Below, piece by piece: positions 1-64,000 of a stretch of DNA of 64,000 nucleotides (its first letter is position 1; the number at the start of each line of letters is the position of its first letter). Made by a program: the position numbers and the translations under genes. The notes below the pieces were generated by a model that was not told where the DNA came from, searched no databases, and was given only the letters and a program-made list of their open reading frames with translations. Where the stretch lies: positions 130,804 to 194,803 of the forward strand of contig JAACQG010000005.1 in assembly GCA_009995045.1 (NCBI GenBank), given 5' to 3'. The DNA comes from Alphaproteobacteria bacterium (GTDB taxonomy: Bacteria > Pseudomonadota > Alphaproteobacteria > Micavibrionales > Micavibrionaceae).

Positions 1-766
1 GCGTATTTGCCTGTGGGGAGCCTAAGCCGTCATTGATGGTTTGCCATGGTGATGCCCATGATAGCTTTTCATCAAGGTTGACCGGTATTGCTTTGAAATC
101 ATCGTTGCCGATGCCGCCTGTGCGAATTTGTTGCAATTGGAACCCCATTATAGCGGTTTCTTGCTCGGCGGGTGTGTATGTTGTGACGTCTTGGCCTTTT
201 TGGGCGATGATGGTTTTTAAATCGCTGGTGATGCGTTGTTCTTTGGGAAGGAGATTGATGAATGTTTCTCCGTCTTTTAACGGAAGGATCAATGAGAAAC
301 TGCGGAGTAATTCATTGTAGGAAATGACATCTTCGTGGATTTTAAGGAGTGTTTGTTGCTGCGGGGTTAAGTTGGTTTCGGTTTCTTTTAAAAGAACGAT
401 GATGTCGCTTTGTGTCTTTTTTAGTCCTGGTTGAAGGTCTTCAATGCTGAAGTGATCTTTTGATGGATCAAGGGCTAGTCTTGATTTTAGATCATCGTCT
501 TTAATTGTGAAGACCTCTGCGTGGATGGCTTCGCTTGGGTTGAAAAGTGTTTGGGCGAGCCATTGTGTTGCTTTGTAATCTTTGCCGTAAAAATCTTTCA
601 GGCGGGCTTTGGCGAATGCGCCGATGGGTTTGACGCGGCCATTGTCGAGGACAGGTATTTTTTCAAATGCGCTGTAGTCGAATTGCTCTGGTGCTTGGTT
701 TTGTGCGTATGCGTGTGTAAATACGCAGCAGCATATTATCGCCATTAATAAGAGGATACGGATCAT
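1..766 (-). CDS. CcsA-like cytochrome c maturation protein, N-terminal part
   Basis: The frame is open from an ATG at 766 to the window edge (255 codons seen), so the gene is partial. It starts with a hydrophobic signal or anchor segment (IRILLLMAIICCCVF) followed by a soluble region. The motif IPVLDNGRVKPIGAFAK near residues 30-46 resembles the N-terminal domain of large CcsA-type (system II) cytochrome c assembly proteins, which in other phyla begin with a similar 'lPv-d-GRvkPl-tfA' signature. The expected heme-handling WWD region and most membrane helices would lie outside the window. The start codon overlaps the stop of the upstream ResB-like gene as ATGA, which points to translational coupling and a shared role in heme delivery to apocytochrome c. 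The family call rests on this motif plus the neighbour; function is inferred. Confidence 0.7.
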   Translation of the reverse strand, partial: MIRILLLMAIICCCVFTHAYAQNQAPEQFDYSAFEKIPVLDNGRVKPIGAFAKARLKDFYGKDYKATQWLAQTLFNPSEAIHAEVFTIKDDDLKSRLALDPSKDHFSIEDLQPGLKKTQSDIIVLLKETETNLTPQQQTLLKIHEDVISYNELLRSFSLILPLKDGETFINLLPKEQRITSDLKTIIAQKGQDVTTYTPAEQETAIMGFQLQQIRTGGIGNDDFKAIPVNLDEKLSWASPWQTINDGLGSPQANT

Positions 767-1884
767 TGTGTACGTCTCCTGCTGAATGTGATGATGATAT
801 GTAGGATAAGGCCTAGAGCTAGAACGATTGTGCCGATATACGGGAAGAGCCATCCTTGGTTTTTGACAACGGAAAAGATGCTGACTTCGCCTGCTTCGGA
901 TTGATCGAATGAAGATTGGAAGAATGTATGGCCTTTATAGCGCAGGGGCTTGTTCATTTCGATGCGCGTTTCCCAGTGTGTATCGCCATCCATAATCACA
1001 ACATCAGAATGATATCCGCGCGCCATGGCTGTGCCCTGATAGTTGTCTTTTACAAAGTCTTTCAGTTTGATTGAAAAAGGCAATGTGGATTGGTCTTTAC
1101 CGAAAATGAATGTGTATGTTTTACCCAGTGATTTGATTTCAATTGGTTTTGGCATGCCGTCGAAAGCGAGGTGTTCACCATCGCCCTCATCCGCGCCGAA
1201 TATTGTAAACTCAAATCCGGTGAGGTTGGCTTCGGGTTCTTTTTCCAATGGTTTGTTTTCAAGCGCCATGAATTGCGCCATGCCCGCATATGTTTTGTTT
1301 TCGTCGTAATCGCTTGATTCTTCACGTTTTATGATGTTGCAATTGTCGCATGAGAATTTGAGGTTAAATTGAAATGGCAGGCTATCGGTATTCCAATTGT
1401 CGATATTCGAATAGGGTAGGCGCATTATTTCTGTTGGTTGGGAGTCGTCTTCTCCGTTTGATTGAAACACCATCAAGTTGCGTTTTGTGTAGTGGTAGAT
1501 GAATGGGCTTTGTGCGCCTTCGGGCAAGACCATGTAGCGTTCTTCTGCCATGATAGAGGTCACAAGGCCGCCGATGAGAAGAATGAGCGCACCTAAATGG
1601 GCGAGGATGATGCCGCTTTTTTTGGCGCTCCATTCACTTTTGAATAGGAATTTTGCCGTTAGGTTGAGCGTAAGAAGGCCAAGGATTGTGTATCCGCCTG
1701 GCAATGGAATTGGCCCTAACCAGATAATGAAGCTAGAGAAATATGTGTGGTGCGCGGCGTAGAGGCCGATCCATCTTTGTGTGACGGTTCCGACAATGAG
1801 CAGGACAATCAATAGCGGCATAAGCCAAAAGACCATATCGGCTTCGGCTAGGCGCGTGCTTATGCTTTTGATGCGTTTCATCAT
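763..1884 (-). CDS. resB: ResB-like cytochrome c biogenesis protein
   Basis: A 373-residue membrane protein of the ResB (Ccs1) type, which partners CcsA in system II cytochrome c maturation, holding apocytochrome and heme at the outer face of the inner membrane. Three membrane segments lie in the first third (about residues 18-37, 48-80 and 92-112), followed by a roughly 220-residue periplasmic domain and a last helix at about 348-368, the usual ResB arrangement. A CDNC pair sits in the periplasmic domain near residue 185. The C-terminal part with 'KPLRYKGHTFFQSSFD' is the typical conserved ResB stretch. Two consecutive ATG codons form the start. The next gene starts inside its stop codon. 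System II is not the usual choice in Alphaproteobacteria, which mostly carry the Ccm system. Confidence 0.82.
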   Translation of the reverse strand: MMKRIKSISTRLAEADMVFWLMPLLIVLLIVGTVTQRWIGLYAAHHTYFSSFIIWLGPIPLPGGYTILGLLTLNLTAKFLFKSEWSAKKSGIILAHLGALILLIGGLVTSIMAEERYMVLPEGAQSPFIYHYTKRNLMVFQSNGEDDSQPTEIMRLPYSNIDNWNTDSLPFQFNLKFSCDNCNIIKREESSDYDENKTYAGMAQFMALENKPLEKEPEANLTGFEFTIFGADEGDGEHLAFDGMPKPIEIKSLGKTYTFIFGKDQSTLPFSIKLKDFVKDNYQGTAMARGYHSDVVIMDGDTHWETRIEMNKPLRYKGHTFFQSSFDQSEAGEVSIFSVVKNQGWLFPYIGTIVLALGLILHIIITFSRRRTQ

Positions 1885-1922
1885 GGGAATGATTTATCCC
1901 ATGAGGGGCTTGGTTTCAATGA

Positions 1923-2714
1923 CTAACGGCGTGCGCCGAATACTTTTTGTAGGATTTCGGTTGTGCGCTTGGCGGGGTTGGTGCGTATTGCGGCTTCTTC
2001 GCGTGCGACGTAGTAGAATATTCCGTCCATCGCTTTTGTTGTAACGTAATCATTGAGCTGCGTTTTTGTGTTGCCAGCTAGCGTTGAGACAAAGGGTATT
2101 TGTTCGTATCGGCTTATCACGTTATCGTAGGCGCGGATGGCGCCAGCTTCCGACAGGGCGGATTGTATGAGGGGCTGCATGTCTTGGGCGAGCTGTGGCC
2201 CCATTGCCTTGCGAAGATATTGCGTGGCGGCGTCTTGTGGTCCGTTTAGAATTTCGCGTGCATCGTTGATTGTCATGTTTTGGATTGCGGATAAAAAGAG
2301 AGCTTTTGCCTTTGGTGTTGCGGCCTCTGCGGCGCGGTTGAGTCGCGTTTCAAGATCGCTGGTGAGGCTGTTCATACCAATGGTCGATAGGGCGCTGTCT
2401 ACTTTTGCAAGTGTGTCTGGTAATGGAATTTTGATGTTTGGGTCGGCGTTGAAGCCGTTGAATGTGCCGAGCTGGCTTACAACATGCGTTGATCCGATGT
2501 TAAGCGCTTCTTTTAGGCCTTGGATGATATCGGTGTTGCTGAGGGTGGCGAGAGATGTTTGGCCGCCAAGAATTGTATTTAATGTGTCAGCGTTTAAAAT
2601 TGTTCCGACATTGACGCCCCATCCGTTGTTGGAAGCATTCGCGCCGCATTGTGTGACACAGGAGGTGAGAGCGATGCAGGGCAGGATGAGAAGGGCTGTT
2701 TTTAAATGTTTCAT
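1923..2714 (-). CDS. DUF4197 lipoprotein
   Basis: A 263-residue protein starting with a lipoprotein signal peptide (lipobox LTSC, Cys at residue 19), so it should be lipid-anchored in the envelope. The rest matches the DUF4197 pattern: helical, with 'GLKEALNIGSTHVVSQLG', the 'FLSAIQNMTINDAREIL' stretch and a conserved C-terminal 'AMDGIFYYVAREEAAIRTNP' and 'ILQKVFG'. The molecular function of the family is unknown. It lies 38 bp upstream of the resB-like start on the same strand and may be cotranscribed with the ccs genes, which would fit an envelope role but does not prove one. Confidence 0.85.
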   Translation of the reverse strand: MKHLKTALLILPCIALTSCVTQCGANASNNGWGVNVGTILNADTLNTILGGQTSLATLSNTDIIQGLKEALNIGSTHVVSQLGTFNGFNADPNIKIPLPDTLAKVDSALSTIGMNSLTSDLETRLNRAAEAATPKAKALFLSAIQNMTINDAREILNGPQDAATQYLRKAMGPQLAQDMQPLIQSALSEAGAIRAYDNVISRYEQIPFVSTLAGNTKTQLNDYVTTKAMDGIFYYVAREEAAIRTNPAKRTTEILQKVFGARR

Positions 2715-2851
2715 ATCTCTTCTTAACAGGGTTTGCCTTTATGGCCAATGCGCTTATCTGTGAATAATTATGCGTTTTATGCATGTTTTTTGTTGTAGCG
2801 CGTTATTTCTTGTGATTATTATTTTCAATAATTTATGGCGCAGGGATATTT

Positions 2852-3754
2852 ATGGGGTTTTACTCAGGTTTATTCAATACTGGCATTAGTAACGTAGGGC
2901 TACACAGCCCTGACCTTCCGAATATCCTGATTTTATCGACCATTGATGTTAATAGAGGCGATATGCGATTGAATAATCGCTGGATTGAGGCGCTTAACGT
3001 ACATGGCGCAAATTGTATTGTTGTTGATCCTGCAACCATTACAACGGCGCGCATGGATGAGGCTCTAAAGATTGCGGATGGGATTATGCTCACTGGTGGG
3101 GATATGAATGTGCATCCTTCGCGTTACGGGCAAGAGCCGATTAGTCAGCGCGCTTATGCTGGTGACGGCGTTATACCAAAATTCTGTCATGATGATCGCC
3201 GTTTTGAAGCGTCTAAGCGGATGATTGAATATGCGAAAGATCATAAGGTTCCAATCTTAGGCGTTTGCCTTGGATTGCAGGAAATGAATGTCGTGCTTGG
3301 CGGATCTTTGCGACAAAAGCTAGAGGGGCATATGACCCCGCATGCTGATACAGATCATTTTTGGGATTTTCCGTTGCATAATATTTATATGAATCGCGCT
3401 GGAAGCCTTGCGCGTATATTCGGGCACAACGTCATGGCGCAAAACTCTATTCATAATGTGGGTGTTGAAATTGAAGACTTGGCGCCGGGGTTACGCATTG
3501 AGGCATTGGATGGTGCTTGGAATGTGGTTGAGGCATTCTCAATGCCGGGGCATCCGTTTTTTATGGGTATACAGTTTCATGCAGAATCTTCGCGTCATAT
3601 ACCTGAGAATGCTCTTGTTATAAAAGAATTTGTAGAAAAGTCATCTGACCATGCATATGAAAGGCCATGTGCACAGCTTGGCTCGCATTTAGGGCAGCGT
3701 CTTATTCTGCCGCATTTAAACCCTCAAACAGGCGTGTTGGAGCTAAGTGCTTAA
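2852..3754 (+). CDS. Class I glutamine amidotransferase-like hydrolase (peptidase C26 family)
   Basis: A 300-residue protein of the gamma-glutamyl-GABA hydrolase (PuuD-like, C26) group, which cleaves gamma-glutamyl amides. The nucleophile elbow GVCLGLQ (Cys near residue 144), a late IQFHAE giving the catalytic His and Glu, and the early 'GIMLTGGDMNVHPSRYG' oxyanion/substrate segment, typical of C26 enzymes, are all present. No signal peptide is seen. It is transcribed divergently from the DUF4197 gene and no polyamine catabolism genes are adjacent, so the substrate is unknown. The Shine-Dalgarno sequence is weak; the start is taken because the coding character begins here. Confidence 0.85.
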   Translation: MGFYSGLFNTGISNVGLHSPDLPNILILSTIDVNRGDMRLNNRWIEALNVHGANCIVVDPATITTARMDEALKIADGIMLTGGDMNVHPSRYGQEPISQRAYAGDGVIPKFCHDDRRFEASKRMIEYAKDHKVPILGVCLGLQEMNVVLGGSLRQKLEGHMTPHADTDHFWDFPLHNIYMNRAGSLARIFGHNVMAQNSIHNVGVEIEDLAPGLRIEALDGAWNVVEAFSMPGHPFFMGIQFHAESSRHIPENALVIKEFVEKSSDHAYERPCAQLGSHLGQRLILPHLNPQTGVLELSA

Positions 3755-3762
3755 AGGCTTGC

Positions 3763-3895
3763 AAAAGATGGTTGGGTTTACTATATCTACTCTCGGAAGG
3801 TCGGCGGGCGAATATTTTGCCAACCCGGTCAGGGGCGAAAGCCAGCAGCCGTAACAGAATTCTTCGGGTCGTCCGGCCTTCTACTTCCATCTTTT
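3763..3895 (+). ncRNA. ffs: Signal recognition particle RNA (4.5S-like)
   Basis: The sequence GGTCAGG at 3828-3834, the GGC-GAAA-GCC tetraloop and CAGCAGCC at 3843-3850 form the conserved helix 8 that binds Ffh in bacterial SRP RNA. A lower stem pairs GAAGGTCGG (3796-3804) with CCGGCCTTC (3873-3881) with one G-U pair. A further perfect 9-base pairing, AAAAGATGG (3763-3771) with CCATCTTTT (3887-3895), could close the molecule or act as its terminator, so the ends are approximate and the mature RNA may be nearer 3790-3885. It lies directly upstream of dnaX, a common location for ffs. Confidence 0.88.
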
Positions 3896-4009
3896 CATCG
3901 TATCGGCGTAAATTTTCACCTCGCGTATAGAAATACGCGTTTATATAAATCTGTTTGTATGATTGGGTTGAACCTTGTTCCCTTGACGGAATCATTCTAC
4001 ATATAAGAT

Positions 4010-5752
4010 ATGTCTGAAAAAAAATCTCATGATGAACCATATCGCGTTCTGGCGCGGAAATATCGCCCGAAAAATTTTGATGAATTGATTGGTCAAGAGG
4101 CGCTTGTGCGTACGCTGACCAATGCGATTGAATCTGGGCGTATTGCGCATGCGTTCATGATGACGGGTGTGCGTGGTGTCGGTAAAACGACTACTGCGCG
4201 GATTATCGCCAAGGCGCTTAATTATGCCGGGCCGGATGGTAAAGCAGGGCCGACAACGGGGGATACTGATGATTGCCCAATATGTCAGGCGATCACGGAA
4301 GATCGTCACCCTGATGTGATTGAGATGGATGCGGCGTCACGTACGGGTGTTGATGATATTCGTGAGATTTTGGATGGTGTGCGATACGCCCCGACAGAGG
4401 CACGTTATAAGGTGTATGTCATTGATGAGGTGCATATGCTGTCCAAGAATGCGTTTAACGCGCTCCTTAAGACATTAGAAGAGCCGCCGGAACATGTGAA
4501 ATTTATTTTCGCGACCACTGAAATTCGAAAAGTGCCGATTACCGTGTTGTCACGGTGTCAGCGTTTTGATTTACGCCGTGTTGATGTGCCAACTTTGTCT
4601 CAGCATTTTGAAAATATCTGTGAAAAAGAGGGCGTACAGGCCGATGAGGCGGCGATATCAATGATCGCGCGCGCCGCAGATGGTTCGGTGCGTGATGGTT
4701 TGAGCTTATTGGATCAAGCTTTTGCGACGGGCGGTAAAGAGGTTAGCGCTGAACAAGTGCAGGCTATGCTTGGTCTTGGTGATAAGGCGCAAAATTTGGA
4801 TATGTTGGAGCATGCGCTTACGGGCAATATGCCAGAGGCGCTTGAGATTATGGATGGGCTGTATGCGGGCGGGCTTGATCCGGTTGTGCTTATTCAGGAT
4901 TTGTTGGAATTATCGCATGTGCTGACGAAGTTGCGTGCGGTTCCTGCGACCAGATCGATGAAACATGCCATGGCGCCCGATGAAGTGGCGCGTGCGTCCG
5001 AATTATCGGCGAAATTGTCCATGCCGACATTGGCGAAGACGTGGCAGATTTTGTTAAAAGGGCTTGCAGAAGTACAGGCCGCACCAAATGCGCAAAGCGC
5101 GGCGGAGATGGTGATTATTCGTCTGTCTTATGCGGCCGATCTTCCTGATCCTGCGCAATTGTTAAAAACATTAAAGGATATGCCTGGCGATATTACTGCT
5201 GGTGGCTCTCAAGCGTCTTCTGGTGCATCTAATGGCGGGGCTTCCGCTTCGGCTGCGGCATCGGGTGGGGGCGTTTATGAGGGTGTTTCTGCGCCGATTG
5301 AAGCGCCGCGCTCGCCGCGTGGGGATGGGCCGCGCGCCGCATTGGCAGTGGTGCCAGAGCCGGATTATAAGCCGATTATAGCCATAAAAACCCTTGAGGA
5401 TGTGGTGCTTATCTTGGAGCAGCATGACGAGATGTTGCTTGCATCGAATGTGTATCAATATGCGCATTTGGTGAAATTGGATGAGGGTTTGATTGAGCTT
5501 CGTACTCAAGAACATGCGCCGCCGAAATTAGCACCTGATTTGGGATCGGCGCTTAAGCGTATTACGGGCAATCGATGGATGGTGAGTGTTTCATCTGCCC
5601 CGGGATTACCCACTTTGGCGGAAAAAAAGATTGCTGCGATCGCAGCGGAGCGCGAAGAAATTTTGAATATGCCGGTTATTCGCGATATTATGGCCGCGTT
5701 TCCAGACGCAGAGATACAATCAATAAATTCAATAGAAAGTAATGAGGAATAA
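4010..5752 (+). CDS. dnaX: DNA polymerase III subunit gamma/tau
   Basis: The 580-residue clamp-loader ATPase of the replisome. The Walker A motif GVRGVGKTTTAR lies near residues 53-64, followed by a CPIC remnant of the zinc module, the Walker B/DExH region IDEVHMLS, and the sensor region KFIFATTEIRKVP with SRCQRF. A Ser/Ala/Gly-rich linker near residues 400-440 separates the clamp-loader part from a C-terminal domain corresponding to tau. It starts at an ATG shortly after ffs and is followed after 2 bp by ybaB, the usual dnaX-ybaB pair. recR, often third, is absent. Confidence 0.97.
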   Translation: MSEKKSHDEPYRVLARKYRPKNFDELIGQEALVRTLTNAIESGRIAHAFMMTGVRGVGKTTTARIIAKALNYAGPDGKAGPTTGDTDDCPICQAITEDRHPDVIEMDAASRTGVDDIREILDGVRYAPTEARYKVYVIDEVHMLSKNAFNALLKTLEEPPEHVKFIFATTEIRKVPITVLSRCQRFDLRRVDVPTLSQHFENICEKEGVQADEAAISMIARAADGSVRDGLSLLDQAFATGGKEVSAEQVQAMLGLGDKAQNLDMLEHALTGNMPEALEIMDGLYAGGLDPVVLIQDLLELSHVLTKLRAVPATRSMKHAMAPDEVARASELSAKLSMPTLAKTWQILLKGLAEVQAAPNAQSAAEMVIIRLSYAADLPDPAQLLKTLKDMPGDITAGGSQASSGASNGGASASAAASGGGVYEGVSAPIEAPRSPRGDGPRAALAVVPEPDYKPIIAIKTLEDVVLILEQHDEMLLASNVYQYAHLVKLDEGLIELRTQEHAPPKLAPDLGSALKRITGNRWMVSVSSAPGLPTLAEKKIAAIAAEREEILNMPVIRDIMAAFPDAEIQSINSIESNEE

Positions 5753-5754
5753 AG

Positions 5755-6072
5755 ATGATTAATTTTAAAGACATGATGGCGCAAGCACAGCAAATGCAAT
5801 TTAAAATGCAGGAGATGCAGGCGAAGTTTGAAGATATCGAAGTGAGCGGAGAATCTGGCGGTGGAATGGTGAAGGTTGTTATGACCTGTACCGGTGTTGT
5901 TAAAAGCGTTGATATTGATCCATCCGTGATGAGCGAAAAAGATGTGTTAGAAGATTTGGTCGTTGCCGCTGTCAATAATGCGGGTGATGCAAAAGAAAGT
6001 CGGGTTAAAGAAGAAACCGATGCGATGGTAAAAGCATTAGGGCTTCCCGCCGACGCAAAGCTTCCATTTTAA
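5755..6072 (+). CDS. ybaB: YbaB/EbfC nucleoid-associated protein
   Basis: A 105-residue DNA-binding protein of the YbaB/EbfC family, which forms tweezer-shaped dimers and coats the nucleoid. The Gln/Met-rich first helix (MMAQAQQMQFKMQEMQ), the ES/GGGMVKV strand and the 'DLVVAAVNNA' helix are characteristic. Length is normal for the family. A GAGG Shine-Dalgarno sequence precedes the ATG by 7 bp, and only 2 bp separate it from the dnaX stop, so the two genes are cotranscribed. Confidence 0.96.
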   Translation: MINFKDMMAQAQQMQFKMQEMQAKFEDIEVSGESGGGMVKVVMTCTGVVKSVDIDPSVMSEKDVLEDLVVAAVNNAGDAKESRVKEETDAMVKALGLPADAKLPF

Positions 6073-6111
6073 GCCGTTTCATATTCCATCCTAGCGTTGT
6101 TTTAAATTTCT

Positions 6112-6142
6112 ACGCGTATGACATGCGTACGCGTCCTATAAT
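6112..6142 (+). promoter_or_regulatory. Operator-like inverted repeat over a promoter of the SDR gene
   Basis: ACGCGTA at 6112-6118 and TACGCGT at 6128-6134 form a perfect 7-bp inverted repeat with a 9-base spacer. Two bases downstream lies a perfect TATAAT at 6137-6142, so the palindrome covers the -35 region. The start point would fall near 6149, just before the ribosome-binding site. This arrangement suggests control by a dimeric regulator; which one is unknown. Confidence 0.6.
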
Positions 6143-6160
6143 TTTTCTTAAGAGGTGTCT

Positions 6161-6901
6161 ATGCAGAAAACAGTTCTAATTACTGGCGCTACTGGAGGCT
6201 TTGGTGAAGCTTTTGCCAAGAAGTTTTCGGATGAAGGATATGTGTTGATCCTCCATGGGCGTAACTCCGATAAGCTTGCCACGCTAAAGGAGCAGTTTCC
6301 CACGTGTCAGACACTCTGTTTTGATATTACTGATATGGATGCAATTACGTCCGCTTTGATGGATTTGTCTGCGGTTGACGTGTTGATCAATAATGCGGGC
6401 GGTGCGATAGGCTTGGAGCCAGCTTATGAAACTGAGCTGGCTGATTGGTTGATGATGATTAATAGCAATGTTAGCGGCCTTGTTGCTGTGACACATGCGA
6501 TCTTGCCGAAAATGGTCGCAGCGGGACATGGCCATATTATTAATATCGGATCAACGGCGGGTAATTACGTGTATCCGGGCGGGCATGTATATAATGCGTG
6601 TAAGGCGTTTGTGAAATTCTTTTCCGGGGCGCTGCGTGCGGATTTGATTGATAAGAATGTACGTGTCACTAATATCGAGCCAGCCAATGTTGAGACGGAA
6701 TTTTCGTTAAAGCGATTCAAGGGTGATGAAAAACGTGCGGCCAGTGTCTATGCGGATACCGAAGTGCTGCAGGCAGAGGATATCGCAGAAAGCGTTTATT
6801 GGGCCGCAAGTCAGCCAGCCCATGTTAATATATCTCGCATGGAAATTATGAGCACAACTCAGGCGAATGGCCCTATGGCTGTTCACCGTAAGGGAGAATA
6901 A
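6161..6901 (+). CDS. Short-chain dehydrogenase/reductase, YdfG-like
   Basis: A classical SDR of about 246 residues using NADP(H). The cofactor loop TGATGGFGEAF is at the N-terminus, NNAG follows near residue 80, and the catalytic Ser lies in NIGSTAGNYVYPGG with the YxxxK pair in VYNACKAFV. The combination resembles YdfG, which oxidises 3-hydroxy acids such as L-allo-threonine and 3-hydroxypropionate. A GTG at 6155 is in frame, but it lies inside the AGAGG Shine-Dalgarno sequence (6151-6155), so the ATG at 6161 with a 5-base spacing is preferred. xthA follows with no gap, so the two are probably one transcript driven from the promoter at 6137. Confidence 0.88.
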   Translation: MQKTVLITGATGGFGEAFAKKFSDEGYVLILHGRNSDKLATLKEQFPTCQTLCFDITDMDAITSALMDLSAVDVLINNAGGAIGLEPAYETELADWLMMINSNVSGLVAVTHAILPKMVAAGHGHIINIGSTAGNYVYPGGHVYNACKAFVKFFSGALRADLIDKNVRVTNIEPANVETEFSLKRFKGDEKRAASVYADTEVLQAEDIAESVYWAASQPAHVNISRMEIMSTTQANGPMAVHRKGE

Positions 6902-7690
6902 ATGATAAAATTGATTAGTTGGAATATTAATTCTGTACGTTTGCGCGCGCCGCTGGTTTTAAAGGTGATAGAGGCGCATGATCCTGATGTGATTTGTTTG
7001 CAGGAGACCAAGACGCCGGATGAGCATTTCCCATTTGATGTATTTCGAGAGGCGGGATACGAGCATATCCATATTCAGGGCATGAAGGGATATAACGGGC
7101 AGGCAATCATTTCTAAATTGCCTTTTGACGAGACATTTATTCACCATCGCGTTGGGCGGGAAGATTGCCGTCATATTGGTGTGCGTATTGGCGATATTGA
7201 TCTGCACAATTTATATATACCGGCGGGTGGCGATGAGCCAGATGTTGAGGTGAATGATAAATTTGCGCATAAGCTCGATTTCGTAGACGAGATGGCGCGC
7301 TGGTTTGCGGATCAGTATACATCGGATCAAAAGGTCATTGCGGTTGGTGATTTTAATATTGCCCCATATGAGCATGATGTTTGGTCGCATAAGCAATTGT
7401 TGAAAGTTGTATCGCATACGCCGCCGGAGACTGAACGGCTTGCAAAGATGCTAGCTTCGCTTGATTGGTGTGATGTGGCCCGGGAATTCGTGCCGATGGA
7501 TGAAAAGCTTTATACGTGGTGGTCGTATCGCAATCGTGATTGGAAGAAGTCAAATCGTGGTCGTCGTTTGGATCATGTATGGGTAACGCCGCCATTGAAA
7601 AAGAGCCTCAATGGCTATGAAGTGATGCTTGAGGCACGCGATTGGGAGAAGCCCTCGGATCATGTTCCTGTTATTGTGACGTTGAAATAA
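6902..7690 (+). CDS. xthA: Exodeoxyribonuclease III
   Basis: A 262-residue AP endonuclease/3'-5' exonuclease of the ExoIII family, acting in base excision repair. Metal- and phosphate-binding motifs are all visible: SWNINSVR, CLQETK, the GDFNIAP block, RRLDHVW and the terminal SDHVPV. Length is normal. The ATG follows the SDR stop codon directly, with AGGGAG as ribosome-binding site within the end of the upstream gene. Confidence 0.95.
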   Translation: MIKLISWNINSVRLRAPLVLKVIEAHDPDVICLQETKTPDEHFPFDVFREAGYEHIHIQGMKGYNGQAIISKLPFDETFIHHRVGREDCRHIGVRIGDIDLHNLYIPAGGDEPDVEVNDKFAHKLDFVDEMARWFADQYTSDQKVIAVGDFNIAPYEHDVWSHKQLLKVVSHTPPETERLAKMLASLDWCDVAREFVPMDEKLYTWWSYRNRDWKKSNRGRRLDHVWVTPPLKKSLNGYEVMLEARDWEKPSDHVPVIVTLK

Positions 7691-7740
7691 TATTCAATTT
7701 CAATTTATTAGCCGATAATAGCCGATTTTTATATGCTCGC

Positions 7741-7917
7741 TTAAAAGTCGGAGCAACGGCCATCGACTTCCCAATCATTGTATCGCGTAGGTTCGGGTTT
7801 GCCGTTTCCTTTTTCACCAAAGCCGCCTCTCTCCTCTTTGGTTTCCTCAAGGTTTTTTTTCGCGCTTTCGTCTTTGGGCGTGTCGGAGTTTTGCTGTGTT
7901 GGTTTTTCATTTGTCAT
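7741..7917 (-). CDS. SDHAF4-like protein (DUF1674)
   Basis: A 58-residue protein: a charged, poorly conserved N-terminal half followed by the hallmark C-terminus GKPEPTRYNDWEVDGRCSDF, which is diagnostic of DUF1674, the bacterial relative of mitochondrial SDHAF4/Sdh8. That family binds the flavinylated subunit of succinate dehydrogenase during assembly. The gene is convergent with xthA and divergent from the chorismate mutase gene; no sdh genes are in the window. A longer overlapping frame on the same strand (7671-7910) is out of frame with it and is not coding. Confidence 0.9.
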   Translation of the reverse strand: MTNEKPTQQNSDTPKDESAKKNLEETKEERGGFGEKGNGKPEPTRYNDWEVDGRCSDF

Positions 7918-7977
7918 GGTTAAAGATATAGGGCAGTTTATGAGAATTGAAAAGGTTTGAACTCATAAGGTTTTTAA

Positions 7978-8262
7978 ATGAATAATCAGCTTGAAGAATA
8001 TCGCAAAGAAATTGATGCGCTTGATATCGAATTGATCGATGTTTTGGCGCGCCGCATTGACGTGGTGCGCAAAGTCGGCGTTTTGAAGGCGCAGAGTAAT
8101 ATTTCCGTGGTTCAGCAAGAGCGAGCGGAAGCGGTGAAAAATCGCGCGGCAGAGATGGGCGCGGCAAAGGGGTTAGACGAATCTTTTATTCGTAAAGTTT
8201 ACGATATGATGATTGATCATGCGCATGATTTGGAGCACGACATCATGGATGCGAAATCATAA
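7978..8262 (+). CDS. Chorismate mutase (AroQ type)
   Basis: A 94-residue monofunctional AroQ-fold enzyme converting chorismate to prephenate for phenylalanine and tyrosine synthesis. The pattern YRKEIDALDIELIDVLARR at the N-terminus and the VGVLK lysine segment are those of the helical chorismate mutase active site; a later helix carries VQQERAE. No signal peptide is present, so it is the cytoplasmic form. Its stop overlaps the rsmB start by one base (TAATG), indicating coupled translation. Confidence 0.9.
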   Translation: MNNQLEEYRKEIDALDIELIDVLARRIDVVRKVGVLKAQSNISVVQQERAEAVKNRAAEMGAAKGLDESFIRKVYDMMIDHAHDLEHDIMDAKS

Positions 8263-9608
8263 TGAGCGCAGACAATTCAAATCAGGACAATGACCATAGC
8301 GATGATGAAACAGATGGTCTTGCGTCGCGGGATGTTGCGATCGGGCTTTTATCGTTTGTATTGGATAAGCAACAGGCATTGGATCATGTTCTCGAGGCAC
8401 ATGAGGGTTTTCATGCATTGGATACGAAAAACAAAGCATTTGTACGTATGATGGTGTCGACCATTTTACGCAGGCTTGGGCAGATTGATGATTTGATCGC
8501 GCAGGTTGAAGACCGTCAAACGACGAAGACTCCGTTTTTGCAAAATATACTCCGTTTGGGTGTGGTGCAGATTATGTTTATGGCTGTTGCCGATCATGCG
8601 GCGGTTGATACGGCTGTACGTTTGTGTGAGGTGCATGGGCATACGCGACAAAAAGGCTTCGTGAATGCAGTATTACGTAATATTACGCGTAGCGGCCCTG
8701 CGTTACTTGCGAAGCAAGATGAAGTGCGTTTGAACACACCGGAATGGTTGTTAAAGACATGGATCGATGATTACGGATTTGGCGTGGCGGCAGAGATTGC
8801 GCGTGCGAATTTGAACCCTGCGCCGCTGGATATTACGATTAAAAATGAAAAAGATCGCAATCATTATGCATCATTGTTTAAAGCAACCGAGCTTTTGACG
8901 GGGACATTGCGTAAAAGCACAGGTGGGCGCGTACAGGAATTTGAGGGATTTGATGAGGGTGCGTGGTGGGTGCAGGACGCATCTGCGGCGATACCGGCGC
9001 AATTATTTGGTGATATTAACGGACAGGTTGTTGTGGATTTATGCGCGGCTCCAGGCGGCAAAAGCGTACAGCTTGCGTCGCGTGGGGCTGATGTTGTGGC
9101 GCTTGATCGTTCAGCTAAGCGTTTAAAGCGGGTTGAAGAAAACGCGGCGCGTTTGGGGTTTTCAGAGAAAATTGAGATTCATGTGGCGGACGCGTCGGCG
9201 TGGAAGCCACCCGGGAAGCTTCAGTATATATTGCTTGATGCGCCTTGTAGCGCAACGGGTACGGTTCGGCGTCATCCTGATGTTATGCATCTTAAGCGTG
9301 AGCAAGATGTGATGCGGCTGGCGGATACACAGGCGAGGATCCTCGCCAATGCGTTCGAAATATTGGCTGTCGGTGGTGTCTTGGTTTTCTGTACGTGTTC
9401 TTTGCAAAAAGATGAGGGTGAGAGACGTATTGAGGCGTTTTTAAGCGCAGAGCCGAATGCGCAGCGCTTGCCGATTACGCGCGAAGATTTGAACGGCTAT
9501 GATGAGAGTATTAATGACGATGGTGATATAAGGATATTGCCGCATCATCAATCCGCGATTGGGGGGATGGATGGGTTTTTCATCTCACGCCTGACGAAAG
9601 TTGCTTGA
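8262..9608 (+). CDS. rsmB: 16S rRNA m5C967 methyltransferase family (NOL1/NOP2/Sun with NusB domain)
   Basis: A 448-residue SAM-dependent RNA cytosine-5 methyltransferase. Residues about 20-150 form an NusB-like helical domain, followed by the Rossmann methyltransferase domain. SAM-binding CAAPGGKSVQLA, the catalytic-loop DAPCSATGTVRRHPD and the second-cysteine motif FCTCSLQKDEGE are all intact. The NusB-plus-methyltransferase layout is that of RsmB. The N-terminal 25 residues are acidic and unlike the family core. It overlaps the chorismate mutase gene by one base. Confidence 0.93.
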   Translation: MSADNSNQDNDHSDDETDGLASRDVAIGLLSFVLDKQQALDHVLEAHEGFHALDTKNKAFVRMMVSTILRRLGQIDDLIAQVEDRQTTKTPFLQNILRLGVVQIMFMAVADHAAVDTAVRLCEVHGHTRQKGFVNAVLRNITRSGPALLAKQDEVRLNTPEWLLKTWIDDYGFGVAAEIARANLNPAPLDITIKNEKDRNHYASLFKATELLTGTLRKSTGGRVQEFEGFDEGAWWVQDASAAIPAQLFGDINGQVVVDLCAAPGGKSVQLASRGADVVALDRSAKRLKRVEENAARLGFSEKIEIHVADASAWKPPGKLQYILLDAPCSATGTVRRHPDVMHLKREQDVMRLADTQARILANAFEILAVGGVLVFCTCSLQKDEGERRIEAFLSAEPNAQRLPITREDLNGYDESINDDGDIRILPHHQSAIGGMDGFFISRLTKVA

Positions 9609-9792
9609 TGCATTTTAAAAACGCGTTGTTAAAAAGTTTCGCTCATCCTTAGAGAAATATGTGTTCTGTAAGATTATTGCGTTTATTGTATCGCAAAGAC
9701 TTTCTCGGTTTTATGGTATTTTGTGGATAGATTTATATTAGCGTTTTTGATACCATCGTATTGTTAACAACACTTTTGAGCCGCTTTACATT

Positions 9793-10452
9793 ATGTCACA
9801 ACAATCTACGCGCATTTCGCCTTCTATTTTATCAGCTGATTTCTCTACACTTGGTGAGGAAGTTAAGGCTATTGATGCGGCGGGCGCAGATTATATCCAT
9901 ATTGATGTGATGGACGGGCATTTCGTTCCGAATTTGACGTTTGGTGCGCCTGTTGTTAAGCATTTGCGCCGTTGGACAGATAAACCATTTGATGTGCATT
10001 TGATGATTGCTCCGGTTGATCCTTTGATTGATGATTTTGTTGCTGCGGGCGCGGATATTATTACCGCTCATGTCGAAGCCGGGCCACATTTACATCGTAC
10101 GCTTCAGGCGATTAAAGCGCATGGCGTTAAAGCAGGGGTGTCGCTCAATCCGCATACTCCTATTGAGAGCATTCAGCATGTCATGGATATGGTTGATTTG
10201 ATTTTAATCATGACGGTTAATCCGGGGTTTGGCGGACAAAGCTTTATTCCCGTTCTTGATAAGATTGAAGCCGCGCGCAAATTGATTGATCAGACAGGAC
10301 GTGTGATTGATTTGGAGATTGATGGCGGCGTTAATCCCGAAACAGCCAAGCAATGTATTGCAGCGGGCGCGGATGTTTTGGTGGCGGGGACTGCTGTTTT
10401 TAAAGATGGTCCGTCGGGATATGCGTCTAATATTGCGGCTTTGAGGTCTTAA
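9793..10452 (+). CDS. rpe: Ribulose-phosphate 3-epimerase
   Basis: A 219-residue TIM-barrel enzyme interconverting ribulose-5-phosphate and xylulose-5-phosphate in the pentose phosphate pathway. Signature segments are [21 protein letters not shown], the DVHLM strand, [10 protein letters not shown] and EIDGGVN, which provide the metal-binding His/Asp residues. Length is normal. A 184-bp spacer separates it from rsmB and probably holds its promoter. Confidence 0.96.
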
Positions 10453-10526
10453 AGCGGTTCTTTTTGAGGGGTGTGCACGATTTCACAGTGTGCATGATTA
10501 TTTTTTAAGTTGGGGTTTTTGAAAAC

Positions 10527-12167
10527 GTGGTTTCCATGGGTTTAAACACTATTGTCGATAAATTATCTGCGATCTTGCCGATCTTTGGTGAGCGTATTGA
10601 GGTGCCTGATCGTTTGGCGGTGCGTCCGGTTGATGCTTGGTCTGGTGATGCACGTGTTGGCGCGCTCTTGTTTGATGGTGTCTTCACAAAGGCGGGTGAG
10701 CATCTTGCGCTTGAGGGTATGGGATGGGAGCCGCATGGCGTTGATGAGAGTTGGGTCGGGCATATTCATGGATTTAGCTGGCTTCGTGATTTGCGCGCAT
10801 TCGCGAATGAGGGCGGATTGGCACGCGGTCAATCATCGGCGATCGCATGGATGATGATTATGGCGTGGATTGAACGTTATGATGATGTCCGTGCCACGCG
10901 TAGTTTATTTTATCGCGCGGATATTGCGGGTGAGCGTTTATCGATGTGGGTATCGATGTTTGAATTTTTCTCGCCAGAGCGTTTTGAAGCGGCGGGAGAT
11001 GATGAATTTCATGACGCATTTTTTGAAAGCGTTATTCGCCACGGGCAACATCTTGCGCGGGCTGTCCCTGCGCGTTTGAGCACGCAATTATATGGGCTGG
11101 AGGCTCTGAAGGCGGCTAAAGGTTTGCTTTATGCCGGTTTGGCGATTGAAGGCTGTGAGGATTGGCGAGATCAGGCTTTGTCACGCTTACAATTAGAGAT
11201 CAATGCCCAGATTTTAAGCGACGGGGCGCATGTTTCGCGCAACCCTGAACGTTTGTTGTTGTCGCTTCAGATATTGCTTGATGTGCGCGGCGCGCTTGCT
11301 AGCGCGGGCAAGCGTTTACCGGAATTTATTCAACACGCGATTGATCGTATTGGGCCGGCTGTTCGGTTTTATCGGTATAATGATCGTGGGTTTGGTTTGT
11401 TTCATGGCGGGCAAAGATGCGCGACGGCCTTTATTGACAGTATTTTGGCGCAAACCGGTGTGCGCGGGAAGGCATTAGAAAGCCTTCCATGTGCTGGGTT
11501 CGAGCGGGTTGCGCTGGGGCGGGCATTGTTTGTATTTGATTGTGGGAAAGTGCCCAATGCGCCTTATCATGATTGCGTGAATGCGTCCCCCTTAGCGTTT
11601 GAGATGAATTATGCGAAGCATCGCATTTTTGTGAATTGCGGGTCGCATCCCAATGATGCCGATTGGCGCAGCGCATTAAGCGGTATTGCGGCGCATAATT
11701 GTTTGTCTTTGGATGGGCAAGAGCCGAGTGGTTCTTATGCTGTACGTTCTTCACGTGAAGATAATAAACAGGCTTGTTTATTGGAGGCTGTGCATGATGG
11801 ATATATGGCTTCGCATGGTGTCATGCATTCGCGGCGTGTTTATATATGCAATGACGGGAATGATATCCGCGGCGAGGATGTGTTGGAATCACACGCATCC
11901 ATGCGCAATGATATCGATGTTTCTATTCGTTTCCATCTTCACCCTGCTGTGACTGTTTCATTGATTAATAATGGGCAGGAGGCATTGATACGTTTACCTG
12001 GTGGTGTTGGGTGGCGATTTAAATTTCATGGTGGTATTCTGTCACTAGAAGATAGCGTTTACATGGGCGAGGGTGCACAAGCGAGAAAGTCAAAACAATT
12101 GGTTATAATTGGACAAGTCTCTGATATTTATAATCAATTCAAGTGGTGTATGCGTAAGGAAGGGTAG
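10527..12167 (+). CDS. Heparinase II/III-like protein
   Basis: A 546-residue protein of the heparinase II/III-like group found in Alphaproteobacteria next to rsmB, rpe or purH. An alpha/alpha-toroid-like N-terminal half (Trp-rich 'WVGHIHGFSWLRDL', 'LYGLEALKAAKGLLYAG') is followed by a beta-rich C-terminal half with 'AAHNCLSLDGQEPSG' and 'HDGYMASHGVMHSRRVYI', matching the lyase catalytic/His region. It has no signal peptide, so an extracellular polysaccharide lyase role is doubtful; the true substrate is unknown. The start is uncertain: GTG at 10527 or ATG at 10536, neither with a strong Shine-Dalgarno sequence. Confidence 0.85.
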   Translation: MVSMGLNTIVDKLSAILPIFGERIEVPDRLAVRPVDAWSGDARVGALLFDGVFTKAGEHLALEGMGWEPHGVDESWVGHIHGFSWLRDLRAFANEGGLARGQSSAIAWMMIMAWIERYDDVRATRSLFYRADIAGERLSMWVSMFEFFSPERFEAAGDDEFHDAFFESVIRHGQHLARAVPARLSTQLYGLEALKAAKGLLYAGLAIEGCEDWRDQALSRLQLEINAQILSDGAHVSRNPERLLLSLQILLDVRGALASAGKRLPEFIQHAIDRIGPAVRFYRYNDRGFGLFHGGQRCATAFIDSILAQTGVRGKALESLPCAGFERVALGRALFVFDCGKVPNAPYHDCVNASPLAFEMNYAKHRIFVNCGSHPNDADWRSALSGIAAHNCLSLDGQEPSGSYAVRSSREDNKQACLLEAVHDGYMASHGVMHSRRVYICNDGNDIRGEDVLESHASMRNDIDVSIRFHLHPAVTVSLINNGQEALIRLPGGVGWRFKFHGGILSLEDSVYMGEGAQARKSKQLVIIGQVSDIYNQFKWCMRKEG

Positions 12168-12187
12168 CCGAAAGTTAGGCGAAGGAT

Positions 12188-13093
12188 ATGGCCGAGAAAC
12201 ATGACAAAGAATTGTTATCGCGCATTGAAAGCCTGTTGACGGTCTATCGACGGTTCGTAGAAGATGGTGAAGGTACACCACAGGAAGAGAGCCTTGTTTA
12301 TGGTCTTCGTGGTCTTGTGAATGTTGCCAACATGATCTTGCGCAATAAGATTATGTTCACCATGGAGCCATGGCATGCCATCGGTCCGAAGCCATCATTA
12401 AGCCGCGCGGGCGAGATGTTGTTGCGGTTAAAAGACTATCAAAACGAACCGATGCCGCCCTATCCTTTTATCATGGCATTTTATAGCAATGGCTTTGTGC
12501 CTCAATTGGACACTATTTTGGTGCTTGCCGCGCTTCGGCGTGTGGAAATGGATGATCGGTTCCGTCAGGTTTCCATTAATATTTCGGCAAAATCGTTGCG
12601 TGATGCTGATTTTGTAAAAGTTGTACTAGGACGGCTTGAGGAGATGGAGCTTTTATACCATCCAGAGCATAAGATTATTTTCGAAATTCATGAAAGCAGT
12701 GTCGAGTTAGCGATGAGCCGAAAGGTGCTGGAATTGTTTCGCTCCGTTGGTGTGGGGTTTGCGATTGATGATGTTGGGATGTCCATGGATGATGTTATGC
12801 GCTTATCAGAGTTTGAGGGTATAGCGGATTATATCAAAATTGATCGCCATTGTGTGTTGGGCATGCCAGAAGATCCGAATAACCTTGTTAATGTGATGTC
12901 GTTTATACGTACCATGCTGCCTGAAACGGTGGTGATTGCGGAGGGGGTCCAATCGGCGGAGCATGCGCAAACGATTATGCGCGACCACCCTGATATTGAT
13001 TACGTGCAGGGCTTATATCTGCCGACGAGTCGCCGGAGTTTCCAGACTGACTTTTATAATGCAGGACTGGGGTATAAGCAAGGTATCGCTTAA
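12188..13093 (+). CDS. EAL-domain protein with a variant EML motif
   Basis: A 301-residue protein with an EAL (cyclic-di-GMP phosphodiesterase) domain from about residue 75 on. The signature motif reads EML (in AGEMLLRLKD) but keeps the glutamate. The other metal and substrate residues are recognisable: NISAKSL, FEIHESS, the Asp pair in AIDDVG, YIKIDR, VIAEGVQ and YVQGLYLP. Loop 6, normally DDFGTG, is DDVGMS. It may therefore be active or a weakened binding protein. The first 75 residues show no known domain and no membrane segment. It follows the heparinase-like gene by 20 bp. Confidence 0.85.
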   Translation: MAEKHDKELLSRIESLLTVYRRFVEDGEGTPQEESLVYGLRGLVNVANMILRNKIMFTMEPWHAIGPKPSLSRAGEMLLRLKDYQNEPMPPYPFIMAFYSNGFVPQLDTILVLAALRRVEMDDRFRQVSINISAKSLRDADFVKVVLGRLEEMELLYHPEHKIIFEIHESSVELAMSRKVLELFRSVGVGFAIDDVGMSMDDVMRLSEFEGIADYIKIDRHCVLGMPEDPNNLVNVMSFIRTMLPETVVIAEGVQSAEHAQTIMRDHPDIDYVQGLYLPTSRRSFQTDFYNAGLGYKQGIA

Positions 13094-13166
13094 TTTGTTC
13101 TTTATTTGTTCTTATTGATCTGCCATAGTGATTCTTGAAATTAAGAGGTTGGTTCAAGGGGCTGTT

Positions 13167-14606
13167 ATGGCGAAAGCAAAAAAATCATATCATTGTAATG
13201 CATGCGGCGCAGTCAGCCCCCGATGGTCTGGGCAATGCGATTCTTGCCATGAGTGGAATTGTATCACTGAAGAGGTTATTGAGGCGGCAGTTCCTAAAGG
13301 GATGAATGGCACGAAGAAGGGGCGTAAATTAAGTTTTGCGGCCTTGGGTGATAAGAGCCAGACGGAATATAAGCGATATAAAAGTGGGATTGAGGAATTT
13401 GATCGTGTTTTGGGTGGTGGCTTGGTGCCGGGGTCGGCGACATTGATTGGCGGTGACCCGGGGATTGGTAAATCAACAATATTATTGCAGAGTGTATGTG
13501 CGTTGGCGCAGTCAGGGGTGCGATGTTTGTACGTGTCTGGTGAGGAGGCGGTTGATCAGGTGCGCATGCGTGCGCGGAGATTGGAATTGTTGGATGCGCC
13601 GCTTGAACTTGTTAGTGCGACGAATGTACGTGATATATTATCCAGTGTCGAGGGAGGCGGAGAGAAGCCTGTTGAGGTTATGGTTATCGATTCGATACAG
13701 ACGATGTTCATCGATAATATTGATTCTGCACCTGGAACAGTGACACAGGTGCGTACATGTGCGCAGGAGATTACGCGCCATGCGAAGGCACGCAATATGG
13801 CTGTTATCTTTGTGGGACATGTGACCAAAGATGGCCAAATCGCAGGGCCGCGTGTCTTGGAGCATTTGGTTGATAGTGTTCTGCATTTTGAAGGTGACCG
13901 CAGTCATCATTTTCGTATCTTGCGCGGCGTTAAGAACAGATTTGGCCCGACAGATGAGATTGGTGTGTTTGAAATGGCGGGGCATGGCCTTGTTCAGGTA
14001 GAGAATCCATCAGCATTATTTTTATCACAGCGTGCGGAAAACGTTGCGGGAAGCGCAGTTTTAGCAGCGCTGGAGGGGACGCGTCCAATGTTGGTCGAGG
14101 TTCAGGCTTTGGTTGCGCCGAGTGCGATGGCAAGTCCGCGCCGCTCCGTTATTGGATGGGATCCCAACCGATTGGCGATGATTGTGGCCGTGTTGGAAAC
14201 GCGATGCGGGGTGCAATTGTCGGGCTGTGATATATTTTTGAACATAGCGGGCGGGATCAAGATTAATGAACCTGCGGCGGATTTGGCCGTTGCGGCGGCC
14301 TTGATGAGCGCGTTATCGGGGACTCCTCTCCCTATGGAGAGTATTTTCTTTGGTGAAATTGGGTTGTCGGGAGAGATTAGACAAGTTGCGCAGGCAGATT
14401 TGCGTATCAAAGAAGCGAGCAAGCTTGGTTTTAAAGAAGCGGTGATCCCCAAGGCGAAAAAGCCGATTGGACGGGCGGCAGAAAAGTCGGTTGCGAAAGG
14501 GTTTGTTTTGCATCCGCTTGAGCATGTGCAAAATCTTAGTGATCTTTATATGACCAAGCAGGTGAACAGCAGTTATCACGATGCAGGACAAGTGCGCGCG
14601 GTTTAG
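13167..14606 (+). CDS. radA: DNA repair ATPase RadA
   Basis: A 479-residue RecA-like branch-migration helicase acting in recombinational repair. An N-terminal zinc finger (CNAC and CDSC pairs, residues about 9-29) is followed by Walker A GGDPGIGKST, the RadA-specific KNRFG motif, and a C-terminal Lon-protease-like domain. An in-frame upstream start at 13128 would add 13 residues, but the ATG at 13167 has an AAGGGG Shine-Dalgarno sequence just upstream and starts the protein where RadA homologues normally begin. cvpA follows after 45 bp. Confidence 0.95.
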   Translation: MAKAKKSYHCNACGAVSPRWSGQCDSCHEWNCITEEVIEAAVPKGMNGTKKGRKLSFAALGDKSQTEYKRYKSGIEEFDRVLGGGLVPGSATLIGGDPGIGKSTILLQSVCALAQSGVRCLYVSGEEAVDQVRMRARRLELLDAPLELVSATNVRDILSSVEGGGEKPVEVMVIDSIQTMFIDNIDSAPGTVTQVRTCAQEITRHAKARNMAVIFVGHVTKDGQIAGPRVLEHLVDSVLHFEGDRSHHFRILRGVKNRFGPTDEIGVFEMAGHGLVQVENPSALFLSQRAENVAGSAVLAALEGTRPMLVEVQALVAPSAMASPRRSVIGWDPNRLAMIVAVLETRCGVQLSGCDIFLNIAGGIKINEPAADLAVAAALMSALSGTPLPMESIFFGEIGLSGEIRQVAQADLRIKEASKLGFKEAVIPKAKKPIGRAAEKSVAKGFVLHPLEHVQNLSDLYMTKQVNSSYHDAGQVRAV

Positions 14607-14651
14607 CGGTTTTGGCTTGCTTTTTCAGGTGGTTTTCACATATAAAACTCT

Positions 14652-15383
14652 ATGATTATTGATATCCTTGTTCTCATCATTCTTTTGATTTCTGCGGGAA
14701 TTGCGTTTATGCGTGGTTTCATTCGTGAGGTTCTTACCATTACCGGCGTTGTCGGCGGTATGGCGGCAGCGTATTTTTGGGCGCCGATGCTTAAACCACA
14801 TATGCGCGGATGGTTTGGTGTGGAAGAGGGCGTGGAGCCGGAGCATTTATTCGGCGTTGTGCCCTATGACACTTTGGCGGATGTTTTATCCTATGGCTTG
14901 ATCTTTATCATCGTGGTTGCGATTTTGTCCTTCGTTAGCCATTCTTTGGCTGAATTTGCCCGCCGTATCGGCCTTGGCGCGGTTGATCGCAGCCTTGGGT
15001 TTTTGTTTGGTTTGGTGCGCGGCATTGTCTTGTTGGGTTTGATATATCTTCTTCCTTACACCTTTTTTGATAAAGAAAAGCGTGATGAGTTTATGGTTGA
15101 TAGCAAATCGCAGGTTTATCTTGAAAAGGTATCTGCGGCTATGGCTTCCTATCTCCCCGAAGGTGTTGAAGAAAAAGCAGAAGAGGCCATGAAGCAGGGC
15201 GAGAGCGCCATGGACACGCGTAAAAAGTTACAGGACATTAAGCTTTTGAAACGTGATGATGCGCCAGCGGATTCTCAAGAGGATTTGACAAATCAAAATG
15301 ATAACCCAAATGGGTATAGTGATGAATTTCGTGATGAAATGGATGAGCTTATCAATAAGAAATCAGGCATTGAAAACGAATAA
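14652..15383 (+). CDS. cvpA: CvpA family membrane protein
   Basis: A 243-residue inner-membrane protein of the CvpA (colicin V production) family, often linked to purF and implicated in envelope homeostasis. Four hydrophobic segments fall at about residues 3-20, 25-45, 75-98 and 110-140, with the conserved 'AFMRGFIREVLTI' and 'GAVDRSLGFLFGLVRG' motifs. The C-terminal 90 residues are hydrophilic and acidic, probably a cytoplasmic tail. It precedes purF by 30 bp, the classical cvpA-purF arrangement. Confidence 0.92.
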   Translation: MIIDILVLIILLISAGIAFMRGFIREVLTITGVVGGMAAAYFWAPMLKPHMRGWFGVEEGVEPEHLFGVVPYDTLADVLSYGLIFIIVVAILSFVSHSLAEFARRIGLGAVDRSLGFLFGLVRGIVLLGLIYLLPYTFFDKEKRDEFMVDSKSQVYLEKVSAAMASYLPEGVEEKAEEAMKQGESAMDTRKKLQDIKLLKRDDAPADSQEDLTNQNDNPNGYSDEFRDEMDELINKKSGIENE

Positions 15384-15413
15384 CTGTTTAGCGACTGAAA
15401 GCGAATAAAAATT

Positions 15414-16925
15414 ATGTGCGGTATTGTTGGAATTTTTGGAACATCCCCGGTTAATCAAGCGCTGTATGATGCGTTGATCGTTTTACAGCATCGCGGACAG
15501 GATGCCGCGGGTATTGTAACGGAGCAGGATGGTAAATTTTTTTTGCGTAAATCCAATGGCTTGGTCAGTGATGTTTTTAACACGCACCACATGATGAATT
15601 TGCCGGGTAACGTTGGTATCGGTCATGTTCGCTATCCAACAGCAGGCTCATCTAGTAGCGCCGAAGCGCAGCCGATGTATGTGAATTCTCCATATGGGAT
15701 TGTCCTTGGGCATAATGGTAATTTGACCAATCAAGAAGAATTGACGCGCCAATTGTTTGAAGCGGATCATCGCCACTTGAATACATCGTCTGATTCTGAA
15801 GTTCTTTTGAATATTTTGGCGCATGAGCTGCAATCGAAAGACAAATTAAAGATTAACCAAGATGACATTTTCCTTGCCGTTGAAAATTTGCATAAACGTT
15901 GTCGCGGTGCTTACGCTGTGCTTGCGTTGATTTCCGGTTTTGGGATGGTCGCATTTCGCGACCCCAACGGAATTCGCCCGCTTGTTTACGGACAGCGTAA
16001 AGTTGGTGACGCGATTGAATATATGGTGGCATCGGAAAGTGTTGCGCTTGATGCGCTTGGCTTTGACTTTATTCGTGACCTTGAGCCGGGTGAGGTTTTG
16101 TATGTTGATGCGAAGGGGCAATTGCATACGCATGTTCCCGCGGTCACACAAGATCATACGCCGTGTATTTTCGAATATGTGTATTTCGCACGTCCTGATT
16201 CAATGATTGAAGGCAGTTCGGTGTACCGCTCGCGTGTACGTATGGGTGAGTATTTGGCGGATAAAATTAAACGTGAGCGTCCAGATCACGATATCGACGT
16301 GGTTATTCCTATTCCCGAGAGCAGCCGCACAAGCGCGATGGAATTGGCGCAGCATTTGGGTGTGAAGTTCCGTGAAGGGTTTGTAAAGAACCGTTATATC
16401 GGGCGTACGTTTATCATGCCGGGGCAAGATCAGCGTAAGAAATCAGTGCGTCAAAAGCTAAACCCGATTGGATTAGAGTTTCAGGGCAAGAATGTTTTGT
16501 TGGTGGATGATTCAATCGTCCGCGGTACGACATCAAAACAAATTATTGATATGGCACGCGAAGCAGGCGCGAAGAAGGTGTATTTTGCATCTGCATCACC
16601 GGCTATACGTTATCCGAATGTCTATGGCATTGATATGCCCGTGAAATCGGAATTGGCGGCGCATGGTCGCACCGATGATGAAGTTTGCGCCGATATTGGC
16701 GCGGATTGGCTTGTCTATCAGGATCTTGAGGCGCTTATTCAGGCGGTTATTCCAACGGATCGTCCCAATGCGGGACGTCGATTTGATTGCTCTGTATTTG
16801 ACGGGAAATATATCACGGATGATGTCGATGATGCTTATTTCGAGCAACTTCAGCAGGCGCGCAGTGATAATGCCAAGAAACGGGTTTCTGAATCATCGGA
16901 GCTGGTTGATGTTGGCGGGTTTTAA
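15414..16925 (+). CDS. purF: Amidophosphoribosyltransferase
   Basis: The 503-residue first enzyme of purine synthesis, transferring glutamine amide nitrogen to PRPP. It starts MCGIVGIFG, so Cys2 becomes the N-terminal nucleophile of the glutaminase domain directly, without a propeptide. The glutaminase half shows '[11 protein letters not shown]', and the phosphoribosyltransferase half has the PRPP loop [15 protein letters not shown] near residue 365. Length is normal. The Shine-Dalgarno sequence is weak. Confidence 0.97.
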
Positions 16926-16999
16926 CGTTTCTCAAATTTGAAATATTCTTTAAAAACAGTCATACTTATATATTCGATATATTTGTTTGAGGGGTTTTT

Positions 17000-17569
17000 A
17001 TGCTTAATAAACAGGACTTAAAGCAGCATTTTCTTGGTATTTTTGAGATCGCTATTTTTATGCGGGCGGGCGTGAAACGTTTCGATCCTGATTTTAATAT
17101 GATGTTGAAATCATTTTTATGGCCATTGGTTTTTCTACCATTTGCTGTGGCCACGTCATCTTTGGTTGCGGCGGATCAACAGTTTATGTTTTTATTGCTG
17201 TTCAATTTTGCAAGAATAGCTGTAACATTTTCAATTTCGTTAGCTTTGGTTTTCTTGGTCGCGCAAAAAATTGATCGCAAGCAGTATATTTATCATTACA
17301 TAACGACCAGTAACTGGTTTGAGATCGCCATGTTTATTTTAATGCTGCCGATTTTAGGTGTCTTAAGCTTTGGAGGTGCGCTTGAAAGCATGCAAAGCTA
17401 TATCATCTTCATTACCTGTCTGGGGATTGTTTATAGCGGGTTTATATTGACGCATGCGCTACGAATTCCTTGGGAATTGGCGGCATTAATTGCGATATCT
17501 ATGCTGTTTATTCAAGAGACAGGTTTTGATGTTTTGGAGTTTTTTAAAGATGGAATCCATTCCATTTAG
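17000..17569 (+). CDS. Multi-pass membrane protein, unknown function
   Basis: A 189-residue protein not recognised by family. Hydrophobic segments at about residues 43-63, 65-92, 108-130, 135-155 and 160-175 suggest five membrane helices, with a polar N-terminal 35 residues. A GAGGGG ribosome-binding site precedes the ATG. It sits between purF and the convergent der gene with only 2 bp before the latter's stop codon. Its size and helix packing recall Yip1-like domains, but no motif proves this. Confidence 0.75.
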   Translation: MLNKQDLKQHFLGIFEIAIFMRAGVKRFDPDFNMMLKSFLWPLVFLPFAVATSSLVAADQQFMFLLLFNFARIAVTFSISLALVFLVAQKIDRKQYIYHYITTSNWFEIAMFILMLPILGVLSFGGALESMQSYIIFITCLGIVYSGFILTHALRIPWELAALIAISMLFIQETGFDVLEFFKDGIHSI

Positions 17570-17571
17570 TC

Positions 17572-19005
17572 TTAGTCCATAAATGGATTTTTTGATTTTC
17601 TGACCAATAGGCGGATCGGTACGCCGGGGAGTTTGTAGTCGCGGCGTAAGCCGTTGATGATGAAGCGTCTGTACGCGTCGGGGAGCTTTTCTGGGCGTGA
17701 TGTCCAGAGAGCGAATGTGGGCGGGCGTGTTTTGATTTGTGTAATATATTTCAAACGGTTAGAGCGTCCAGAGATAAGCGGGGCGGGGTTGCGGCTTTCC
17801 ATCATCGCGAGCCATTTATTAAGCCCAGCAGTTGGGATGCGTTTGTTCCAGTATTCGTACGTTTCTAATGCGCGATCGAGAAGCTTGTTGATGTTCTTGC
17901 CGTTTTTGGCGGAGATTGTTTGGTATGGCAAATCTTTGATCTGGGCGAGTGAGTTTTCCATCAACCATTTGATGTCTTCAAGTTTATCTTCGCGGTCTTT
18001 GATAACATCCCATTTATTGACGGCGATCACGATGGCGCGGCCTTCGTCTATAATGTGTTCGGCGATTTGGAGGTCTTGTTTTTCGAGCGGGTTATTGGCG
18101 TCGATAACCATGATTACCACTTGGGCGAGGCGAATAGCGCGCATTGAATCTTCTACGCTCATGCGCTCGATTTTGTCTTGTACGCGTGATGTGCGGCGCA
18201 TTCCGGCGGTATCGACAAGTTTGAATTTGCGTTTGCCGTAAGTTTTGCTGTCATATTCCCAATCAACGGCAATGGCGTCGCGTGTTATGCCTGCTTCCGG
18301 GCCTGTCATAACGCGGGCCTCGTCGACAACGGAATTGAGTAGGGTGGATTTACCAACATTGGGGCGACCAACGATTGCGATTTTGAGTGGTTTTTCGGGA
18401 TCAATAACTTCTTCTTTGATTTCAAACTCGATATTGCCTTCGAGTTCGTCGAGCGTTTCTTCGTCGATGAAGTCTTCGTCTTCATCTTCGTCATAATCAT
18501 CTCTAAATTCTTTGGGGATATGCGGCATAAGCGCGTTATAGATTTCGTCCATACCGATATTGTGTTCAGATGAAATTGCGTATGGCTCGCCTAAGCCTAG
18601 GCCGTATGCTTCGGCAATGCCTGCATCTGCGGCGCGGCTGTTTTCACATTTATTGACAACCAAAATGACGGGTTTGTTTTGTTTGCGTAGGAAAGCTGCG
18701 AAATGTTCATCTAGTGGAGTAATGCCTGCGCGCCCGTCGACCATGAAGAGGATTGCATCGGCTTGTTCTAATGCGGCTTCGGTTTGTTTGCGCATGCGTC
18801 CTTCGATGGAATCGTCAAAGTTTTCCTCAAGGCCCGCAGTGTCGATGATGCGCAGTTGTTGATCAAAGAGCCAGCCTTCTGTCTCTCTCCAGTCGCGGGT
18901 TACACCCGGTGTGTCATCAACGATGGCGAGCTTCTTGCCCGCTATACGGTTAAAGAGTGTTGATTTACCGACATTTGGACGGCCTACGAGGGCTAGACTA
19001 AACAT
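17572..19005 (-). CDS. der: Ribosome assembly GTPase Der (EngA)
   Basis: A GTPase of about 477 residues with two tandem G domains and a C-terminal KH-like domain, needed for 50S ribosomal subunit assembly. GRPNVGKST occurs in both G domains, each followed by DTAG (G3) and NKCE or NKWD (G4). The linker between the G domains is unusually long and acidic (DDYDEDEDEDFIDEE). A longer in-frame start at 19044 exists, but the ATG at 19005 is preceded by AAAGGA and begins MFSLALVGRPN as homologues do. bamB and a YfgM-like gene lie upstream on the same strand. Confidence 0.96.
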   Translation of the reverse strand: MFSLALVGRPNVGKSTLFNRIAGKKLAIVDDTPGVTRDWRETEGWLFDQQLRIIDTAGLEENFDDSIEGRMRKQTEAALEQADAILFMVDGRAGITPLDEHFAAFLRKQNKPVILVVNKCENSRAADAGIAEAYGLGLGEPYAISSEHNIGMDEIYNALMPHIPKEFRDDYDEDEDEDFIDEETLDELEGNIEFEIKEEVIDPEKPLKIAIVGRPNVGKSTLLNSVVDEARVMTGPEAGITRDAIAVDWEYDSKTYGKRKFKLVDTAGMRRTSRVQDKIERMSVEDSMRAIRLAQVVIMVIDANNPLEKQDLQIAEHIIDEGRAIVIAVNKWDVIKDREDKLEDIKWLMENSLAQIKDLPYQTISAKNGKNINKLLDRALETYEYWNKRIPTAGLNKWLAMMESRNPAPLISGRSNRLKYITQIKTRPPTFALWTSRPEKLPDAYRRFIINGLRRDYKLPGVPIRLLVRKSKNPFMD

Positions 19006-19158
19006 TGCGTCATTTCCTTTTGCCTTATTGATATGCTTGCGCATCGTTTAAGGCGATTAAATACCTGTTGTTACCTGCTCTTTATTCGCGAGGATTATAA
19101 GCAAGCCACTTCGCGCGGGTATATCACTGAAATGATTGATTTGTCTAGTCTTAAACAA

Positions 19159-20472
19159 TTAGCGATACGCGGCGAGCGTTCCGTTTTCGCCTAAGATATA
19201 CAATGTTCCGCCCGCGATGATTGGTGCGATTGTGGTTTTAAGGCCGCTATCCCATTCACGAATGATTTTTCCATCTTCGGGTGATGCCTCGACAACGCGG
19301 CCATCATTGCCTGTCATGATCAGGCGTCCCCCTGCGAGGATTGGACCATTGAATGTGAGGAGTTCATCGCCATCTTTTTCAGGCAGGGATGTGACCCAGC
19401 GAATGGTTCCTGTCTCACGACCGAGGGCTATTAGCTTGTTATCAGTTGACAGCACGAAGAGGTGGTTTCCGGCCATCCATGGTGTTTGTGCGCCGCTTAT
19501 TTCGCGTTGCCAGATGCGTGTGCCTGTGCGCTCGTCAATGGCGACGAGGCGTCCAGCAAAGCTAATTGCAACGACAAGGCCTTTATCGATCACGGGAAGG
19601 GCTTTGATATCGGAAATTGTACCAAGGCCGCCTAAGCTGCGGAGGTTGGAGAGGTTGTCAGACCAAGCAACTGAACCGTTTGCTGCGCGTATGGCGATGA
19701 TTTCCCCTGACGAGAATACGGGTGTTACGATGTCACGATTGGCAGCGGGAGAGGCTGCGCCTACAAGGCCAGCGGTTTCGGCGATGCCCACATATTCCCA
19801 TAGATTTGCTCCGTCGGTTGTTGATAGCGCAAGGAGGCGGTTATCCAATGTTGTTACAAAAACGCGATCATCAACGATTGTGGGGGCCGCGCGTGCGGGG
19901 GCGGCCAAGGCTTTGCGCCAGAGGATTTCCCCTGTTTTTGGTGAGAGCGCGAGGAGTTCATTAAATCCGTTTGTTGCGAAGAGACGGCCGCCAGAATATG
20001 CAATGCCGCCGCCGATGACGAGGTCGTCCTCATCAGGGTTCGCAATGTCATTCTCCCAGAGGCGCTTGCCCGTTTCTGTGGAAAATGCGGAGAGTTCCGC
20101 GTCTGTGTTGAGGGTGAAGATGACGCCGTCAACAACGATGGGAGATGCGATCAATGGGATTTCTTTTGTTGAGCCGCGCCCGATATTGGCTTTCCATGCA
20201 CGTTGTAGCTGACCGCCGCTTAATGCAAGATTTTGCATGGAATGGTTGGGGTAGCCACCGCGTTGCGGCCAAAATTCGTTACGCCATTCAGCAGGGGTCA
20301 TTAGCCCTTGTGATTCGAGGAGGGCGTCATCGGGTTCCAGATTCTTTTGAAGCTCTAATACTGAAATACGCTCGCCTTCTAAGGGGGGCTTATCCTCTGT
20401 ATTGAACATGTCGGTGATGCCCGAACAGGATGTGAGCAGTATAGATGCAAGAAGGATCGGGAATATGCGCAT
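19159..20472 (-). CDS. bamB: Outer membrane assembly lipoprotein BamB
   Basis: A 437-residue PQQ-like beta-propeller lipoprotein, the BamB subunit of the beta-barrel assembly machine at the inner face of the outer membrane. A lipobox LTSC (Cys16) ends the signal peptide. Repeated 'A..  TG..lW' propeller blades are visible (TGKRLWENDI, TGEILWRKAL, DGANLWEYVG, TGTRIWQREI, TGTIRWVTSL). The position between a YfgM-like gene and der is the conserved yfgM-bamB-der order. Confidence 0.92.
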   Translation of the reverse strand: MRIFPILLASILLTSCSGITDMFNTEDKPPLEGERISVLELQKNLEPDDALLESQGLMTPAEWRNEFWPQRGGYPNHSMQNLALSGGQLQRAWKANIGRGSTKEIPLIASPIVVDGVIFTLNTDAELSAFSTETGKRLWENDIANPDEDDLVIGGGIAYSGGRLFATNGFNELLALSPKTGEILWRKALAAPARAAPTIVDDRVFVTTLDNRLLALSTTDGANLWEYVGIAETAGLVGAASPAANRDIVTPVFSSGEIIAIRAANGSVAWSDNLSNLRSLGGLGTISDIKALPVIDKGLVVAISFAGRLVAIDERTGTRIWQREISGAQTPWMAGNHLFVLSTDNKLIALGRETGTIRWVTSLPEKDGDELLTFNGPILAGGRLIMTGNDGRVVEASPEDGKIIREWDSGLKTTIAPIIAGGTLYILGENGTLAAYR

Positions 20473-20475
20473 AAT

Positions 20476-21156
20476 TTAATTTGTTTCTACGTTGTCTGTC
20501 TCTTTTGTGGGCTGGCTTTGTGGTATTTGACCAGAGATAACATGATGCAGCTTTTGTGCACGTTCGTAAAGGCTTGCCGGTAATTCTGGCGTGTCTGCAA
20601 CACTATTGAGCAGTTCCAAGGATTTTTGCGGGTTTGTGTTGGCTTGGAGGAGGGCCGCGTCGATTTGCGCGTGCGGCTTCCATGCGCTTTTGCTGTTAAG
20701 GATGGGGGCAAGGGCAGATAGAAGCTCTTCTTTATTCGCGCCTTCTTTTTCCATTTTTAGGCGTACATCCATGATAATCCCGAGATAGCGAAATTTTTCA
20801 GGGATTTTTGTATCGGCGACGATGCGCGCATACAACTTTGCCGCATCCTCTTGGTTGTTACGTTGCATAGCTGTTCCGGCGGCTGATAAGAGCGCGATGC
20901 CGCGAATGGATGGGCGGAAATCAAGGTCATCTTCAATGATATTTGCAGGATAATTGGTTGCTTCCTGTAGCGTGATGAGCTGCGCGGTTTGTTCGGTTTT
21001 TGTTTTCATGTCCCATGAGCGATAGGCGGACATCGCCCCTGTTGCGACAATGGTTAAAACAACGAAAGCGACAATGAAGAATTTATTTTCGTGCCAGAAT
21101 TTTGCAAGGCGCTCTTGGCGCATGGCATCGTCAACTTCAGCTAATAAATCTGACAT
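20476..21156 (-). CDS. YfgM-like tetratricopeptide membrane protein
   Basis: A 226-residue protein with a cytoplasmic N-terminus of about 25 residues, one membrane helix (residues about 26-46, FFIVAFVVLTIVATGAMSAY) and a periplasmic TPR-like domain ('GIALLSAAGTAMQRNNQEDAAKLYARI'). This is the layout of YfgM, an ancillary subunit of the SecYEG translocon that works with periplasmic chaperones. Three base pairs separate its stop from the bamB start, so the three genes form an operon supporting envelope protein export. Confidence 0.85.
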   Translation of the reverse strand: MSDLLAEVDDAMRQERLAKFWHENKFFIVAFVVLTIVATGAMSAYRSWDMKTKTEQTAQLITLQEATNYPANIIEDDLDFRPSIRGIALLSAAGTAMQRNNQEDAAKLYARIVADTKIPEKFRYLGIIMDVRLKMEKEGANKEELLSALAPILNSKSAWKPHAQIDAALLQANTNPQKSLELLNSVADTPELPASLYERAQKLHHVISGQIPQSQPTKETDNVETN

Positions 21157-21240
21157 ATCTTAATATCCCTTTGTTTGTACTGATGGCGATAGTAACGGTT
21201 TTTGCGCGAGTTTCCAGTGTTATTTGCCTGTATTTCGCTT

Positions 21241-21268
21241 AAAAAAAGGGCGTGAAAATATCACGCCC
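21241..21268 (-). terminator. Intrinsic terminator of the 101-residue protein gene
   Basis: On the minus strand a perfect 8-bp stem (GGGCGTGA with TCACGCCC, loop of 5) is followed by a run of seven T. It lies 28 bp past the stop codon of the gene at 21296-21601 and insulates it from the yfgM-bamB-der operon. Confidence 0.88.
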
Positions 21269-21295
21269 TTAGGTCAAATATGCGATAGTGGGGAC

Positions 21296-21601
21296 TTAGC
21301 GCATATCAATCTTTGTTGTTGCTGTGGCTTGTGTGCCTTGTTCAGTTTCAGTATCGAGCGTTTGGATGCGTGTTCCTGCTTCGCCGCGCGCCTGCTCAGC
21401 TTCGCGATCTAGAATTTCACGCTTTTCTTGCACTCTGTCTTGTGTATCTTCTGTGAGATCTTGCTCTGTAAGCTCTTGTGTGTTTGCATCTGTTTGTGTC
21501 TCGGCGCTCGTTTCCACGGTGATTTTTGTTTCTGCGTTTGCGCTGTAAAATGGTGAAGCGGCAAATAATGCAGTTGCACCGAGTAACATGAATTTTTTCA
21601 T
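21296..21601 (-). CDS. Small secreted protein, Gln/Thr/Glu-rich
   Basis: A 101-residue protein with a clear Sec signal peptide cleaved after SANA (residue 23). The mature part is polar and acidic, rich in E, T, Q and D, with a predicted helical centre (DRVQEKREILDREAEQARGE). No family is recognised. It has its own terminator and a GGAG-like ribosome-binding site, so it is a monocistronic gene for a small periplasmic protein. Confidence 0.75.
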   Translation of the reverse strand: MKKFMLLGATALFAASPFYSANAETKITVETSAETQTDANTQELTEQDLTEDTQDRVQEKREILDREAEQARGEAGTRIQTLDTETEQGTQATATTKIDMR

Positions 21602-21675
21602 TTTTGATTATCTCCAATTATTGTTCATCCATTCCAATGATTGATATGCGGATTGGTTCCGAATTATTTCTTAAA

Positions 21676-22227
21676 TTATTTCCATTTTATTGAACAGCCC
21701 ATGGATGAGAATTGCTCCGCGCTTGATTTCCCTGTCTTTGCAATGTCTAGCATGGCGTTGACGAGTTCTTTATCCGTTGTTTCATCGGCTGGGTTTGCCC
21801 CCGCGGAATCTAGGCGTCCGCGATATTGAAGTTTGTCATCGGCGTTAAAGCCGAAAATATCGGGGGTGCATATGGCGTCGTATGCTTTTGCTATTTCTTG
21901 CGTTTCGTCGATGAGATAGGGGAAGGAAAAATCATGTTCCTTGGCAAAGGCCTGCATGTTTTCAAAGTTATCTTCGGGATAATTTTCCGCATCATTGGAC
22001 ATGATGCACGCAAAGCCTATGCCATGTTTTTGCAATTTTTTAGCATCTTCGACGAGGCGGTCTATAATGGCATGGACGTAGGGGCAGTGGTTGCAGATAA
22101 ATGCGATGACTGTTCCTTTTTCGCCTTTGATATCCTCATATGAGTGCATCGCGCCGTCGATATTTTTTAATTTGAAGTCGGGTGCGGTGAGGGTTTCGTC
22201 TTTTTTGGGGGTATGCAAGAGCGCCAT
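21676..22227 (-). CDS. Thioredoxin-like protein (AhpC/TSA-type fold)
   Basis: A 183-residue cytoplasmic protein with a peroxiredoxin/thioredoxin fold. The CxxC motif is CNHC in AFICNHCPYVHAI near residue 44, a variant typical of a widespread group annotated as 'thioredoxin family protein'. 'APDFKLKNIDG' and 'CTPDIFGFNADDKLQYRGRLD' with the conserved cis-Pro region are also characteristic. The reaction is unproven; a thiol-disulfide or peroxide role is likely. The divergent gene at 22277 shares its upstream region. Confidence 0.85.
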   Translation of the reverse strand: MALLHTPKKDETLTAPDFKLKNIDGAMHSYEDIKGEKGTVIAFICNHCPYVHAIIDRLVEDAKKLQKHGIGFACIMSNDAENYPEDNFENMQAFAKEHDFSFPYLIDETQEIAKAYDAICTPDIFGFNADDKLQYRGRLDSAGANPADETTDKELVNAMLDIAKTGKSSAEQFSSMGCSIKWK

Positions 22228-22242
22228 GGTTTTGTCCTTTGC

Positions 22243-22277
22243 TTGTCCTTTTTTGGTAAAATGCTATAATAATCATA
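22243..22277 (+). promoter_or_regulatory. Promoter giving a probably leaderless mRNA
   Basis: TTGTCC at 22243-22248 and a perfect TATAAT at 22265-22270 are separated by 16 bases. The expected start point, six to seven bases past the -10 box, coincides with the ATG at 22277. No Shine-Dalgarno sequence precedes that ATG. Confidence 0.6.
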
Positions 22278-22612
22278 TGTCCGAGATTATCCCTTTTTCA
22301 ACCCAAAGCCATGCATCCGGGTTTAGCAATGCGCAATTTAAGAAGCTGGACGGGCTGTATTTGCAGGCGTGTTCGCGCAAAACATTGACGTATCGCACGG
22401 TTGATTGTGATTTTGATGAGGGGGTTGCGACCTATACCTATTATAAATCGCCACAATTTGCGCCTTATCTTTCCTTTGTGATTCGTCGTATCGGCCCGCG
22501 TAGCACGATGTTTGAGGTTTATTTGCAAGATAAGGGGCGTATTGCCAAAAGCGGTGTTTTTGATAAGGCGTTTGAGCGACTTCAGGCAGAGATTGAAAAT
22601 CTTCTATCTTAG
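22277..22612 (+). CDS. Conserved small protein, unknown function
   Basis: A 111-residue cytoplasmic protein starting MSEIIPF. It is mixed alpha/beta with aromatic-rich strands ('VATYTYYKSPQFAPYLSFVIRR', shortened here) and a C-terminal helix. No family was recognised. An open frame extends upstream to 22091, but this part overlaps the oppositely oriented thioredoxin-like gene and its promoter region, so the ATG at 22277 is preferred. The mRNA probably has no leader. icd follows after 64 bp with its own promoter. Confidence 0.72.
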   Translation: MSEIIPFSTQSHASGFSNAQFKKLDGLYLQACSRKTLTYRTVDCDFDEGVATYTYYKSPQFAPYLSFVIRRIGPRSTMFEVYLQDKGRIAKSGVFDKAFERLQAEIENLLS

Positions 22613-22616
22613 GCTC

Positions 22617-22644
22617 TTGGTTTGAGTCATATTCTCTTTATATT
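22617..22644 (+). promoter_or_regulatory. Probable icd promoter
   Basis: TTGGTT at 22617-22622 and TATATT at 22639-22644 are 16 bases apart; the start point would be near 22651, about 26 bases before the icd ATG, leaving room for the AAGAGAG ribosome-binding site. Confidence 0.5.
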
Positions 22645-22676
22645 GGTAGCAGCTAAAACAAACAAAGAGAGTATCC

Positions 22677-23891
22677 ATGTCCAAGATTAAAGTAAAAAAT
22701 CCTATTGTTGAAATTGACGGTGATGAGATGACGCGCATTATATGGGCGTTTATCAAAGAGCGTTTGATTTTGCCGTATTTGGATGTGGACTTGAAATATT
22801 ATGATCTTTCTATTCAAAAACGTGATGAAACCGATGATCAGATCACGATCGATGCGGCCAATGCCATTAAGGAGCATGGCGTTGGCGTGAAATGCGCAAC
22901 GATTACACCCGATGAAGCGCGGGTTGAAGAGTTTGGATTGAAGAAAATGTGGCGCAGCCCGAACGGGACAATCCGAAATATTTTGAACGGAACAGTCTTT
23001 CGCGAGCCGATTACAACAAGCAACGTGCCTAAATATGTTCCCGGCTGGAAAGAGCCGATTGTGGTTGGTCGTCATGCTTATGGCGATCAATATAAAGCAA
23101 CCGATATCAAGGTTGATCGTCCCGGTAAATTGACGTTGACCTTTGAACCGTCCGACGGATCAGCATCAGAAACGCATGAAGTGTTTGATTTCCCATCTGC
23201 GGGGGTTGGTATGGCGATGTATAACCTAGATGAGAGTATCGAGGGCTTTGCGCGTTCATCATTTAATTATGCGTTGGCGCGTAAATATCCGCTTTATATG
23301 TCGACCAAGAATACGATTCTTAAACAATATGACGGTCGATTTATCGAAATCTTTCAGCGCATTTTCGACGCAGAATTTAAAGAGCAATTTGAGGCGCTTG
23401 ATCTATGGTATGAGCATCGCTTGATTGACGACATGGTTGCGCAGGCGATTAAGTCGAAGGGTGGATTTGTTTGGGCATGTAAGAATTATGACGGTGATGT
23501 GCAATCCGATATCGTGGCGCAAGGATTTGGTTCGCTTGGTCTGATGACGTCTGTTTTGCTTACGCCTGATGGAAAAACAGTCGAGGCAGAGGCGGCGCAT
23601 GGCACGGTCACGCGTCATTATCGTGAGCATCAAAAAGGCAATCCGACATCAACCAATCCAATCGCGTCTATCTTTGCGTGGACACGTGGTTTGAAATATC
23701 GCGGTGAATTTGATGGTACGCCCGAGGTCGTTGAATTTGCAGATACGTTAGAGCGTTGCTGCGTAGAGGCGGTTGAAGATGGTTATATGACGAAAGATCT
23801 TGCGCTTTTGGTTGGTAAGGATCAAAAGTGGCTGACAACGAATGAATATATGGATAATGTTGTATCCAGATTAGAAAAGGCTATGGCGTAA
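22677..23891 (+). CDS. icd: Isocitrate dehydrogenase (NADP+)
   Basis: A 404-residue homodimeric, eukaryote-like NADP-isocitrate dehydrogenase of the TCA cycle, oxidatively decarboxylating isocitrate to 2-oxoglutarate. The start '[18 protein letters not shown]', the substrate-binding '[19 protein letters not shown]', and '[13 protein letters not shown]' near residue 310 (NADP-binding) are the subfamily hallmarks. Length is normal. The L,D-transpeptidase gene starts 2 bp after its stop. Confidence 0.97.
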
Positions 23892-23893
23892 TT

Positions 23894-25063
23894 ATGTCAC
23901 GATTGGTTTTATTATTTGCGGTTTTAATAGGTGTTTTTGCATCAAGCGGGCACGCGTTTGCTGCTTATGATAAGCCATATATTGGTGACATGATTGAGTA
24001 TACATCTACTCATGAAGATACATTTGTGCATTTGGCGCGTGATTATAATCTTGGGTTTACCGAGATGCGCGCGGCAAATCCTTATGTTGATCCATGGCTG
24101 CCGGGCAAAGGAACGACACTTATTCTGCCGACCCGTCATTTGCTGCCCGAGGTTGATCGCGAGGGGATTGTGATTAACCTTCCTGAGATGCGTTTATACG
24201 CGTTTATCAATGGTGATGACGCGCCGACAACATTTCCGATTGGCGTTGGCCGTGAGGGGTTGAATACCCCTGTTGGGAAGACGAGCGTTGTCCGTAAAAA
24301 AGATGGGCCGACATGGACGCCTACGCCACGTATGCGCCGTGAAGATCCTGAGCTTAAGCCATATTATCCGCCTGGTCCTGATAACCCGCTTGGAACACAT
24401 GCGCTGTATTTGGGATGGCCGACCTATGCAATTCACGGAACTAACAAACCATTTGGGATTGGGCGTCGGATTAGTTCTGGCTGCATTCGCATGTATCCTG
24501 AGAATATTGTGAAACTGTTTGACGTGATTCCTGTTGGCACGCCTGTTCAGGTTGTTAATCAGCCGATCAAGCTCGCGTGGATTGATAATCGTCTTTATTT
24601 AGAGGCACATCCGGATATGGAGCAGGCAATTCAGATGGAAGAATATGGTGTTGTTAGCTCGCCTAAGCTTTCTGAAGAAGATTTGAAACGCATTATAAAG
24701 GTTGCTGGCGCGTATGAAGACAAACTTCGCTGGCCTGCTATTCGTATGGCGATCAAAGAGCGTAAGGGATATCCGATTGAAATTGCACGACGCTCCGATA
24801 GTGACGCGTTAGAAAACGCGGCGCAAGACAAGGGTGATGTTACTGCGAAGATTGAGGCCATGGATCCTGAGGTTCAAGAGATTATCAATGAAATGACTGA
24901 TCTTGATAAGGATGTTGAGAAACAGGCTGAAACAGATAAGGCGATTAAGCAAGTTGCACAAGACAACCTTGATCGTGATTACGCCGAGCAGAAAAGTGTG
25001 CATGTGGATGATGTGGTTTCAGGAACGCCTCAAGGGCTAAGAAATACAAATTTCAATCCATAG
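23894..25063 (+). CDS. L,D-transpeptidase with LysM-like domain
   Basis: A 389-residue periplasmic peptidoglycan cross-linking enzyme. A signal peptide ends after GHAFA (residue 24). A LysM-like segment spans about residues 34-78, and the YkuD catalytic domain about 90-215, with HGTN and the active-site SSGCIRMYPE. The C-terminal 150 residues are charged and helical ('EINEMTDLDKDVEKQ' area) and are longer than in most homologues, possibly a regulatory or wall-anchoring extension. It starts 2 bp after icd, an unusual operon partner. Confidence 0.92.
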   Translation: MSRLVLLFAVLIGVFASSGHAFAAYDKPYIGDMIEYTSTHEDTFVHLARDYNLGFTEMRAANPYVDPWLPGKGTTLILPTRHLLPEVDREGIVINLPEMRLYAFINGDDAPTTFPIGVGREGLNTPVGKTSVVRKKDGPTWTPTPRMRREDPELKPYYPPGPDNPLGTHALYLGWPTYAIHGTNKPFGIGRRISSGCIRMYPENIVKLFDVIPVGTPVQVVNQPIKLAWIDNRLYLEAHPDMEQAIQMEEYGVVSSPKLSEEDLKRIIKVAGAYEDKLRWPAIRMAIKERKGYPIEIARRSDSDALENAAQDKGDVTAKIEAMDPEVQEIINEMTDLDKDVEKQAETDKAIKQVAQDNLDRDYAEQKSVHVDDVVSGTPQGLRNTNFNP

Positions 25064-25317
25064 ATTATCACGGCCAGTATCGGCGAGAATAAGCATATAT
25101 ATTTGAGCGGGTTGCTGATTAGAAGGTAACCTATGCTCAATATAACCCCTGCGAGCCACGCAAATATAGCGTTTTGAAAGAATGCATTGATGTATGCCTG
25201 ATCTGCTGCCTGATTAAAGGCTCCTAGAAGCTGCGCACCATGGAATGTCAGTGAAGTGCTTGCAAACCCGATGGCGATGCTTGTGAGCAGGATAATGATT
25301 TTTAAGATTATTCTCAT
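25030..25317 (-). CDS. Small membrane protein, unknown function
   Basis: A 95-residue protein with three likely membrane helices (about residues 4-22, 48-68 and 72-92). Its 3' end overlaps the convergent L,D-transpeptidase gene by 34 bp. No family is recognised. The codon use and the uninterrupted hydrophobic pattern support a real gene, but evidence is limited. Confidence 0.6.
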   Translation of the reverse strand: MRIILKIIILLTSIAIGFASTSLTFHGAQLLGAFNQAADQAYINAFFQNAIFAWLAGVILSIGYLLISNPLKYICLFSPILAVIIYGLKFVFLSP

Positions 25318-25357
25318 CGTTAATCTTTAGCAAATTTTTAGCTGTAAAAAAAGTGTC

Positions 25358-25386
25358 AAAAAAAGGCGCCATAAGGCACCTTTTTC
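25358..25386. terminator. Bidirectional intrinsic terminator
   Basis: AAAAAGG pairs with CCTTTTT and GCC with GGC around an ATAA loop, with one C-A mismatch. T-runs occur on both strands (seven on the minus side), so it can end the small lipoprotein gene from the right and the 25-kb plus-strand transcript from the left. Confidence 0.75.
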
Positions 25387-25408
25387 GAATTCTTATATGC
25401 GGATCTAA

Positions 25409-25612
25409 TTACTTAGATTGCATTTTGTGGAATACACGCTCTGCACGAACTGGTGTAGGTGCTGGTGACTGTGAAGTGCCGTTTGAGTGTGTTGCTGTGC
25501 GTTCGTCAGCATATGGTGGAGCTGTGTCAACGTCACCCATTCCTGATGTTTCACAAGCAGAAAGTGTTGCTGCTGAACCTACGATAGCGATAGTAGCGAT
25601 AAGCTTTTTCAT
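25409..25612 (-). CDS. Small lipoprotein
   Basis: A 67-residue protein with a lipoprotein signal peptide ending in the lipobox LSAC (Cys20). The mature part of 48 residues is polar and rich in T, P, S and A, ending in basic residues. It has its own terminator. Two long inverted repeats lie upstream, in the spacer before the amidase gene. Function unknown. Confidence 0.75.
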   Translation of the reverse strand: MKKLIATIAIVGSAATLSACETSGMGDVDTAPPYADERTATHSNGTSQSPAPTPVRAERVFHKMQSK

Positions 25613-25706
25613 GTTTTTAAATCCTTGATTTTTGTTAGTTAAAATTAAGACAACCTCTCAATTTATTGTCCCTTTATACACAAAGAGAAATCCTTTGCAC
25701 ATCATT

Positions 25707-25771
25707 TTTCTTAAATTTTGTTTAAGAAATCAAATCATTATCAATATGTGTGATATTTTTGACACATATTG
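25707..25771. repeat. Two adjacent long inverted repeats upstream of the small lipoprotein gene
   Basis: TTTCTTAAA (25707-25715) and TTTAAGAAA (25721-25729) form a perfect 9-bp inverted repeat with a 5-base loop. CAATATGTGT (25742-25751) and ACACATATTG (25762-25771) form a perfect 10-bp one with a 10-base spacer. Neither is followed by a T-run on either strand, so they look like operators or RNA hairpins rather than terminators. Confidence 0.6.
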
Positions 25772-25790
25772 TGGTTAGTGATTTCGATGT

Positions 25791-27017
25791 TTAGCTGCGC
25801 TCGTTTTCTTTGACTGTTTTAAAATAGGCATCGATTCCCTTCTTCAAAGACCCCGCTATGCGCTGTCTATGGGCGGGGCTGTTGAGTTTTGTGGCTTCTT
25901 CCACGTTTGACATGAAGCCGGTTTCAACCAAAACAGATGGAATGTCTGGTGCTTTTAATACGGCGAAATTTGCGTGGCGGTTTGCGCTGCGTAACAGTTT
26001 AAGTTTGTTACCTTTGAATTTTCCAATGAGGATATTGGCAAAGTATTTGGATTGATTTTGTGTGTTACGGCGGGCGAGATCGATCAAGATATCCATGACA
26101 GCCTCGTCTTCTACTTCTAATTCTATGCCTGCGATGAGGTCTGCTTTGTTTTCGCGGGCGGCCAGTTTGGCGGCTTGTGCGTCTGATGCTTTTTCGGACA
26201 GGGTGTAAAAGGATGCACCGCTGACTTTATTGTCACGCAGCGAATCGGCGTGGATTGAAACAAATAAATCACCATTATGTTTACGTGCGTATTTTACGCG
26301 ATTGGATAATTGAATGAATGTATCGTCGTATCGGGTCATCTTGACGCGGTATTGGCCGGATTCTTCTAATTGTTTTTTTAGCTCAAGGCCGAGTGCGAGG
26401 ACGACGTTTTTTTCATGAATGCCATTGGGGCCGATTGCGCCGGGGTCAACGCCGCCATGACCGGGGTCAATGATGACGAGTGGTTTTTTATCGGTTAATT
26501 GCGGTTTTGTTGATGGTGTTCTGGGCGGCGGGGCGGCTGAAAGCTCTGTACCTTTGTTTATATCAAGTGTGCCGCGGATGTCATTTTGCGCCATTGCAAA
26601 CCCAGCGGTGTTTGTGTTGGCAAAATCGATCACAAGGCGGGGTGGTTTCCCTTGGCTCGCGGGAAGGGTGAAGGCGCTGTGGATGCTGATCGGGCGGTTG
26701 AGGTCGAATACAATGCGCGATATGCCTGGTTTTAGATTTCCGTGGCGAACGGCTGTTATCCCTGATGCTTGTTGGTCTTTAACGGTGGCGGTTTTCCATG
26801 CGAATGATGGCAGGTCAATGACCATGCGGTATGGGTCGCCGATGACGAAGGTACGAAATTTAGCGTCCTCATCAAGATCGATTACCAAACGGGTTTTATC
26901 GGGGTAGTGTCCGAAGCGAACATCTTTAATGGTCAATGCATGTGTTTTTGTAGGGATTAAAAACACAGTGCAGAGGATCAGGGCTGCGATCAATTTCAGT
27001 AAAGAGGGGCTTTTCAT
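25791..27017 (-). CDS. N-acetylmuramoyl-L-alanine amidase (AmiC type)
   Basis: A 408-residue periplasmic amidase that cuts the septal peptidoglycan stem peptide. A signal peptide (ends near THA, residue 27) is followed by an AMIN localisation domain (about 30-140), a linker and an Amidase_3 domain (about 180-400). The zinc ligands and catalytic residues are in DPGHGG, NGIHEKN, SIHADS and LVETGFMSN. The inserted segment after 'SIHADS' that includes a helix (DILIDLARRNTQNQS) corresponds to the autoinhibitory helix regulated by activators of the EnvC/NlpD class. Confidence 0.94.
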   Translation of the reverse strand: MKSPSLLKLIAALILCTVFLIPTKTHALTIKDVRFGHYPDKTRLVIDLDEDAKFRTFVIGDPYRMVIDLPSFAWKTATVKDQQASGITAVRHGNLKPGISRIVFDLNRPISIHSAFTLPASQGKPPRLVIDFANTNTAGFAMAQNDIRGTLDINKGTELSAAPPPRTPSTKPQLTDKKPLVIIDPGHGGVDPGAIGPNGIHEKNVVLALGLELKKQLEESGQYRVKMTRYDDTFIQLSNRVKYARKHNGDLFVSIHADSLRDNKVSGASFYTLSEKASDAQAAKLAARENKADLIAGIELEVEDEAVMDILIDLARRNTQNQSKYFANILIGKFKGNKLKLLRSANRHANFAVLKAPDIPSVLVETGFMSNVEEATKLNSPAHRQRIAGSLKKGIDAYFKTVKENERS

Positions 27018-27440
27018 TAAGGATGGCTATTTTTTGAGAGGTTTAATCACGTTAATATAGCATAGAAGATCCCCATGACAGAAGTATATGAGCGTAAAAT
27101 AATATTTTGTAAGAAAAATGCGATTTTGTGGGAGTGTGAAGGGTGACCGATGCTTGCACTCATTTAGCCATTTTTTCGATCAATTTTGGGATGGTGCGGA
27201 TAAAGCACAGCTGCGAATATTTATCATTTGTGATGTCACTTTATGATTGAGCATTTTGTATCTTATGTGTAAGGTGCTAATAGGTATTTGTCTATTACGG
27301 CGTCGCGCTTTATATTTAAGACCAAGTTTCGCAAACTGTAATAGCAAAATTTTGAAACAGAATACGCGCATTGACGCGCCCCTTTCGTATGCTTTGTATA
27401 TGCGTGGAAGGCAGGCAGCCATGCGCACACGGAGAATTAC
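27018..27440. other. Divergent spacer between the amidase and rne genes, with the rne promoter
   Basis: A 423-bp spacer. A good sigma-70-like promoter for rne is TTGTCT (27288-27293), 17 bases, TATATT (27311-27316). The start point near 27323 leaves a leader of about 118 nt, which contains a short GCGC hairpin and ends in GGAGAA before the ATG. RNase E mRNAs often carry autoregulatory leaders; whether this one does cannot be read from sequence. Nothing else was recognised. Confidence 0.55.
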
Positions 27441-30101
27441 ATGACTAAAAGAATGCTTATCGATGGAACCCATCCAGAAGAAACACGGGTTGCAGTTGTT
27501 GAGGGTGAGCGCCTCGAAGAATTTGAATATGAAAGTGCGTTTCGTCGTCCATTAAAGGGAAGTATATTTCTCGCCAAGGTGACCCGCGTTGAGCCAAGCT
27601 TACAGGCCGCTTTCGTTAATTTTGGTGGCAATCGCCACGGTTTCCTTCCTTTTTCTGAAATCCATCCTGATTATTTCCGCATTCCGATCTCTGATCGTGA
27701 AGCGTTAATGGCTGAGCATGAAGAAGAAATTCAGGCCATGGAAGAGGCCGAGGATGCAGATGACAATGATGATGATTCTAACGATGATGTTGAATTGTCG
27801 GATGATGATGACGCGGTTGAAGAATTGGGCGGCGAAGATGCTGTTGATGATATCGATGATGAAATCATTGAAGAAGACGGCGATGATGTTGGTAATAAAA
27901 AACCAGATGAGCCAAGCGAAGATGATGACCTAAACGGCAATGTCGAAGGCGCAGCAGGCGAAGACGATGATTCCAAGGGCAATCAAAATCAACGCGGTGG
28001 TCGTGGACGTGGGCGCAACAATAATCAGCGCGGTGGCCGTAACAATAACCAACGCGGTGGTCGTGGTCGCCGCAATGTGGCGAGCAGTAACCCGAAAGTT
28101 GAAAGCTTTGGCGGGGATGAGATGGATGACGAGCAGCGCTTCCGTTTCAAAATGCGTCGCAAATATAAAATTCAAGAAGTGATCAAGCGTGGTCAAATCA
28201 TGCTTATTCAGGTGTCCAAAGAAGAGCGCGGCAATAAAGGGGCGGCTGTTGGCTCGTATCTTTCATTGCCTGGTCGTTATTGTGTTTTGATGCCAAATAG
28301 CCCGCGTGCGGGCGGTATTAGCCGCAAGATATCTAATTACAAAGATCGTGCGAAAATGCGTGAATTGTTGAAAGATCTTGAAGTGCCGAAAGGCATGTCC
28401 GTTATTTTGCGCACGGCTGGTGTGACACGGACAAAGGCAGAGATTAAACGTGATTTGGAATATCTTACACGTCTTTGGAATAATATTCGTGAGAAGACGC
28501 TTGAAAGCTCCGCACCATCATTGGTGTATGAGGAAGCGGATCTTGTGAAACGCGCCGTGCGTGATCTCTACACACGCGATGTGGAAGAGATTGTGATCGC
28601 GGGTGATGAGGCTTATAAAACGGCCAAAGATTTCATGAAGATGATGATTCCGTCGCATGTGAAAAAGGTGAAGGAATTTACCGAAGGCGCAGCGTCGCTT
28701 TATAAAAAATTCGGTATCGAGAGACAAATCTCTGAAATCGGTGAAACAACGGTCACGTTGAAATCAGGCGGCTATCTCGTGATTAATCCTACGGAAGCGC
28801 TTGTTTCTGTCGATGTTAACTCTGGTAAGGCAACGAAAGAGCGTAATATCGAAGATACAGCGCTTAAGACCAACCTAGAGGCAGCGGAAGAAGTGGCGCG
28901 CCAATTGCGTCTTCGTGATTTGGGTGGTTTGGTTGTGATTGACTTCATCGATATGGAAGATCGTCGTAACAATGCGAAGGTTGAACGCCGTATGCGGGAT
29001 TCTCTCTCTGGCGATCGTGCGCGCATTCAAATGGGCCGTATCTCGAATTTCGGTTTGATGGAAATGTCACGCCAGCGTATGAACCCGTCATTGGGCGAGA
29101 GCCAGTTTGAAATGTGTCCGCATTGTGAGGGCACCGGCCGTACGCGTACTGCGGATGCCGCATCCATTATGTTGTTGCGCGCGATTGAAGAAGAGGCCGT
29201 CCGTGGACGCGCAGCGCAGGTCATTGTGCATGTGTCCAATGATGTTGCGCTTTATCTTTTGAACCAAAAGCGTCAACATTTGACAGATATTGAATCGCGT
29301 TATGACCTTAGTGTTTTGATCCGTGTCGATATTGATATGGGTGCGATGGGTTATCGTATCGAAGTATCAAAACCAGCGGAGAAAACAGCGCAAGATGACG
29401 CACAAGACAATAACAAGTCGAATGCGAACTCAAATTCTAATTCTAACTCTAATAACACTTCAAACAACAGCGCGCGTAATAATAACCAAAGCGATGATGA
29501 TGACGGCCAAGGTGGTCGTCGCCGTGGTCGCCGTGGTGGTCGCCGCCGTGGTGGACGTGATCGTAATAACTCTGATGAGAATCAAGATCAGAATGAGTCA
29601 AACAACCAACAGGACGATAAGCAGAAAGACTCTAATCCTAAGGCGGATGACAAAGGCGATGCGGCAGAAAAGCCTAAACGCTCTCGTGCTAAGAAAAGTG
29701 ATGATGCTAAGGACGCTTCTGCGCCTAAGGATGATTCTAAGTCATCTGATGAAGCGGTGGTAGCGCCCGGCGATGATAAGCCAGAGGTTAAGAAAAAACC
29801 TGCTTCTCGTGCGAAGAAAACCGATGATGTTGTTAAAAAGGACGACGTCAAAAAAGATGTGGCAAAAAAGGATGAGGATGCAAAGGCAAAAGATGAAAAG
29901 CCGAAAGCATCAAAATCTAAAAAGCCTGAGGCGTCAAATGATGATGCATCTGCGGCTCAACAGCCTGCTGATGATAAGCCTATCACCAAGCCAAAGCCTA
30001 AGGCCGCTCCGAAGAAAAAAGAAGAGCCGGATGCAGCGAAAGAATATGAAACAGTGAATGCCGCCCCAAAGAAGAAGAAAAAGGGATGGTGGTCTAAATA
30101 G
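27441..30101 (+). CDS. rne: Ribonuclease E
   Basis: The 886-residue endoribonuclease and scaffold of the RNA degradosome. The S1 domain begins near residue 36 and is interrupted by an insertion (about 90-215) made of an acidic stretch and an RGG/Asn-rich stretch, a known alphaproteobacterial feature. The DNase I-like catalytic region has VDVNSGK and VVIDFIDME, and the zinc link is CPHCEGTG near residue 560. The C-terminal 240 residues are disordered, with an Arg/Gly cluster (GRRRGRRGGRRRGG) and Lys/Asp/Ala-rich segments. The protein ends KKGWWSK, the C-terminal GWW motif that recruits PNPase in Caulobacter. Confidence 0.96.
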   Translation: MTKRMLIDGTHPEETRVAVVEGERLEEFEYESAFRRPLKGSIFLAKVTRVEPSLQAAFVNFGGNRHGFLPFSEIHPDYFRIPISDREALMAEHEEEIQAMEEAEDADDNDDDSNDDVELSDDDDAVEELGGEDAVDDIDDEIIEEDGDDVGNKKPDEPSEDDDLNGNVEGAAGEDDDSKGNQNQRGGRGRGRNNNQRGGRNNNQRGGRGRRNVASSNPKVESFGGDEMDDEQRFRFKMRRKYKIQEVIKRGQIMLIQVSKEERGNKGAAVGSYLSLPGRYCVLMPNSPRAGGISRKISNYKDRAKMRELLKDLEVPKGMSVILRTAGVTRTKAEIKRDLEYLTRLWNNIREKTLESSAPSLVYEEADLVKRAVRDLYTRDVEEIVIAGDEAYKTAKDFMKMMIPSHVKKVKEFTEGAASLYKKFGIERQISEIGETTVTLKSGGYLVINPTEALVSVDVNSGKATKERNIEDTALKTNLEAAEEVARQLRLRDLGGLVVIDFIDMEDRRNNAKVERRMRDSLSGDRARIQMGRISNFGLMEMSRQRMNPSLGESQFEMCPHCEGTGRTRTADAASIMLLRAIEEEAVRGRAAQVIVHVSNDVALYLLNQKRQHLTDIESRYDLSVLIRVDIDMGAMGYRIEVSKPAEKTAQDDAQDNNKSNANSNSNSNSNNTSNNSARNNNQSDDDDGQGGRRRGRRGGRRRGGRDRNNSDENQDQNESNNQQDDKQKDSNPKADDKGDAAEKPKRSRAKKSDDAKDASAPKDDSKSSDEAVVAPGDDKPEVKKKPASRAKKTDDVVKKDDVKKDVAKKDEDAKAKDEKPKASKSKKPEASNDDASAAQQPADDKPITKPKPKAAPKKKEEPDAAKEYETVNAAPKKKKKGWWSK

Positions 30102-30132
30102 CTTTGCTGTTTAGCTTCATTAGAACATTTTG

Positions 30133-30162
30133 AAAAGGGCGCTTTATGAGCGCTCTTTTTTA
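30133..30162 (+). terminator. rne terminator
   Basis: A stem GGGCGCT with AGCGCTC (one G-U pair, loop about five bases) followed by six or more T, 31 bp after the rne stop codon. Confidence 0.8.
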
Positions 30163-30187
30163 TTGCGGTGGTTTGTGGGGCTTATGA

Positions 30188-30907
30188 TTAGCGTGCTAAG
30201 AGCACTTGGTAGAAATATGTGACCGCTGGACTGGCATTTTCATCCGTGAAGCATCCCGCGGCTTGGCCGTCTAATTCAAACGGTGTTGGGTCGCCGTCTA
30301 GTACTATTAGGCTTGCGCTGGGGTAGGATCCTGTAAACTCGGTGGTGTCGATGCCTGTGGTTTCTGCGGGGATTGTTCCCGTCGTTCCTACGCCTAAATC
30401 ACGGTTGATTTGTGTGCAGAGTGCAGCGTCGATGTTTGGCAATAACATGATAAGGTCGTTTCCGCTTCCGGCGGTGGTTGTGCCGATCGGGCGGGCGGTT
30501 GTGCCGACATTATTTGCGCTTGTGAAGATCCAATCGCTGCCGTCATTCGCGCCGGAGAAATTGCGATAGCTTAACCCTGAACCGCCAACATCGAAGATCA
30601 TGCAGCGGGGGAAGTTGCGGTCGCTCGCGTCATCGCAATTGGGGTTTGTGTAGTCGATTGATGTGATTGAATTTTCAAAACTTATTTCGTTTTCAGAGAT
30701 GTCACGCAATCGCATCTCCTGAACTGCGTTCTCAACAGATTTGGCGTATCGCATAACTTGCCCTAGCATGATGCTATTACGCTCAAAATCACCAGTTTGT
30801 TCGGTATTTGATCCGCCGCGGCTTAAAATCATCGTCAATAAGCCAAGCATGACGACTGCGATAAGGATGAAAAAGAGGGCGTTACCATTTTGTGTGTTTT
30901 GCTTCAT
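30188..30907 (-). CDS. Pilin-like type IV N-terminal protein, unknown
   Basis: A 239-residue protein with a short polar leader (about 8 residues), then GNALFFILIAVVMLGLLTMIL, a hydrophobic stretch resembling a type IV prepilin or pseudopilin N-terminus although lacking the usual Glu5. The rest is a soluble domain with three or four cysteines (CDD, CMIF, LCT, GCF) and many Gly/Thr/Ser residues, suggesting a disulfide-stabilised extracellular head. No other pilus or secretion genes are in the window. It may be a minor pilin or an unrelated single-pass protein. Confidence 0.7.
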   Translation of the reverse strand: MKQNTQNGNALFFILIAVVMLGLLTMILSRGGSNTEQTGDFERNSIMLGQVMRYAKSVENAVQEMRLRDISENEISFENSITSIDYTNPNCDDASDRNFPRCMIFDVGGSGLSYRNFSGANDGSDWIFTSANNVGTTARPIGTTTAGSGNDLIMLLPNIDAALCTQINRDLGVGTTGTIPAETTGIDTTEFTGSYPSASLIVLDGDPTPFELDGQAAGCFTDENASPAVTYFYQVLLAR

Positions 30908-31120
30908 ATCTAAAATTTAAACACAAAATTTTCCTAATAAACACAGGTTTTTCAGGGGCTTGAATTTAGGTGCAATTTAGATAAAATTTTATGTATATTT
31001 TATGGTTCTAATATAAATACTAAGTTATTCATATTATTGATTAAATTTTATATATATTTGCAAGAAAATCGTTGTATATTGTCATAATAATTGTTACTAT
31101 AAAGTATAAGGATGAAGCTT

Positions 31121-31219
31121 ATGACAACAGTATTAACAGCAATATTATGCGGGGTTCTGGCTCTCGCATTCGGCGCCTTGTACATTTTTGTACCGCGCGC
31201 TTTAGACAAAGACCAGTGA
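31121..31219 (+). CDS. 32-residue single-helix membrane peptide
   Basis: A short frame MTTVLTAILCGVLALAFGAL followed by YIFVPRALDKDQ. It has one hydrophobic helix (about residues 3-24), a positively charged end and a good AAGGATG ribosome-binding site 5-8 bases upstream. Small stand-alone membrane peptides of this type often modulate transporters or oxidases. The function is unknown and expression is unproven. Confidence 0.55.
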   Translation: MTTVLTAILCGVLALAFGALYIFVPRALDKDQ

Positions 31220-31319
31220 TTTGATTTTGGGACATTTTTAAAAAAAGAATCAGGATGAGGCTTTTACTGAAATTTATCGATTGGGCAGGATGCCCATAGG
31301 TTTATTTTATAATCTCTTT

Positions 31320-31441
31320 TGCCACGCTTGCTCATTTCGATGAGTGCTCACTGGCCTGTATGATGTTTTGAAGATGCGATAGGCGCATTATTCTCATTGC
31401 CCCGTGAGAAGTTTCGAAATCATCATACAGGCTTTTTTTTT
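31320..31441 (+). ncRNA. Candidate small RNA with branched structure and terminator
   Basis: A TATAAT at 31308-31313 would start a transcript near 31320. CTCAT-TTCG-ATGAG (31331-31344) forms a UUCG hairpin. GCCTGTATGATG (31354-31365) pairs perfectly with CATCATACAGGC (31421-31432), enclosing two small hairpins: GATGCG with CGCATT, and TTCTCA with TGAGAA around the C-rich loop TTGCCCCG (31397-31404). Nine T follow directly. The 3' domain could also serve as terminator of the 32-residue peptide gene. No known RNA family was recognised. Confidence 0.6.
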
Positions 31442-31494
31442 GTGCGTTTTAGGGCTATGGTCGTATTGTAACTATCATTATATAAGGTTTGATT

Positions 31495-32163
31495 ATGGCT
31501 TTCCCAATTTGTTCGCGACTTGTTTTAATAGTGCTCGGTGTTTTTGTTATGTTCGGCGCGGCACCGCAAGTCTTTGCGGATGAAGGCGTTGATGACATTG
31601 ACGAAACATCGCTTACAGTTCAGGAGCGGGTTAAAGAATTTAGCAAGGATTTTGATAAGGCCTCGGAACAGCATTTTTTCACGCTTTATAGCAGCTATAA
31701 TCTGATCCAAGTGGTGGAGGAAGTGCGTACGCAGGTTTCCGGCGCTATTGAAAAATGTGGTGTTGCTAACCCTGATATGAAAGATGCGTTGCAAAGCCGT
31801 TACGACGAATGGGATGGGGCGCTGACACCAATTATCGAAGATGCCAATGCCAATGTCGATAACATGATCATTGCGCAAGAGTATGCAAAGCCGCGTGACA
31901 TTAAAAAATTGCTTAAATTTATTGATAAAAAACGTGTCAGTCGTGCTGATGATGTCAAAAAATTCCCTGTCACCAGCCCTGAGGCGTGTGAATATTTGCG
32001 TAATAAAATGGACGATACGCAAGAAAACTTAACAACATTGCTTAAATCAACATTGGTGTCATTGCCGAACGCGATGATCCATTCTGGTAATGTTGATGAT
32101 TCGGATGATGCAAATGTTTCAGACGACTCTGTTGATGTTGATAATGGGGATGAGGGCGAATAG
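31495..32163 (+). CDS. Secreted acidic protein, unknown function
   Basis: A 222-residue protein with a signal peptide (cleaved near APQVFA, residue 28). The mature part is helical with two conserved-looking cysteines (IEKCGV and EACEYL), ending in an Asp/Ser-rich acidic tail (about 195-222). A TTG at 31489 is in frame but the ATG at 31495, 7 bases after AAGG, is preferred. The following glycosyltransferase gene begins at or just after its end, so the two may be coupled. No family is recognised. Confidence 0.72.
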   Translation: MAFPICSRLVLIVLGVFVMFGAAPQVFADEGVDDIDETSLTVQERVKEFSKDFDKASEQHFFTLYSSYNLIQVVEEVRTQVSGAIEKCGVANPDMKDALQSRYDEWDGALTPIIEDANANVDNMIIAQEYAKPRDIKKLLKFIDKKRVSRADDVKKFPVTSPEACEYLRNKMDDTQENLTTLLKSTLVSLPNAMIHSGNVDDSDDANVSDDSVDVDNGDEGE

Positions 32164-32182
32164 TTTTACGCCTTTTAAACGC

Positions 32183-33241
32183 ATGAAAATCTTACAAGTT
32201 ATGGCTGGTGGAGAGTTTGGCGGCGCTGAGACGGCGTTCGTTGATATCTGCATCGCGTTGCATGAGGCGGGTGAGGATGTTGTTGTGGCCACACGCGCCA
32301 ATGATTTGCGTGTACCGAAATTAGAGGCAGCGGGCATTGTCGTTTATATTTTACCATTTGGTGGTCGGGTGGATGTTTTTTCGCGGTGGAAGATGGCCAA
32401 AATCATTAAAGCATTTGAGCCGGATATCGTTCAATGCTGGATGTCGCGTGCGGCGAATAAGGTACCGCGTTGGCGCGCCTCTATGGGCATAAAACCTTAT
32501 GCGGTTGTGGCGCGTATGGGCGGTTATTATAAATTGAAATATTACAAATCGGCTGATTTTTTCGTCGGGAATACCCCGGATATTGCGCAGTATATTCGCA
32601 ATAAAGGCGTTGGTGATGACCGTGTGCGGTATATTGCCAATTACACTGATATTGAAAATGTTGAGCATAGTGTGTCACGGGCGGATCTGAATACACCCGA
32701 TGATGCGACCGTGTTGGTGGCGCTTGGGCGGCTGCATAAGGTTAAGGCGTTTGATATTTTGATCGCGGCAATGGCACCGCTTGCAAACGTTCACTTATGG
32801 ATTGCGGGTGAGGGCGAGGAGCGTGAAGCGCTTGAGGGGCTTTCGCGTGAACTGGGGTGTGAAGAGCGTGTTCATTTGCTTGGCTGGCGCGATGATCGTG
32901 CGGCCTTGTTTGAGGCTGCGGATATATGTGTCATGCCGTCGCGCTTTGAACCATTTGGCAATGTCTTCATTCAGGCGTGGGCGCAGCGTATTGCGCTTGT
33001 GATTACGAAATCCGAAGGGCCACAACAATTTGTTCGTGATGGCGTTGATGCGTTGATGGTGGATGTGGATGATGTTGATGCGATGCGCAACGCGATTGAG
33101 CGCGTGATGGGTGATGATGTGTTGGCGCAATCGCTTGTCGAAAATGGATTTTCTCATTACGAGAGCGAATTTACCAAAGAGCAATGCGTTGCGGGCTATC
33201 TGGAATTTTATCATGACATCATCCAAAGCGTTGATGCATAG
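32183..33241 (+). CDS. GT4-family glycosyltransferase
   Basis: A 352-residue GT-B fold glycosyltransferase (family 4, RfaB/WaaG-like) that transfers a sugar from a nucleotide donor, probably in lipopolysaccharide or other surface glycan synthesis. The N-terminal GGEFGGAE glycine loop, the LVALGRLHKVKAFDI stretch and the donor-binding 'PSRFEPFGNVFIQAWA' (E-x7-E-type region) are typical. Start choice is uncertain: ATG 32183 begins at the conserved MKILQV strand, while ATG 32150 overlaps the preceding gene; neither has a strong ribosome-binding site. Confidence 0.88.
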   Translation: MKILQVMAGGEFGGAETAFVDICIALHEAGEDVVVATRANDLRVPKLEAAGIVVYILPFGGRVDVFSRWKMAKIIKAFEPDIVQCWMSRAANKVPRWRASMGIKPYAVVARMGGYYKLKYYKSADFFVGNTPDIAQYIRNKGVGDDRVRYIANYTDIENVEHSVSRADLNTPDDATVLVALGRLHKVKAFDILIAAMAPLANVHLWIAGEGEEREALEGLSRELGCEERVHLLGWRDDRAALFEAADICVMPSRFEPFGNVFIQAWAQRIALVITKSEGPQQFVRDGVDALMVDVDDVDAMRNAIERVMGDDVLAQSLVENGFSHYESEFTKEQCVAGYLEFYHDIIQSVDA

Positions 33242-33418
33242 GCATTACGCGCTGCGAAATTTGTATATTATAGAAAAAAATGCGATAATAGGGGCAACTT
33301 CGCAAATAAAGCTGTTTTATAAGCATTAAAAACAAACAAAAACAGTGCGTTAGTTATGGTTTTAGAGATAAGAGCCTTCGTTAAAAGAGGGCCTGAACGT
33401 AACAATAGAGTGTGAACA

Positions 33419-36400
33419 TTGGCTGATTTATCAGAAATTCCCGAAAATGATATCCGATCGCTGGAGAGGGCGATGCGGGTTTTTGGTGACAGCGATATTA
33501 CGCTTGATGGTAATCCTGCAGATATTACACCTGCGCGCCTTGTTCCGTTTCTGGATAAGATTAGCCGTGCTTTCGGACATACAGGTACAGATTTTGCGCA
33601 AGGGGACAGGTTTGACGCAGCGCAATTTGTGAATCCTGAAAGTTTTGAGCAGAGTTTTAAAGATATATCAGAAACGATTAAGGGCTTTCGAGATTCGCCG
33701 CATTTAGGGTTAATACGTGAAATTCGTTCAGATAGTCCTGATTACGGGGCTATAGAGGAGCACCTCACGGCTATCGGTATTCCTAATCCAAGCGACGTAA
33801 CGGAGAGCATTAAAGGTGGTTTGCAACGTTTTGATGCGGATACCGTGATTCATAATAGATATTTTGGTGTTCTTTCGACTGCGGCATCCAGTGACCCAAA
33901 TTTTGCGAAATTAAGAGAGATTCTCGGCGATCAAGCGATTGATAATATTGAGCAAACCATTGCTGTTATGGATCAATCTGATACATGGATGGGCGTGATA
34001 AATGCTTATAGGCCAGAGGTTCCTGCGGGTCCAAATGATACGGCAGAATTGGATGCCTCAGCGGCGGCCATCGCGGCTGAAATTGATGTTAATCAAGCGG
34101 CTTCCAGTGATGCAAAAACAGATCGTATTAAAGCTGTAGAAACGCTTTTAGGTGTCGAGGCCGATGGTGTTTGGGGCGCCGAGGAACAAAACGCACTTAA
34201 AACCCGAATTGCCGAGATGCAAAATAATGATCCGACATGGGTAGGGCGTAAAGACGGTGTTATGACTGCCAAGTTTGCTGAGTATGTTTTGGGCGATGTT
34301 CCCGGATATGATAATTTTAATGACGCGGACAAAGCTTTTATCCAACAAATCAATGGCTTAAAATTGGATAATGTACCGCTATCCGCTGATGTTCAGGATC
34401 CAGTTACCTCTAATGATGTAACTGCGGCCATTAAAGTTGTTCAAGAAGGGCTTGGTCGATTGGTTCCTATTGTTCAAGGGGAATTGGATCAAAAGCGCGC
34501 ACAGGCAGAGGGTTTAATTGATAGTATTAACGGAACGCGTGCATCACAAATGCAGCGTGATGCGGCAGAAGAGCAATTGGCACGACTTTCGAATAAAAGC
34601 GAAGGTGAGCTGACGGATGAAGATCGACAAGTGATTGAAGAGGCGCAAGGCGTGCTCGATCAATCCAGTACGGCTGACAATATCGGTAATTTTATTGATG
34701 GGTTTTTGGGTCTAGGTTACACGAGCCTTGGTCATCGTCTGGTGCAGACGGGTAAGGAATGGTCAACCAATATGATCCGTGGTCAATTGGCGGGTATTGA
34801 TGATCTTCCTGCTGTTGACAGTCTTAACCTCACCGATGATAGGCTTGATATAAACGAGCAACGCGCTTTGCAGGGCGTGACATATTTGCTTGCGAGGAAA
34901 TTTGGTGTGCCGGGTAATGACCATTGGCATTATACTCCAGAGCTTGGCGCACAGTTGCTCGCGAAATTTGAAAATCTTGATGATGATGAAAAGCTTTTAT
35001 TGCTCGATGATGAAAAGCGCGCCGCATATAATGCGAAGGGCGATGACGCTAGCCGTAAGAGCTTTTTGGATGCGCAATTTGAGGAAGAAAAGAATAATAC
35101 AATTGCGCTTATGGCCGCTATGGATACGCTTTATGAGGCCGGTGTTTTGGTTCCTCAGCGTTTGTATCATGCGGAAGAGATTATCATTGCGCCGTTTACG
35201 CGCACGATTTTCGATGAATATATGCATGGCGCGGATAAGCCGTTTGCCGGTGAGCCACGCCTTCCTGCTTCGACCCAAGATCTTAATATGTTGAATGAGA
35301 TGGTCTATGAGTTTACGCAAGGCCTTGATTTGGCAGCAGTTATGGATGAGGGATATGTTTTCCCCGTTGGTATTGATGCCATTGATCCGACTCAAACAAT
35401 CGCGGAGAGATTTAAGGCACGTTACCAAGAGGGTATCGACAGCGATGCGATGCTTGGGTTGCTTGACACGCTTCCATTTGGAACGCAGGCGCGCCGTGAC
35501 CAGATGAAAGCGGTTTCGCAATCGTCGCTTGACGCGGTGAAAGCTAAAAAAGAAGAAGACCCAGATGTTTCTGCGGATGTGCTTGCTGCGATCTATGGTA
35601 ATGCCATGGAGGCAGGGATCAACGCAATGAATGACAATCCGGACATGGCATCGGATTATTTGTTTGTTGGGCAACGCCCCTTAATGGTCGATCCGCGTTT
35701 AGGTGATACGATCAGTCCGGACTCCAATATAAGCGTTGCGGATGTTATTGATTTGCATGAAAAACAAGATCAGTTTTTTGGTGATGATCCATTCATGTAT
35801 AATTATGAGCCAGTCTTTTTCAAAGGTGAAGACGGCAAAACATATGTTGCTGCACAAGATTACTTATCAAATGTATTGACCGTTCAGGAAGTTGATCTTG
35901 AGCATTGGGATCAGGTTCTACGCGACACCCCAAAATTACCAGGTGAAAATCAGCATGCATTTGATGTTCGTCTTGATGAAGCGCTTAGTCAGGTGAAAGG
36001 CCATGATTTGATCTTTCAAAATAACTTTGAGGAGAATCAGGCGACACTGGTAAATGGTACTAGCGCGACAAGATTTCCGGATCTTTTACGTGCCAGAAAT
36101 GTTCAGAGCTTTGATGTCGTTAAGGCGGAGATAACAGGAGAGTATGACGCAAATGTAGCGGCTGCTGCTGCTGCAGATAGGGCGGCTCTTATTAAGGCGG
36201 CTACACCTGTTGGACAGGGTGCAACGGAGGCGTTTCAGCGTGCGACGGAGGGCGTTAGCCCTTCCGCTATACGTACACCCGGTGCAGAATTTAGACAAAC
36301 AGGGCAAGAGCTAACCACGCCAGTTGTGCCGACGAGTGATGGTACGATTCCCGCGCCTGCGCCGCGCACTCAACAATTGGGTGTTAGTGGTTCCCCATAG
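33419..36400 (+). CDS. Large protein of unknown function with a possible peptidoglycan-binding-like segment
   Basis: A 993-residue protein that matches no family known to me. No signal peptide or membrane segment is visible. Residues about 220-280 (VETLLGVEADGVWGAEEQNALK) resemble a peptidoglycan-binding-domain-1 repeat. The rest is acidic, helical and Asp/Ala-rich, with a Thr/Pro/Ala-rich tail after about residue 930. The start must be the TTG at 33419 or an internal ATG, because an in-frame stop (TGA, 33413-33415) lies just upstream. It is followed by another uncharacterised gene in the same direction; both may form one surface or secreted system, but no secretion genes are near. Confidence 0.78.
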   Translation: MADLSEIPENDIRSLERAMRVFGDSDITLDGNPADITPARLVPFLDKISRAFGHTGTDFAQGDRFDAAQFVNPESFEQSFKDISETIKGFRDSPHLGLIREIRSDSPDYGAIEEHLTAIGIPNPSDVTESIKGGLQRFDADTVIHNRYFGVLSTAASSDPNFAKLREILGDQAIDNIEQTIAVMDQSDTWMGVINAYRPEVPAGPNDTAELDASAAAIAAEIDVNQAASSDAKTDRIKAVETLLGVEADGVWGAEEQNALKTRIAEMQNNDPTWVGRKDGVMTAKFAEYVLGDVPGYDNFNDADKAFIQQINGLKLDNVPLSADVQDPVTSNDVTAAIKVVQEGLGRLVPIVQGELDQKRAQAEGLIDSINGTRASQMQRDAAEEQLARLSNKSEGELTDEDRQVIEEAQGVLDQSSTADNIGNFIDGFLGLGYTSLGHRLVQTGKEWSTNMIRGQLAGIDDLPAVDSLNLTDDRLDINEQRALQGVTYLLARKFGVPGNDHWHYTPELGAQLLAKFENLDDDEKLLLLDDEKRAAYNAKGDDASRKSFLDAQFEEEKNNTIALMAAMDTLYEAGVLVPQRLYHAEEIIIAPFTRTIFDEYMHGADKPFAGEPRLPASTQDLNMLNEMVYEFTQGLDLAAVMDEGYVFPVGIDAIDPTQTIAERFKARYQEGIDSDAMLGLLDTLPFGTQARRDQMKAVSQSSLDAVKAKKEEDPDVSADVLAAIYGNAMEAGINAMNDNPDMASDYLFVGQRPLMVDPRLGDTISPDSNISVADVIDLHEKQDQFFGDDPFMYNYEPVFFKGEDGKTYVAAQDYLSNVLTVQEVDLEHWDQVLRDTPKLPGENQHAFDVRLDEALSQVKGHDLIFQNNFEENQATLVNGTSATRFPDLLRARNVQSFDVVKAEITGEYDANVAAAAAADRAALIKAATPVGQGATEAFQRATEGVSPSAIRTPGAEFRQTGQELTTPVVPTSDGTIPAPAPRTQQLGVSGSP

Positions 36401-36475
36401 GCCGTCATCGCATTTCATGCGTGCATCATTTTTAGCGCTTGCGGCAAATCCACTATTACCGTTATCATTAATGTT

Positions 36476-37603
36476 ATGAATGATATGTCTTCGAGTAAAT
36501 ATAATGCCCAAAATGTTGATGATAATCGTCTTTTATCGGAGCATTATGAAGGGTTTTTAGATGCGCTTGATTTGCTTTATATCAAATCAAATTTAAGTGG
36601 ACGTTTAAAGTTCTATGAGAGCTGGCCTTTTGTTGCGCGTTATCTTTTTGGTGATGAACTGATTGGTTTTGACCACGATGGGACAATAGATATCGAGCGT
36701 CGCCGTGTTTTAGAGGAAGAAGCGGAAGTTAAGCGCTTGGCACTCTTGGAGCTTGTGCAAACGGTAGAAGCCAAAAGCGTTGAGAAAAGCGTTTTACAGA
36801 TCGAATATGTTGAGGCATTGGTTAAAAAATTGGGACGTGAGATGGCGCTATTGATTTATGCGCCTAAAATTGTGGATCGCTATCTTCCTGCTTCGACGGA
36901 GCAAGATGAGACAGTTGACGACAATCCTGATGATTTTGCCGTACCAAAGCCTAGGCCGAGTGATATTCCTGATGAATTTGCCTCTGCGCCCCCATTAAAG
37001 CCTATTGTCCCAGATATTGATGATGATATGGATGCCGTTCAACCGATCTCAGTTGATCAGCCACAGCCAGAGGAGCCAGCCTCACCGCCGCCGCCTCCTT
37101 CGCAGCCATTATCAGAGCCTGAACCTTATCCTGACACTCCTCCTGCGCGCGGTGAGCACAGTGTTTCCTCAGATTTAAGCGAGCCTACACCATTATCTTC
37201 GTCTGAGATTAATGGGGAGATACCTGCGAAACCTTTGAAAACCGAGCCTGAGATACCTGCTGAGCAAAGTGCAAGTGCGGAGGCTCAATCTATGCCTCCC
37301 GCGCATGAGCCGCCTCAAGATGATATAGCGCCAGATGCGCTATCGCCTGCTGATCATACCATGGCAAAGGCGTCTGCGCCGATAGAAGCATCCGCAGTCG
37401 AAAAATTACCGCCCGCGCCGTCTGATCCAACTGTGCAAGATGTTTCCCAGCAGGCAAAGCATAAAGCGCTGGGTGATGGGGGGCCTATTGCCTCTCAAAA
37501 AATGACGTTTATTCCTTCTCGTCCTGATGAGCCTTCGAAATCGCCGCCAAAATTTGCGGGTGTTCCCGTGGTTGGTGAAAAGAAAAACGATCCGACAGAG
37601 TAA
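36476..37603 (+). CDS. Proline-rich protein, unknown function
   Basis: A 375-residue protein in two parts. Residues 1-140 are helical and charged ('LLSEHYEGFLDALDLLYIK', 'EALVKKLGREMALLI') and could fold as a small domain. Residues 150-375 are Pro/Glu/Ser/Ala-rich, low-complexity and presumably disordered, with PPPPPSQP and a basic end. No signal peptide. It lies 75 bp after the 993-residue gene and may function with it. Confidence 0.72.
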   Translation: MNDMSSSKYNAQNVDDNRLLSEHYEGFLDALDLLYIKSNLSGRLKFYESWPFVARYLFGDELIGFDHDGTIDIERRRVLEEEAEVKRLALLELVQTVEAKSVEKSVLQIEYVEALVKKLGREMALLIYAPKIVDRYLPASTEQDETVDDNPDDFAVPKPRPSDIPDEFASAPPLKPIVPDIDDDMDAVQPISVDQPQPEEPASPPPPPSQPLSEPEPYPDTPPARGEHSVSSDLSEPTPLSSSEINGEIPAKPLKTEPEIPAEQSASAEAQSMPPAHEPPQDDIAPDALSPADHTMAKASAPIEASAVEKLPPAPSDPTVQDVSQQAKHKALGDGGPIASQKMTFIPSRPDEPSKSPPKFAGVPVVGEKKNDPTE

Positions 37604-37614
37604 TCGGCTGAACC

Positions 37615-38637
37615 TTAGCTCGGTTTATAAATACGCAAATTAACCATCATTAGGCCGAGCAGAATTAGCGCTCCTGTTTGGTGCAGCACCGCGATTGGAA
37701 TATAGACATGTGACATGAGCGTCGTTAGTCCAAGCGCGAATTGTACCAAGACCATCGCGCCAAGTGCGTAATTGCTCCAATGGCGAATCCCTGATTTATA
37801 GGCGTGAATAACGAGGCTTATGGTCGCCGTGGCTGTTAACATGGCAAGCCAGCGGTGAATAAACTGTACGCCCGATGGTGTTTCAAAAAAATTAATCCAA
37901 AGCGGGCTGTATTGATTGATATCGGGAGGCACCCATTGTCCGCCCATTTTAGGGAATGAATCGTTATAAATTAATCCCGCATCAAGCCCCGCAACATACG
38001 CGCCCCAGAATATGGTGACGATCAGACATCCGAGCACGGCCCAAGTATGGGTATATAGTTTTGCGATGCCTTTGCCATATGTTGCGCGGATTGACAATGC
38101 ACACCAGAGCAACAGTGAAAAGACGAGGAAAGCGAGCGATAAATGCGCGGCAAGGCGATAGTGGCTAACATAGGGTTCATCAACGAGACCGCTTTTGACC
38201 ATGTACCATCCCATTAATCCCTGACATCCGCCGAGCAATAGCAGGCCGAAAAATTTGAGGCCGTATCCGCTTGGTATTTTCTTTGTAATGGCGAACCACA
38301 AGAGAGGTAAAGCAAAGACAAGGCCGATGCAGCGCCCTAAAAAGCGGTGGAACCATTCCCAGAAGAAGATTTGTTTGAAATCATGCAAATCCATCCAGAA
38401 ATGTTTCTTTTGAAATTCCGGTGATGCTTTGTAGAGTTCATATACGCGATCCCATTCGTCATGGTGCATTGGCGGGAGGAAGCCGAGAAGGGGGCGCCAT
38501 TCGACCATCGATAATCCAGAGTCAGTGAGGCGTGTTATCGCGCCGACAATGACCATTGTAAATACAAGCGCACAACATGCGTATAGCCAGCCAACAACGG
38601 CGTTATGATGATTATTTTTGGTTATTGTGATGGTCAT
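37615..38637 (-). CDS. ctaA: Heme A synthase (CtaA)
   Basis: A 340-residue membrane enzyme oxidising heme O to heme A for cytochrome aa3 oxidases. Eight membrane helices are predicted, with heme-ligand histidines in EWFHRFLGR, SHYRLAAHL, FIHRWLAM and LHQTGAL. 'ITRLTDSGLSMVEWRP' is the type-2 (alphaproteobacterial) signature. The frame runs upstream to 38733, but the first 32 residues would overlap the divergent gene; the ATG at 38637 with AAGAG upstream begins the conserved part. Confidence 0.94.
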   Translation of the reverse strand: MTITITKNNHHNAVVGWLYACCALVFTMVIVGAITRLTDSGLSMVEWRPLLGFLPPMHHDEWDRVYELYKASPEFQKKHFWMDLHDFKQIFFWEWFHRFLGRCIGLVFALPLLWFAITKKIPSGYGLKFFGLLLLGGCQGLMGWYMVKSGLVDEPYVSHYRLAAHLSLAFLVFSLLLWCALSIRATYGKGIAKLYTHTWAVLGCLIVTIFWGAYVAGLDAGLIYNDSFPKMGGQWVPPDINQYSPLWINFFETPSGVQFIHRWLAMLTATATISLVIHAYKSGIRHWSNYALGAMVLVQFALGLTTLMSHVYIPIAVLHQTGALILLGLMMVNLRIYKPS

Positions 38638-38707
38638 ATCGCTCTTCTTGACGTATTGTCTGAATTCGTTATTTTCTATTATATAGTTGATTTTATCTGG
38701 AGAGCCA

Positions 38708-39511
38708 ATGGGCCTGAAACCAAAAAGCGCCAATTTTGATTTTTTGTCCGCGGCGCATACTGGTTATCGCACGGCTTGGGATAATCATGCATCCCTATTG
38801 CGGCTTGCTGCGCTGCCGATTTTGATCAAAATCGGGTGTATTGCGGCGATTGTATTCTTGGGGTTTAACAATCAAATTCTTCGCCATGGGCTCATGATGA
38901 TTCCGTCCTATTTCGCGGAAGGGTTTTTGATTGCTTATATCATCCGTACGCTTCATGCGGGCGATGATTTGGCTGCGGATGTTAAGCAGGCGCGGCGTCA
39001 TTTTGATGATGTGCTTGCGGGAATGATTGCCTTTGTCTTGATACAATTGGTTCTTGCGTTTGTGATTGGTTACACGTTGAGCGCAATGCCAGACATGCCG
39101 ACAGATGTAGCGGCGGCCGATATCACAGCGGATCAGCAATCTAACGCAATGCAGGGCTTTTTCATGGCGCTTAGCGTTCTTGCGTTTATGCTTTGGGCGT
39201 TTCGCTTTGCGTGGTTGCATGTGCCGATTGCGATGGGCATTCCGCTGTCTAAATTTTTGGTGCGGATACAATCATTTTCTGCTTCTTTTCCAATGCTAGG
39301 ATGCTGGCTTGCGGTGTTTATGCCACTTGCGTTTGCGATGGTTATGATATCGCAGGGGATATCAATGGTTTTGCCAGAAACTGCAGGTGCGGAGAGCCAA
39401 CTGGCGGTGCTTGTTATTGGATCATTTCAGGGCTTTTGCGAGATTGTGATTAATGTTGTGAGTGCGATTGCAATGTCGTATGGATTTAAATCCTTGATGG
39501 ACGCCAAATAA
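38708..39511 (+). CDS. Membrane protein, unknown function
   Basis: A 267-residue protein with about five or six membrane helices (residues about 38-56, 65-82, 102-125, 150-168, 195-220, 236-258) and a soluble loop near 125-145. It is divergent from ctaA. ATG at 38708 is chosen: GGAG lies 5 bases upstream, whereas the in-frame TTG at 38687 lies farther back without one. A ferredoxin gene follows after 18 bp. No family is recognised. Confidence 0.72.
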   Translation: MGLKPKSANFDFLSAAHTGYRTAWDNHASLLRLAALPILIKIGCIAAIVFLGFNNQILRHGLMMIPSYFAEGFLIAYIIRTLHAGDDLAADVKQARRHFDDVLAGMIAFVLIQLVLAFVIGYTLSAMPDMPTDVAAADITADQQSNAMQGFFMALSVLAFMLWAFRFAWLHVPIAMGIPLSKFLVRIQSFSASFPMLGCWLAVFMPLAFAMVMISQGISMVLPETAGAESQLAVLVIGSFQGFCEIVINVVSAIAMSYGFKSLMDAK

Positions 39512-39529
39512 AGAGGTAAATAACGACCC

Positions 39530-39844
39530 ATGAAAATATTTGTTACAGACCAAGATGGTAAAGAACATGAATTAGACGCGATCGAAGGATGGCGTGTGAT
39601 GGAAATTATCCGCGACCACGGATTGCCGATTAAGGCAGAATGCGGCGGCGCGTGTGCATGCGCGACATGCCACGTCTATGTGGATGAAGACTGGCAAGAC
39701 AAGCTTGTCGAGATGACAGATGAAGAAGAAGAGATGCTTGATGAGGCATTTGAAGTGGAAGACAATTCCCGCCTTAGCTGTCAGCTTATCATGAGTGAAG
39801 AGCTTAATGGCCTGAAGGTCAAGCTTGCCGTATACCCGCAATAA
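39530..39844 (+). CDS. [2Fe-2S] ferredoxin (adrenodoxin/Fdx type)
   Basis: A 104-residue vertebrate-type ferredoxin for electron transfer, most likely in iron-sulfur cluster assembly or to a hydroxylase. The four cluster cysteines are in ECGGACACATCH (C-x5-C-x2-C) and SRLSCQL near residue 84. 'DEEEEMLD' is the acidic interaction surface of the Fdx/adrenodoxin type. A strong terminator follows. Confidence 0.93.
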   Translation: MKIFVTDQDGKEHELDAIEGWRVMEIIRDHGLPIKAECGGACACATCHVYVDEDWQDKLVEMTDEEEEMLDEAFEVEDNSRLSCQLIMSEELNGLKVKLAVYPQ

Positions 39845-39870
39845 GCTCTCTGGTTCAGCTTCAGCTCCCT

Positions 39871-39908
39871 AACGGGCATTCCATATGAATGCCCGTTATC
39901 TTGTTTTT
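39871..39908 (+). terminator. Terminator after the ferredoxin gene
   Basis: A perfect 11-bp stem AACGGGCATTC (39871-39881) with GAATGCCCGTT (39887-39897), loop CATAT, then a T-rich tract. It sits just before the convergent decarboxylase gene. Confidence 0.9.
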
Positions 39909-41187
39909 AAATTTCTATAGATTTTGCTTTAGATTGGCTGCGCGCCACTTCTTTTTGCACGATGATTTTATGGACAGAGCCAAAGCCGTTGAAATCTGTA
40001 CGTGATACTTCGCCGTATGCACCAAGCTGATCAAGCATGATCCAGTCGCCGACTTGTACGTTTTCCGGCAACATAAATGGGCCATGCATCATATCAACTG
40101 AATCGCAAGTTGGTCCCGCAAAGCGGAATGCTTTCAGCGTTGCGCTTTCGTCTGTTTGTTCGCGTGTGATCAATTTGGCGGGGTAGGGCAGGCCGATCGA
40201 GCCGCCGGCTTCAAAGAGGCCGCCATATGTTCCGTCATTTAAATACAGAAGATCATCTTTGCGTCCTTCGACGCGGACAATCAATGATCCCGCACATGCA
40301 ACAAGGCCGCGGCCAACTTCGCATAAAAGTTGAAGGTGGCCGAGGTTATGGGCTGTGATTGCAGCTGCGATGTTTTTGGTGAATGCATCAAGCGGAGGAA
40401 TGGCTGTTACATCTGTGTTTAATTCAGCCGGGAAGCCTCCACCGATATCGAGCACTTCAATCTCTACGCCGCTCTCGCGGATAACGGTGGCGGCGTGCGC
40501 CAAAGCTCTAGAATAGATCTCTGGGTCGCTGCACTGTGTACCAACATGGAAGCTGAGGCCTAGTTTTTTGCAATAGGGACGGCATGCGCGCAATAGCTCA
40601 ATCGCTTGTGCGGGTTTTGCGCCGAATTTGCTTGAGAAATCGGTGGCGACATCTTTGCCACTGTTGTCTTTTGGAATGGCCATGCGCACGAATAATTCAA
40701 GATCCGGCGCCGCGTTTGTTTCTTCAAGGATTTTTTCAAGCTCGCCAGCATAGTCGAGGACGAAGGCACGTACGTTGTGGTTGACGTACGCTTCGCGAAT
40801 GGCTTCTGGCGCTTTAATCGGGTGCATGAAATAGATTTTTGCATCAGGGAATAGGCCACGAATGAGGCGTACTTCCGCAATTGACGCAGCGTCAAATTTG
40901 CGTACGCCGCCCGCATACATGGTTTTTAGTAAAAGCTTATCAGGGTTGCATTTCACCGCATATAAAACCTCGCCAGTGAATGCGGAAATGAATTCACGTG
41001 TTTTGTCGAATAGCTTTTCCGGATGCAAGATCGGCACCGGAATGGCTGGGTTTAAAGTGCGTATGAATGCATCATCAATGTCGTGGTCGACACGCAATGT
41101 TTCGTGATCAGCAAGCTGATCTTCATGCAAAGTGAATTGTAAAATAGAACGGCTGCGATTTTCGCAGAGGAAATCGTTGGTCATCAA
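39907..41187 (-). CDS. PLP-dependent ornithine/lysine/arginine-type decarboxylase (alanine racemase fold)
   Basis: A 426-residue fold-type III PLP enzyme of the ornithine/diaminopimelate/carboxynorspermidine decarboxylase superfamily, forming polyamines from basic amino acids. AVKCNPD near residue 79 carries the PLP-Lys, HVGTQ and GGGFP bind phosphate, and the C-terminal CDSVDM and QLGAYGE hold the substrate carboxylate contacts. Among the family it is most like the ODC/LDC group (ornithine or lysine) rather than DapF/LysA. The N-terminal 40 residues are extra. Polyamine use is inferred. Confidence 0.9.
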   Translation of the reverse strand: MMTNDFLCENRSRSILQFTLHEDQLADHETLRVDHDIDDAFIRTLNPAIPVPILHPEKLFDKTREFISAFTGEVLYAVKCNPDKLLLKTMYAGGVRKFDAASIAEVRLIRGLFPDAKIYFMHPIKAPEAIREAYVNHNVRAFVLDYAGELEKILEETNAAPDLELFVRMAIPKDNSGKDVATDFSSKFGAKPAQAIELLRACRPYCKKLGLSFHVGTQCSDPEIYSRALAHAATVIRESGVEIEVLDIGGGFPAELNTDVTAIPPLDAFTKNIAAAITAHNLGHLQLLCEVGRGLVACAGSLIVRVEGRKDDLLYLNDGTYGGLFEAGGSIGLPYPAKLITREQTDESATLKAFRFAGPTCDSVDMMHGPFMLPENVQVGDWIMLDQLGAYGEVSRTDFNGFGSVHKIIVQKEVARSQSKAKSIEI

Positions 41188-41348
41188 CTGTAAACCCTAT
41201 ATTAAAGGACATTGCCCTAGTTAAAACAAGATGTACGTCGTAGCATAACCACCGAAGCGCCATAGACACGTGCGTATATTCTTTATATGAGGAATACGTA
41301 ATTTTTACAAGAAAAAATTACAGGCAGTTCTATTTTTTCTGCTATCCC

Positions 41349-42836
41349 TTACATTCTGCGGACTTTATCGATAAAGTTATCGATCTGTGTTTGCACCGTG
41401 TTCGATTTTTCATCGACATCTTTTGCGTTTTCTAACACTTCAATTGATGCTTTGCTGGTTTCTTCCGAGGCGAGTCGCACGCCAGAGATGTTTTCCGCAA
41501 TTTCTCGCGTGGCAGATGTTTGTTCAGCCGCGGAAATCATGATAGATTCTGAAATTTCCTGCACCTGATTGATGATGGCCGTGATTTCTTGAACGGATGT
41601 CGATGATTCTTGGCAGGCGGCGATAATGTCGCTGACTGTTTTTTCGACTTCTTCCGTTGCTTTTGCTGTATCCGTGGCCAGTGCCTTGACTTCATTGGCA
41701 ACAACGGCGAAGCCTTTTCCTGCTTCACCTGCTCTTGCGGCTTCAATGGTTGCGTTGAGCGCCAAAAGATTGGTCTGGTCGGCAATTGAATTAATCAGTG
41801 CAATCGTCTCTGTGATTTTGTTGGTTGTTTCTAAAAGCAGAACCATTTTCGAAGATGTATCAATCGCTTTTTCAGAGGCGGTTTGTGACACCTTATTGGA
41901 TTCGGTCATGCGTCTTGCGACTTCTTCGACCGAGGCCAATAGCTCGTCTGTGGCGGAGGCAACGGATGAGGATTGATGTGACGTTTCTTCGGATGCAGAG
42001 GATAGTGTTTGCGAGATTGCCTGCATTTGTGTTGCGGAGCGTGTTAAATCAACGACGAGCGATTTTACTTCGCTCTCGAATGTGTTTGCGAGTTGTTGAT
42101 TTTCTTCCTTGCGCTCGGTTAGATCGGTTGCAAATTTGATGACGCGAAATGGGCGACCGCTTGCATCCATGATTGGATTATATGATGCCTCAATCCAGAC
42201 TTCGCTGCCATCTTTGCGGATGCGTTTAAATTGCTGTGCGACAAACTGGCCTGCTGCGAGCTTTTTCCAAAATTCTTGATATTGCTCCGTGTGTTTTTCA
42301 TCTTCGGGGACGAAGATGCGGTGATGTTTGCCTTTTATTTCGCTTAGATCATATCCAAGGGTATCTAGGAAGTTTTTGTTCGCATTGATGATTGTGCCGT
42401 CAATTTCGAATTCGATCACGGCTTGCGATCTTCCAATGGCTTCGATTTGGCCTTTTCTGTAGGCGTCTTCTAAAACGCGTTTGGTTACGTCTGTTGCGTA
42501 TTTGATAACACGATAAGGATTGCCTTTTTCATCGAGGATGGCGTTATACGAGGCCTCGATCCAAATTTCATCACCGTTTTTAGTGATGCGCTTATATTGC
42601 GCTGTGAATGATTTGCCGTTTTTAAGGTCACGCCAGAAATTTTCGTATTCATCGCTTTGGGTGAATTTATTTTCAACAAACATACTGTGGTGTTTGCCTT
42701 TTACCTCTTCTAATGAATATCCGAGTGCGTTTAAGAAGTTTTCATTGGCGCCAATGATGGTTCCATCAAGCTCAAATTCGATCACTGCGTATGATTTGTT
42801 GAGGGCCTTAAGCGTATCTCTACTGCGGTTTTTCAT
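41349..42836 (-). CDS. Cytoplasmic chemoreceptor with two PAS domains
   Basis: A 495-residue methyl-accepting chemotaxis protein without membrane segments. Two PAS domains (about 12-125 and 132-250) are strikingly alike ('[19 protein letters not shown]' and '[19 protein letters not shown]', each with GKHH and WIEASYN), a tandem duplication. The signalling domain (about 265-490) has the conserved hairpin tip [23 protein letters not shown] pairs in soluble receptors often bind heme or flavin, but no ligand can be named. There are no che genes in the window. It lies next to tandem palindromes that may regulate it. Confidence 0.92.
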
Positions 42837-42895
42837 TAATATAGGTGCATTCCTTGCGTGAGTTAAACTATAGATTGTATTTATTATAATTCGTA

Positions 42896-42908
42896 ATACT
42901 TATAGTAT
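42896..42908. repeat. ATACT/AGTAT inverted repeat in the chemoreceptor upstream region
   Basis: ATACT-TAT-AGTAT forms a perfect 5-bp inverted repeat, followed by AAAGTATA. It shares the ATACT/AGTAT half-site with the two larger palindromes at 42974-43013. Confidence 0.5.
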
Positions 42909-42973
42909 AAAGTATATTTATTGAATTATATTTCAATGGCTTGTGCCTGTTTTTTTTAAAGCCAGTTGCGCGC

Positions 42974-43013
42974 CATATACTTTGGTATATGTCGGATATA
43001 TACTAAAGTATAT
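42974..43013. promoter_or_regulatory. Tandem palindromes upstream of the chemoreceptor gene
   Basis: CATATAC-TTTG-GTATATG (42974-42991) and ATATACT-AA-AGTATAT (42998-43013) are perfect inverted repeats of 7 bp, centred 23 bp apart and sharing the half-site ATATACT. They lie just after the stop codon of usg and about 140-180 bp upstream of the chemoreceptor start on the same strand. They could be a dimer operator pair or a hairpin terminator of usg. Confidence 0.65.
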
Positions 43014-43020
43014 GTTTGGC

Positions 43021-43284
43021 TTACTGGAGTGTCGCTTGCCAATCGGCGTTGCGATAATCGCTGGATGTGATGATTTGTGTTTTCGCGACATAGACGGAGT
43101 GGAGTTTTCCATCGATTTTCTTTTCCCAGAAGTCGAGGAATTTTGTAAGTTCGGGAAATTGAGGGGCGAGATCGTATTCTTGCCAGATGAATTCCTGCAA
43201 GATTTGTTCGAAATCAGGCATGTGATAATAAATTTGCGCCGTTGTCAGGCGGTAATCTTTAATTTGCTTATCTAAATCAGCCAT
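43021..43284 (-). CDS. usg: Usg family protein
   Basis: An 87-residue protein of the Usg family, known only from Alphaproteobacteria where it was first noted upstream of trp genes in Caulobacter. The core motifs YRLTTAQIYYHMPD, QEYDLAPQFPEL and DFWEKKIDGKLHSV identify it. Function is unknown. An upstream frame start at 43323 exists, but the ATG at 43284 has a perfect AGGAGG sequence 5-7 bases upstream. No trp genes are nearby here. Confidence 0.93.
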   Translation of the reverse strand: MADLDKQIKDYRLTTAQIYYHMPDFEQILQEFIWQEYDLAPQFPELTKFLDFWEKKIDGKLHSVYVAKTQIITSSDYRNADWQATLQ

Positions 43285-43401
43285 TTTTTCCTCCTGTACC
43301 CGATACTTGGGCATTTTAGGCATTTGCTCATAGTCATAGGCATTCTATCCCATATTCTTATTTTACCTCGAAATGGTTGCGGAAGGGTTAAATACAAAAG
43401 T

Positions 43402-43950
43402 TTAGGGTTTTGGAGGCGGTGGTTGCGCTGCGGGTGTTGAAAGCTTGTCCTGGATGCATTCGTCGATCTCAGCCTTGATATTATTTGCTGTGGTTTCAGT
43501 CCATGCGGGTGGCTGTGGTGAAATTGCTTCATCCTCAAAAACAGGCTCATCAGTCCTGCTTAGCGGGGCGCGGTCACCAAGTTTTTGATTGCTGATATAG
43601 TCGGAGCCTACTTGATGTCTCTCGCTTCTGGTATTTGTGGGGTCGCCTTGCGCAGATGTACTGACGATAACATCTGTAGATACACTATCGCCTCTCACCG
43701 TTACTTCAATTTCGTTTTCACTCACGATTGTTTTATTATCCCCGGCTGGTGTTGTGACGCCCGATTTGCTTACTGAATGGTGTTCTCTTCCAAGAACCGG
43801 ATCAATTGCACCTCGTGTGAAGGCGTGTCTGTCCCACGTTGATTGCAGGCCTTCTTCGCTCGCTGTTATATCTGGATTAGCGCCGCTTACAACTTCATCT
43901 GCGCAGCCTGCAGCGGTTCCAAAGGTATCATTTACAAATTCTCTTCCCAT
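43402..43950 (-). CDS. Hypothetical protein, Pro/Glu/Ser-rich
   Basis: A 182-residue protein without signal peptide or membrane segment, weakly conserved-looking, with SSS/TT-rich and Asp/Glu-rich parts, and a Pro-rich C-terminus (AAQPPPPKP). No family is recognised. It lies between usg and the groESL promoter and is transcribed away from groES. Low confidence that it is conserved. Confidence 0.55.
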   Translation of the reverse strand: MGREFVNDTFGTAAGCADEVVSGANPDITASEEGLQSTWDRHAFTRGAIDPVLGREHHSVSKSGVTTPAGDNKTIVSENEIEVTVRGDSVSTDVIVSTSAQGDPTNTRSERHQVGSDYISNQKLGDRAPLSRTDEPVFEDEAISPQPPAWTETTANNIKAEIDECIQDKLSTPAAQPPPPKP

Positions 43951-44020
43951 ATATGCATTATAAAGCCATTCATTTAATTTTGATTTAACCTAAACATTGC
44001 ATGTAATTTTCTTAATAAGC

Positions 44021-44050
44021 CTTGAAAATCCTTACTGCCTATCCTATATC
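44021..44050 (+). promoter_or_regulatory. Heat-shock (RpoH) promoter of groES-groEL
   Basis: CTTGAAA at 44021-44027 and CCTATATC at 44043-44050 match the alphaproteobacterial sigma-32 pattern (CTTG, 17-18 bases, CnTATnT). No CIRCE inverted repeat, the HrcA operator, is visible in the leader, so control appears to be by RpoH alone. The leader is about 120 nt. Confidence 0.72.
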
Positions 44051-44178
44051 TACAGTGCTTCGTTAAACATGAGTCTCTATAAGGCTTTGCGAGGCGTTGG
44101 AGGGGCTTTTAAACTGGCTTCGTTTGAAGTGGTAAGAAAGCCTGCTTGTTAACAACTAAACTAAAGGAGAAAGTCGAA

Positions 44179-44469
44179 ATGGCAAAATTTCGTCCTCTAC
44201 ATGATCGCGTTCTCGTCCGCCGCATTGAAGCGGATACTAAAACAAAAGGTGGGATCATCATCCCCGACACAGCATCAGAAAAACCCATGGAAGGTCAGGT
44301 CGTAGCGGTTGGTTCCGGTCACGTGAACGATAACGGCGACGTACGTCCATTGGATGTTAAAGAAGGTGACAATGTTATCTTCTCTAAATGGGCTGGTACA
44401 GAAGTAACCATCGATGGCGAAGAGCTTATGGTTATGAAGGAATCCGACATTATCGGCATAGTGGCCTAG
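44179..44469 (+). CDS. groES: Co-chaperonin GroES
   Basis: A 96-residue Hsp10 that caps the GroEL ring. '[13 protein letters not shown]' at the N-terminus, the mobile loop [16 protein letters not shown] and '[13 protein letters not shown]' are the family motifs. An in-frame start at 44146 would add 11 residues; the ATG at 44179 follows AAAGGAGA and begins MAKFRPLHD as in homologues. A 142-bp spacer with a hairpin repeat separates it from groEL. Confidence 0.97.
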
Positions 44470-44471
44470 TC

Positions 44472-44552
44472 TTTTTGTGCGATGGCGTTGTTGAATTGCG
44501 GCTCGCGTACTACTCGTACGCTTCGCCTTATTCGCCTAGCCACGAACAAAAA
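44472..44552. repeat. Long-hairpin repeat, copy 1 (groES-groEL spacer)
   Basis: An imperfect hairpin: TTTTTGT (44472-44478) pairs with ACAAAAA (44546-44552), GGC pairs with the GCC of CCTAGCCA, and the centre is GCGTAC-TACTC-GTACGC. Shared with copy 2 at 46272: TGGCGTyGTTrAA, GCGGyTCGC, paired GTAC blocks, and TTyGCCTAGCCA before an A-rich arm. Confidence 0.65.
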
Positions 44553-44584
44553 TCCGTTGCCACTATTTATAAATTAGAACTTAA

Positions 44585-46264
<1,680 letters not shown>

Positions 46265-46271
46265 GCCGCTT

Positions 46272-46380
46272 GTAATTTTGCCCGCTGGCGTCGTTAAAGG
46301 TGTTTTTTGCGGTTCGCATGTACCAAGCGTACATTTACGATCCTCAAAACATCTTTGCCTAGCCAGACAAGCAAAATTAC
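46272..46380. repeat. Long-hairpin repeat, copy 2 (downstream of groEL)
   Basis: Outer arms GTAATTTTGC (46272-46281) and GCAAAATTAC (46371-46380) are perfectly complementary. Inside, CTGGC pairs with GCCAG, AAAGGTGTTTT with AAAACATCTTT, and the apex is ATGTAC-CAAGC-GTACAT. The whole 109 bp folds into nearly one long stem. It has the same blocks in the same order as copy 1 at 44472, though that one is shorter. Confidence 0.7.
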
Positions 46381-46413
46381 TGCGCGTTTGTGAAATGCCC
46401 ATTATAAATTCAC

Positions 46414-46453
46414 AAAAGGCCGTTCGGAGTATTTGATTCCGGCGGCCTTTTTT
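46414..46453. terminator. Terminator between groEL and the XRE gene
   Basis: AAAAGGCCG (46414-46422) pairs with CGGCCTTTT (46443 on), followed by TTTTTT on the plus strand. It closes the groESL transcript and, having AAAA on the other side, also the convergent minus-strand XRE gene. Confidence 0.8.
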
Positions 46454-46462
46454 ATGGTGTGG

Positions 46463-47125
46463 CTATTGCGCTTGCGCGGGTGGGGTGATGGCAACGCGAT
46501 CCCATGCGATATTGAAGAGAATGCGAAAGCTTTCGGCAAATACGGGTTGGTCAATGATTAGGATTTGGACGTTATCGTTGTCAAAATCGAAAAAGGCAAT
46601 TTTTGATCCAAAGCTATGCAATGTTTTTTCATTAAACAGATCTTTTGGAAACCATCTATATTCGGCGAATGTATTGCCTATGAAGTCGTAATCTCCGTGC
46701 TTGATAATTATTTTATAGTGCATGCGGTGGCTGATTGCTGCCATGCGGGCTTTATGGTTTTCGTACCACTGCGTACCTAGCCATTGAATCAATCGGTCCG
46801 GCATTCCGTTAAATAAACAAATTTCATTGCATCCGTTATTTGCGTTTTCGTAAACCATATCAAAAAATGTGCGTATTCCCTCTTGGCCGGATAGTTTTTG
46901 AACTGTGTTTTTATTTTCTTGGACGCCGTTATTGCTTAGAAATGTTAATCCATTATTCTCAAAGAACGTTTGGGTTTTTTCTAGAGTTTTTGAACTGCCC
47001 GGGGATTGATCGTTTTCGATTCGCATGATGGTTTTGCGGGCGATGCCGAGCTTATCGGCGAGTTCTTTTTGGCTGAGATCGAGTAAAATCCGCGCCATGG
47101 CGATTTGTTTTCCTGATATTTTCAT
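46463..47125 (-). CDS. XRE-type regulator with a conserved C-terminal sensor-like domain (paralogue 1)
   Basis: A 220-residue protein: an XRE helix-turn-helix (about residues 4-58, 'ARILLDLSQKELADKLGIARKTIMRIEN') and a C-terminal domain (about 75-215). The latter is shared with the second regulator at 49163-49813 (aligning blocks: IC/LFNG or LHNA, WLG, FAEYR, AFxxF, FRxLFNxxW). The 'AF.DF......I.......FRILFNIAWD' ending resembles the C-terminal effector domain of TrmB-like regulators, which are PLD-fold; this is a resemblance only. It may therefore sense a small molecule. Divergent from the 122-residue gene. Confidence 0.82.
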   Translation of the reverse strand: MKISGKQIAMARILLDLSQKELADKLGIARKTIMRIENDQSPGSSKTLEKTQTFFENNGLTFLSNNGVQENKNTVQKLSGQEGIRTFFDMVYENANNGCNEICLFNGMPDRLIQWLGTQWYENHKARMAAISHRMHYKIIIKHGDYDFIGNTFAEYRWFPKDLFNEKTLHSFGSKIAFFDFDNDNVQILIIDQPVFAESFRILFNIAWDRVAITPPAQAQ

Positions 47126-47157
47126 GATGCATTTATCCTTATATTACCCGAGATGGG

Positions 47158-47177
47158 ACATTTAAGTTTCTAAATGT
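47158..47177. promoter_or_regulatory. Inverted repeat in the divergent spacer, likely operator
   Basis: ACATTTA-AGTTTC-TAAATGT is a perfect 7-bp inverted repeat with a 6-base spacer. It lies 33-52 bases upstream of the start codon of the XRE gene on the minus strand and about 40 bases upstream of the -35 box for the plus-strand gene, so the XRE protein may bind it to autoregulate. Confidence 0.5.
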
Positions 47178-47218
47178 GACTTTATAGTATTATTTATGTA
47201 CCTTCAAGTAACTTATTC

Positions 47219-47248
47219 TTGACTTGGTTATTTTATATGTCCTATATA
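47219..47248 (+). promoter_or_regulatory. Probable promoter of the 122-residue gene
   Basis: TTGACT at 47219-47224 and TATATA at 47243-47248 with an 18-base spacer. The start point near 47255 is followed by AGGAGG at 47262-47267 and the ATG at 47274. Confidence 0.55.
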
Positions 47249-47273
47249 GTTACATCAACCATAGGAGGTAAGG

Positions 47274-47642
47274 ATGTTACAGGCACAACAAAACCATCAT
47301 GATTATGATGACTTCGCGAGGGCTATACAGGATAAGCCTCCTATTCATGATGCGGTTTCCAGTCGTGATTTTGAGGATTTTTTAAGCTCCAAGTATTTTT
47401 TACAGGCTGATTTGCAGCAGCGTCAGGAAGACCTAGAAGCGATGCGTGAGGTGACGCTGCGCATTCGCGAGCAGGTGCGTTCTATTATACGCTCGTTGAG
47501 GGGGTGGCAAGCTAGCCATACATCTTTTCACAACACGACGCGATTGCGTTATTCCGCGTATGAAGGCGCGCTATGCTATTCTGATCTGCGTCGCCATTGG
47601 GCGTATTACCGCCATGCGATGCGTGAGCTTAGTGAGTGGTAA
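47274..47642 (+). CDS. Hypothetical helical protein
   Basis: A 122-residue charged helical protein, with a heptad-like segment (LQADLQQRQEDLEAMREVTLRIREQV) and a basic, aromatic-rich C-terminus. The AGGAGG ribosome-binding site is strong. It is transcribed away from the XRE gene and convergent with the formyltransferase-like gene (6 bp between stop codons). No family was recognised; the two cysteine- and His-poor halves give no motif. Confidence 0.7.
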   Translation: MLQAQQNHHDYDDFARAIQDKPPIHDAVSSRDFEDFLSSKYFLQADLQQRQEDLEAMREVTLRIREQVRSIIRSLRGWQASHTSFHNTTRLRYSAYEGALCYSDLRRHWAYYRHAMRELSEW

Positions 47643-47648
47643 AATGAA

Positions 47649-49139
47649 TTATGCCCAATTTTGTCCTGGGGAAGGTTGATCAGCTGCTGGAGGTTGGACG
47701 TTATCATTGCTTGTTCCTTTATGATGAAGGCTATTTCGTGCCACTTTTCTATCAGAATAAGCCTCGTCAATACGTTCTTCTACCCTCGCTGCTAAAGCTG
47801 TTCCTGGTATTACAAAGCCCGGGGTTCCTGTTTCTGGATCTCCAAAAATTATCTTATGGAAATGCTTTTTACTTGAAATCTTTCCACCCAACCTTTGAAA
47901 GTCATCTAACGCGGGAACATCGTTTTCTAAAATTGCTTTTTTAGCTTCATCTGACATGTATGATGGAGGGCTAGAGTCTGGGCCAGGATAGCTATGATAA
48001 GTTGTTTTCTGTAGCTCTTGTTCCTGACCTTTTAGGTTAAGTCCTAGTTTATAAGCCGCTGCTAATGCAAGAGTTGACTTTACAATCATTTCTTCCATTG
48101 CAAAATAATTTTCCCACACTGGTTTTCCTAAGTCTATGGGTACTTTATTTTGCGCTATTAAAATTCTATCTCCAGTGTCAAAGCGCGGTTCAATATGGTG
48201 GATCATTCCATTGAGATACGGATCAACTCTATCCTCAGCTTCTGGGTTATCTTTAGAGTATTGAACGCAAATATCGGCTATTTCTTGGGCTGTGTGATCT
48301 TCATGGTCTATGCCAAGCTTCTCCATTAATTTTAGCATGTGGTATTGTTGCCAAAATGGAGGGATAACACCATGATGTTGTATTGAGGGGTGGATATTTG
48401 TTACAAGACCTCTGCGTTGACCGTTATCAATTTTCCCTCCTTGCTTACTGTGTACTTCGTGGAAGTATGGGCTAGTAAAGCATGTGGATTTAACATGGCC
48501 CGCACCTTCTCCCCATTGCGTTTTTTTGCCGTCTTGGCTTACTTGGCTGAAATTTTCTATAAAAGGTCGGCCTACGCGATTATAAAGGCGAAACGTGTGT
48601 ACTATACCAACGCTTTTTTCTGGTGATCCAACATAACTTCTGATTTCTGGATCGTTAACGCTATTGATTCCGCTGAATAATTTGCTGATTTGGGGGGCTT
48701 GCGCTAAATGTCCAGGCGTTAAAAACTGTCCCACATTTGATGCGCTGTTACTTAATGTTGGAAGGACAACCTGATTGAATACTTGGTTTTGAAATGTGTA
48801 TTCTCCAAGTTGTTCATGCTTAGGCTCTGATGTGGGTACTTTGTATTGAGCCACTAGGAAAACTGGATTAAATCCCATTTCTTTTAATGGCTTATAAATT
48901 CTATTGGCTACGCGAATTGTTAGTGGGTCTGGGCTAATCATGAAGTCAAAAACAGGTCTTGGTCGTTCGGCCGATGGGGTCGTTTCAACCTCTTCGGATA
49001 GCTTTATTAGTGCGTCTGCTGATATGTTGAATGTATTGCCAGCTGCCGCTGAAAATTCTCCGTCAGAGATCAAGGTTTTGAGAGTGGCAACTTCGGCGTG
49101 AAGTTGCTGTTCTGCTATTGTTGGAAAATCATCTAACAT
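47649..49139 (-). CDS. Divergent formyltransferase-like protein
   Basis: A 496-residue protein with features of the formyl_trans_N fold: a MISPDPLTIRVANRIYKPLKEMGFNP-type Rossmann start near residue 65 (quoted in parts), then VTNIHPSIQHHGVIPPFWQ, with the Asn-x-His of the catalytic triad near residues 255-257, and GMIHHIEPRFDTGDRI with the Asp in DTGD near residue 320, in the right order and spacing. Extra regions (about 120-240, 370-496) are atypical; the C-terminus is Pro/Ser/Gln-rich. Substrate could be an amino sugar, tRNA or nucleotide amine. It is AT-richer than the backbone and lies between two XRE paralogues. Confidence 0.7.
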   Translation of the reverse strand: MLDDFPTIAEQQLHAEVATLKTLISDGEFSAAAGNTFNISADALIKLSEEVETTPSAERPRPVFDFMISPDPLTIRVANRIYKPLKEMGFNPVFLVAQYKVPTSEPKHEQLGEYTFQNQVFNQVVLPTLSNSASNVGQFLTPGHLAQAPQISKLFSGINSVNDPEIRSYVGSPEKSVGIVHTFRLYNRVGRPFIENFSQVSQDGKKTQWGEGAGHVKSTCFTSPYFHEVHSKQGGKIDNGQRRGLVTNIHPSIQHHGVIPPFWQQYHMLKLMEKLGIDHEDHTAQEIADICVQYSKDNPEAEDRVDPYLNGMIHHIEPRFDTGDRILIAQNKVPIDLGKPVWENYFAMEEMIVKSTLALAAAYKLGLNLKGQEQELQKTTYHSYPGPDSSPPSYMSDEAKKAILENDVPALDDFQRLGGKISSKKHFHKIIFGDPETGTPGFVIPGTALAARVEERIDEAYSDRKVARNSLHHKGTSNDNVQPPAADQPSPGQNWA

Positions 49140-49162
49140 TGTGAATTACTCTATATACTCGT

Positions 49163-49813
49163 TTAGTTACTCAATTTTTTTGTTGCGTTCTCCCAGGTGA
49201 GATTAAAAAGTGTTTTAAAGCCATCTGTGAAAAATTTATTTTTGAGGATGCGTATTGAAACGCTATTATCTTGGAAGTTTATGAATGCTAAATTCTGATC
49301 GTATGCATATATAGATTGGTCATTAAACATTTCGTCTGGGATTAACCTGTATTCTGCAAATTCGCTTGAAATGAGGTTAGTCTCGCTTTCTTTCGTTGTG
49401 ATACGGAACTCAAAATTATTGGTAATTTCAGACATTAGTTTGTTGCGTTCTTTATATACTTCCTCACCTAGCCATTTTGTCCAGTTGGCGGGTTTAGCGT
49501 TATGAAGGCATATTAAGCCGCCAGTCTCGGTCGCTGTGTTATAAATTTCATCCATTAATTGCATAAACCCGGCGCGACCTTCTAGTAGGCGAACTTCATC
49601 TGTGCGTTTCTTCACACCTGTGTTATCAATAAACTCAACATCGGCGGCGTCGAAGGCGGCTTCGATTTTGGCTATGGTTTTGCTGTTGGGTTGGTTTGTG
49701 CCGTTTTCGATGCGGGCGATCCCTGTTTGTGAGAGGTCGGCTCTTTCGGCGAGGTCATGCTGGCTCCATCCCAATAGGGCACGAGCGGCTCTGATTTGTT
49801 CAAGTGTAGGCAT
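49163..49813 (-). CDS. XRE-type regulator with a conserved C-terminal sensor-like domain (paralogue 2)
   Basis: A 216-residue protein: XRE helix-turn-helix (about residues 4-58, 'ARALLGWSQHDLAERADLSQTGIARIENG') followed by a C-terminal domain clearly homologous to that of the gene at 46463-47125, including LICLHNA, WLGEEVYKERN, FAEYRLIPDEMF, LAFINF and FKTLFNLTWE. Sequence identity appears moderate, so the duplication is not recent. The formyltransferase-like gene starts 23 bp downstream on the same strand, so the pair probably forms an operon in which this protein regulates it. Confidence 0.82.
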   Translation of the reverse strand: MPTLEQIRAARALLGWSQHDLAERADLSQTGIARIENGTNQPNSKTIAKIEAAFDAADVEFIDNTGVKKRTDEVRLLEGRAGFMQLMDEIYNTATETGGLICLHNAKPANWTKWLGEEVYKERNKLMSEITNNFEFRITTKESETNLISSEFAEYRLIPDEMFNDQSIYAYDQNLAFINFQDNSVSIRILKNKFFTDGFKTLFNLTWENATKKLSN

Positions 49814-50176
49814 ATCGACCTTTAATAAGATTGGTTGTTTAAGCGTGACAAATTAATAGTGATTTTTTTATGGCTTGTCCAGTGGTAAATTTATATGTAA
49901 ACAATTTTTTTATATTTAAGTAACTTTTCTACTTTTTTTATATCTTTTTTATTGACAGCAACCTTCAAATTCACTACTTAATGTATTCAAGGACATAAAT
50001 TATACATAATAATTCGTGTCTTTAATCCCCACACACGAAACTTACAAGCCGGTATGGAGCAATCCACACCGGCTTTTCTTTTATCTTGTCTGCGCCGTGA
50101 GATGCTTTTGATGATAACTCCTATTGTGCTGATAGATTTGTCTTGAAAGCTTTCTGTCTTGGCTTACATTTCAAAT
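49814..50176. other. Non-coding spacer before mutM
   Basis: A 363-bp AT-rich spacer. It contains an orphan TTGACA (49952-49957) with no convincing -10 box at the normal distance, a CATAAT at 50005-50010, and a hairpin plus terminator (50013-50083, listed separately). No tRNA and no coding frame of note. Confidence 0.5.
50013..50083 (+). ncRNA. Candidate small RNA with a terminator
   Basis: TTCGTGT (50013-50019) pairs perfectly with ACACGAA (50033-50039) around a C-rich loop (CTTTAATCCCCAC). A second hairpin pairs AAGCCGGT (50046-50053) with ACCGGCTT (50068-50075), with TGGA/TCCA inside, then TTTTCTTTT. No plus-strand gene lies upstream in this strand for over 2 kb that would need this terminator, so a short transcript seems likely. 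Its promoter is uncertain. Confidence 0.5.
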
Positions 50177-51013
50177 ATGCCTGAACTTCCGGAAGTAGAA
50201 ATTGTTAAGCGCGGCCTTGAAGGGGCGCTGCTTGTTGATGGTGTGGGGGCGCGTATTGATACGCTCACTTTTAATCGTCCTAATTTGCGGGTTTTGCTGC
50301 CTGTGCATTTGCCAGACGCCCTGAAAGGGCAGCGTTTTTCTTCATTTACCCGTCGTGGAAAATATGTGGTTGCGTTTGTTGAGAGCGGGGCGGGGTTTAT
50401 TTTGCATTTGGGCATGTCGGGCGTGGTTAAGATTATTCCGAAAGATGAGCGTTATATACCGGCTAAACATGATCATGTTGTGTTTAAAATGGATGATGGT
50501 GGCCACGTGGTTTTTAATGATCCTCGACGTTTTGGCTTTTTAAAGGCGACTACGCGTGATGATTGGCAATTTGATGATTCCTTTAGGGGGATGGGGCCTG
50601 AGCCGCTTTCTAATGGCTTTAATGGGCCAATTTTGGCCGAAAGATTAAAGGGGCGCAGCGGCCCGATTAAAACGGCGTTGCTCGATCAGAAAATTGTGGC
50701 GGGTGTGGGGAATATATATGCGTGTGAGGCGCTTTACATGGCGGGGATATCGCCCAAGCGTTCAGCGGGGAGTGTTCAGGGCAAGCGGGCGGAGCGTTTA
50801 GCGGCGGCTATTGTGGATGTGCTTACACGGGCAATAGAATCGGGTGGGAGCAGTCTTAAGGATTATTATCAAGCCGATGGATCCTTGGGATATTTTCAGC
50901 ATTCTTTTAAGGTGTATGATAGAGAAGGTGATATTGTAGATGGTAAACACCCTGTTGTACGCATTGTGCAGTCGGGGCGATCAACCTTTTATTGCCCCGC
51001 GAAACAACGATGA
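50177..51013 (+). CDS. mutM: Formamidopyrimidine-DNA glycosylase with a degenerate zinc finger
   Basis: A 278-residue bifunctional glycosylase/AP lyase that removes 8-oxoguanine. The start MPELPEVE puts the catalytic Pro at position 2, so the in-frame start at 50159 cannot be right. FTRRGKYV carries the catalytic Lys, and DPRRFGF, GVGNIYACEALYMAGI and the C-terminal GRSTFYCPAKQR are typical. The zinc finger should have four cysteines; here only one remains (YCP), because the first pair is replaced by Val and Lys and the last by Lys. Such 'zincless' fingers exist in eukaryotic and viral homologues. Activity is probably retained since the finger Arg is present. Confidence 0.95.
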   Translation: MPELPEVEIVKRGLEGALLVDGVGARIDTLTFNRPNLRVLLPVHLPDALKGQRFSSFTRRGKYVVAFVESGAGFILHLGMSGVVKIIPKDERYIPAKHDHVVFKMDDGGHVVFNDPRRFGFLKATTRDDWQFDDSFRGMGPEPLSNGFNGPILAERLKGRSGPIKTALLDQKIVAGVGNIYACEALYMAGISPKRSAGSVQGKRAERLAAAIVDVLTRAIESGGSSLKDYYQADGSLGYFQHSFKVYDREGDIVDGKHPVVRIVQSGRSTFYCPAKQR

Positions 51014-51063
51014 GTGCGTAGAATAAGCACAGGGGATAATAGTCAGGATAAAGCAGGAATATT

Positions 51064-51435
51064 ATGAAACAGGTCTTTATATTTTTATGTGTGATGTTGG
51101 TATGTGGTTCTTATATTGCCTCCGCATCGGCGCAGGATTTCTTTAACAGCGTGCCTGATATACCGCTTATGGATGGATTGGTTGAGATTGAAGACCAGGC
51201 GCTAAGCTTTGATAAGCCTGAGGGGCGTATTGTTATTGGCGCGGCTTCTATCGGGGCGGATATTGACGATTCGCAGCTTCTATCCTACTATCAGCGGGCG
51301 TTACCGCAATTTGGATGGCGCGCCGTTTCAACGTCTTCTTATGTGCGGAATGATGAGACACTCGATATTTCCATCACAGAGCGTGAAGCATCAGCCGGGT
51401 CTGATAGAATAATGGAGATTATAATTACGCCATAA
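51064..51435 (+). CDS. Small secreted protein, unknown function
   Basis: A 123-residue protein with a signal peptide cut near ASA/SAQ (residue 22-23), then a small alpha/beta domain ('LLSYYQRALPQFGWRAVST'). The 'LPQFGW' helix-turn is typical of small periplasmic proteins with a Phe-Gly-Trp motif, but no exact family can be given. It lies 50 bp after mutM and may be cotranscribed. Confidence 0.72.
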   Translation: MKQVFIFLCVMLVCGSYIASASAQDFFNSVPDIPLMDGLVEIEDQALSFDKPEGRIVIGAASIGADIDDSQLLSYYQRALPQFGWRAVSTSSYVRNDETLDISITEREASAGSDRIMEIIITP

Positions 51436-51502
51436 AGTATTGAACTATATTGAGAGTTCGAAACGGGGTGGACATTTTAATAAAAACTTTGTGGTAAATT
51501 GC

Positions 51503-51532
51503 TTGACAACGCTGTGGATAAGCGCGTAGAAC
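51503..51532 (+). promoter_or_regulatory. rpsT promoter containing a DnaA box
   Basis: TTGACA at 51503-51508 and a weak TAGAAC at 51527-51532 with an 18-base spacer. A perfect DnaA box, TGTGGATAA (minus-strand TTATCCACA), lies at 51513-51521 between the two hexamers. The transcript would start near 51539, 31 bases before the rpsT ATG. Confidence 0.6.
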
Positions 51533-51569
51533 TGCGCAATCTGATTTTAGAAATTTAAGGAAGTAACTC

Positions 51570-51830
51570 ATGGCTAATCATGCTTCATCAAAGAAAAGAA
51601 TTCGTAGAAACGATGCACGCGCAGTTGTTAATGGCGCGCGCCGCAGTCGTATCCGTACATTTGTTAAAAAAGTAGAAACTGCTATTGAAGCAGGATCAGC
51701 GAAAGATGCACAAAGCGCATTACAAGCTGCTCAACCAGAATTACAACGCGGCGTTGCAAAAGGTATCTATCACAAGAATACTGTTTCCCGTAAAATTTCG
51801 CGTCTTTCAGCGCGTATCAAAGCTCTTTAA
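51570..51830 (+). CDS. rpsT: 30S ribosomal protein S20
   Basis: An 86-residue basic, helical protein of the small ribosomal subunit. [14 protein letters not shown] at the start and '[20 protein letters not shown]' at the end are diagnostic. Its neighbour downstream is dnaA, a frequent order in Alphaproteobacteria, but separated here by about 0.5 kb. Confidence 0.96.
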
Positions 51831-52347
51831 TTAAGCTTTCATAGCGACGCCGTATTATGCGGCGGTCGCTAAAAAAAATACACATTAATGCACTTTTTAG
51901 GCTCGTTAAAATCTTAACGGGCCTTAGTCACGTGCGGCTTTTCACGCCGTGAACAATTATTTCTTTTTTGTATTTTCACTGTATGTTCTCATTGCGTTGG
52001 GTCGAATAATTGTTGTAGTTTGAATTTATCAGCAGGGCGTTAATAGAAATATTAATAAAAAGATCCGAATGGGTCGTTTGTTGATTACATATGTGTGCAA
52101 AAATACCTAGAATTGGTAATTTTGTTGCGTGTGTAAATGTGGGGAAACTGTCTCAAGCCTATGCTCCTAGTAGAGCGCGCTTCAGAATTGTAGCCTGTAT
52201 AAATATTAAAATCGTTGTTTGAAAAACCTTTGTTGGGGCTTTAATGGCCATTCCGCAAACCCTTTTTCTTTGCCTGCGTTTCGTGTGTTGGCCCCCGGTT
52301 TTTATGCGTTTTAAACAACAACACTTTTGAATGAGGAGAAAATGAGT
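51831..52347 (+). other. Long rpsT-dnaA spacer with hairpins and DnaA boxes
   Basis: About 517 bp without a gene. Three hairpins: TAGCGAC-GCCG with CGGC-GTCGCTA (51842-51871), an 11-bp AGGCTCGTTAA stem (51899-51924), and a CACG/CGGC one (51929-51951). None is followed by a T-run. DnaA boxes: a perfect match to TTWTNCACA, on the minus strand, at 52094-52102 and an 8/9 match at 52130-52138, with a 7/9 candidate at 52138-52146. It may hold the dnaA promoter; an origin cannot be confirmed. Confidence 0.5.
52094..52102 (-). promoter_or_regulatory. DnaA box upstream of dnaA
   Basis: TGTGCAAAA, the reverse complement of TTTTGCACA, fully matches TTWTNCACA. It lies about 250 bases before the dnaA start, near a second 8/9 match at 52130-52138. 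Confidence 0.55.
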
Positions 52348-53781
52348 ATGTCAGACATCGGAACTAAGACCGTTGCATTGATTAAAGAGAATGCTGAGTA
52401 TCAGGAAGCGTCTTTAAAGCCATCAAAGGAAATTATGAAGGTTTGGAAGAAAGTGCATTCTGATATGCGCTCTGAGTTCGGTGAGGCAGTGTTTCGTAGC
52501 TGGTTGAAGCCTTTATCTCTTCAGGCTTTTTATCACGGTACTATGGAGGTTTCTGTTCCCACTCGCTTTATGCGTGACTGGATTCAAAATCACTATTCTG
52601 ACCGCATCCTTGCGATGTGTGCAGAGGCTTCTGAAGACATTAAGCGTTTACAGATTGTTGTTGTTCAGGGCGCGATTTTAGATGATATCGAAGAAGCCCC
52701 AATGAATTCTGCACCTGCTAAGGCAAACCAGAATGAGCAAAGAGAAATGCTTGCCGAGGTGTCTTCACCGCTTGATGAGCGTTTCAAATTTGAAAATTTC
52801 GTTGTTGGTAAGCCTAATGCGCTTGCGCATGCTGCGGCGCGGCGCGTTGTTGAAAGCGATGTTTTGCCATTTAACCCGCTCTTTATCTATGGTGGTGTTG
52901 GTCTTGGTAAGACGCATTTGATGCACGCAATTGCGCATGCTCTTCAAGAGCAACAGCCAGAAAAGACAGTGATGTATCTTTCTGCCGAGAAGTTTATGTA
53001 TCAATTCGTTAAGGCGCTTCGCTCTGATTCTGCGATGAACTTTAAAGAAATGTTCCGCAGCGTTGATGTGTTGATGATTGATGATATTCAATTTATCGCT
53101 GGTAAAGAATCGACACAGGAAGAGTTCTTCCACACGTTCAACGCACTTGTTGATCAAAACAAACAGATCATTATCTCCGCTGATAAGGCGCCTGGTGACC
53201 TTACCGGCATTGATGAGCGTCTTCGTTCACGTCTTGCATGGGGTTTGGTTGCGGATATTCACCCGACAACGTATGATTTGCGTCTTGGCATTTTGCGCAC
53301 AAAGCGCGAGCAGCTTGGCGCGGATGTTCCTGATAGTGTGCTTGAGTTTTTGGCGCTTAAGGTGACAAGCAATGTGCGTGAGCTTGAAGGGGCGTTGAAC
53401 CGAATCGTTGCGCATGCTGATGTTTCAAAGGCTGTGATTACACTCGAAAGCACGCAAGATGTCCTCCAAGACTTGCTCCGTGCGCATGATCGCCGCATCA
53501 CGATTGATGAAATTCAGCGTAAAGTGGCTGAGCATTACAATCTTCGTCTGACTGATATGCATTCTGCGCGTCGCGCACGCAATGTTGCCCGTCCGCGTCA
53601 GGTTGCGATGTATCTTGCCAAGCAATTAACCGCGCGTTCATTGCCGGAAATTGGCCGTAAATTTGGTGGCCGTGACCATACAACTGTTATGCATGCCGTG
53701 CGTAAGGTTGAGGAATTGATCGAAGAAGATGCGCAAATCGCACAAGACGTAGATGTCGTGCGCCGCGCTTTGACTGGCTGA
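52348..53781 (+). CDS. dnaA: Chromosomal replication initiator DnaA
   Basis: A 477-residue AAA+ initiator that melts the origin. Domain I (about 20-95) has the 'FRSWLKPLSLQAF' type helix, domain III has Walker A GGVGLGKTH and DDIQFIAGK, and domain IV ends with the DnaA signature GGRDHTTVMHAVRKVEEL. ATGs at 52342 and 52348 are both in frame; GAGGAG (52333-52338) lies 9 bases before the second but only 3 before the first, so 52348 is preferred. The TTG at 52327 is not needed. Confidence 0.97.
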   Translation: MSDIGTKTVALIKENAEYQEASLKPSKEIMKVWKKVHSDMRSEFGEAVFRSWLKPLSLQAFYHGTMEVSVPTRFMRDWIQNHYSDRILAMCAEASEDIKRLQIVVVQGAILDDIEEAPMNSAPAKANQNEQREMLAEVSSPLDERFKFENFVVGKPNALAHAAARRVVESDVLPFNPLFIYGGVGLGKTHLMHAIAHALQEQQPEKTVMYLSAEKFMYQFVKALRSDSAMNFKEMFRSVDVLMIDDIQFIAGKESTQEEFFHTFNALVDQNKQIIISADKAPGDLTGIDERLRSRLAWGLVADIHPTTYDLRLGILRTKREQLGADVPDSVLEFLALKVTSNVRELEGALNRIVAHADVSKAVITLESTQDVLQDLLRAHDRRITIDEIQRKVAEHYNLRLTDMHSARRARNVARPRQVAMYLAKQLTARSLPEIGRKFGGRDHTTVMHAVRKVEELIEEDAQIAQDVDVVRRALTG

Positions 53782-53842
53782 TAATGCGCCTAGTCAAAGC
53801 TGTTAACCCGTCTTTTTGGCAGGTTGTAGTTTGATAGTTTTT

Positions 53843-53871
53843 AAAAAAGCGAGGTTTAGCCTCGCTTTTTT
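53843..53871. terminator. Bidirectional terminator after dnaA
   Basis: AAAAAAGCGAGG and CCTCGCTTTTTT form a perfect stem around TTTAG, with six T on one side and six A on the other. It ends dnaA and the convergent small lipoprotein gene. Confidence 0.9.
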
Positions 53872-53872
53872 G

Positions 53873-54103
53873 TTAATCGTCTAGATCAATGTCATCTTCG
53901 TCAGTGAGTGCGCCGGTAGCTGCGCCTACTGCTGCGCCCACTGCTGCTCCTGTTACAACGCTTCCGCCCGTCACAGCGGCGCCTGCTGCGCCAACGCCTG
54001 CGCCGATACCGCCGCCGCTCAGGCTGCGATCAGTTTTTGAGCTTCCGCATGCTGCGATTGATAAGCTTGCAAATGATAAAAGTATGATGGTTAAAAATTT
54101 CAT
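53873..54103 (-). CDS. Glycine-zipper lipoprotein
   Basis: A 76-residue protein with a lipoprotein signal (SIAAC, Cys19) and a Gly/Ala-rich repeat region (residues about 28-65, with repeated GAxVG and GAAVG units), a glycine-zipper membrane-associating pattern, ending in an acidic DDIDLDD. Similar small lipoproteins are common in Proteobacteria. Terminator immediately downstream. Confidence 0.82.
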   Translation of the reverse strand: MKFLTIILLSFASLSIAACGSSKTDRSLSGGGIGAGVGAAGAAVTGGSVVTGAAVGAAVGAATGALTDEDDIDLDD

Positions 54104-54344
54104 ATGTTACCTTCCTTTCCTCTTTTCAACGAGCGAGGTTTGAAAAAAGTTCATCATAATTGTGAAAAAATTTGGCGTGGTGCTTTGCGTGTGAAGTGAA
54201 GGCTAAACCATAAACGCGTTTAAAAGGGCGCTGTAGTCGCGCAAGTGTGGGATTTCGTCTTTGAAAATTAATTATGGGACGAAATTGTGGTTTTTCGCAA
54301 AAAAGAAATGTACGGCGAGGATTTGGTGGTTTAAAACTTACGTT

Positions 54345-55367
54345 ATGACACATACAATTGAAGAGGTGCGGGCGCTCTATAAAAAGCCGTTATTGGATTT
54401 GATTTATGATGCTGCTACGGCGCATCGGGCGAATCATGATCATCACGAAATGCAAATGTGTACATTGCTGTCGATTAAGACGGGCGGATGCGCGGAGGAT
54501 TGCAAATATTGTTCTCAGTCGATCTATAATAATACCGATCTTGAAAAAGAGATTTTGATGAAAACCGATGAGGTTTTGGCGCAAGCACGGGCCGCGAAAG
54601 AAGCGGGGTCAACCCGATTTTGCATGGGGGCTGCGTGGCCGCGTGTGCTTGATGGGCGTGCATTTGATCGTGTGTGCGACATGGTCAAGGGCGTTTCCGA
54701 TATGGGGATGGAGGCGTGTTGTACGCTTGGTATGCTCACCGAGGATCAGGCGCATAAGCTTAAAGAGGCGGGATTGACGGCGTATAATCACAATCTTGAT
54801 ACATCCGAAGAATTTTACGACAAAATCATCACAACCCGCTCTTACCAAGAGCGTCTTGATACACTTGCGAATGTCGCAAAAGCGGGCATTAGTGCATGTT
54901 GTGGCGGGATTTTGGGGCTCGGTGAGGATGAAGATGATCGTATCTCCTTGCTCCACACACTCAGCAATCTAAACCCGCAGCCAGAGAGCGTGCCGATTAA
55001 CATGCTTGTACCGGTTGAGGGGACGCCATTGGCGAAAGTTGAGCGATTGGATATTTTTGAATGGATCAGATGTATTGCCGTTGCGCGCATATTGATGCCA
55101 AAGGCGATGGTGCGTTTATCCGCAGGTCGCTTGGAGATTTCGAAAGAGGCGCAAGCGATGGCGTTCATGGCGGGTGCGAATGCGATCTTTACGGGTGAAA
55201 AATTGCTGACGACGGCAAACCCAGAGGCGGATTTTGATTATACGCTTCTTGGGGAGCTTGGTATGACACCGCGCGTGCCATACAAAGATGGTGTTGCAGT
55301 GACAGAGCAGGGCGGCGGATGCGGCAAGCCTGGTGGTTGTGGGTGCGCGTCTCAAGAGGCCGCTTGA
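54345..55367 (+). CDS. bioB: Biotin synthase
   Basis: The 340-residue radical SAM enzyme inserting sulfur into dethiobiotin. The cluster motif GCAEDCKYC gives the CxxxCxxC cysteines near residue 52. 'TLLSIKTGG', 'CCGGILGLGE' and 'RLSAGRLEI' carry further conserved residues. The frame is open upstream to 54261, but the ATG at 54345 matches the normal start 'MTHTIEEVRALYKKPL'. The stop TGA overlaps the start of bioF. No BioR-type palindrome was found upstream. Confidence 0.96.
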   Translation: MTHTIEEVRALYKKPLLDLIYDAATAHRANHDHHEMQMCTLLSIKTGGCAEDCKYCSQSIYNNTDLEKEILMKTDEVLAQARAAKEAGSTRFCMGAAWPRVLDGRAFDRVCDMVKGVSDMGMEACCTLGMLTEDQAHKLKEAGLTAYNHNLDTSEEFYDKIITTRSYQERLDTLANVAKAGISACCGGILGLGEDEDDRISLLHTLSNLNPQPESVPINMLVPVEGTPLAKVERLDIFEWIRCIAVARILMPKAMVRLSAGRLEISKEAQAMAFMAGANAIFTGEKLLTTANPEADFDYTLLGELGMTPRVPYKDGVAVTEQGGGCGKPGGCGCASQEAA

Positions 55368-56491
55368 TAGATTTTCATGACAAGATCGACGCGTTAAAGG
55401 CAAAAGGGCGATATCGTAGCCTGACGCTGCCGCGCGGCGTGGATCTGACGTCCAATGATTATTTGGGTTTGGCGGGGCATCCTGTGTTGCGGGAGGCGGC
55501 GATCTCTTATTTGCAAAATGGCGGCGATATTGGTGCGGGTGGCTCGCGGTTGTTGCGTGGACATTGCGCCGAACATGCGGCATTAGAAGAGTATGCGGCA
55601 ATGTTTTTTGCGGCGCCGCGCGCGTTGTATTTGTCTTCGGGTTATCAGGCGAATGTCACATTGTTTCAAACACTTGCGACGCGACATGATGTGATTATCT
55701 TTGATGAATATGTGCATGCATCGGCGCGGGAGGGAATTCAAAACTCTCACGCGCAGCATATGCGTGTGCAGCATAATGATGTAAACGCATTTGAAGATGC
55801 GTGCAAAAATGCGCAGCAAAAAGTGTCCGCGACGGCGGGCGGTAAAATCTGGATTTCGATTGAATCTGTTTATTCCATGGATGGGGATGTTGCGCCGCTT
55901 GATGCGTTATATAAATTGGCGGAGCGATATGATGCGATGCTTGTGATTGATGAGGCGCATGGCACAGGTGTGATGGGCGCAAACGGCAAGGGCGTTTCGG
56001 AAGAATTGATAGCGCAGCATGGATATGCGCGGATTGTTACGCTGCACACATGCGGAAAAGCGATGGGTGTTGCGGGCAGTTTGATGTGCGCGTCTGATGG
56101 TGTGATTGACATGATGATTAATGCTGCGCGCGGATTTATATACTCCACCGCGCCAATGCCACTGCAGGCATATTTGGTGCAAAAATCACTTGAAATTATT
56201 GGGTCGGGTGAGGGTGATGTGCGGCGGGCGCGGCTCGATGGTTTGAATAAAAAGGCGCAGCAAATTTTCGGCGGATCAGGAACATGTATTGTGCCGATTG
56301 TTATTGGTGATGATGCACGCGCCGTTGAGATCGCGGATATGCTGCAGCGAAAAGGATGGGATATTCGTGCCATCCGCCCACCAAGCGTCCCCGAAGCAAC
56401 CGCGCGTTTGCGTTTGTCGTTGAACGCGGATTTGGGCGAGGATGTGTTGGATGCGTTTGCTGCGGATTATGCGGGTATTGTTAACAGCTAA
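55364..56491 (+). CDS. bioF: 8-amino-7-oxononanoate synthase
   Basis: A 375-residue PLP enzyme condensing pimeloyl-CoA or pimeloyl-ACP with alanine, first step of biotin ring assembly. The PLP Lys is in HTCGKAMG, the aspartate in VIDEAHGTG and the helix GDIGAGGSRLLRGH near the N-terminus are typical. It starts at a TTG that overlaps the bioB stop (TTGA), so translation is coupled. Homologues of this length are normal. Confidence 0.93.
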   Translation: MIDFHDKIDALKAKGRYRSLTLPRGVDLTSNDYLGLAGHPVLREAAISYLQNGGDIGAGGSRLLRGHCAEHAALEEYAAMFFAAPRALYLSSGYQANVTLFQTLATRHDVIIFDEYVHASAREGIQNSHAQHMRVQHNDVNAFEDACKNAQQKVSATAGGKIWISIESVYSMDGDVAPLDALYKLAERYDAMLVIDEAHGTGVMGANGKGVSEELIAQHGYARIVTLHTCGKAMGVAGSLMCASDGVIDMMINAARGFIYSTAPMPLQAYLVQKSLEIIGSGEGDVRRARLDGLNKKAQQIFGGSGTCIVPIVIGDDARAVEIADMLQRKGWDIRAIRPPSVPEATARLRLSLNADLGEDVLDAFAADYAGIVNS

Positions 56492-56510
56492 AATTACATG
56501 GGGGCTAAGC

Positions 56511-57218
56511 ATGAAGATATTTTCTGGTCTTATTATTGGTGTTTTATTGATCGCGGGCGCAGCCTTTGCGGTGGCGCAGGTTGCGGATAGCGGCGCGAAG
56601 TCTTCTTATAACTGGCGCTACAAAATGACCGTGACGGTGGACACACCCGAAGGTGAAGTCTCGGGCAGTGCGGTGCATGAGATTAGAAATTCCCTCTATG
56701 GCTCGCCTTTATCGCAAGGCGGCAACCCCGGTAAAATCAGTGGTGAGGCGGTTGTTGTTGATCTGGGGGAGCGTGGAGTTTTATTCGCGCTGATTTCGGA
56801 TCGATCGGATAACCGTTTTAGCGAAAATTTCCCCGTGCCCGGAAAGGTTGGCGCGATCGGCAGTACAACGCCCGAAGGGATCAAATATCAATCCTCGCTG
56901 CCCGTTGGCACAAAAGCGGTTTTAGACCCGCACACCCCGCAAGGCTACCCCAAGCTTGTGACGTTTACCGATATGGATGATCCGAAATCCGTCACTTTGG
57001 TGCAGGAATGGGAACGCCGCGGCGAAGCCGGCTATGCGTTTAATGATCAACGTTTGCTCAAAGCCGATCGGTTTGAGGAATTGTTTGGTGAGGGTGTGCG
57101 GCTGAAAGAGATTACGATTGAGATTGCCGATGAACCCGTGACGTGGGGCGTGGTTAAAAAATATTTAGGCCAACGTCGAGCAGTTGGCCCTTATGAGTTT
57201 ATTAAGGGAGAAAAATAA
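56511..57218 (+). CDS. Secreted protein, unknown function
   Basis: A 235-residue protein with a signal peptide (MKIFSGLIIGVLLIAGAAFA, cut near AVAQ). The mature part is a beta-rich domain ('YKMTVTVDTPEGEVSGSAVHEI', shortened), similar to unnamed proteins seen in alphaproteobacterial genomes. The ATG at 56511 follows a GGGGG ribosome-binding site, 19 bp after bioF. Its stop overlaps the ATG of the next gene (TAATG). Within the biotin operon its role is unclear. Confidence 0.7.
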   Translation: MKIFSGLIIGVLLIAGAAFAVAQVADSGAKSSYNWRYKMTVTVDTPEGEVSGSAVHEIRNSLYGSPLSQGGNPGKISGEAVVVDLGERGVLFALISDRSDNRFSENFPVPGKVGAIGSTTPEGIKYQSSLPVGTKAVLDPHTPQGYPKLVTFTDMDDPKSVTLVQEWERRGEAGYAFNDQRLLKADRFEELFGEGVRLKEITIEIADEPVTWGVVKKYLGQRRAVGPYEFIKGEK

Positions 57219-57646
57219 TGTCACTTAAACCTGAGCTAATGCACGCAATTCTCTCAATGGACGCATATAATCGCGGGTATGACGCCTCTATTGAATTAAG
57301 TAATGGCGGTGTTGGTGATGCCGAAATTGCCAAAACGACATTAGACGGTATTACTGTGAACCTAGATTCTATTATTATTCGTGATCCGGTCACAGGCGAA
57401 AGATTAGACGACGATATAGGCTTCTACGCCCTCGCTTACGATTACAACGGCGAAACCATCATTTCCTATCGGGGGACGGATTATCCGGAAGAAGATGGCA
57501 AAGTCACAGTCGCGGGCCAGGAAATCTATAAGGATATCTATCACGGTTGGTCATTAGGCGACGGCAATTTGATGAGCGAGCAAGGCCAAATTTTTACCAA
57601 TAAGTTTTCAAAGTCGTTAATAGCGGAAGCTCCATCGCTTTTTTAA
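57218..57646 (+). pseudogene. Truncated class 3-lipase-like hydrolase
   Basis: A 142-residue protein that resembles the N-terminal part of an alpha/beta hydrolase (lipase class 3 / DUF2974-like): DIGFYALAYDYNGETIISYRGTDY and DIYHGWSLGDGNLMSEQGQ, the region normally followed by the GHSLGG nucleophile. Here the frame stops soon after, without a GxSxG, so the enzyme should be inactive. It is translationally coupled to the upstream gene by TAATG. It could be a decayed gene or a small standalone domain. Confidence 0.55.
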
Positions 57647-57708
57647 ACACGCTTTATGGGTAATGATTTGACTCGCAATCGTGGCTTGGTTTGTTTACAA
57701 AAAGAGTT

Positions 57709-58347
57709 ATGGCGAATAAATGCATTATTACGGGGACCGATACGGATATCGGCAAGACGGTTGTGGCGGGCATGCTCTCGCTGGCGCTTGGCGCGTCCTA
57801 TTGGAAGCCGATACAGGCGGGCGTTGAAGGCGGCGTGGATACCAAAGCCGTACAAAAGATGACGGGGCTACCCGCGGAGCGATTCTTGCCCGAGAGCTAT
57901 GTCCTGTCCGAGCCATTATCGCCGCATCGTTCGGCGGAATTGGATGATGTGACGATCAAGGTTGATGATCTTACAATCCCTGATACATCCGATCCATTGA
58001 TTATCGAGGGTGCGGGCGGGTTGATGGTGCCGTTGAGTCGTAAGAATTTGATGATTAATTTGTTCCGCAAATGGAATGAAGACCAGCATGTGCCGGTTAT
58101 TTTGGTGGCGCGTACGGGGCTGGGTACGATTAATCATACGTTATTGTCGCTGGAGGCTCTGTGGGCGCGTAATATTCCGATCCATGGGATCATTTTTGTG
58201 GGCGAGGATAATCCCGATAATATCAATACGATAGCAGAGTTTTCCGATGTAAAAGTGCTCGGTAGACTTCCAATCCTTGACTCTTTGGATTCAAAATCTT
58301 TAAGTAAGGCATTCGATGATAATTTTAATCTTGAGGATTTTAGCTAA
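57709..58347 (+). CDS. bioD: Dethiobiotin synthetase
   Basis: A 212-residue P-loop enzyme forming dethiobiotin from DAPA, CO2 and ATP. The P-loop is GTDTDIGKTVVA at the N-terminus, and EGAGGLMVPL near residue 103 is the classical BioD motif. The in-frame start at 57691 is less likely; the ATG at 57709 follows AAAGAG and begins the conserved strand. bioA follows directly. Confidence 0.94.
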   Translation: MANKCIITGTDTDIGKTVVAGMLSLALGASYWKPIQAGVEGGVDTKAVQKMTGLPAERFLPESYVLSEPLSPHRSAELDDVTIKVDDLTIPDTSDPLIIEGAGGLMVPLSRKNLMINLFRKWNEDQHVPVILVARTGLGTINHTLLSLEALWARNIPIHGIIFVGEDNPDNINTIAEFSDVKVLGRLPILDSLDSKSLSKAFDDNFNLEDFS

Positions 58348-59664
58348 GTGAGCAATCGCGTTTCACCCGTCTGGCACCCTATGACCCAACATAAAGTGTT
58401 TGGGCCTGCGGTTCATATCGAACGGGCGGAAGGGGCGTATTTGTACCAACGCAACGGCAAAAAGATTATCGATGGTATTTCATCATGGTGGGTGAATACC
58501 CATGGGCATTGCCACCCGAAAATCGTCGCCGCCGTGCAAGAGCAGGTTGGCAAGTTAGAGCAGGTGATCTTTGCCGGATTTACCCATGAGCCCGCCGAGA
58601 AATTAACGCGTAAATTGCTAAGCGCGGTGAAATCGCGTTTTCACCGGATGCAAGGCAAGCGGATTGAATTTGCGTTTTATTCCGATAGCGGCTCTACGGC
58701 GATTGAGGTCGCGATGAAGATGGCGGCGGGATATTTCGCGCAAAATGGCGATCCGCGGACGAAAATTTTGGCGCTTGAGGGTGGTTATCACGGCGATACG
58801 TTCGGGACGATGTCTGCGGGTGCGCGCGGCGTCTTTAATCAAATGTACGCGCCGTTTTTATTTGATGTGGCGCATCTTCCTTTCCCACATGAAGGCAAGG
58901 AAGAGCAGGTTCTGGCCAAGCTTGATGCATGGCTGAAGAAACATGGTGAGGAATGCGCGGCGTTTATCTTTGAGCCGATCGTGCAGGGCGCGGCGGGGAT
59001 GCAGGTTTATTCGGGCGATGTTTTGTCCAAGATGGCGGCAAAATGCCGTGAATACGGAATATTGCTGATTGCGGATGAGGTTATGACGGGGTTTGGTCGC
59101 ACGGGGACGATGTTCGCAAGTGAGCAGGCCAATATCATCCCTGACTTTCTTTGTTTGTCGAAAGGGCTTACCGGTGGTTTCTTGCCGATGGGGGCGACTT
59201 TGACGCATCGTGATATCTATAAGGCGTTTTATCATGATGAGAAATCGAAACAGTTTTTCCATTCTACATCCTTTACCGCCAATCCTATGGCATGTGCGGC
59301 GGCGCTGGCGAGTTTGGAGATTTGGGAAGAGGAAGATGTGCTTGCGGATGTCGCGCGGATTGAGGGCGAGCATCTGAAGGCGGCGGCGTGGTATATGGCG
59401 CGTCCTGATGTGCTTGATGTGCGGGTTAAGGGCGGGATTTTCGCCGTGGATGTGCGCGATGATGTGTCCGGGTATTTGTCTTCTATCGCAACGGATATAT
59501 ATGATTTCATGCTTGAGAATGGCGTTCTCTTGCGGCCGATTGGCAATACGGTTTATATATTGCCGCCATACTGCATAAAAAATAAAGATTTGGAGATAAT
59601 CTATGAAACACTCTGGCGATCCTTGGACAGCCTCCGGAATGAAGGTGTCCAACAAGCAGCATGA
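58348..59664 (+). CDS. bioA: Adenosylmethionine-8-amino-7-oxononanoate aminotransferase
   Basis: The 438-residue PLP-dependent aminotransferase making DAPA with SAM as amino donor. WWVNTHGHCHP near residue 48 and CLSKGLTGGFLPMG with the PLP Lys near residue 272 are diagnostic. It uses a GTG start that directly follows the bioD stop codon. Its 3' end overlaps the next gene by 62 bases. Confidence 0.95.
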   Translation: MSNRVSPVWHPMTQHKVFGPAVHIERAEGAYLYQRNGKKIIDGISSWWVNTHGHCHPKIVAAVQEQVGKLEQVIFAGFTHEPAEKLTRKLLSAVKSRFHRMQGKRIEFAFYSDSGSTAIEVAMKMAAGYFAQNGDPRTKILALEGGYHGDTFGTMSAGARGVFNQMYAPFLFDVAHLPFPHEGKEEQVLAKLDAWLKKHGEECAAFIFEPIVQGAAGMQVYSGDVLSKMAAKCREYGILLIADEVMTGFGRTGTMFASEQANIIPDFLCLSKGLTGGFLPMGATLTHRDIYKAFYHDEKSKQFFHSTSFTANPMACAAALASLEIWEEEDVLADVARIEGEHLKAAAWYMARPDVLDVRVKGGIFAVDVRDDVSGYLSSIATDIYDFMLENGVLLRPIGNTVYILPPYCIKNKDLEIIYETLWRSLDSLRNEGVQQAA

Positions 59665-60265
59665 AGCGCCTGTTCGTGATTTCCTTGAAGCGATTATAGA
59701 CCAGCCAAAGGCGCATGCGAAATTCCTCAACATGCTTTCTATGCTTGAGCATATGGGCAGCCGTAAGATTATGGTGAGCCAGATGGATCGCGGGGATGTG
59801 CTCTCTCAAGACACGCTTCAGCATCTCGCCGAAGAGGCGCGGCATGCTTATTTCTTTAAACGCCATGCCGAGCGGATTAACGGCGCGCCGATGGATGGAT
59901 GGCTTGATGCCAACACCATGACCCGTGTGCCTGCGCTGATGTATTTTGGGCGTATGGATGCGGGCATTTCCAAGCGCGTGGGCAATGACGACGCTTATGG
60001 TTGGGTGTCGCTGATTATCGAACTTCGTGCATGCTGGCTTTACGGGATTTACAATGACGTTGTTGAGCGCGCAGATTTTCATTTGCCGCTTAAGGGATTG
60101 CTCGCGGAAGAAGATCATCATCTCGCGGAAATGTTCGAGATGTGCGGCGAGAATCACGACCTGCTGAAAGAGCTTTCGGCTTATGAGACGTCGCTTTTTG
60201 AAAAGCTCTGGAGCGCGTTAGAGGGTGAATTTTCAAGCACGGTGGATAATCGCGAAGCCGCGTAA
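59603..60265 (+). CDS. Ferritin-like diiron protein at the end of the biotin operon
   Basis: A 220-residue helical protein of unknown function. It shows the ferritin-like diiron ligand pattern: E49 (LEHMGSRK), E78-x-x-H81 (EEARHA), E140 (IIELRA) and E170-x-x-H173 (EEDHHLAEM), with E-to-E distances of 29 and 30 residues, matching a four-helix bundle with two EXXH sites. No redox or electron-donor partner is visible in the window. Its ATG lies 62 bases inside bioA and has GGAG at 8 bases. The tight overlap suggests a role in biotin synthesis, for example in making the pimelate precursor, since no bioC/bioH/bioI/bioZ is seen here; this is inference. Confidence 0.75.
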   Translation: MKHSGDPWTASGMKVSNKQHEAPVRDFLEAIIDQPKAHAKFLNMLSMLEHMGSRKIMVSQMDRGDVLSQDTLQHLAEEARHAYFFKRHAERINGAPMDGWLDANTMTRVPALMYFGRMDAGISKRVGNDDAYGWVSLIIELRACWLYGIYNDVVERADFHLPLKGLLAEEDHHLAEMFEMCGENHDLLKELSAYETSLFEKLWSALEGEFSSTVDNREAA

Positions 60266-60266
60266 T

Positions 60267-60848
60267 TCATTCATATAGTTTTGCAAAAGCTGAATTTGAA
60301 TCTGTCTCTATTGAAACTTCTCTTCGCCAACTGCCTGGTTTGTATGGTGATAAGTAGTTAATTTTTATGGTGAGATCATGTAAAGAAGGATCTATAAATG
60401 AGCAGTCTGATTTTGATAAAATTATAACATCATAATTTAACGGTGCTTTATCATTGCTCGCTTTGTTGTTTAAAAACTTTAAAAAATGTTCGTATTTTAA
60501 TCGTGACATCCACTCGTAGACTAGAAAACCTACATTGCATGCTAAAAACCTTACGCTTTGATTGTTTATTTCGCCCTCCCATGTTTCGTAACATCGTCCA
60601 TGTTTTTCTGAGCTGGAGCTAAGCTTGTTTATAAAAATTCCACCTTTATCTAATAATTGTTCTCTCACTATATCCCAAACGGCGCTTTTTCCTGCGTTTT
60701 CGGGGCTTTGAAGAGAGATTATTATTGGTTTGAGATCAGAGGGGTCCCTATTTGCAATCATGTTGGTAATGATTGCAGCTATATCAATTCCAAGTTTTTC
60801 AATGTCGGCACGAGACTCGAAGGCAAATGTTTTACTTAATTTGGACAT
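60267..60848 (-). CDS. P-loop-like protein of unknown function
   Basis: A 193-residue protein, AT-richer than the genes around it. SPENAGKSAVWD near residue 50 resembles a Walker A motif (GxxxxGKS with the first Gly changed), and YDVIILSKSD near residue 140 could be a Walker B strand. The layout recalls TsaE-like small ATPases, but the match is weak. It is convergent with the diiron gene (1 bp gap). Probably an acquired or lineage-specific gene. Confidence 0.6.
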   Translation of the reverse strand: MSKLSKTFAFESRADIEKLGIDIAAIITNMIANRDPSDLKPIIISLQSPENAGKSAVWDIVREQLLDKGGIFINKLSSSSEKHGRCYETWEGEINNQSVRFLACNVGFLVYEWMSRLKYEHFLKFLNNKASNDKAPLNYDVIILSKSDCSFIDPSLHDLTIKINYLSPYKPGSWRREVSIETDSNSAFAKLYE

Positions 60849-60991
60849 CTTTCATTCAATAAAGATTTTTTTAATTATGTCAATTTAATATTTTTGATGA
60901 TACATGCATATCTCAAGTACTATCTAGCTTGCGCGGGTTTGTCAGTGTGCTACTCTCTGATTCTTACAATTTGATATGAAAGAGTATTCCT

Positions 60992-62107
60992 ATGAAGCTT
61001 AGCATCGAGCGCGCAGCCCTATTGAGATCATTGAACCACGTACAAAGCGTTGTTGAACGTCGCAATACCATTCCGATCCTTTCAAATGTTTTGCTGAAAG
61101 CCGAAGATGGTGCGTTGTCACTTGCGACGACGGATATGGATCTTGAAATCAATGAATCTGTGGCTGCGAATGTAAGCGAAGCGGGCGCAACGACTGCGCC
61201 GGCGCATACATTGCATGACATTGTGCGCAAGCTTCCCGATGGCAGTGATGTTGAATTGTCATTGAACGCCGAAGGCACGCAGATGATTGTTAAATCTGGT
61301 CGCTCACAATTTAAACTTTCATGTCTTCCAACGACGGATTTCCCTGAAATCGGGACTGGTGATTTGCCAACGTCATTCGCGCTTCCTGCGGCTGATCTTC
61401 GTGCGCTCATTGACCGTACGAAATTTGCGATGAGCACGGAAGAGACACGTTATTATTTGAACGGTATTTACCTTCACCAAGCCGAGCAAGGCGGCGTTGC
61501 TGTGCTTCGCGCTGTGGCGACTGATGGTCACCGTCTTGCGCGGTTTGAAATGCCTTTGCCAGAAGGTGCGGCAGGTATGCCGGGCATCATTATTCCACGC
61601 AAAGCCATTGGCGAGCTTCGTAAGCTTTCCGATGATGCGGCGGATTCGATTGTGATTACATTGTCCGAGAATAAGATCCGCTTTGCGTTTGATCATATTA
61701 TTCTGACATCCAAGCTTATCGACGGGACATTCCCTGATTATCAACGCGTTATCCCCGAAGGCAATGACAAGATTGTCGAAGTGGATGCGAAGCTTTTGAC
61801 ATCTGCGGTTGACCGTGTATCCACGATTTCTGATGGTAAATCACGCGCGATCAAAATTGCGATGAATGGCAAATTGATGACGATCTCTGCGTCTTCTGCG
61901 GAAGCGGGAAGTGCGACGGAAGAAGTCGAAGTCAACGGCGATACAGATATCGAGATTGGCTTTAACGCGAAATATCTTCTTGATATTACATCGCAAATCG
62001 AAGGCGAAGGCTGTCGTTTTACTTTGGCTGATCCGGCGAGTCCGACAATCATCCAAGATAATTCGGATACAAGCGCGCTATACGTGTTGATGCCGTTGCG
62101 GGTTTAG
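60992..62107 (+). CDS. dnaN: DNA polymerase III beta subunit (sliding clamp)
   Basis: A 371-residue ring-forming clamp with three similar domains that tether the polymerase. 'RRNTIPILSNVLL', 'KLSCLPTTDFPEI' and the C-terminal 'DTSALYVLMPLRV' are conserved. No recF follows. It lies 7 kb from dnaA, with the biotin operon between, so the usual dnaA-dnaN-recF order is broken. Confidence 0.97.
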   Translation: MKLSIERAALLRSLNHVQSVVERRNTIPILSNVLLKAEDGALSLATTDMDLEINESVAANVSEAGATTAPAHTLHDIVRKLPDGSDVELSLNAEGTQMIVKSGRSQFKLSCLPTTDFPEIGTGDLPTSFALPAADLRALIDRTKFAMSTEETRYYLNGIYLHQAEQGGVAVLRAVATDGHRLARFEMPLPEGAAGMPGIIIPRKAIGELRKLSDDAADSIVITLSENKIRFAFDHIILTSKLIDGTFPDYQRVIPEGNDKIVEVDAKLLTSAVDRVSTISDGKSRAIKIAMNGKLMTISASSAEAGSATEEVEVNGDTDIEIGFNAKYLLDITSQIEGEGCRFTLADPASPTIIQDNSDTSALYVLMPLRV

Positions 62108-62148
62108 AGCTATCGGCGTCTTTCTCCGAAGTGTAATGAGGGTGGGGA

Positions 62149-62922
62149 ATGTCAGCGTTTCAAGTAGTTTTGAATAATATTGCTGCGTTGCGCTTAGCAA
62201 TGTTCTTGCTAACATTTCTTTTTATTCCTGCTTTTGCTTATGGCGTGGCCAGTTTGTGGGCGATTGCGTTTCTTTTTGTGTTTGTGCGTTTGGCGCGTGA
62301 GCTCTGCCAAGCGTCTTTGCGTCGTTATGAAAAGCGGCTTAGCTATACTAATGAAGCTCCGAAGATGAAGGGGATTGTGGTTGAGCTTTGTGCTTATTTA
62401 AGTCTGCCATTTATCGCGTATATTTTTATTGTTGGTGATATTAATGCGGCGGTTTCGAGCGGGTTGGATCGCGCGGTGGTTTTAAGCTTGCCGCTTGAGG
62501 TTATCAAATTACCGATTGATGGCGATCCCAGCGTTTTTCAGATGCTGTTGGTGTTTCAATTGCTGCTATCCATTTTCGGATTGGGTGGCGGGATGCTCTA
62601 TGCACGTAAAGAGATTGCGGCGATGTCTTTGCCAGGTCTGCCTAAGAATATTCATATAAGCGATAAATCAACCAAAGAAGAGTGGAAGCAGCATAACAAG
62701 CTTTGGGGAACATATTATTTTCTTGGTGGCACAGTAGCTATACCAGCGATTTTCAGTTTAGTTTTTGCGATGTCTTTTTTTGGAAGGTTTTGGTCCTATA
62801 ACGATATCTATGTTTTTGAATATGTGTTCGTGTTGCCATCTGTCATTTTTATGCCATGTGCAATTTTTTCAGTTTTTTTTGCAATCGCATTTCAGGAAAT
62901 CGCGTGGTCTCGCAATGATTAA
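62149..62922 (+). CDS. Membrane protein, unknown function
   Basis: A 257-residue protein with about six membrane helices (residues about 12-32, 34-52, 80-98, 125-148, 187-212, 222-250) separated by polar loops. No family is recognised. It lies 41 bp after dnaN and may be cotranscribed with it. Confidence 0.7.
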   Translation: MSAFQVVLNNIAALRLAMFLLTFLFIPAFAYGVASLWAIAFLFVFVRLARELCQASLRRYEKRLSYTNEAPKMKGIVVELCAYLSLPFIAYIFIVGDINAAVSSGLDRAVVLSLPLEVIKLPIDGDPSVFQMLLVFQLLLSIFGLGGGMLYARKEIAAMSLPGLPKNIHISDKSTKEEWKQHNKLWGTYYFLGGTVAIPAIFSLVFAMSFFGRFWSYNDIYVFEYVFVLPSVIFMPCAIFSVFFAIAFQEIAWSRND

Positions 62923-63170
62923 ACCCTTTTCATAGATAGTAGATAGCAATGTCTGATCAATCTCGTGCGATTAGTTCGGATTTGTTAGATTGATAAAGAC
63001 AGCCTTTACAAATTAAGAAAATTTTCCTATTATTTTGCTCTGCTTGGGTATGGATTTCCTTCGCGGTGGTGTATATTTTTATTGTGCAAAAAGGAAGTTT
63101 GCCCCCCTCCCTCCCTTTTTTGAAAAACGAAAAGAAGGAGGGTAAAAAATATGAATAGGAACAAGATGTT
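62923..63170. other. Spacer with a hairpin that can hide the ribosome-binding site
   Basis: CCCTCC (63109-63114) can pair with GGAGGG (63137-63142), which is the Shine-Dalgarno sequence of a tiny frame at 63151, leaving a 22-base loop. The tiny frame (7 codons, MNRNKML) ends in TTATGA, overlapping the start of the next gene. Confidence 0.5.
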
Positions 63171-63174
63171 ATGA
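63151..63174 (+). CDS. Possible 7-codon leader peptide
   Basis: ATG AAT AGG AAC AAG ATG TTA TGA, with GGAGGG 8 bases upstream. Its TGA overlaps the ATG of the hydroxyacid dehydrogenase (ATGA), so it could couple translation to that gene. No repeated codons suggest attenuation. Weak evidence. Confidence 0.35.
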   Translation: MNRNKML

Positions 63175-64000
63175 AGGCCGTGTGTTTAGATTTTGGGACG
63201 TATTATCCGGAAGGGTTGGATGTTTCTACGCTTAAGGCCTCCGCCCCAGAATTTATTTTTCATGATCATAGCGACCCATCGCAGATTATTGAGCGTCTTA
63301 ACGGTGCGTCGATAGTGCTGTCCAATAAAGTTGTTATCAGCAAAGAGGTGATTGCGGCTTGTCCTGATCTGACGCTGATTGTGGCGGGTGCGACGGGGTA
63401 TAATCATATTGATGTCGCGGCGGCGCGGGATGCGGGGATTACGGTATGTAATGTGCGTGGATATTCGACGCCATGTGTGACGCAGCATGTGTTTGCGCTG
63501 ATCCTTGGCTTGCGTACGCGTGTGATTGATTATCATGAGGATGTGAAAACAGGCAAATGGCAGGAAAGCCGTGATTTTTGTTTTCTTGATTATCCGATCC
63601 ATGAATTGGCGGGGCAAACGCTGGGTGTTATCGGATATGGCGATTTGGGGCGCAGCGTTGAGGCGGTCGCCAAGGCGTTTGGTATGAATGTTTTAATCGC
63701 CGATCATAAGGGGCTTGATGATATTCGTGATGGGCGTACGCGTTTTGAGGATGTGATTGCGCGCAGTGATATTATCACGCTGCATTGTCCGCTCACGGCG
63801 GAGACAACAGACCTTATTACGGCCAAAGAACTGGCGGCGATGAAGGAAAGCGCAGAGCTGATTAACACCGCGCGCGGCGGCATTGTGAATGAGGCGGATT
63901 TGGCGCAAGCCTTGCGCGACGGCGATATTGCGGGGGCGGGTGTGGATGTGCTTTCGAAAGAACCACCGAGCGATGGTAATCCCTTGCTTGATCCAGCCAT
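63171..64000 (+). CDS. D-2-hydroxyacid dehydrogenase, N-terminal part
   Basis: At least 276 residues of an NAD-dependent D-2-hydroxyacid dehydrogenase (glycerate/hydroxypyruvate reductase type); the 3' end lies outside the window. 'GATGYNHIDVAAARDAGI', the cofactor loop VIGYGDLGRSVE, the catalytic Arg in NTARGGIVNE and the Glu of KEPP are visible; the catalytic His should follow beyond the edge. YSTPCVTQHVFALIL is the conserved helix of the family. The ATG at 63171 is directly preceded by the tiny leader frame. Confidence 0.88.
   Translation, partial: MKAVCLDFGTYYPEGLDVSTLKASAPEFIFHDHSDPSQIIERLNGASIVLSNKVVISKEVIAACPDLTLIVAGATGYNHIDVAAARDAGITVCNVRGYSTPCVTQHVFALILGLRTRVIDYHEDVKTGKWQESRDFCFLDYPIHELAGQTLGVIGYGDLGRSVEAVAKAFGMNVLIADHKGLDDIRDGRTRFEDVIARSDIITLHCPLTAETTDLITAKELAAMKESAELINTARGGIVNEADLAQALRDGDIAGAGVDVLSKEPPSDGNPLLDPA

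Follow-up and report, generated by a model that had tools for sequence, protein, structure and literature searches.

The last gene of the biotin operon in the window (the whole stretch of 64,000 nucleotides analysed here, from an alphaproteobacterium of the Micavibrionaceae) very probably codes for a divergent BioE, that is, a diiron oxygenase that would supply pimelate for biotin synthesis. This gene (59603..60265, + strand) is an ORF with an ATG start, ends the operon and encodes a predicted BioE-type ferritin-like diiron oxygenase of 220 aa. A preliminary description of this DNA had proposed that such an oxygenase could make the pimelate moiety by a new route, or else serve another step. 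The first proposal fits the biotin linkage seen in several phyla, the homology to BioE, the ligands, the pocket and a mostly reciprocal distribution with BioC-like genes, although the role is still deduced from sequence; taking also into account the helical model, the bioA linkage and the few alternative genes, it can be considered well supported. No positive support was found for another step, and the route itself is not new, since BioE was reported for other bacteria in 2025 (PNAS 10.1073/pnas.2501226122). What looks new is an alphaproteobacterial branch outside the set collected at >40% identity, plus a possible oxygen logic; the interest that remains lies in this sister branch, in the tight junction with bioA and in the oxygen reading. 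The 2025 route would be extended to Micavibrio-like MAGs and Rhodospirillales, with members in other phyla, a likely function would be assigned to a protein that reaches the cut-off of no family in Pfam or NCBIfam, and the missing pimelate step would be supplied in genomes otherwise showing none.

According to the accessible sections of PMC12915131, BioE is a ferritin-like diiron oxygenase that converts long acyl chains into pimeloyl-ACP or -CoA, requires oxygen and bypasses BioC-BioH in E. coli; it is known from Elizabethkingia meningoseptica / Chryseobacterium and from Chlamydia psittaci. The same sections state that six ligands of CpBioE (E41, E68, H71, E140, E170 and H173) are essential for activity and that its acyl pocket is hydrophobic (W33, L37, L40, I48, L105, V135, I139, L146, Y147, Y150 and L205). 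BioE sequences were collected there at >40% identity and >85% coverage to EmBioE, which is a search threshold, and the sections available do not name the class of the window protein as a BioE host. In the open literature no report was found of BioE in Alphaproteobacteria or in Micavibrio, subscription journals being mostly outside this search.

The operon runs in the order bioB-bioF-(two ORFs)-bioD-bioA-oxygenase gene, the bio genes and the oxygenase gene being on the + strand, between two flanking ORFs that are kept in relatives and serve as neighbourhood markers (52327..53781 and 60992..62107, both +), which we take from their sequence to be dnaA and dnaN. Biotin synthase (bioB, 54261..55367) scores 389 bits with TIGR00433 (cut-off 225), dethiobiotin synthase (bioD, 57691..58347) 114.5 bits with TIGR00347 (cut-off 83.3) and adenosylmethionine-8-amino-7-oxononanoate transaminase (bioA, 58348..59664) 533 bits with TIGR00508 (cut-off 405). 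For bioF (55319..56491), 8-amino-7-oxononanoate synthase, TIGR00858 is the best match, with 312 bits, below the cut-off of 426; BioF is the enzyme expected to take the pimeloyl thioester. The listed start of bioD is TTG, and an ATG located 18 nt inside may be the true start. The two ORFs between bioF and bioD (56442-57218, 258 aa, and 57218-57646, 142 aa) have no Pfam match better than E 0.13, and the length of the bioF-to-bioD gap differs among relatives. Another ORF of 193 aa (60267-60848, - strand), placed between the BioE-type gene and dnaN, has no Pfam match at E 0.1.

The sequence bears out what had been described at the junction with bioA: the 3' end of bioA and the start of the oxygenase gene overlap by 62 nt (59603..59664, +), and a GGAG motif located inside bioA ends 7 nt 5' of the oxygenase ATG, so that the putative ribosome-binding site and the start both lie within bioA. 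The ferritin-like ligand set noticed at the beginning (E49, E78xxH81, E140 and E170xxH173) is complete. E49, E78, H81, E140, E170 and H173 do not vary among the 25 sequences aligned from the order, that of the window among them, and the six ligands are kept in all 66 sequences of a wider scan of genome contigs (65 loci plus the window, the fragments L134 and L135 having been left out of this alignment).

The window protein looked unknown because no Pfam or NCBIfam family matches it over cut-off. Its best family matches are AurF (E 0.014, 15 bits against a Pfam cut-off of 29.6) and EncB (E 0.015). The AF2 model (pLDDT 92.1) is all-helical and places the named ligands on four helices. The solved folds with the highest Z for this model are aldehyde-deformylating oxygenase (ADO, 16.7) and MiaE (16.0), which act on other substrates and share 14-16% identity with it in the aligned structures; a search by Foldseek alone found nothing at E <= 0.001. 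The helical fold of BioE has been likened to this same oxygenase family (PMC12915131, accessible part). These folds, together with the weak AurF match below the Pfam cut-off, are what would speak for an unrelated diiron hydroxylase of the MiaE, AurF or ADO type that came into the operon by chance. Such an origin is hardly credible: neither MiaE nor ADO families match at E <= 1 in Pfam or NCBIfam (AurF is also absent from the NCBIfam matches), bioA is a constant neighbour in the order (25 of 25 loci) and a frequent one in the contig scan (45 of 67), and the profile match to BioE described below is strong.

The comparison with BioE was made through Flavobacteriales, where 41 of 395 genomes gave a match and 30 loci were used, so that EmBioE and CpBioE are represented by stand-ins from Weeksellaceae plus the published residue numbers and not by their own sequences. 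Twenty-eight of these loci agree with 13-16 of the 17 residues published for EmBioE, at a constant offset of +2; owing to the choice of start, the offset differs in L222, which keeps 16 of 17 residues, and in L241, which keeps 13 of 17 when read from an inner start. Besides, bioF lies beside the gene in all 30 loci, and bioD as well in 29. Because of this residue agreement and of the adjoining bioF, proteins of the L240 type are taken as BioE. Over 170 of its 220 aa the window protein shares 30% identity with L240 (BLASTP, E 2e-22), and therefore fails the >40% threshold of the collection (PMC12915131, accessible part). In profile-profile comparison with the BioE stand-ins (hhalign) the probability reaches 99.7, with E 1.3e-25, and the ligands correspond one to one.

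When the alignment is anchored on the ligands, eight of the nine CpBioE pocket residues that can be mapped are identical in the window protein: L37, L40 and I48 correspond to L45, L48 and I56, whereas V135, I139, L146, Y147 and Y150 are the same residues with the same numbers. The ninth, W33, is replaced by F41, and L105 and L205 could not be mapped; Y117 of EmBioE corresponds to Y132. Thus the six ligands, most of the mappable pocket, the linkage to biotin genes and the helical fold are common to BioE and the window protein. On the other hand, the distance from the second-helix His to the third-helix Glu is 10 residues shorter in the window protein than in CpBioE, and the first two ligands are 29 residues apart instead of 27. 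The genes are also placed differently, next to bioF in Flavobacteriales and after bioA, with the 62-nt overlap, in the window. As for the cognate MocR repressor BioL, which is encoded near bioE although Chlamydia has no BioL either (PMC12915131, accessible part), no ORF of its size occurs at 52-64 kb of the window, the only ORFs >300 aa there being those of DnaA, BioB, BioF, BioA and DnaN.

In a 60-row tree (which left out 12 of the 24 loci of the order, L105, L108, L134, L135 and 22 of the 30 Flavobacteriales loci) the published-type BioE forms one clade and the branch of the window protein lies across a 100/96 split, so that by sequence this protein belongs to a lineage that is sister to the published enzymes. 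Linkage to biotin genes occurs on either side of this split, the deepest one supported, and its absence corresponds to two changes, from which we infer that the biotin association of the family is old. A BioE relative might nevertheless have shifted to a different oxidation tied to biotin (hydroxylation or desaturation of acyl-ACP), with pimelate coming from a route not seen here. The identity of only 30% to the stand-in leaves room for this, as do the variation of pocket positions 41 and 146 among the 66 aligned rows, the two tree branches holding members with no biotin gene nearby and the BioC-like genes detected in 6 of the 19 genomes searched for such members (3 of 20 for biotin-linked ones; E <= 1e-35). 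However, the conserved ligands, the retention of most mapped pocket residues, the biotin linkage in both main parts of the tree and the few candidate genes for another route in the genome of the window (a weak BioC match, no P450 and one FabH) make this shift improbable, and pimelate supply by a BioE-type enzyme is the reading preferred.

The gene was found by sequence search in 25 of 144 genomes, that of the window included, and the same 25 were recovered by profile search from 143 genomes of the order. The overlap with bioA is of exactly 62 nt in 19 of the 25 loci of the order, window included; it is of 68 nt in three, of 98 nt in one (where the end of bioA is rough), absent in another, and in L015 it amounts to 53 nt with the start chosen or 62 nt with the next start upstream. 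In wider samples the gene is scarce, being present in 6 of 385 genomes of the class, three of them from the same family as the window, and in 1 of 398 genomes of the phylum, which is the genome of the window itself. The contig scan gave 67 loci; going by the record titles, their hosts are Micavibrio-like and other Alphaproteobacteria, Rhodospirillales, Nitrospirillum, Gammaproteobacteria, Burkholderiaceae, spirochaetes, Bacteroidota, Bdellovibrionota, Chlorobiota and others.

It had been asked whether homologues track with bioA, and they do so for the most part: 45 of the 67 contig-scan loci include bioA, commonly in the order bioB-F-D-A-oxygenase gene, while the remaining 22 (some of them on short contigs, two being fragments) have no biotin gene nearby. 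Among the bioA-linked loci, 21 more distant ones are separated from bioA by up to 47 nt or overlap it by 4-86 nt, except that one of the 21 gives a value of 248, which depends on a rough bioA end. Both flanks, dnaA and dnaN, were seen in 16 of the 24 contig-scan loci of the order, the others being cut off by the end of the contig or of the stretch; the biotin operon is also placed between dnaA and dnaN in relatives that do not carry the BioE-type gene. All six ligands are present, with no biotin gene in the stretch examined, in L101-L106, L108-L111, L113-L116, L120, L122, L123, L125, L128 and L132. Three of these (L120, L123 and L132, from Leptospiraceae and Spirochaetaceae) adjoin a set of folC-, peptidase- and lgt-like genes, named by eye.

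Other ways to obtain pimelate were sought in the whole genome of the window, which is 93.75% complete. Known genes such as bioC, bioI and bioZ had not been seen in the window, and the genome agrees with that: its best BioC match is weak (E 9.1e-16, compared with <=1e-35 for relatives carrying a BioC-like gene), so no good bioC was found elsewhere either. There is no match to P450 and only one match of FabH type, and for this reason BioI and a separate BioZ are unlikely. Two genomes of the same genus that carry the gene at 99% completeness (G003 and G007) also gave weak BioC matches. BioI, the cytochrome P450 of Bacillus, is a heme enzyme unrelated to the window protein. BioC-BioH, which supplies the same precursor, is formed by a SAM methyltransferase and an esterase, needs no O2 and is not homologous to BioE. 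Relatives may have a BioC-like gene in place of the BioE-type gene or in addition to it, and in several genomes the BioC-like gene comes with a bioH-like hydrolase.

This exchange was counted in the 55 of 143 genomes of the order with BioB over cut-off. A gene was called BioC-like at E <= 1e-35, a threshold set after seeing the list, and the curated BioC cut-off is not reached anywhere in the order (best 184.1 against 184.95 bits), so that absence calls for BioC are relative; outside the order, the BioC search covered the genomes behind 39 of 43 loci, leaving out L094, L105, L108 and L135. Among the 55 genomes 19 have BioE only, 25 a BioC-like gene only, 4 both and 7 neither (Fisher p 1e-5, a value blind to kinship). 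The expected tracking of the gene with lack of BioC thus stands as a mostly reciprocal distribution within the order and not as a significant association once kinship is considered: in the BioB tree there are three independent pairs on supported branches, in which BioC goes the opposite way 2.0 times and the same way 0.2 times on average. Two BioE genomes lack BioB over cut-off, G022 and G008, with loci near contig ends; G008 has a BioC-like gene and brings to 5 the number with one among the order's 25 BioE genomes. The BioB-positive genomes with neither gene (G005, G021, G033, G115, G116, G148 and G157) may be either incomplete assemblies or users of a further pimelate route.

The exchange is also seen within the genus of the window, where G000, G003, G004 and G007 have BioE and no BioC-like gene, a BioC-like gene is present in G001, G002 and G006, and both are missing from G005; in the last four the dnaA-bioBFDA-dnaN locus is present without BioE. 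In G001 and G006 the BioC-like gene lies on another contig, preceded by a hydrolase (Abhydrolase_6), and the gene in this position is here called bioH-like, a putative name given by its place. The G001 protein matches the bioH model weakly (34 against 207 bits), and its counterpart in G044 has no NCBIfam match and is 35% identical to it.

The distribution bears on a further possibility, that of a diiron protein acting in a late step or in iron supply as an accessory to the Fe-S enzyme BioB instead of making pimelate. The gene shares the operon of bioB, BioB needs Fe-S clusters, and ferritin-like folds also store iron, which would suit such a function. However, in the order the gene mostly alternates with BioC-like genes, whose product is an enzyme of the early pathway, and the homologous enzyme BioE makes BioC-BioH dispensable in E. 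coli (PMC12915131, accessible part); the accessory function is thus very improbable, even more so than the shifted oxidation.

On the preferred reading, and judging from the published biochemistry of BioE, the diiron centre would take O2 plus electrons from a redox partner, and a C14-C18 acyl chain bound to ACP (possibly CoA) would be cut between C7 and C8, producing pimeloyl-ACP (or -CoA) together with a fatty acid of shorter chain (PMC12915131, accessible part). The pimeloyl thioester would then be used by BioF, after which BioA, BioD and BioB would complete biotin. The 62-nt overlap may couple translation of the oxygenase to that of bioA. In the genome of the window the BioE-type enzyme would probably be the only pimelate route, and biotin synthesis there would therefore need air.

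Related to oxygen, some relatives may have retained an additional pimelate route that works without it, for anoxic life. NrdD, the anaerobic ribonucleotide reductase, is present in 6 of the 25 BioE genomes (G008, G012, G035, G044, G049 and G061), and five of these six have a BioC-like gene, against none of the 19 others (Fisher p 1e-4, blind to kinship). In those five genomes, which belong to four genera (stretches L208-L212), the nrdD and bioC matches are about 1.0-1.1 kb apart with the bioH-like gene between them. The stretch of G044 includes UbiT, UbiU, UbiV, NrdD and NrdG over the NCBIfam cut-off and that of G008 includes HemN (NCBIfam), similar genes having been recognised by eye in the other three; in L209, UbiTUV lies beside the bioH-like/bioC pair and nrdD. 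Because of this gene placement, the order could have an oxygen-switched first step in biotin synthesis, with BioE acting in air and the divergent bioH-bioC pair by nrdD, under an FNR-type box, acting in anoxia; this is the simplest interpretation and a proposal for which we see even chances. Such a switch would resemble the pairs HemF/HemN and UbiH/UbiUV. As part of the same reading, and with the odds equally balanced, the BioE lineages with no nrdD would lack BioC-BioH and depend on air for their biotin supply. If this is true, the pairs located beside anaerobic genes provide a testable reason for keeping two pimelate routes.

FNR-type boxes were sought in the stretch from the bioH-like gene to nrdD, extended by 60 nt at both ends and scored against base shuffles, using the FNR consensus. 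A perfect TTGATNNNNATCAA is present in the stretches of G012, G044 and G049 (0-1 of 500 shuffles as good), whereas the best boxes reach 9/10 in G008 (10 of 500 shuffles) and 8/10 in G035 (84 of 500). Four control loci, taken upstream of bioH-like/bioC pairs where the genome lacks BioE, scored 7-8 (89-449 of 500 shuffles), and the region upstream of bioB in the window scored 8 (48 of 200 shuffles). Finally, among the 25 BioB-positive genomes with a BioC-like gene but lacking BioE, 3 carry nrdD: in G039 and G046 it lies on a contig other than that of the BioC-like gene, and in G088 about 11 kb from this gene.
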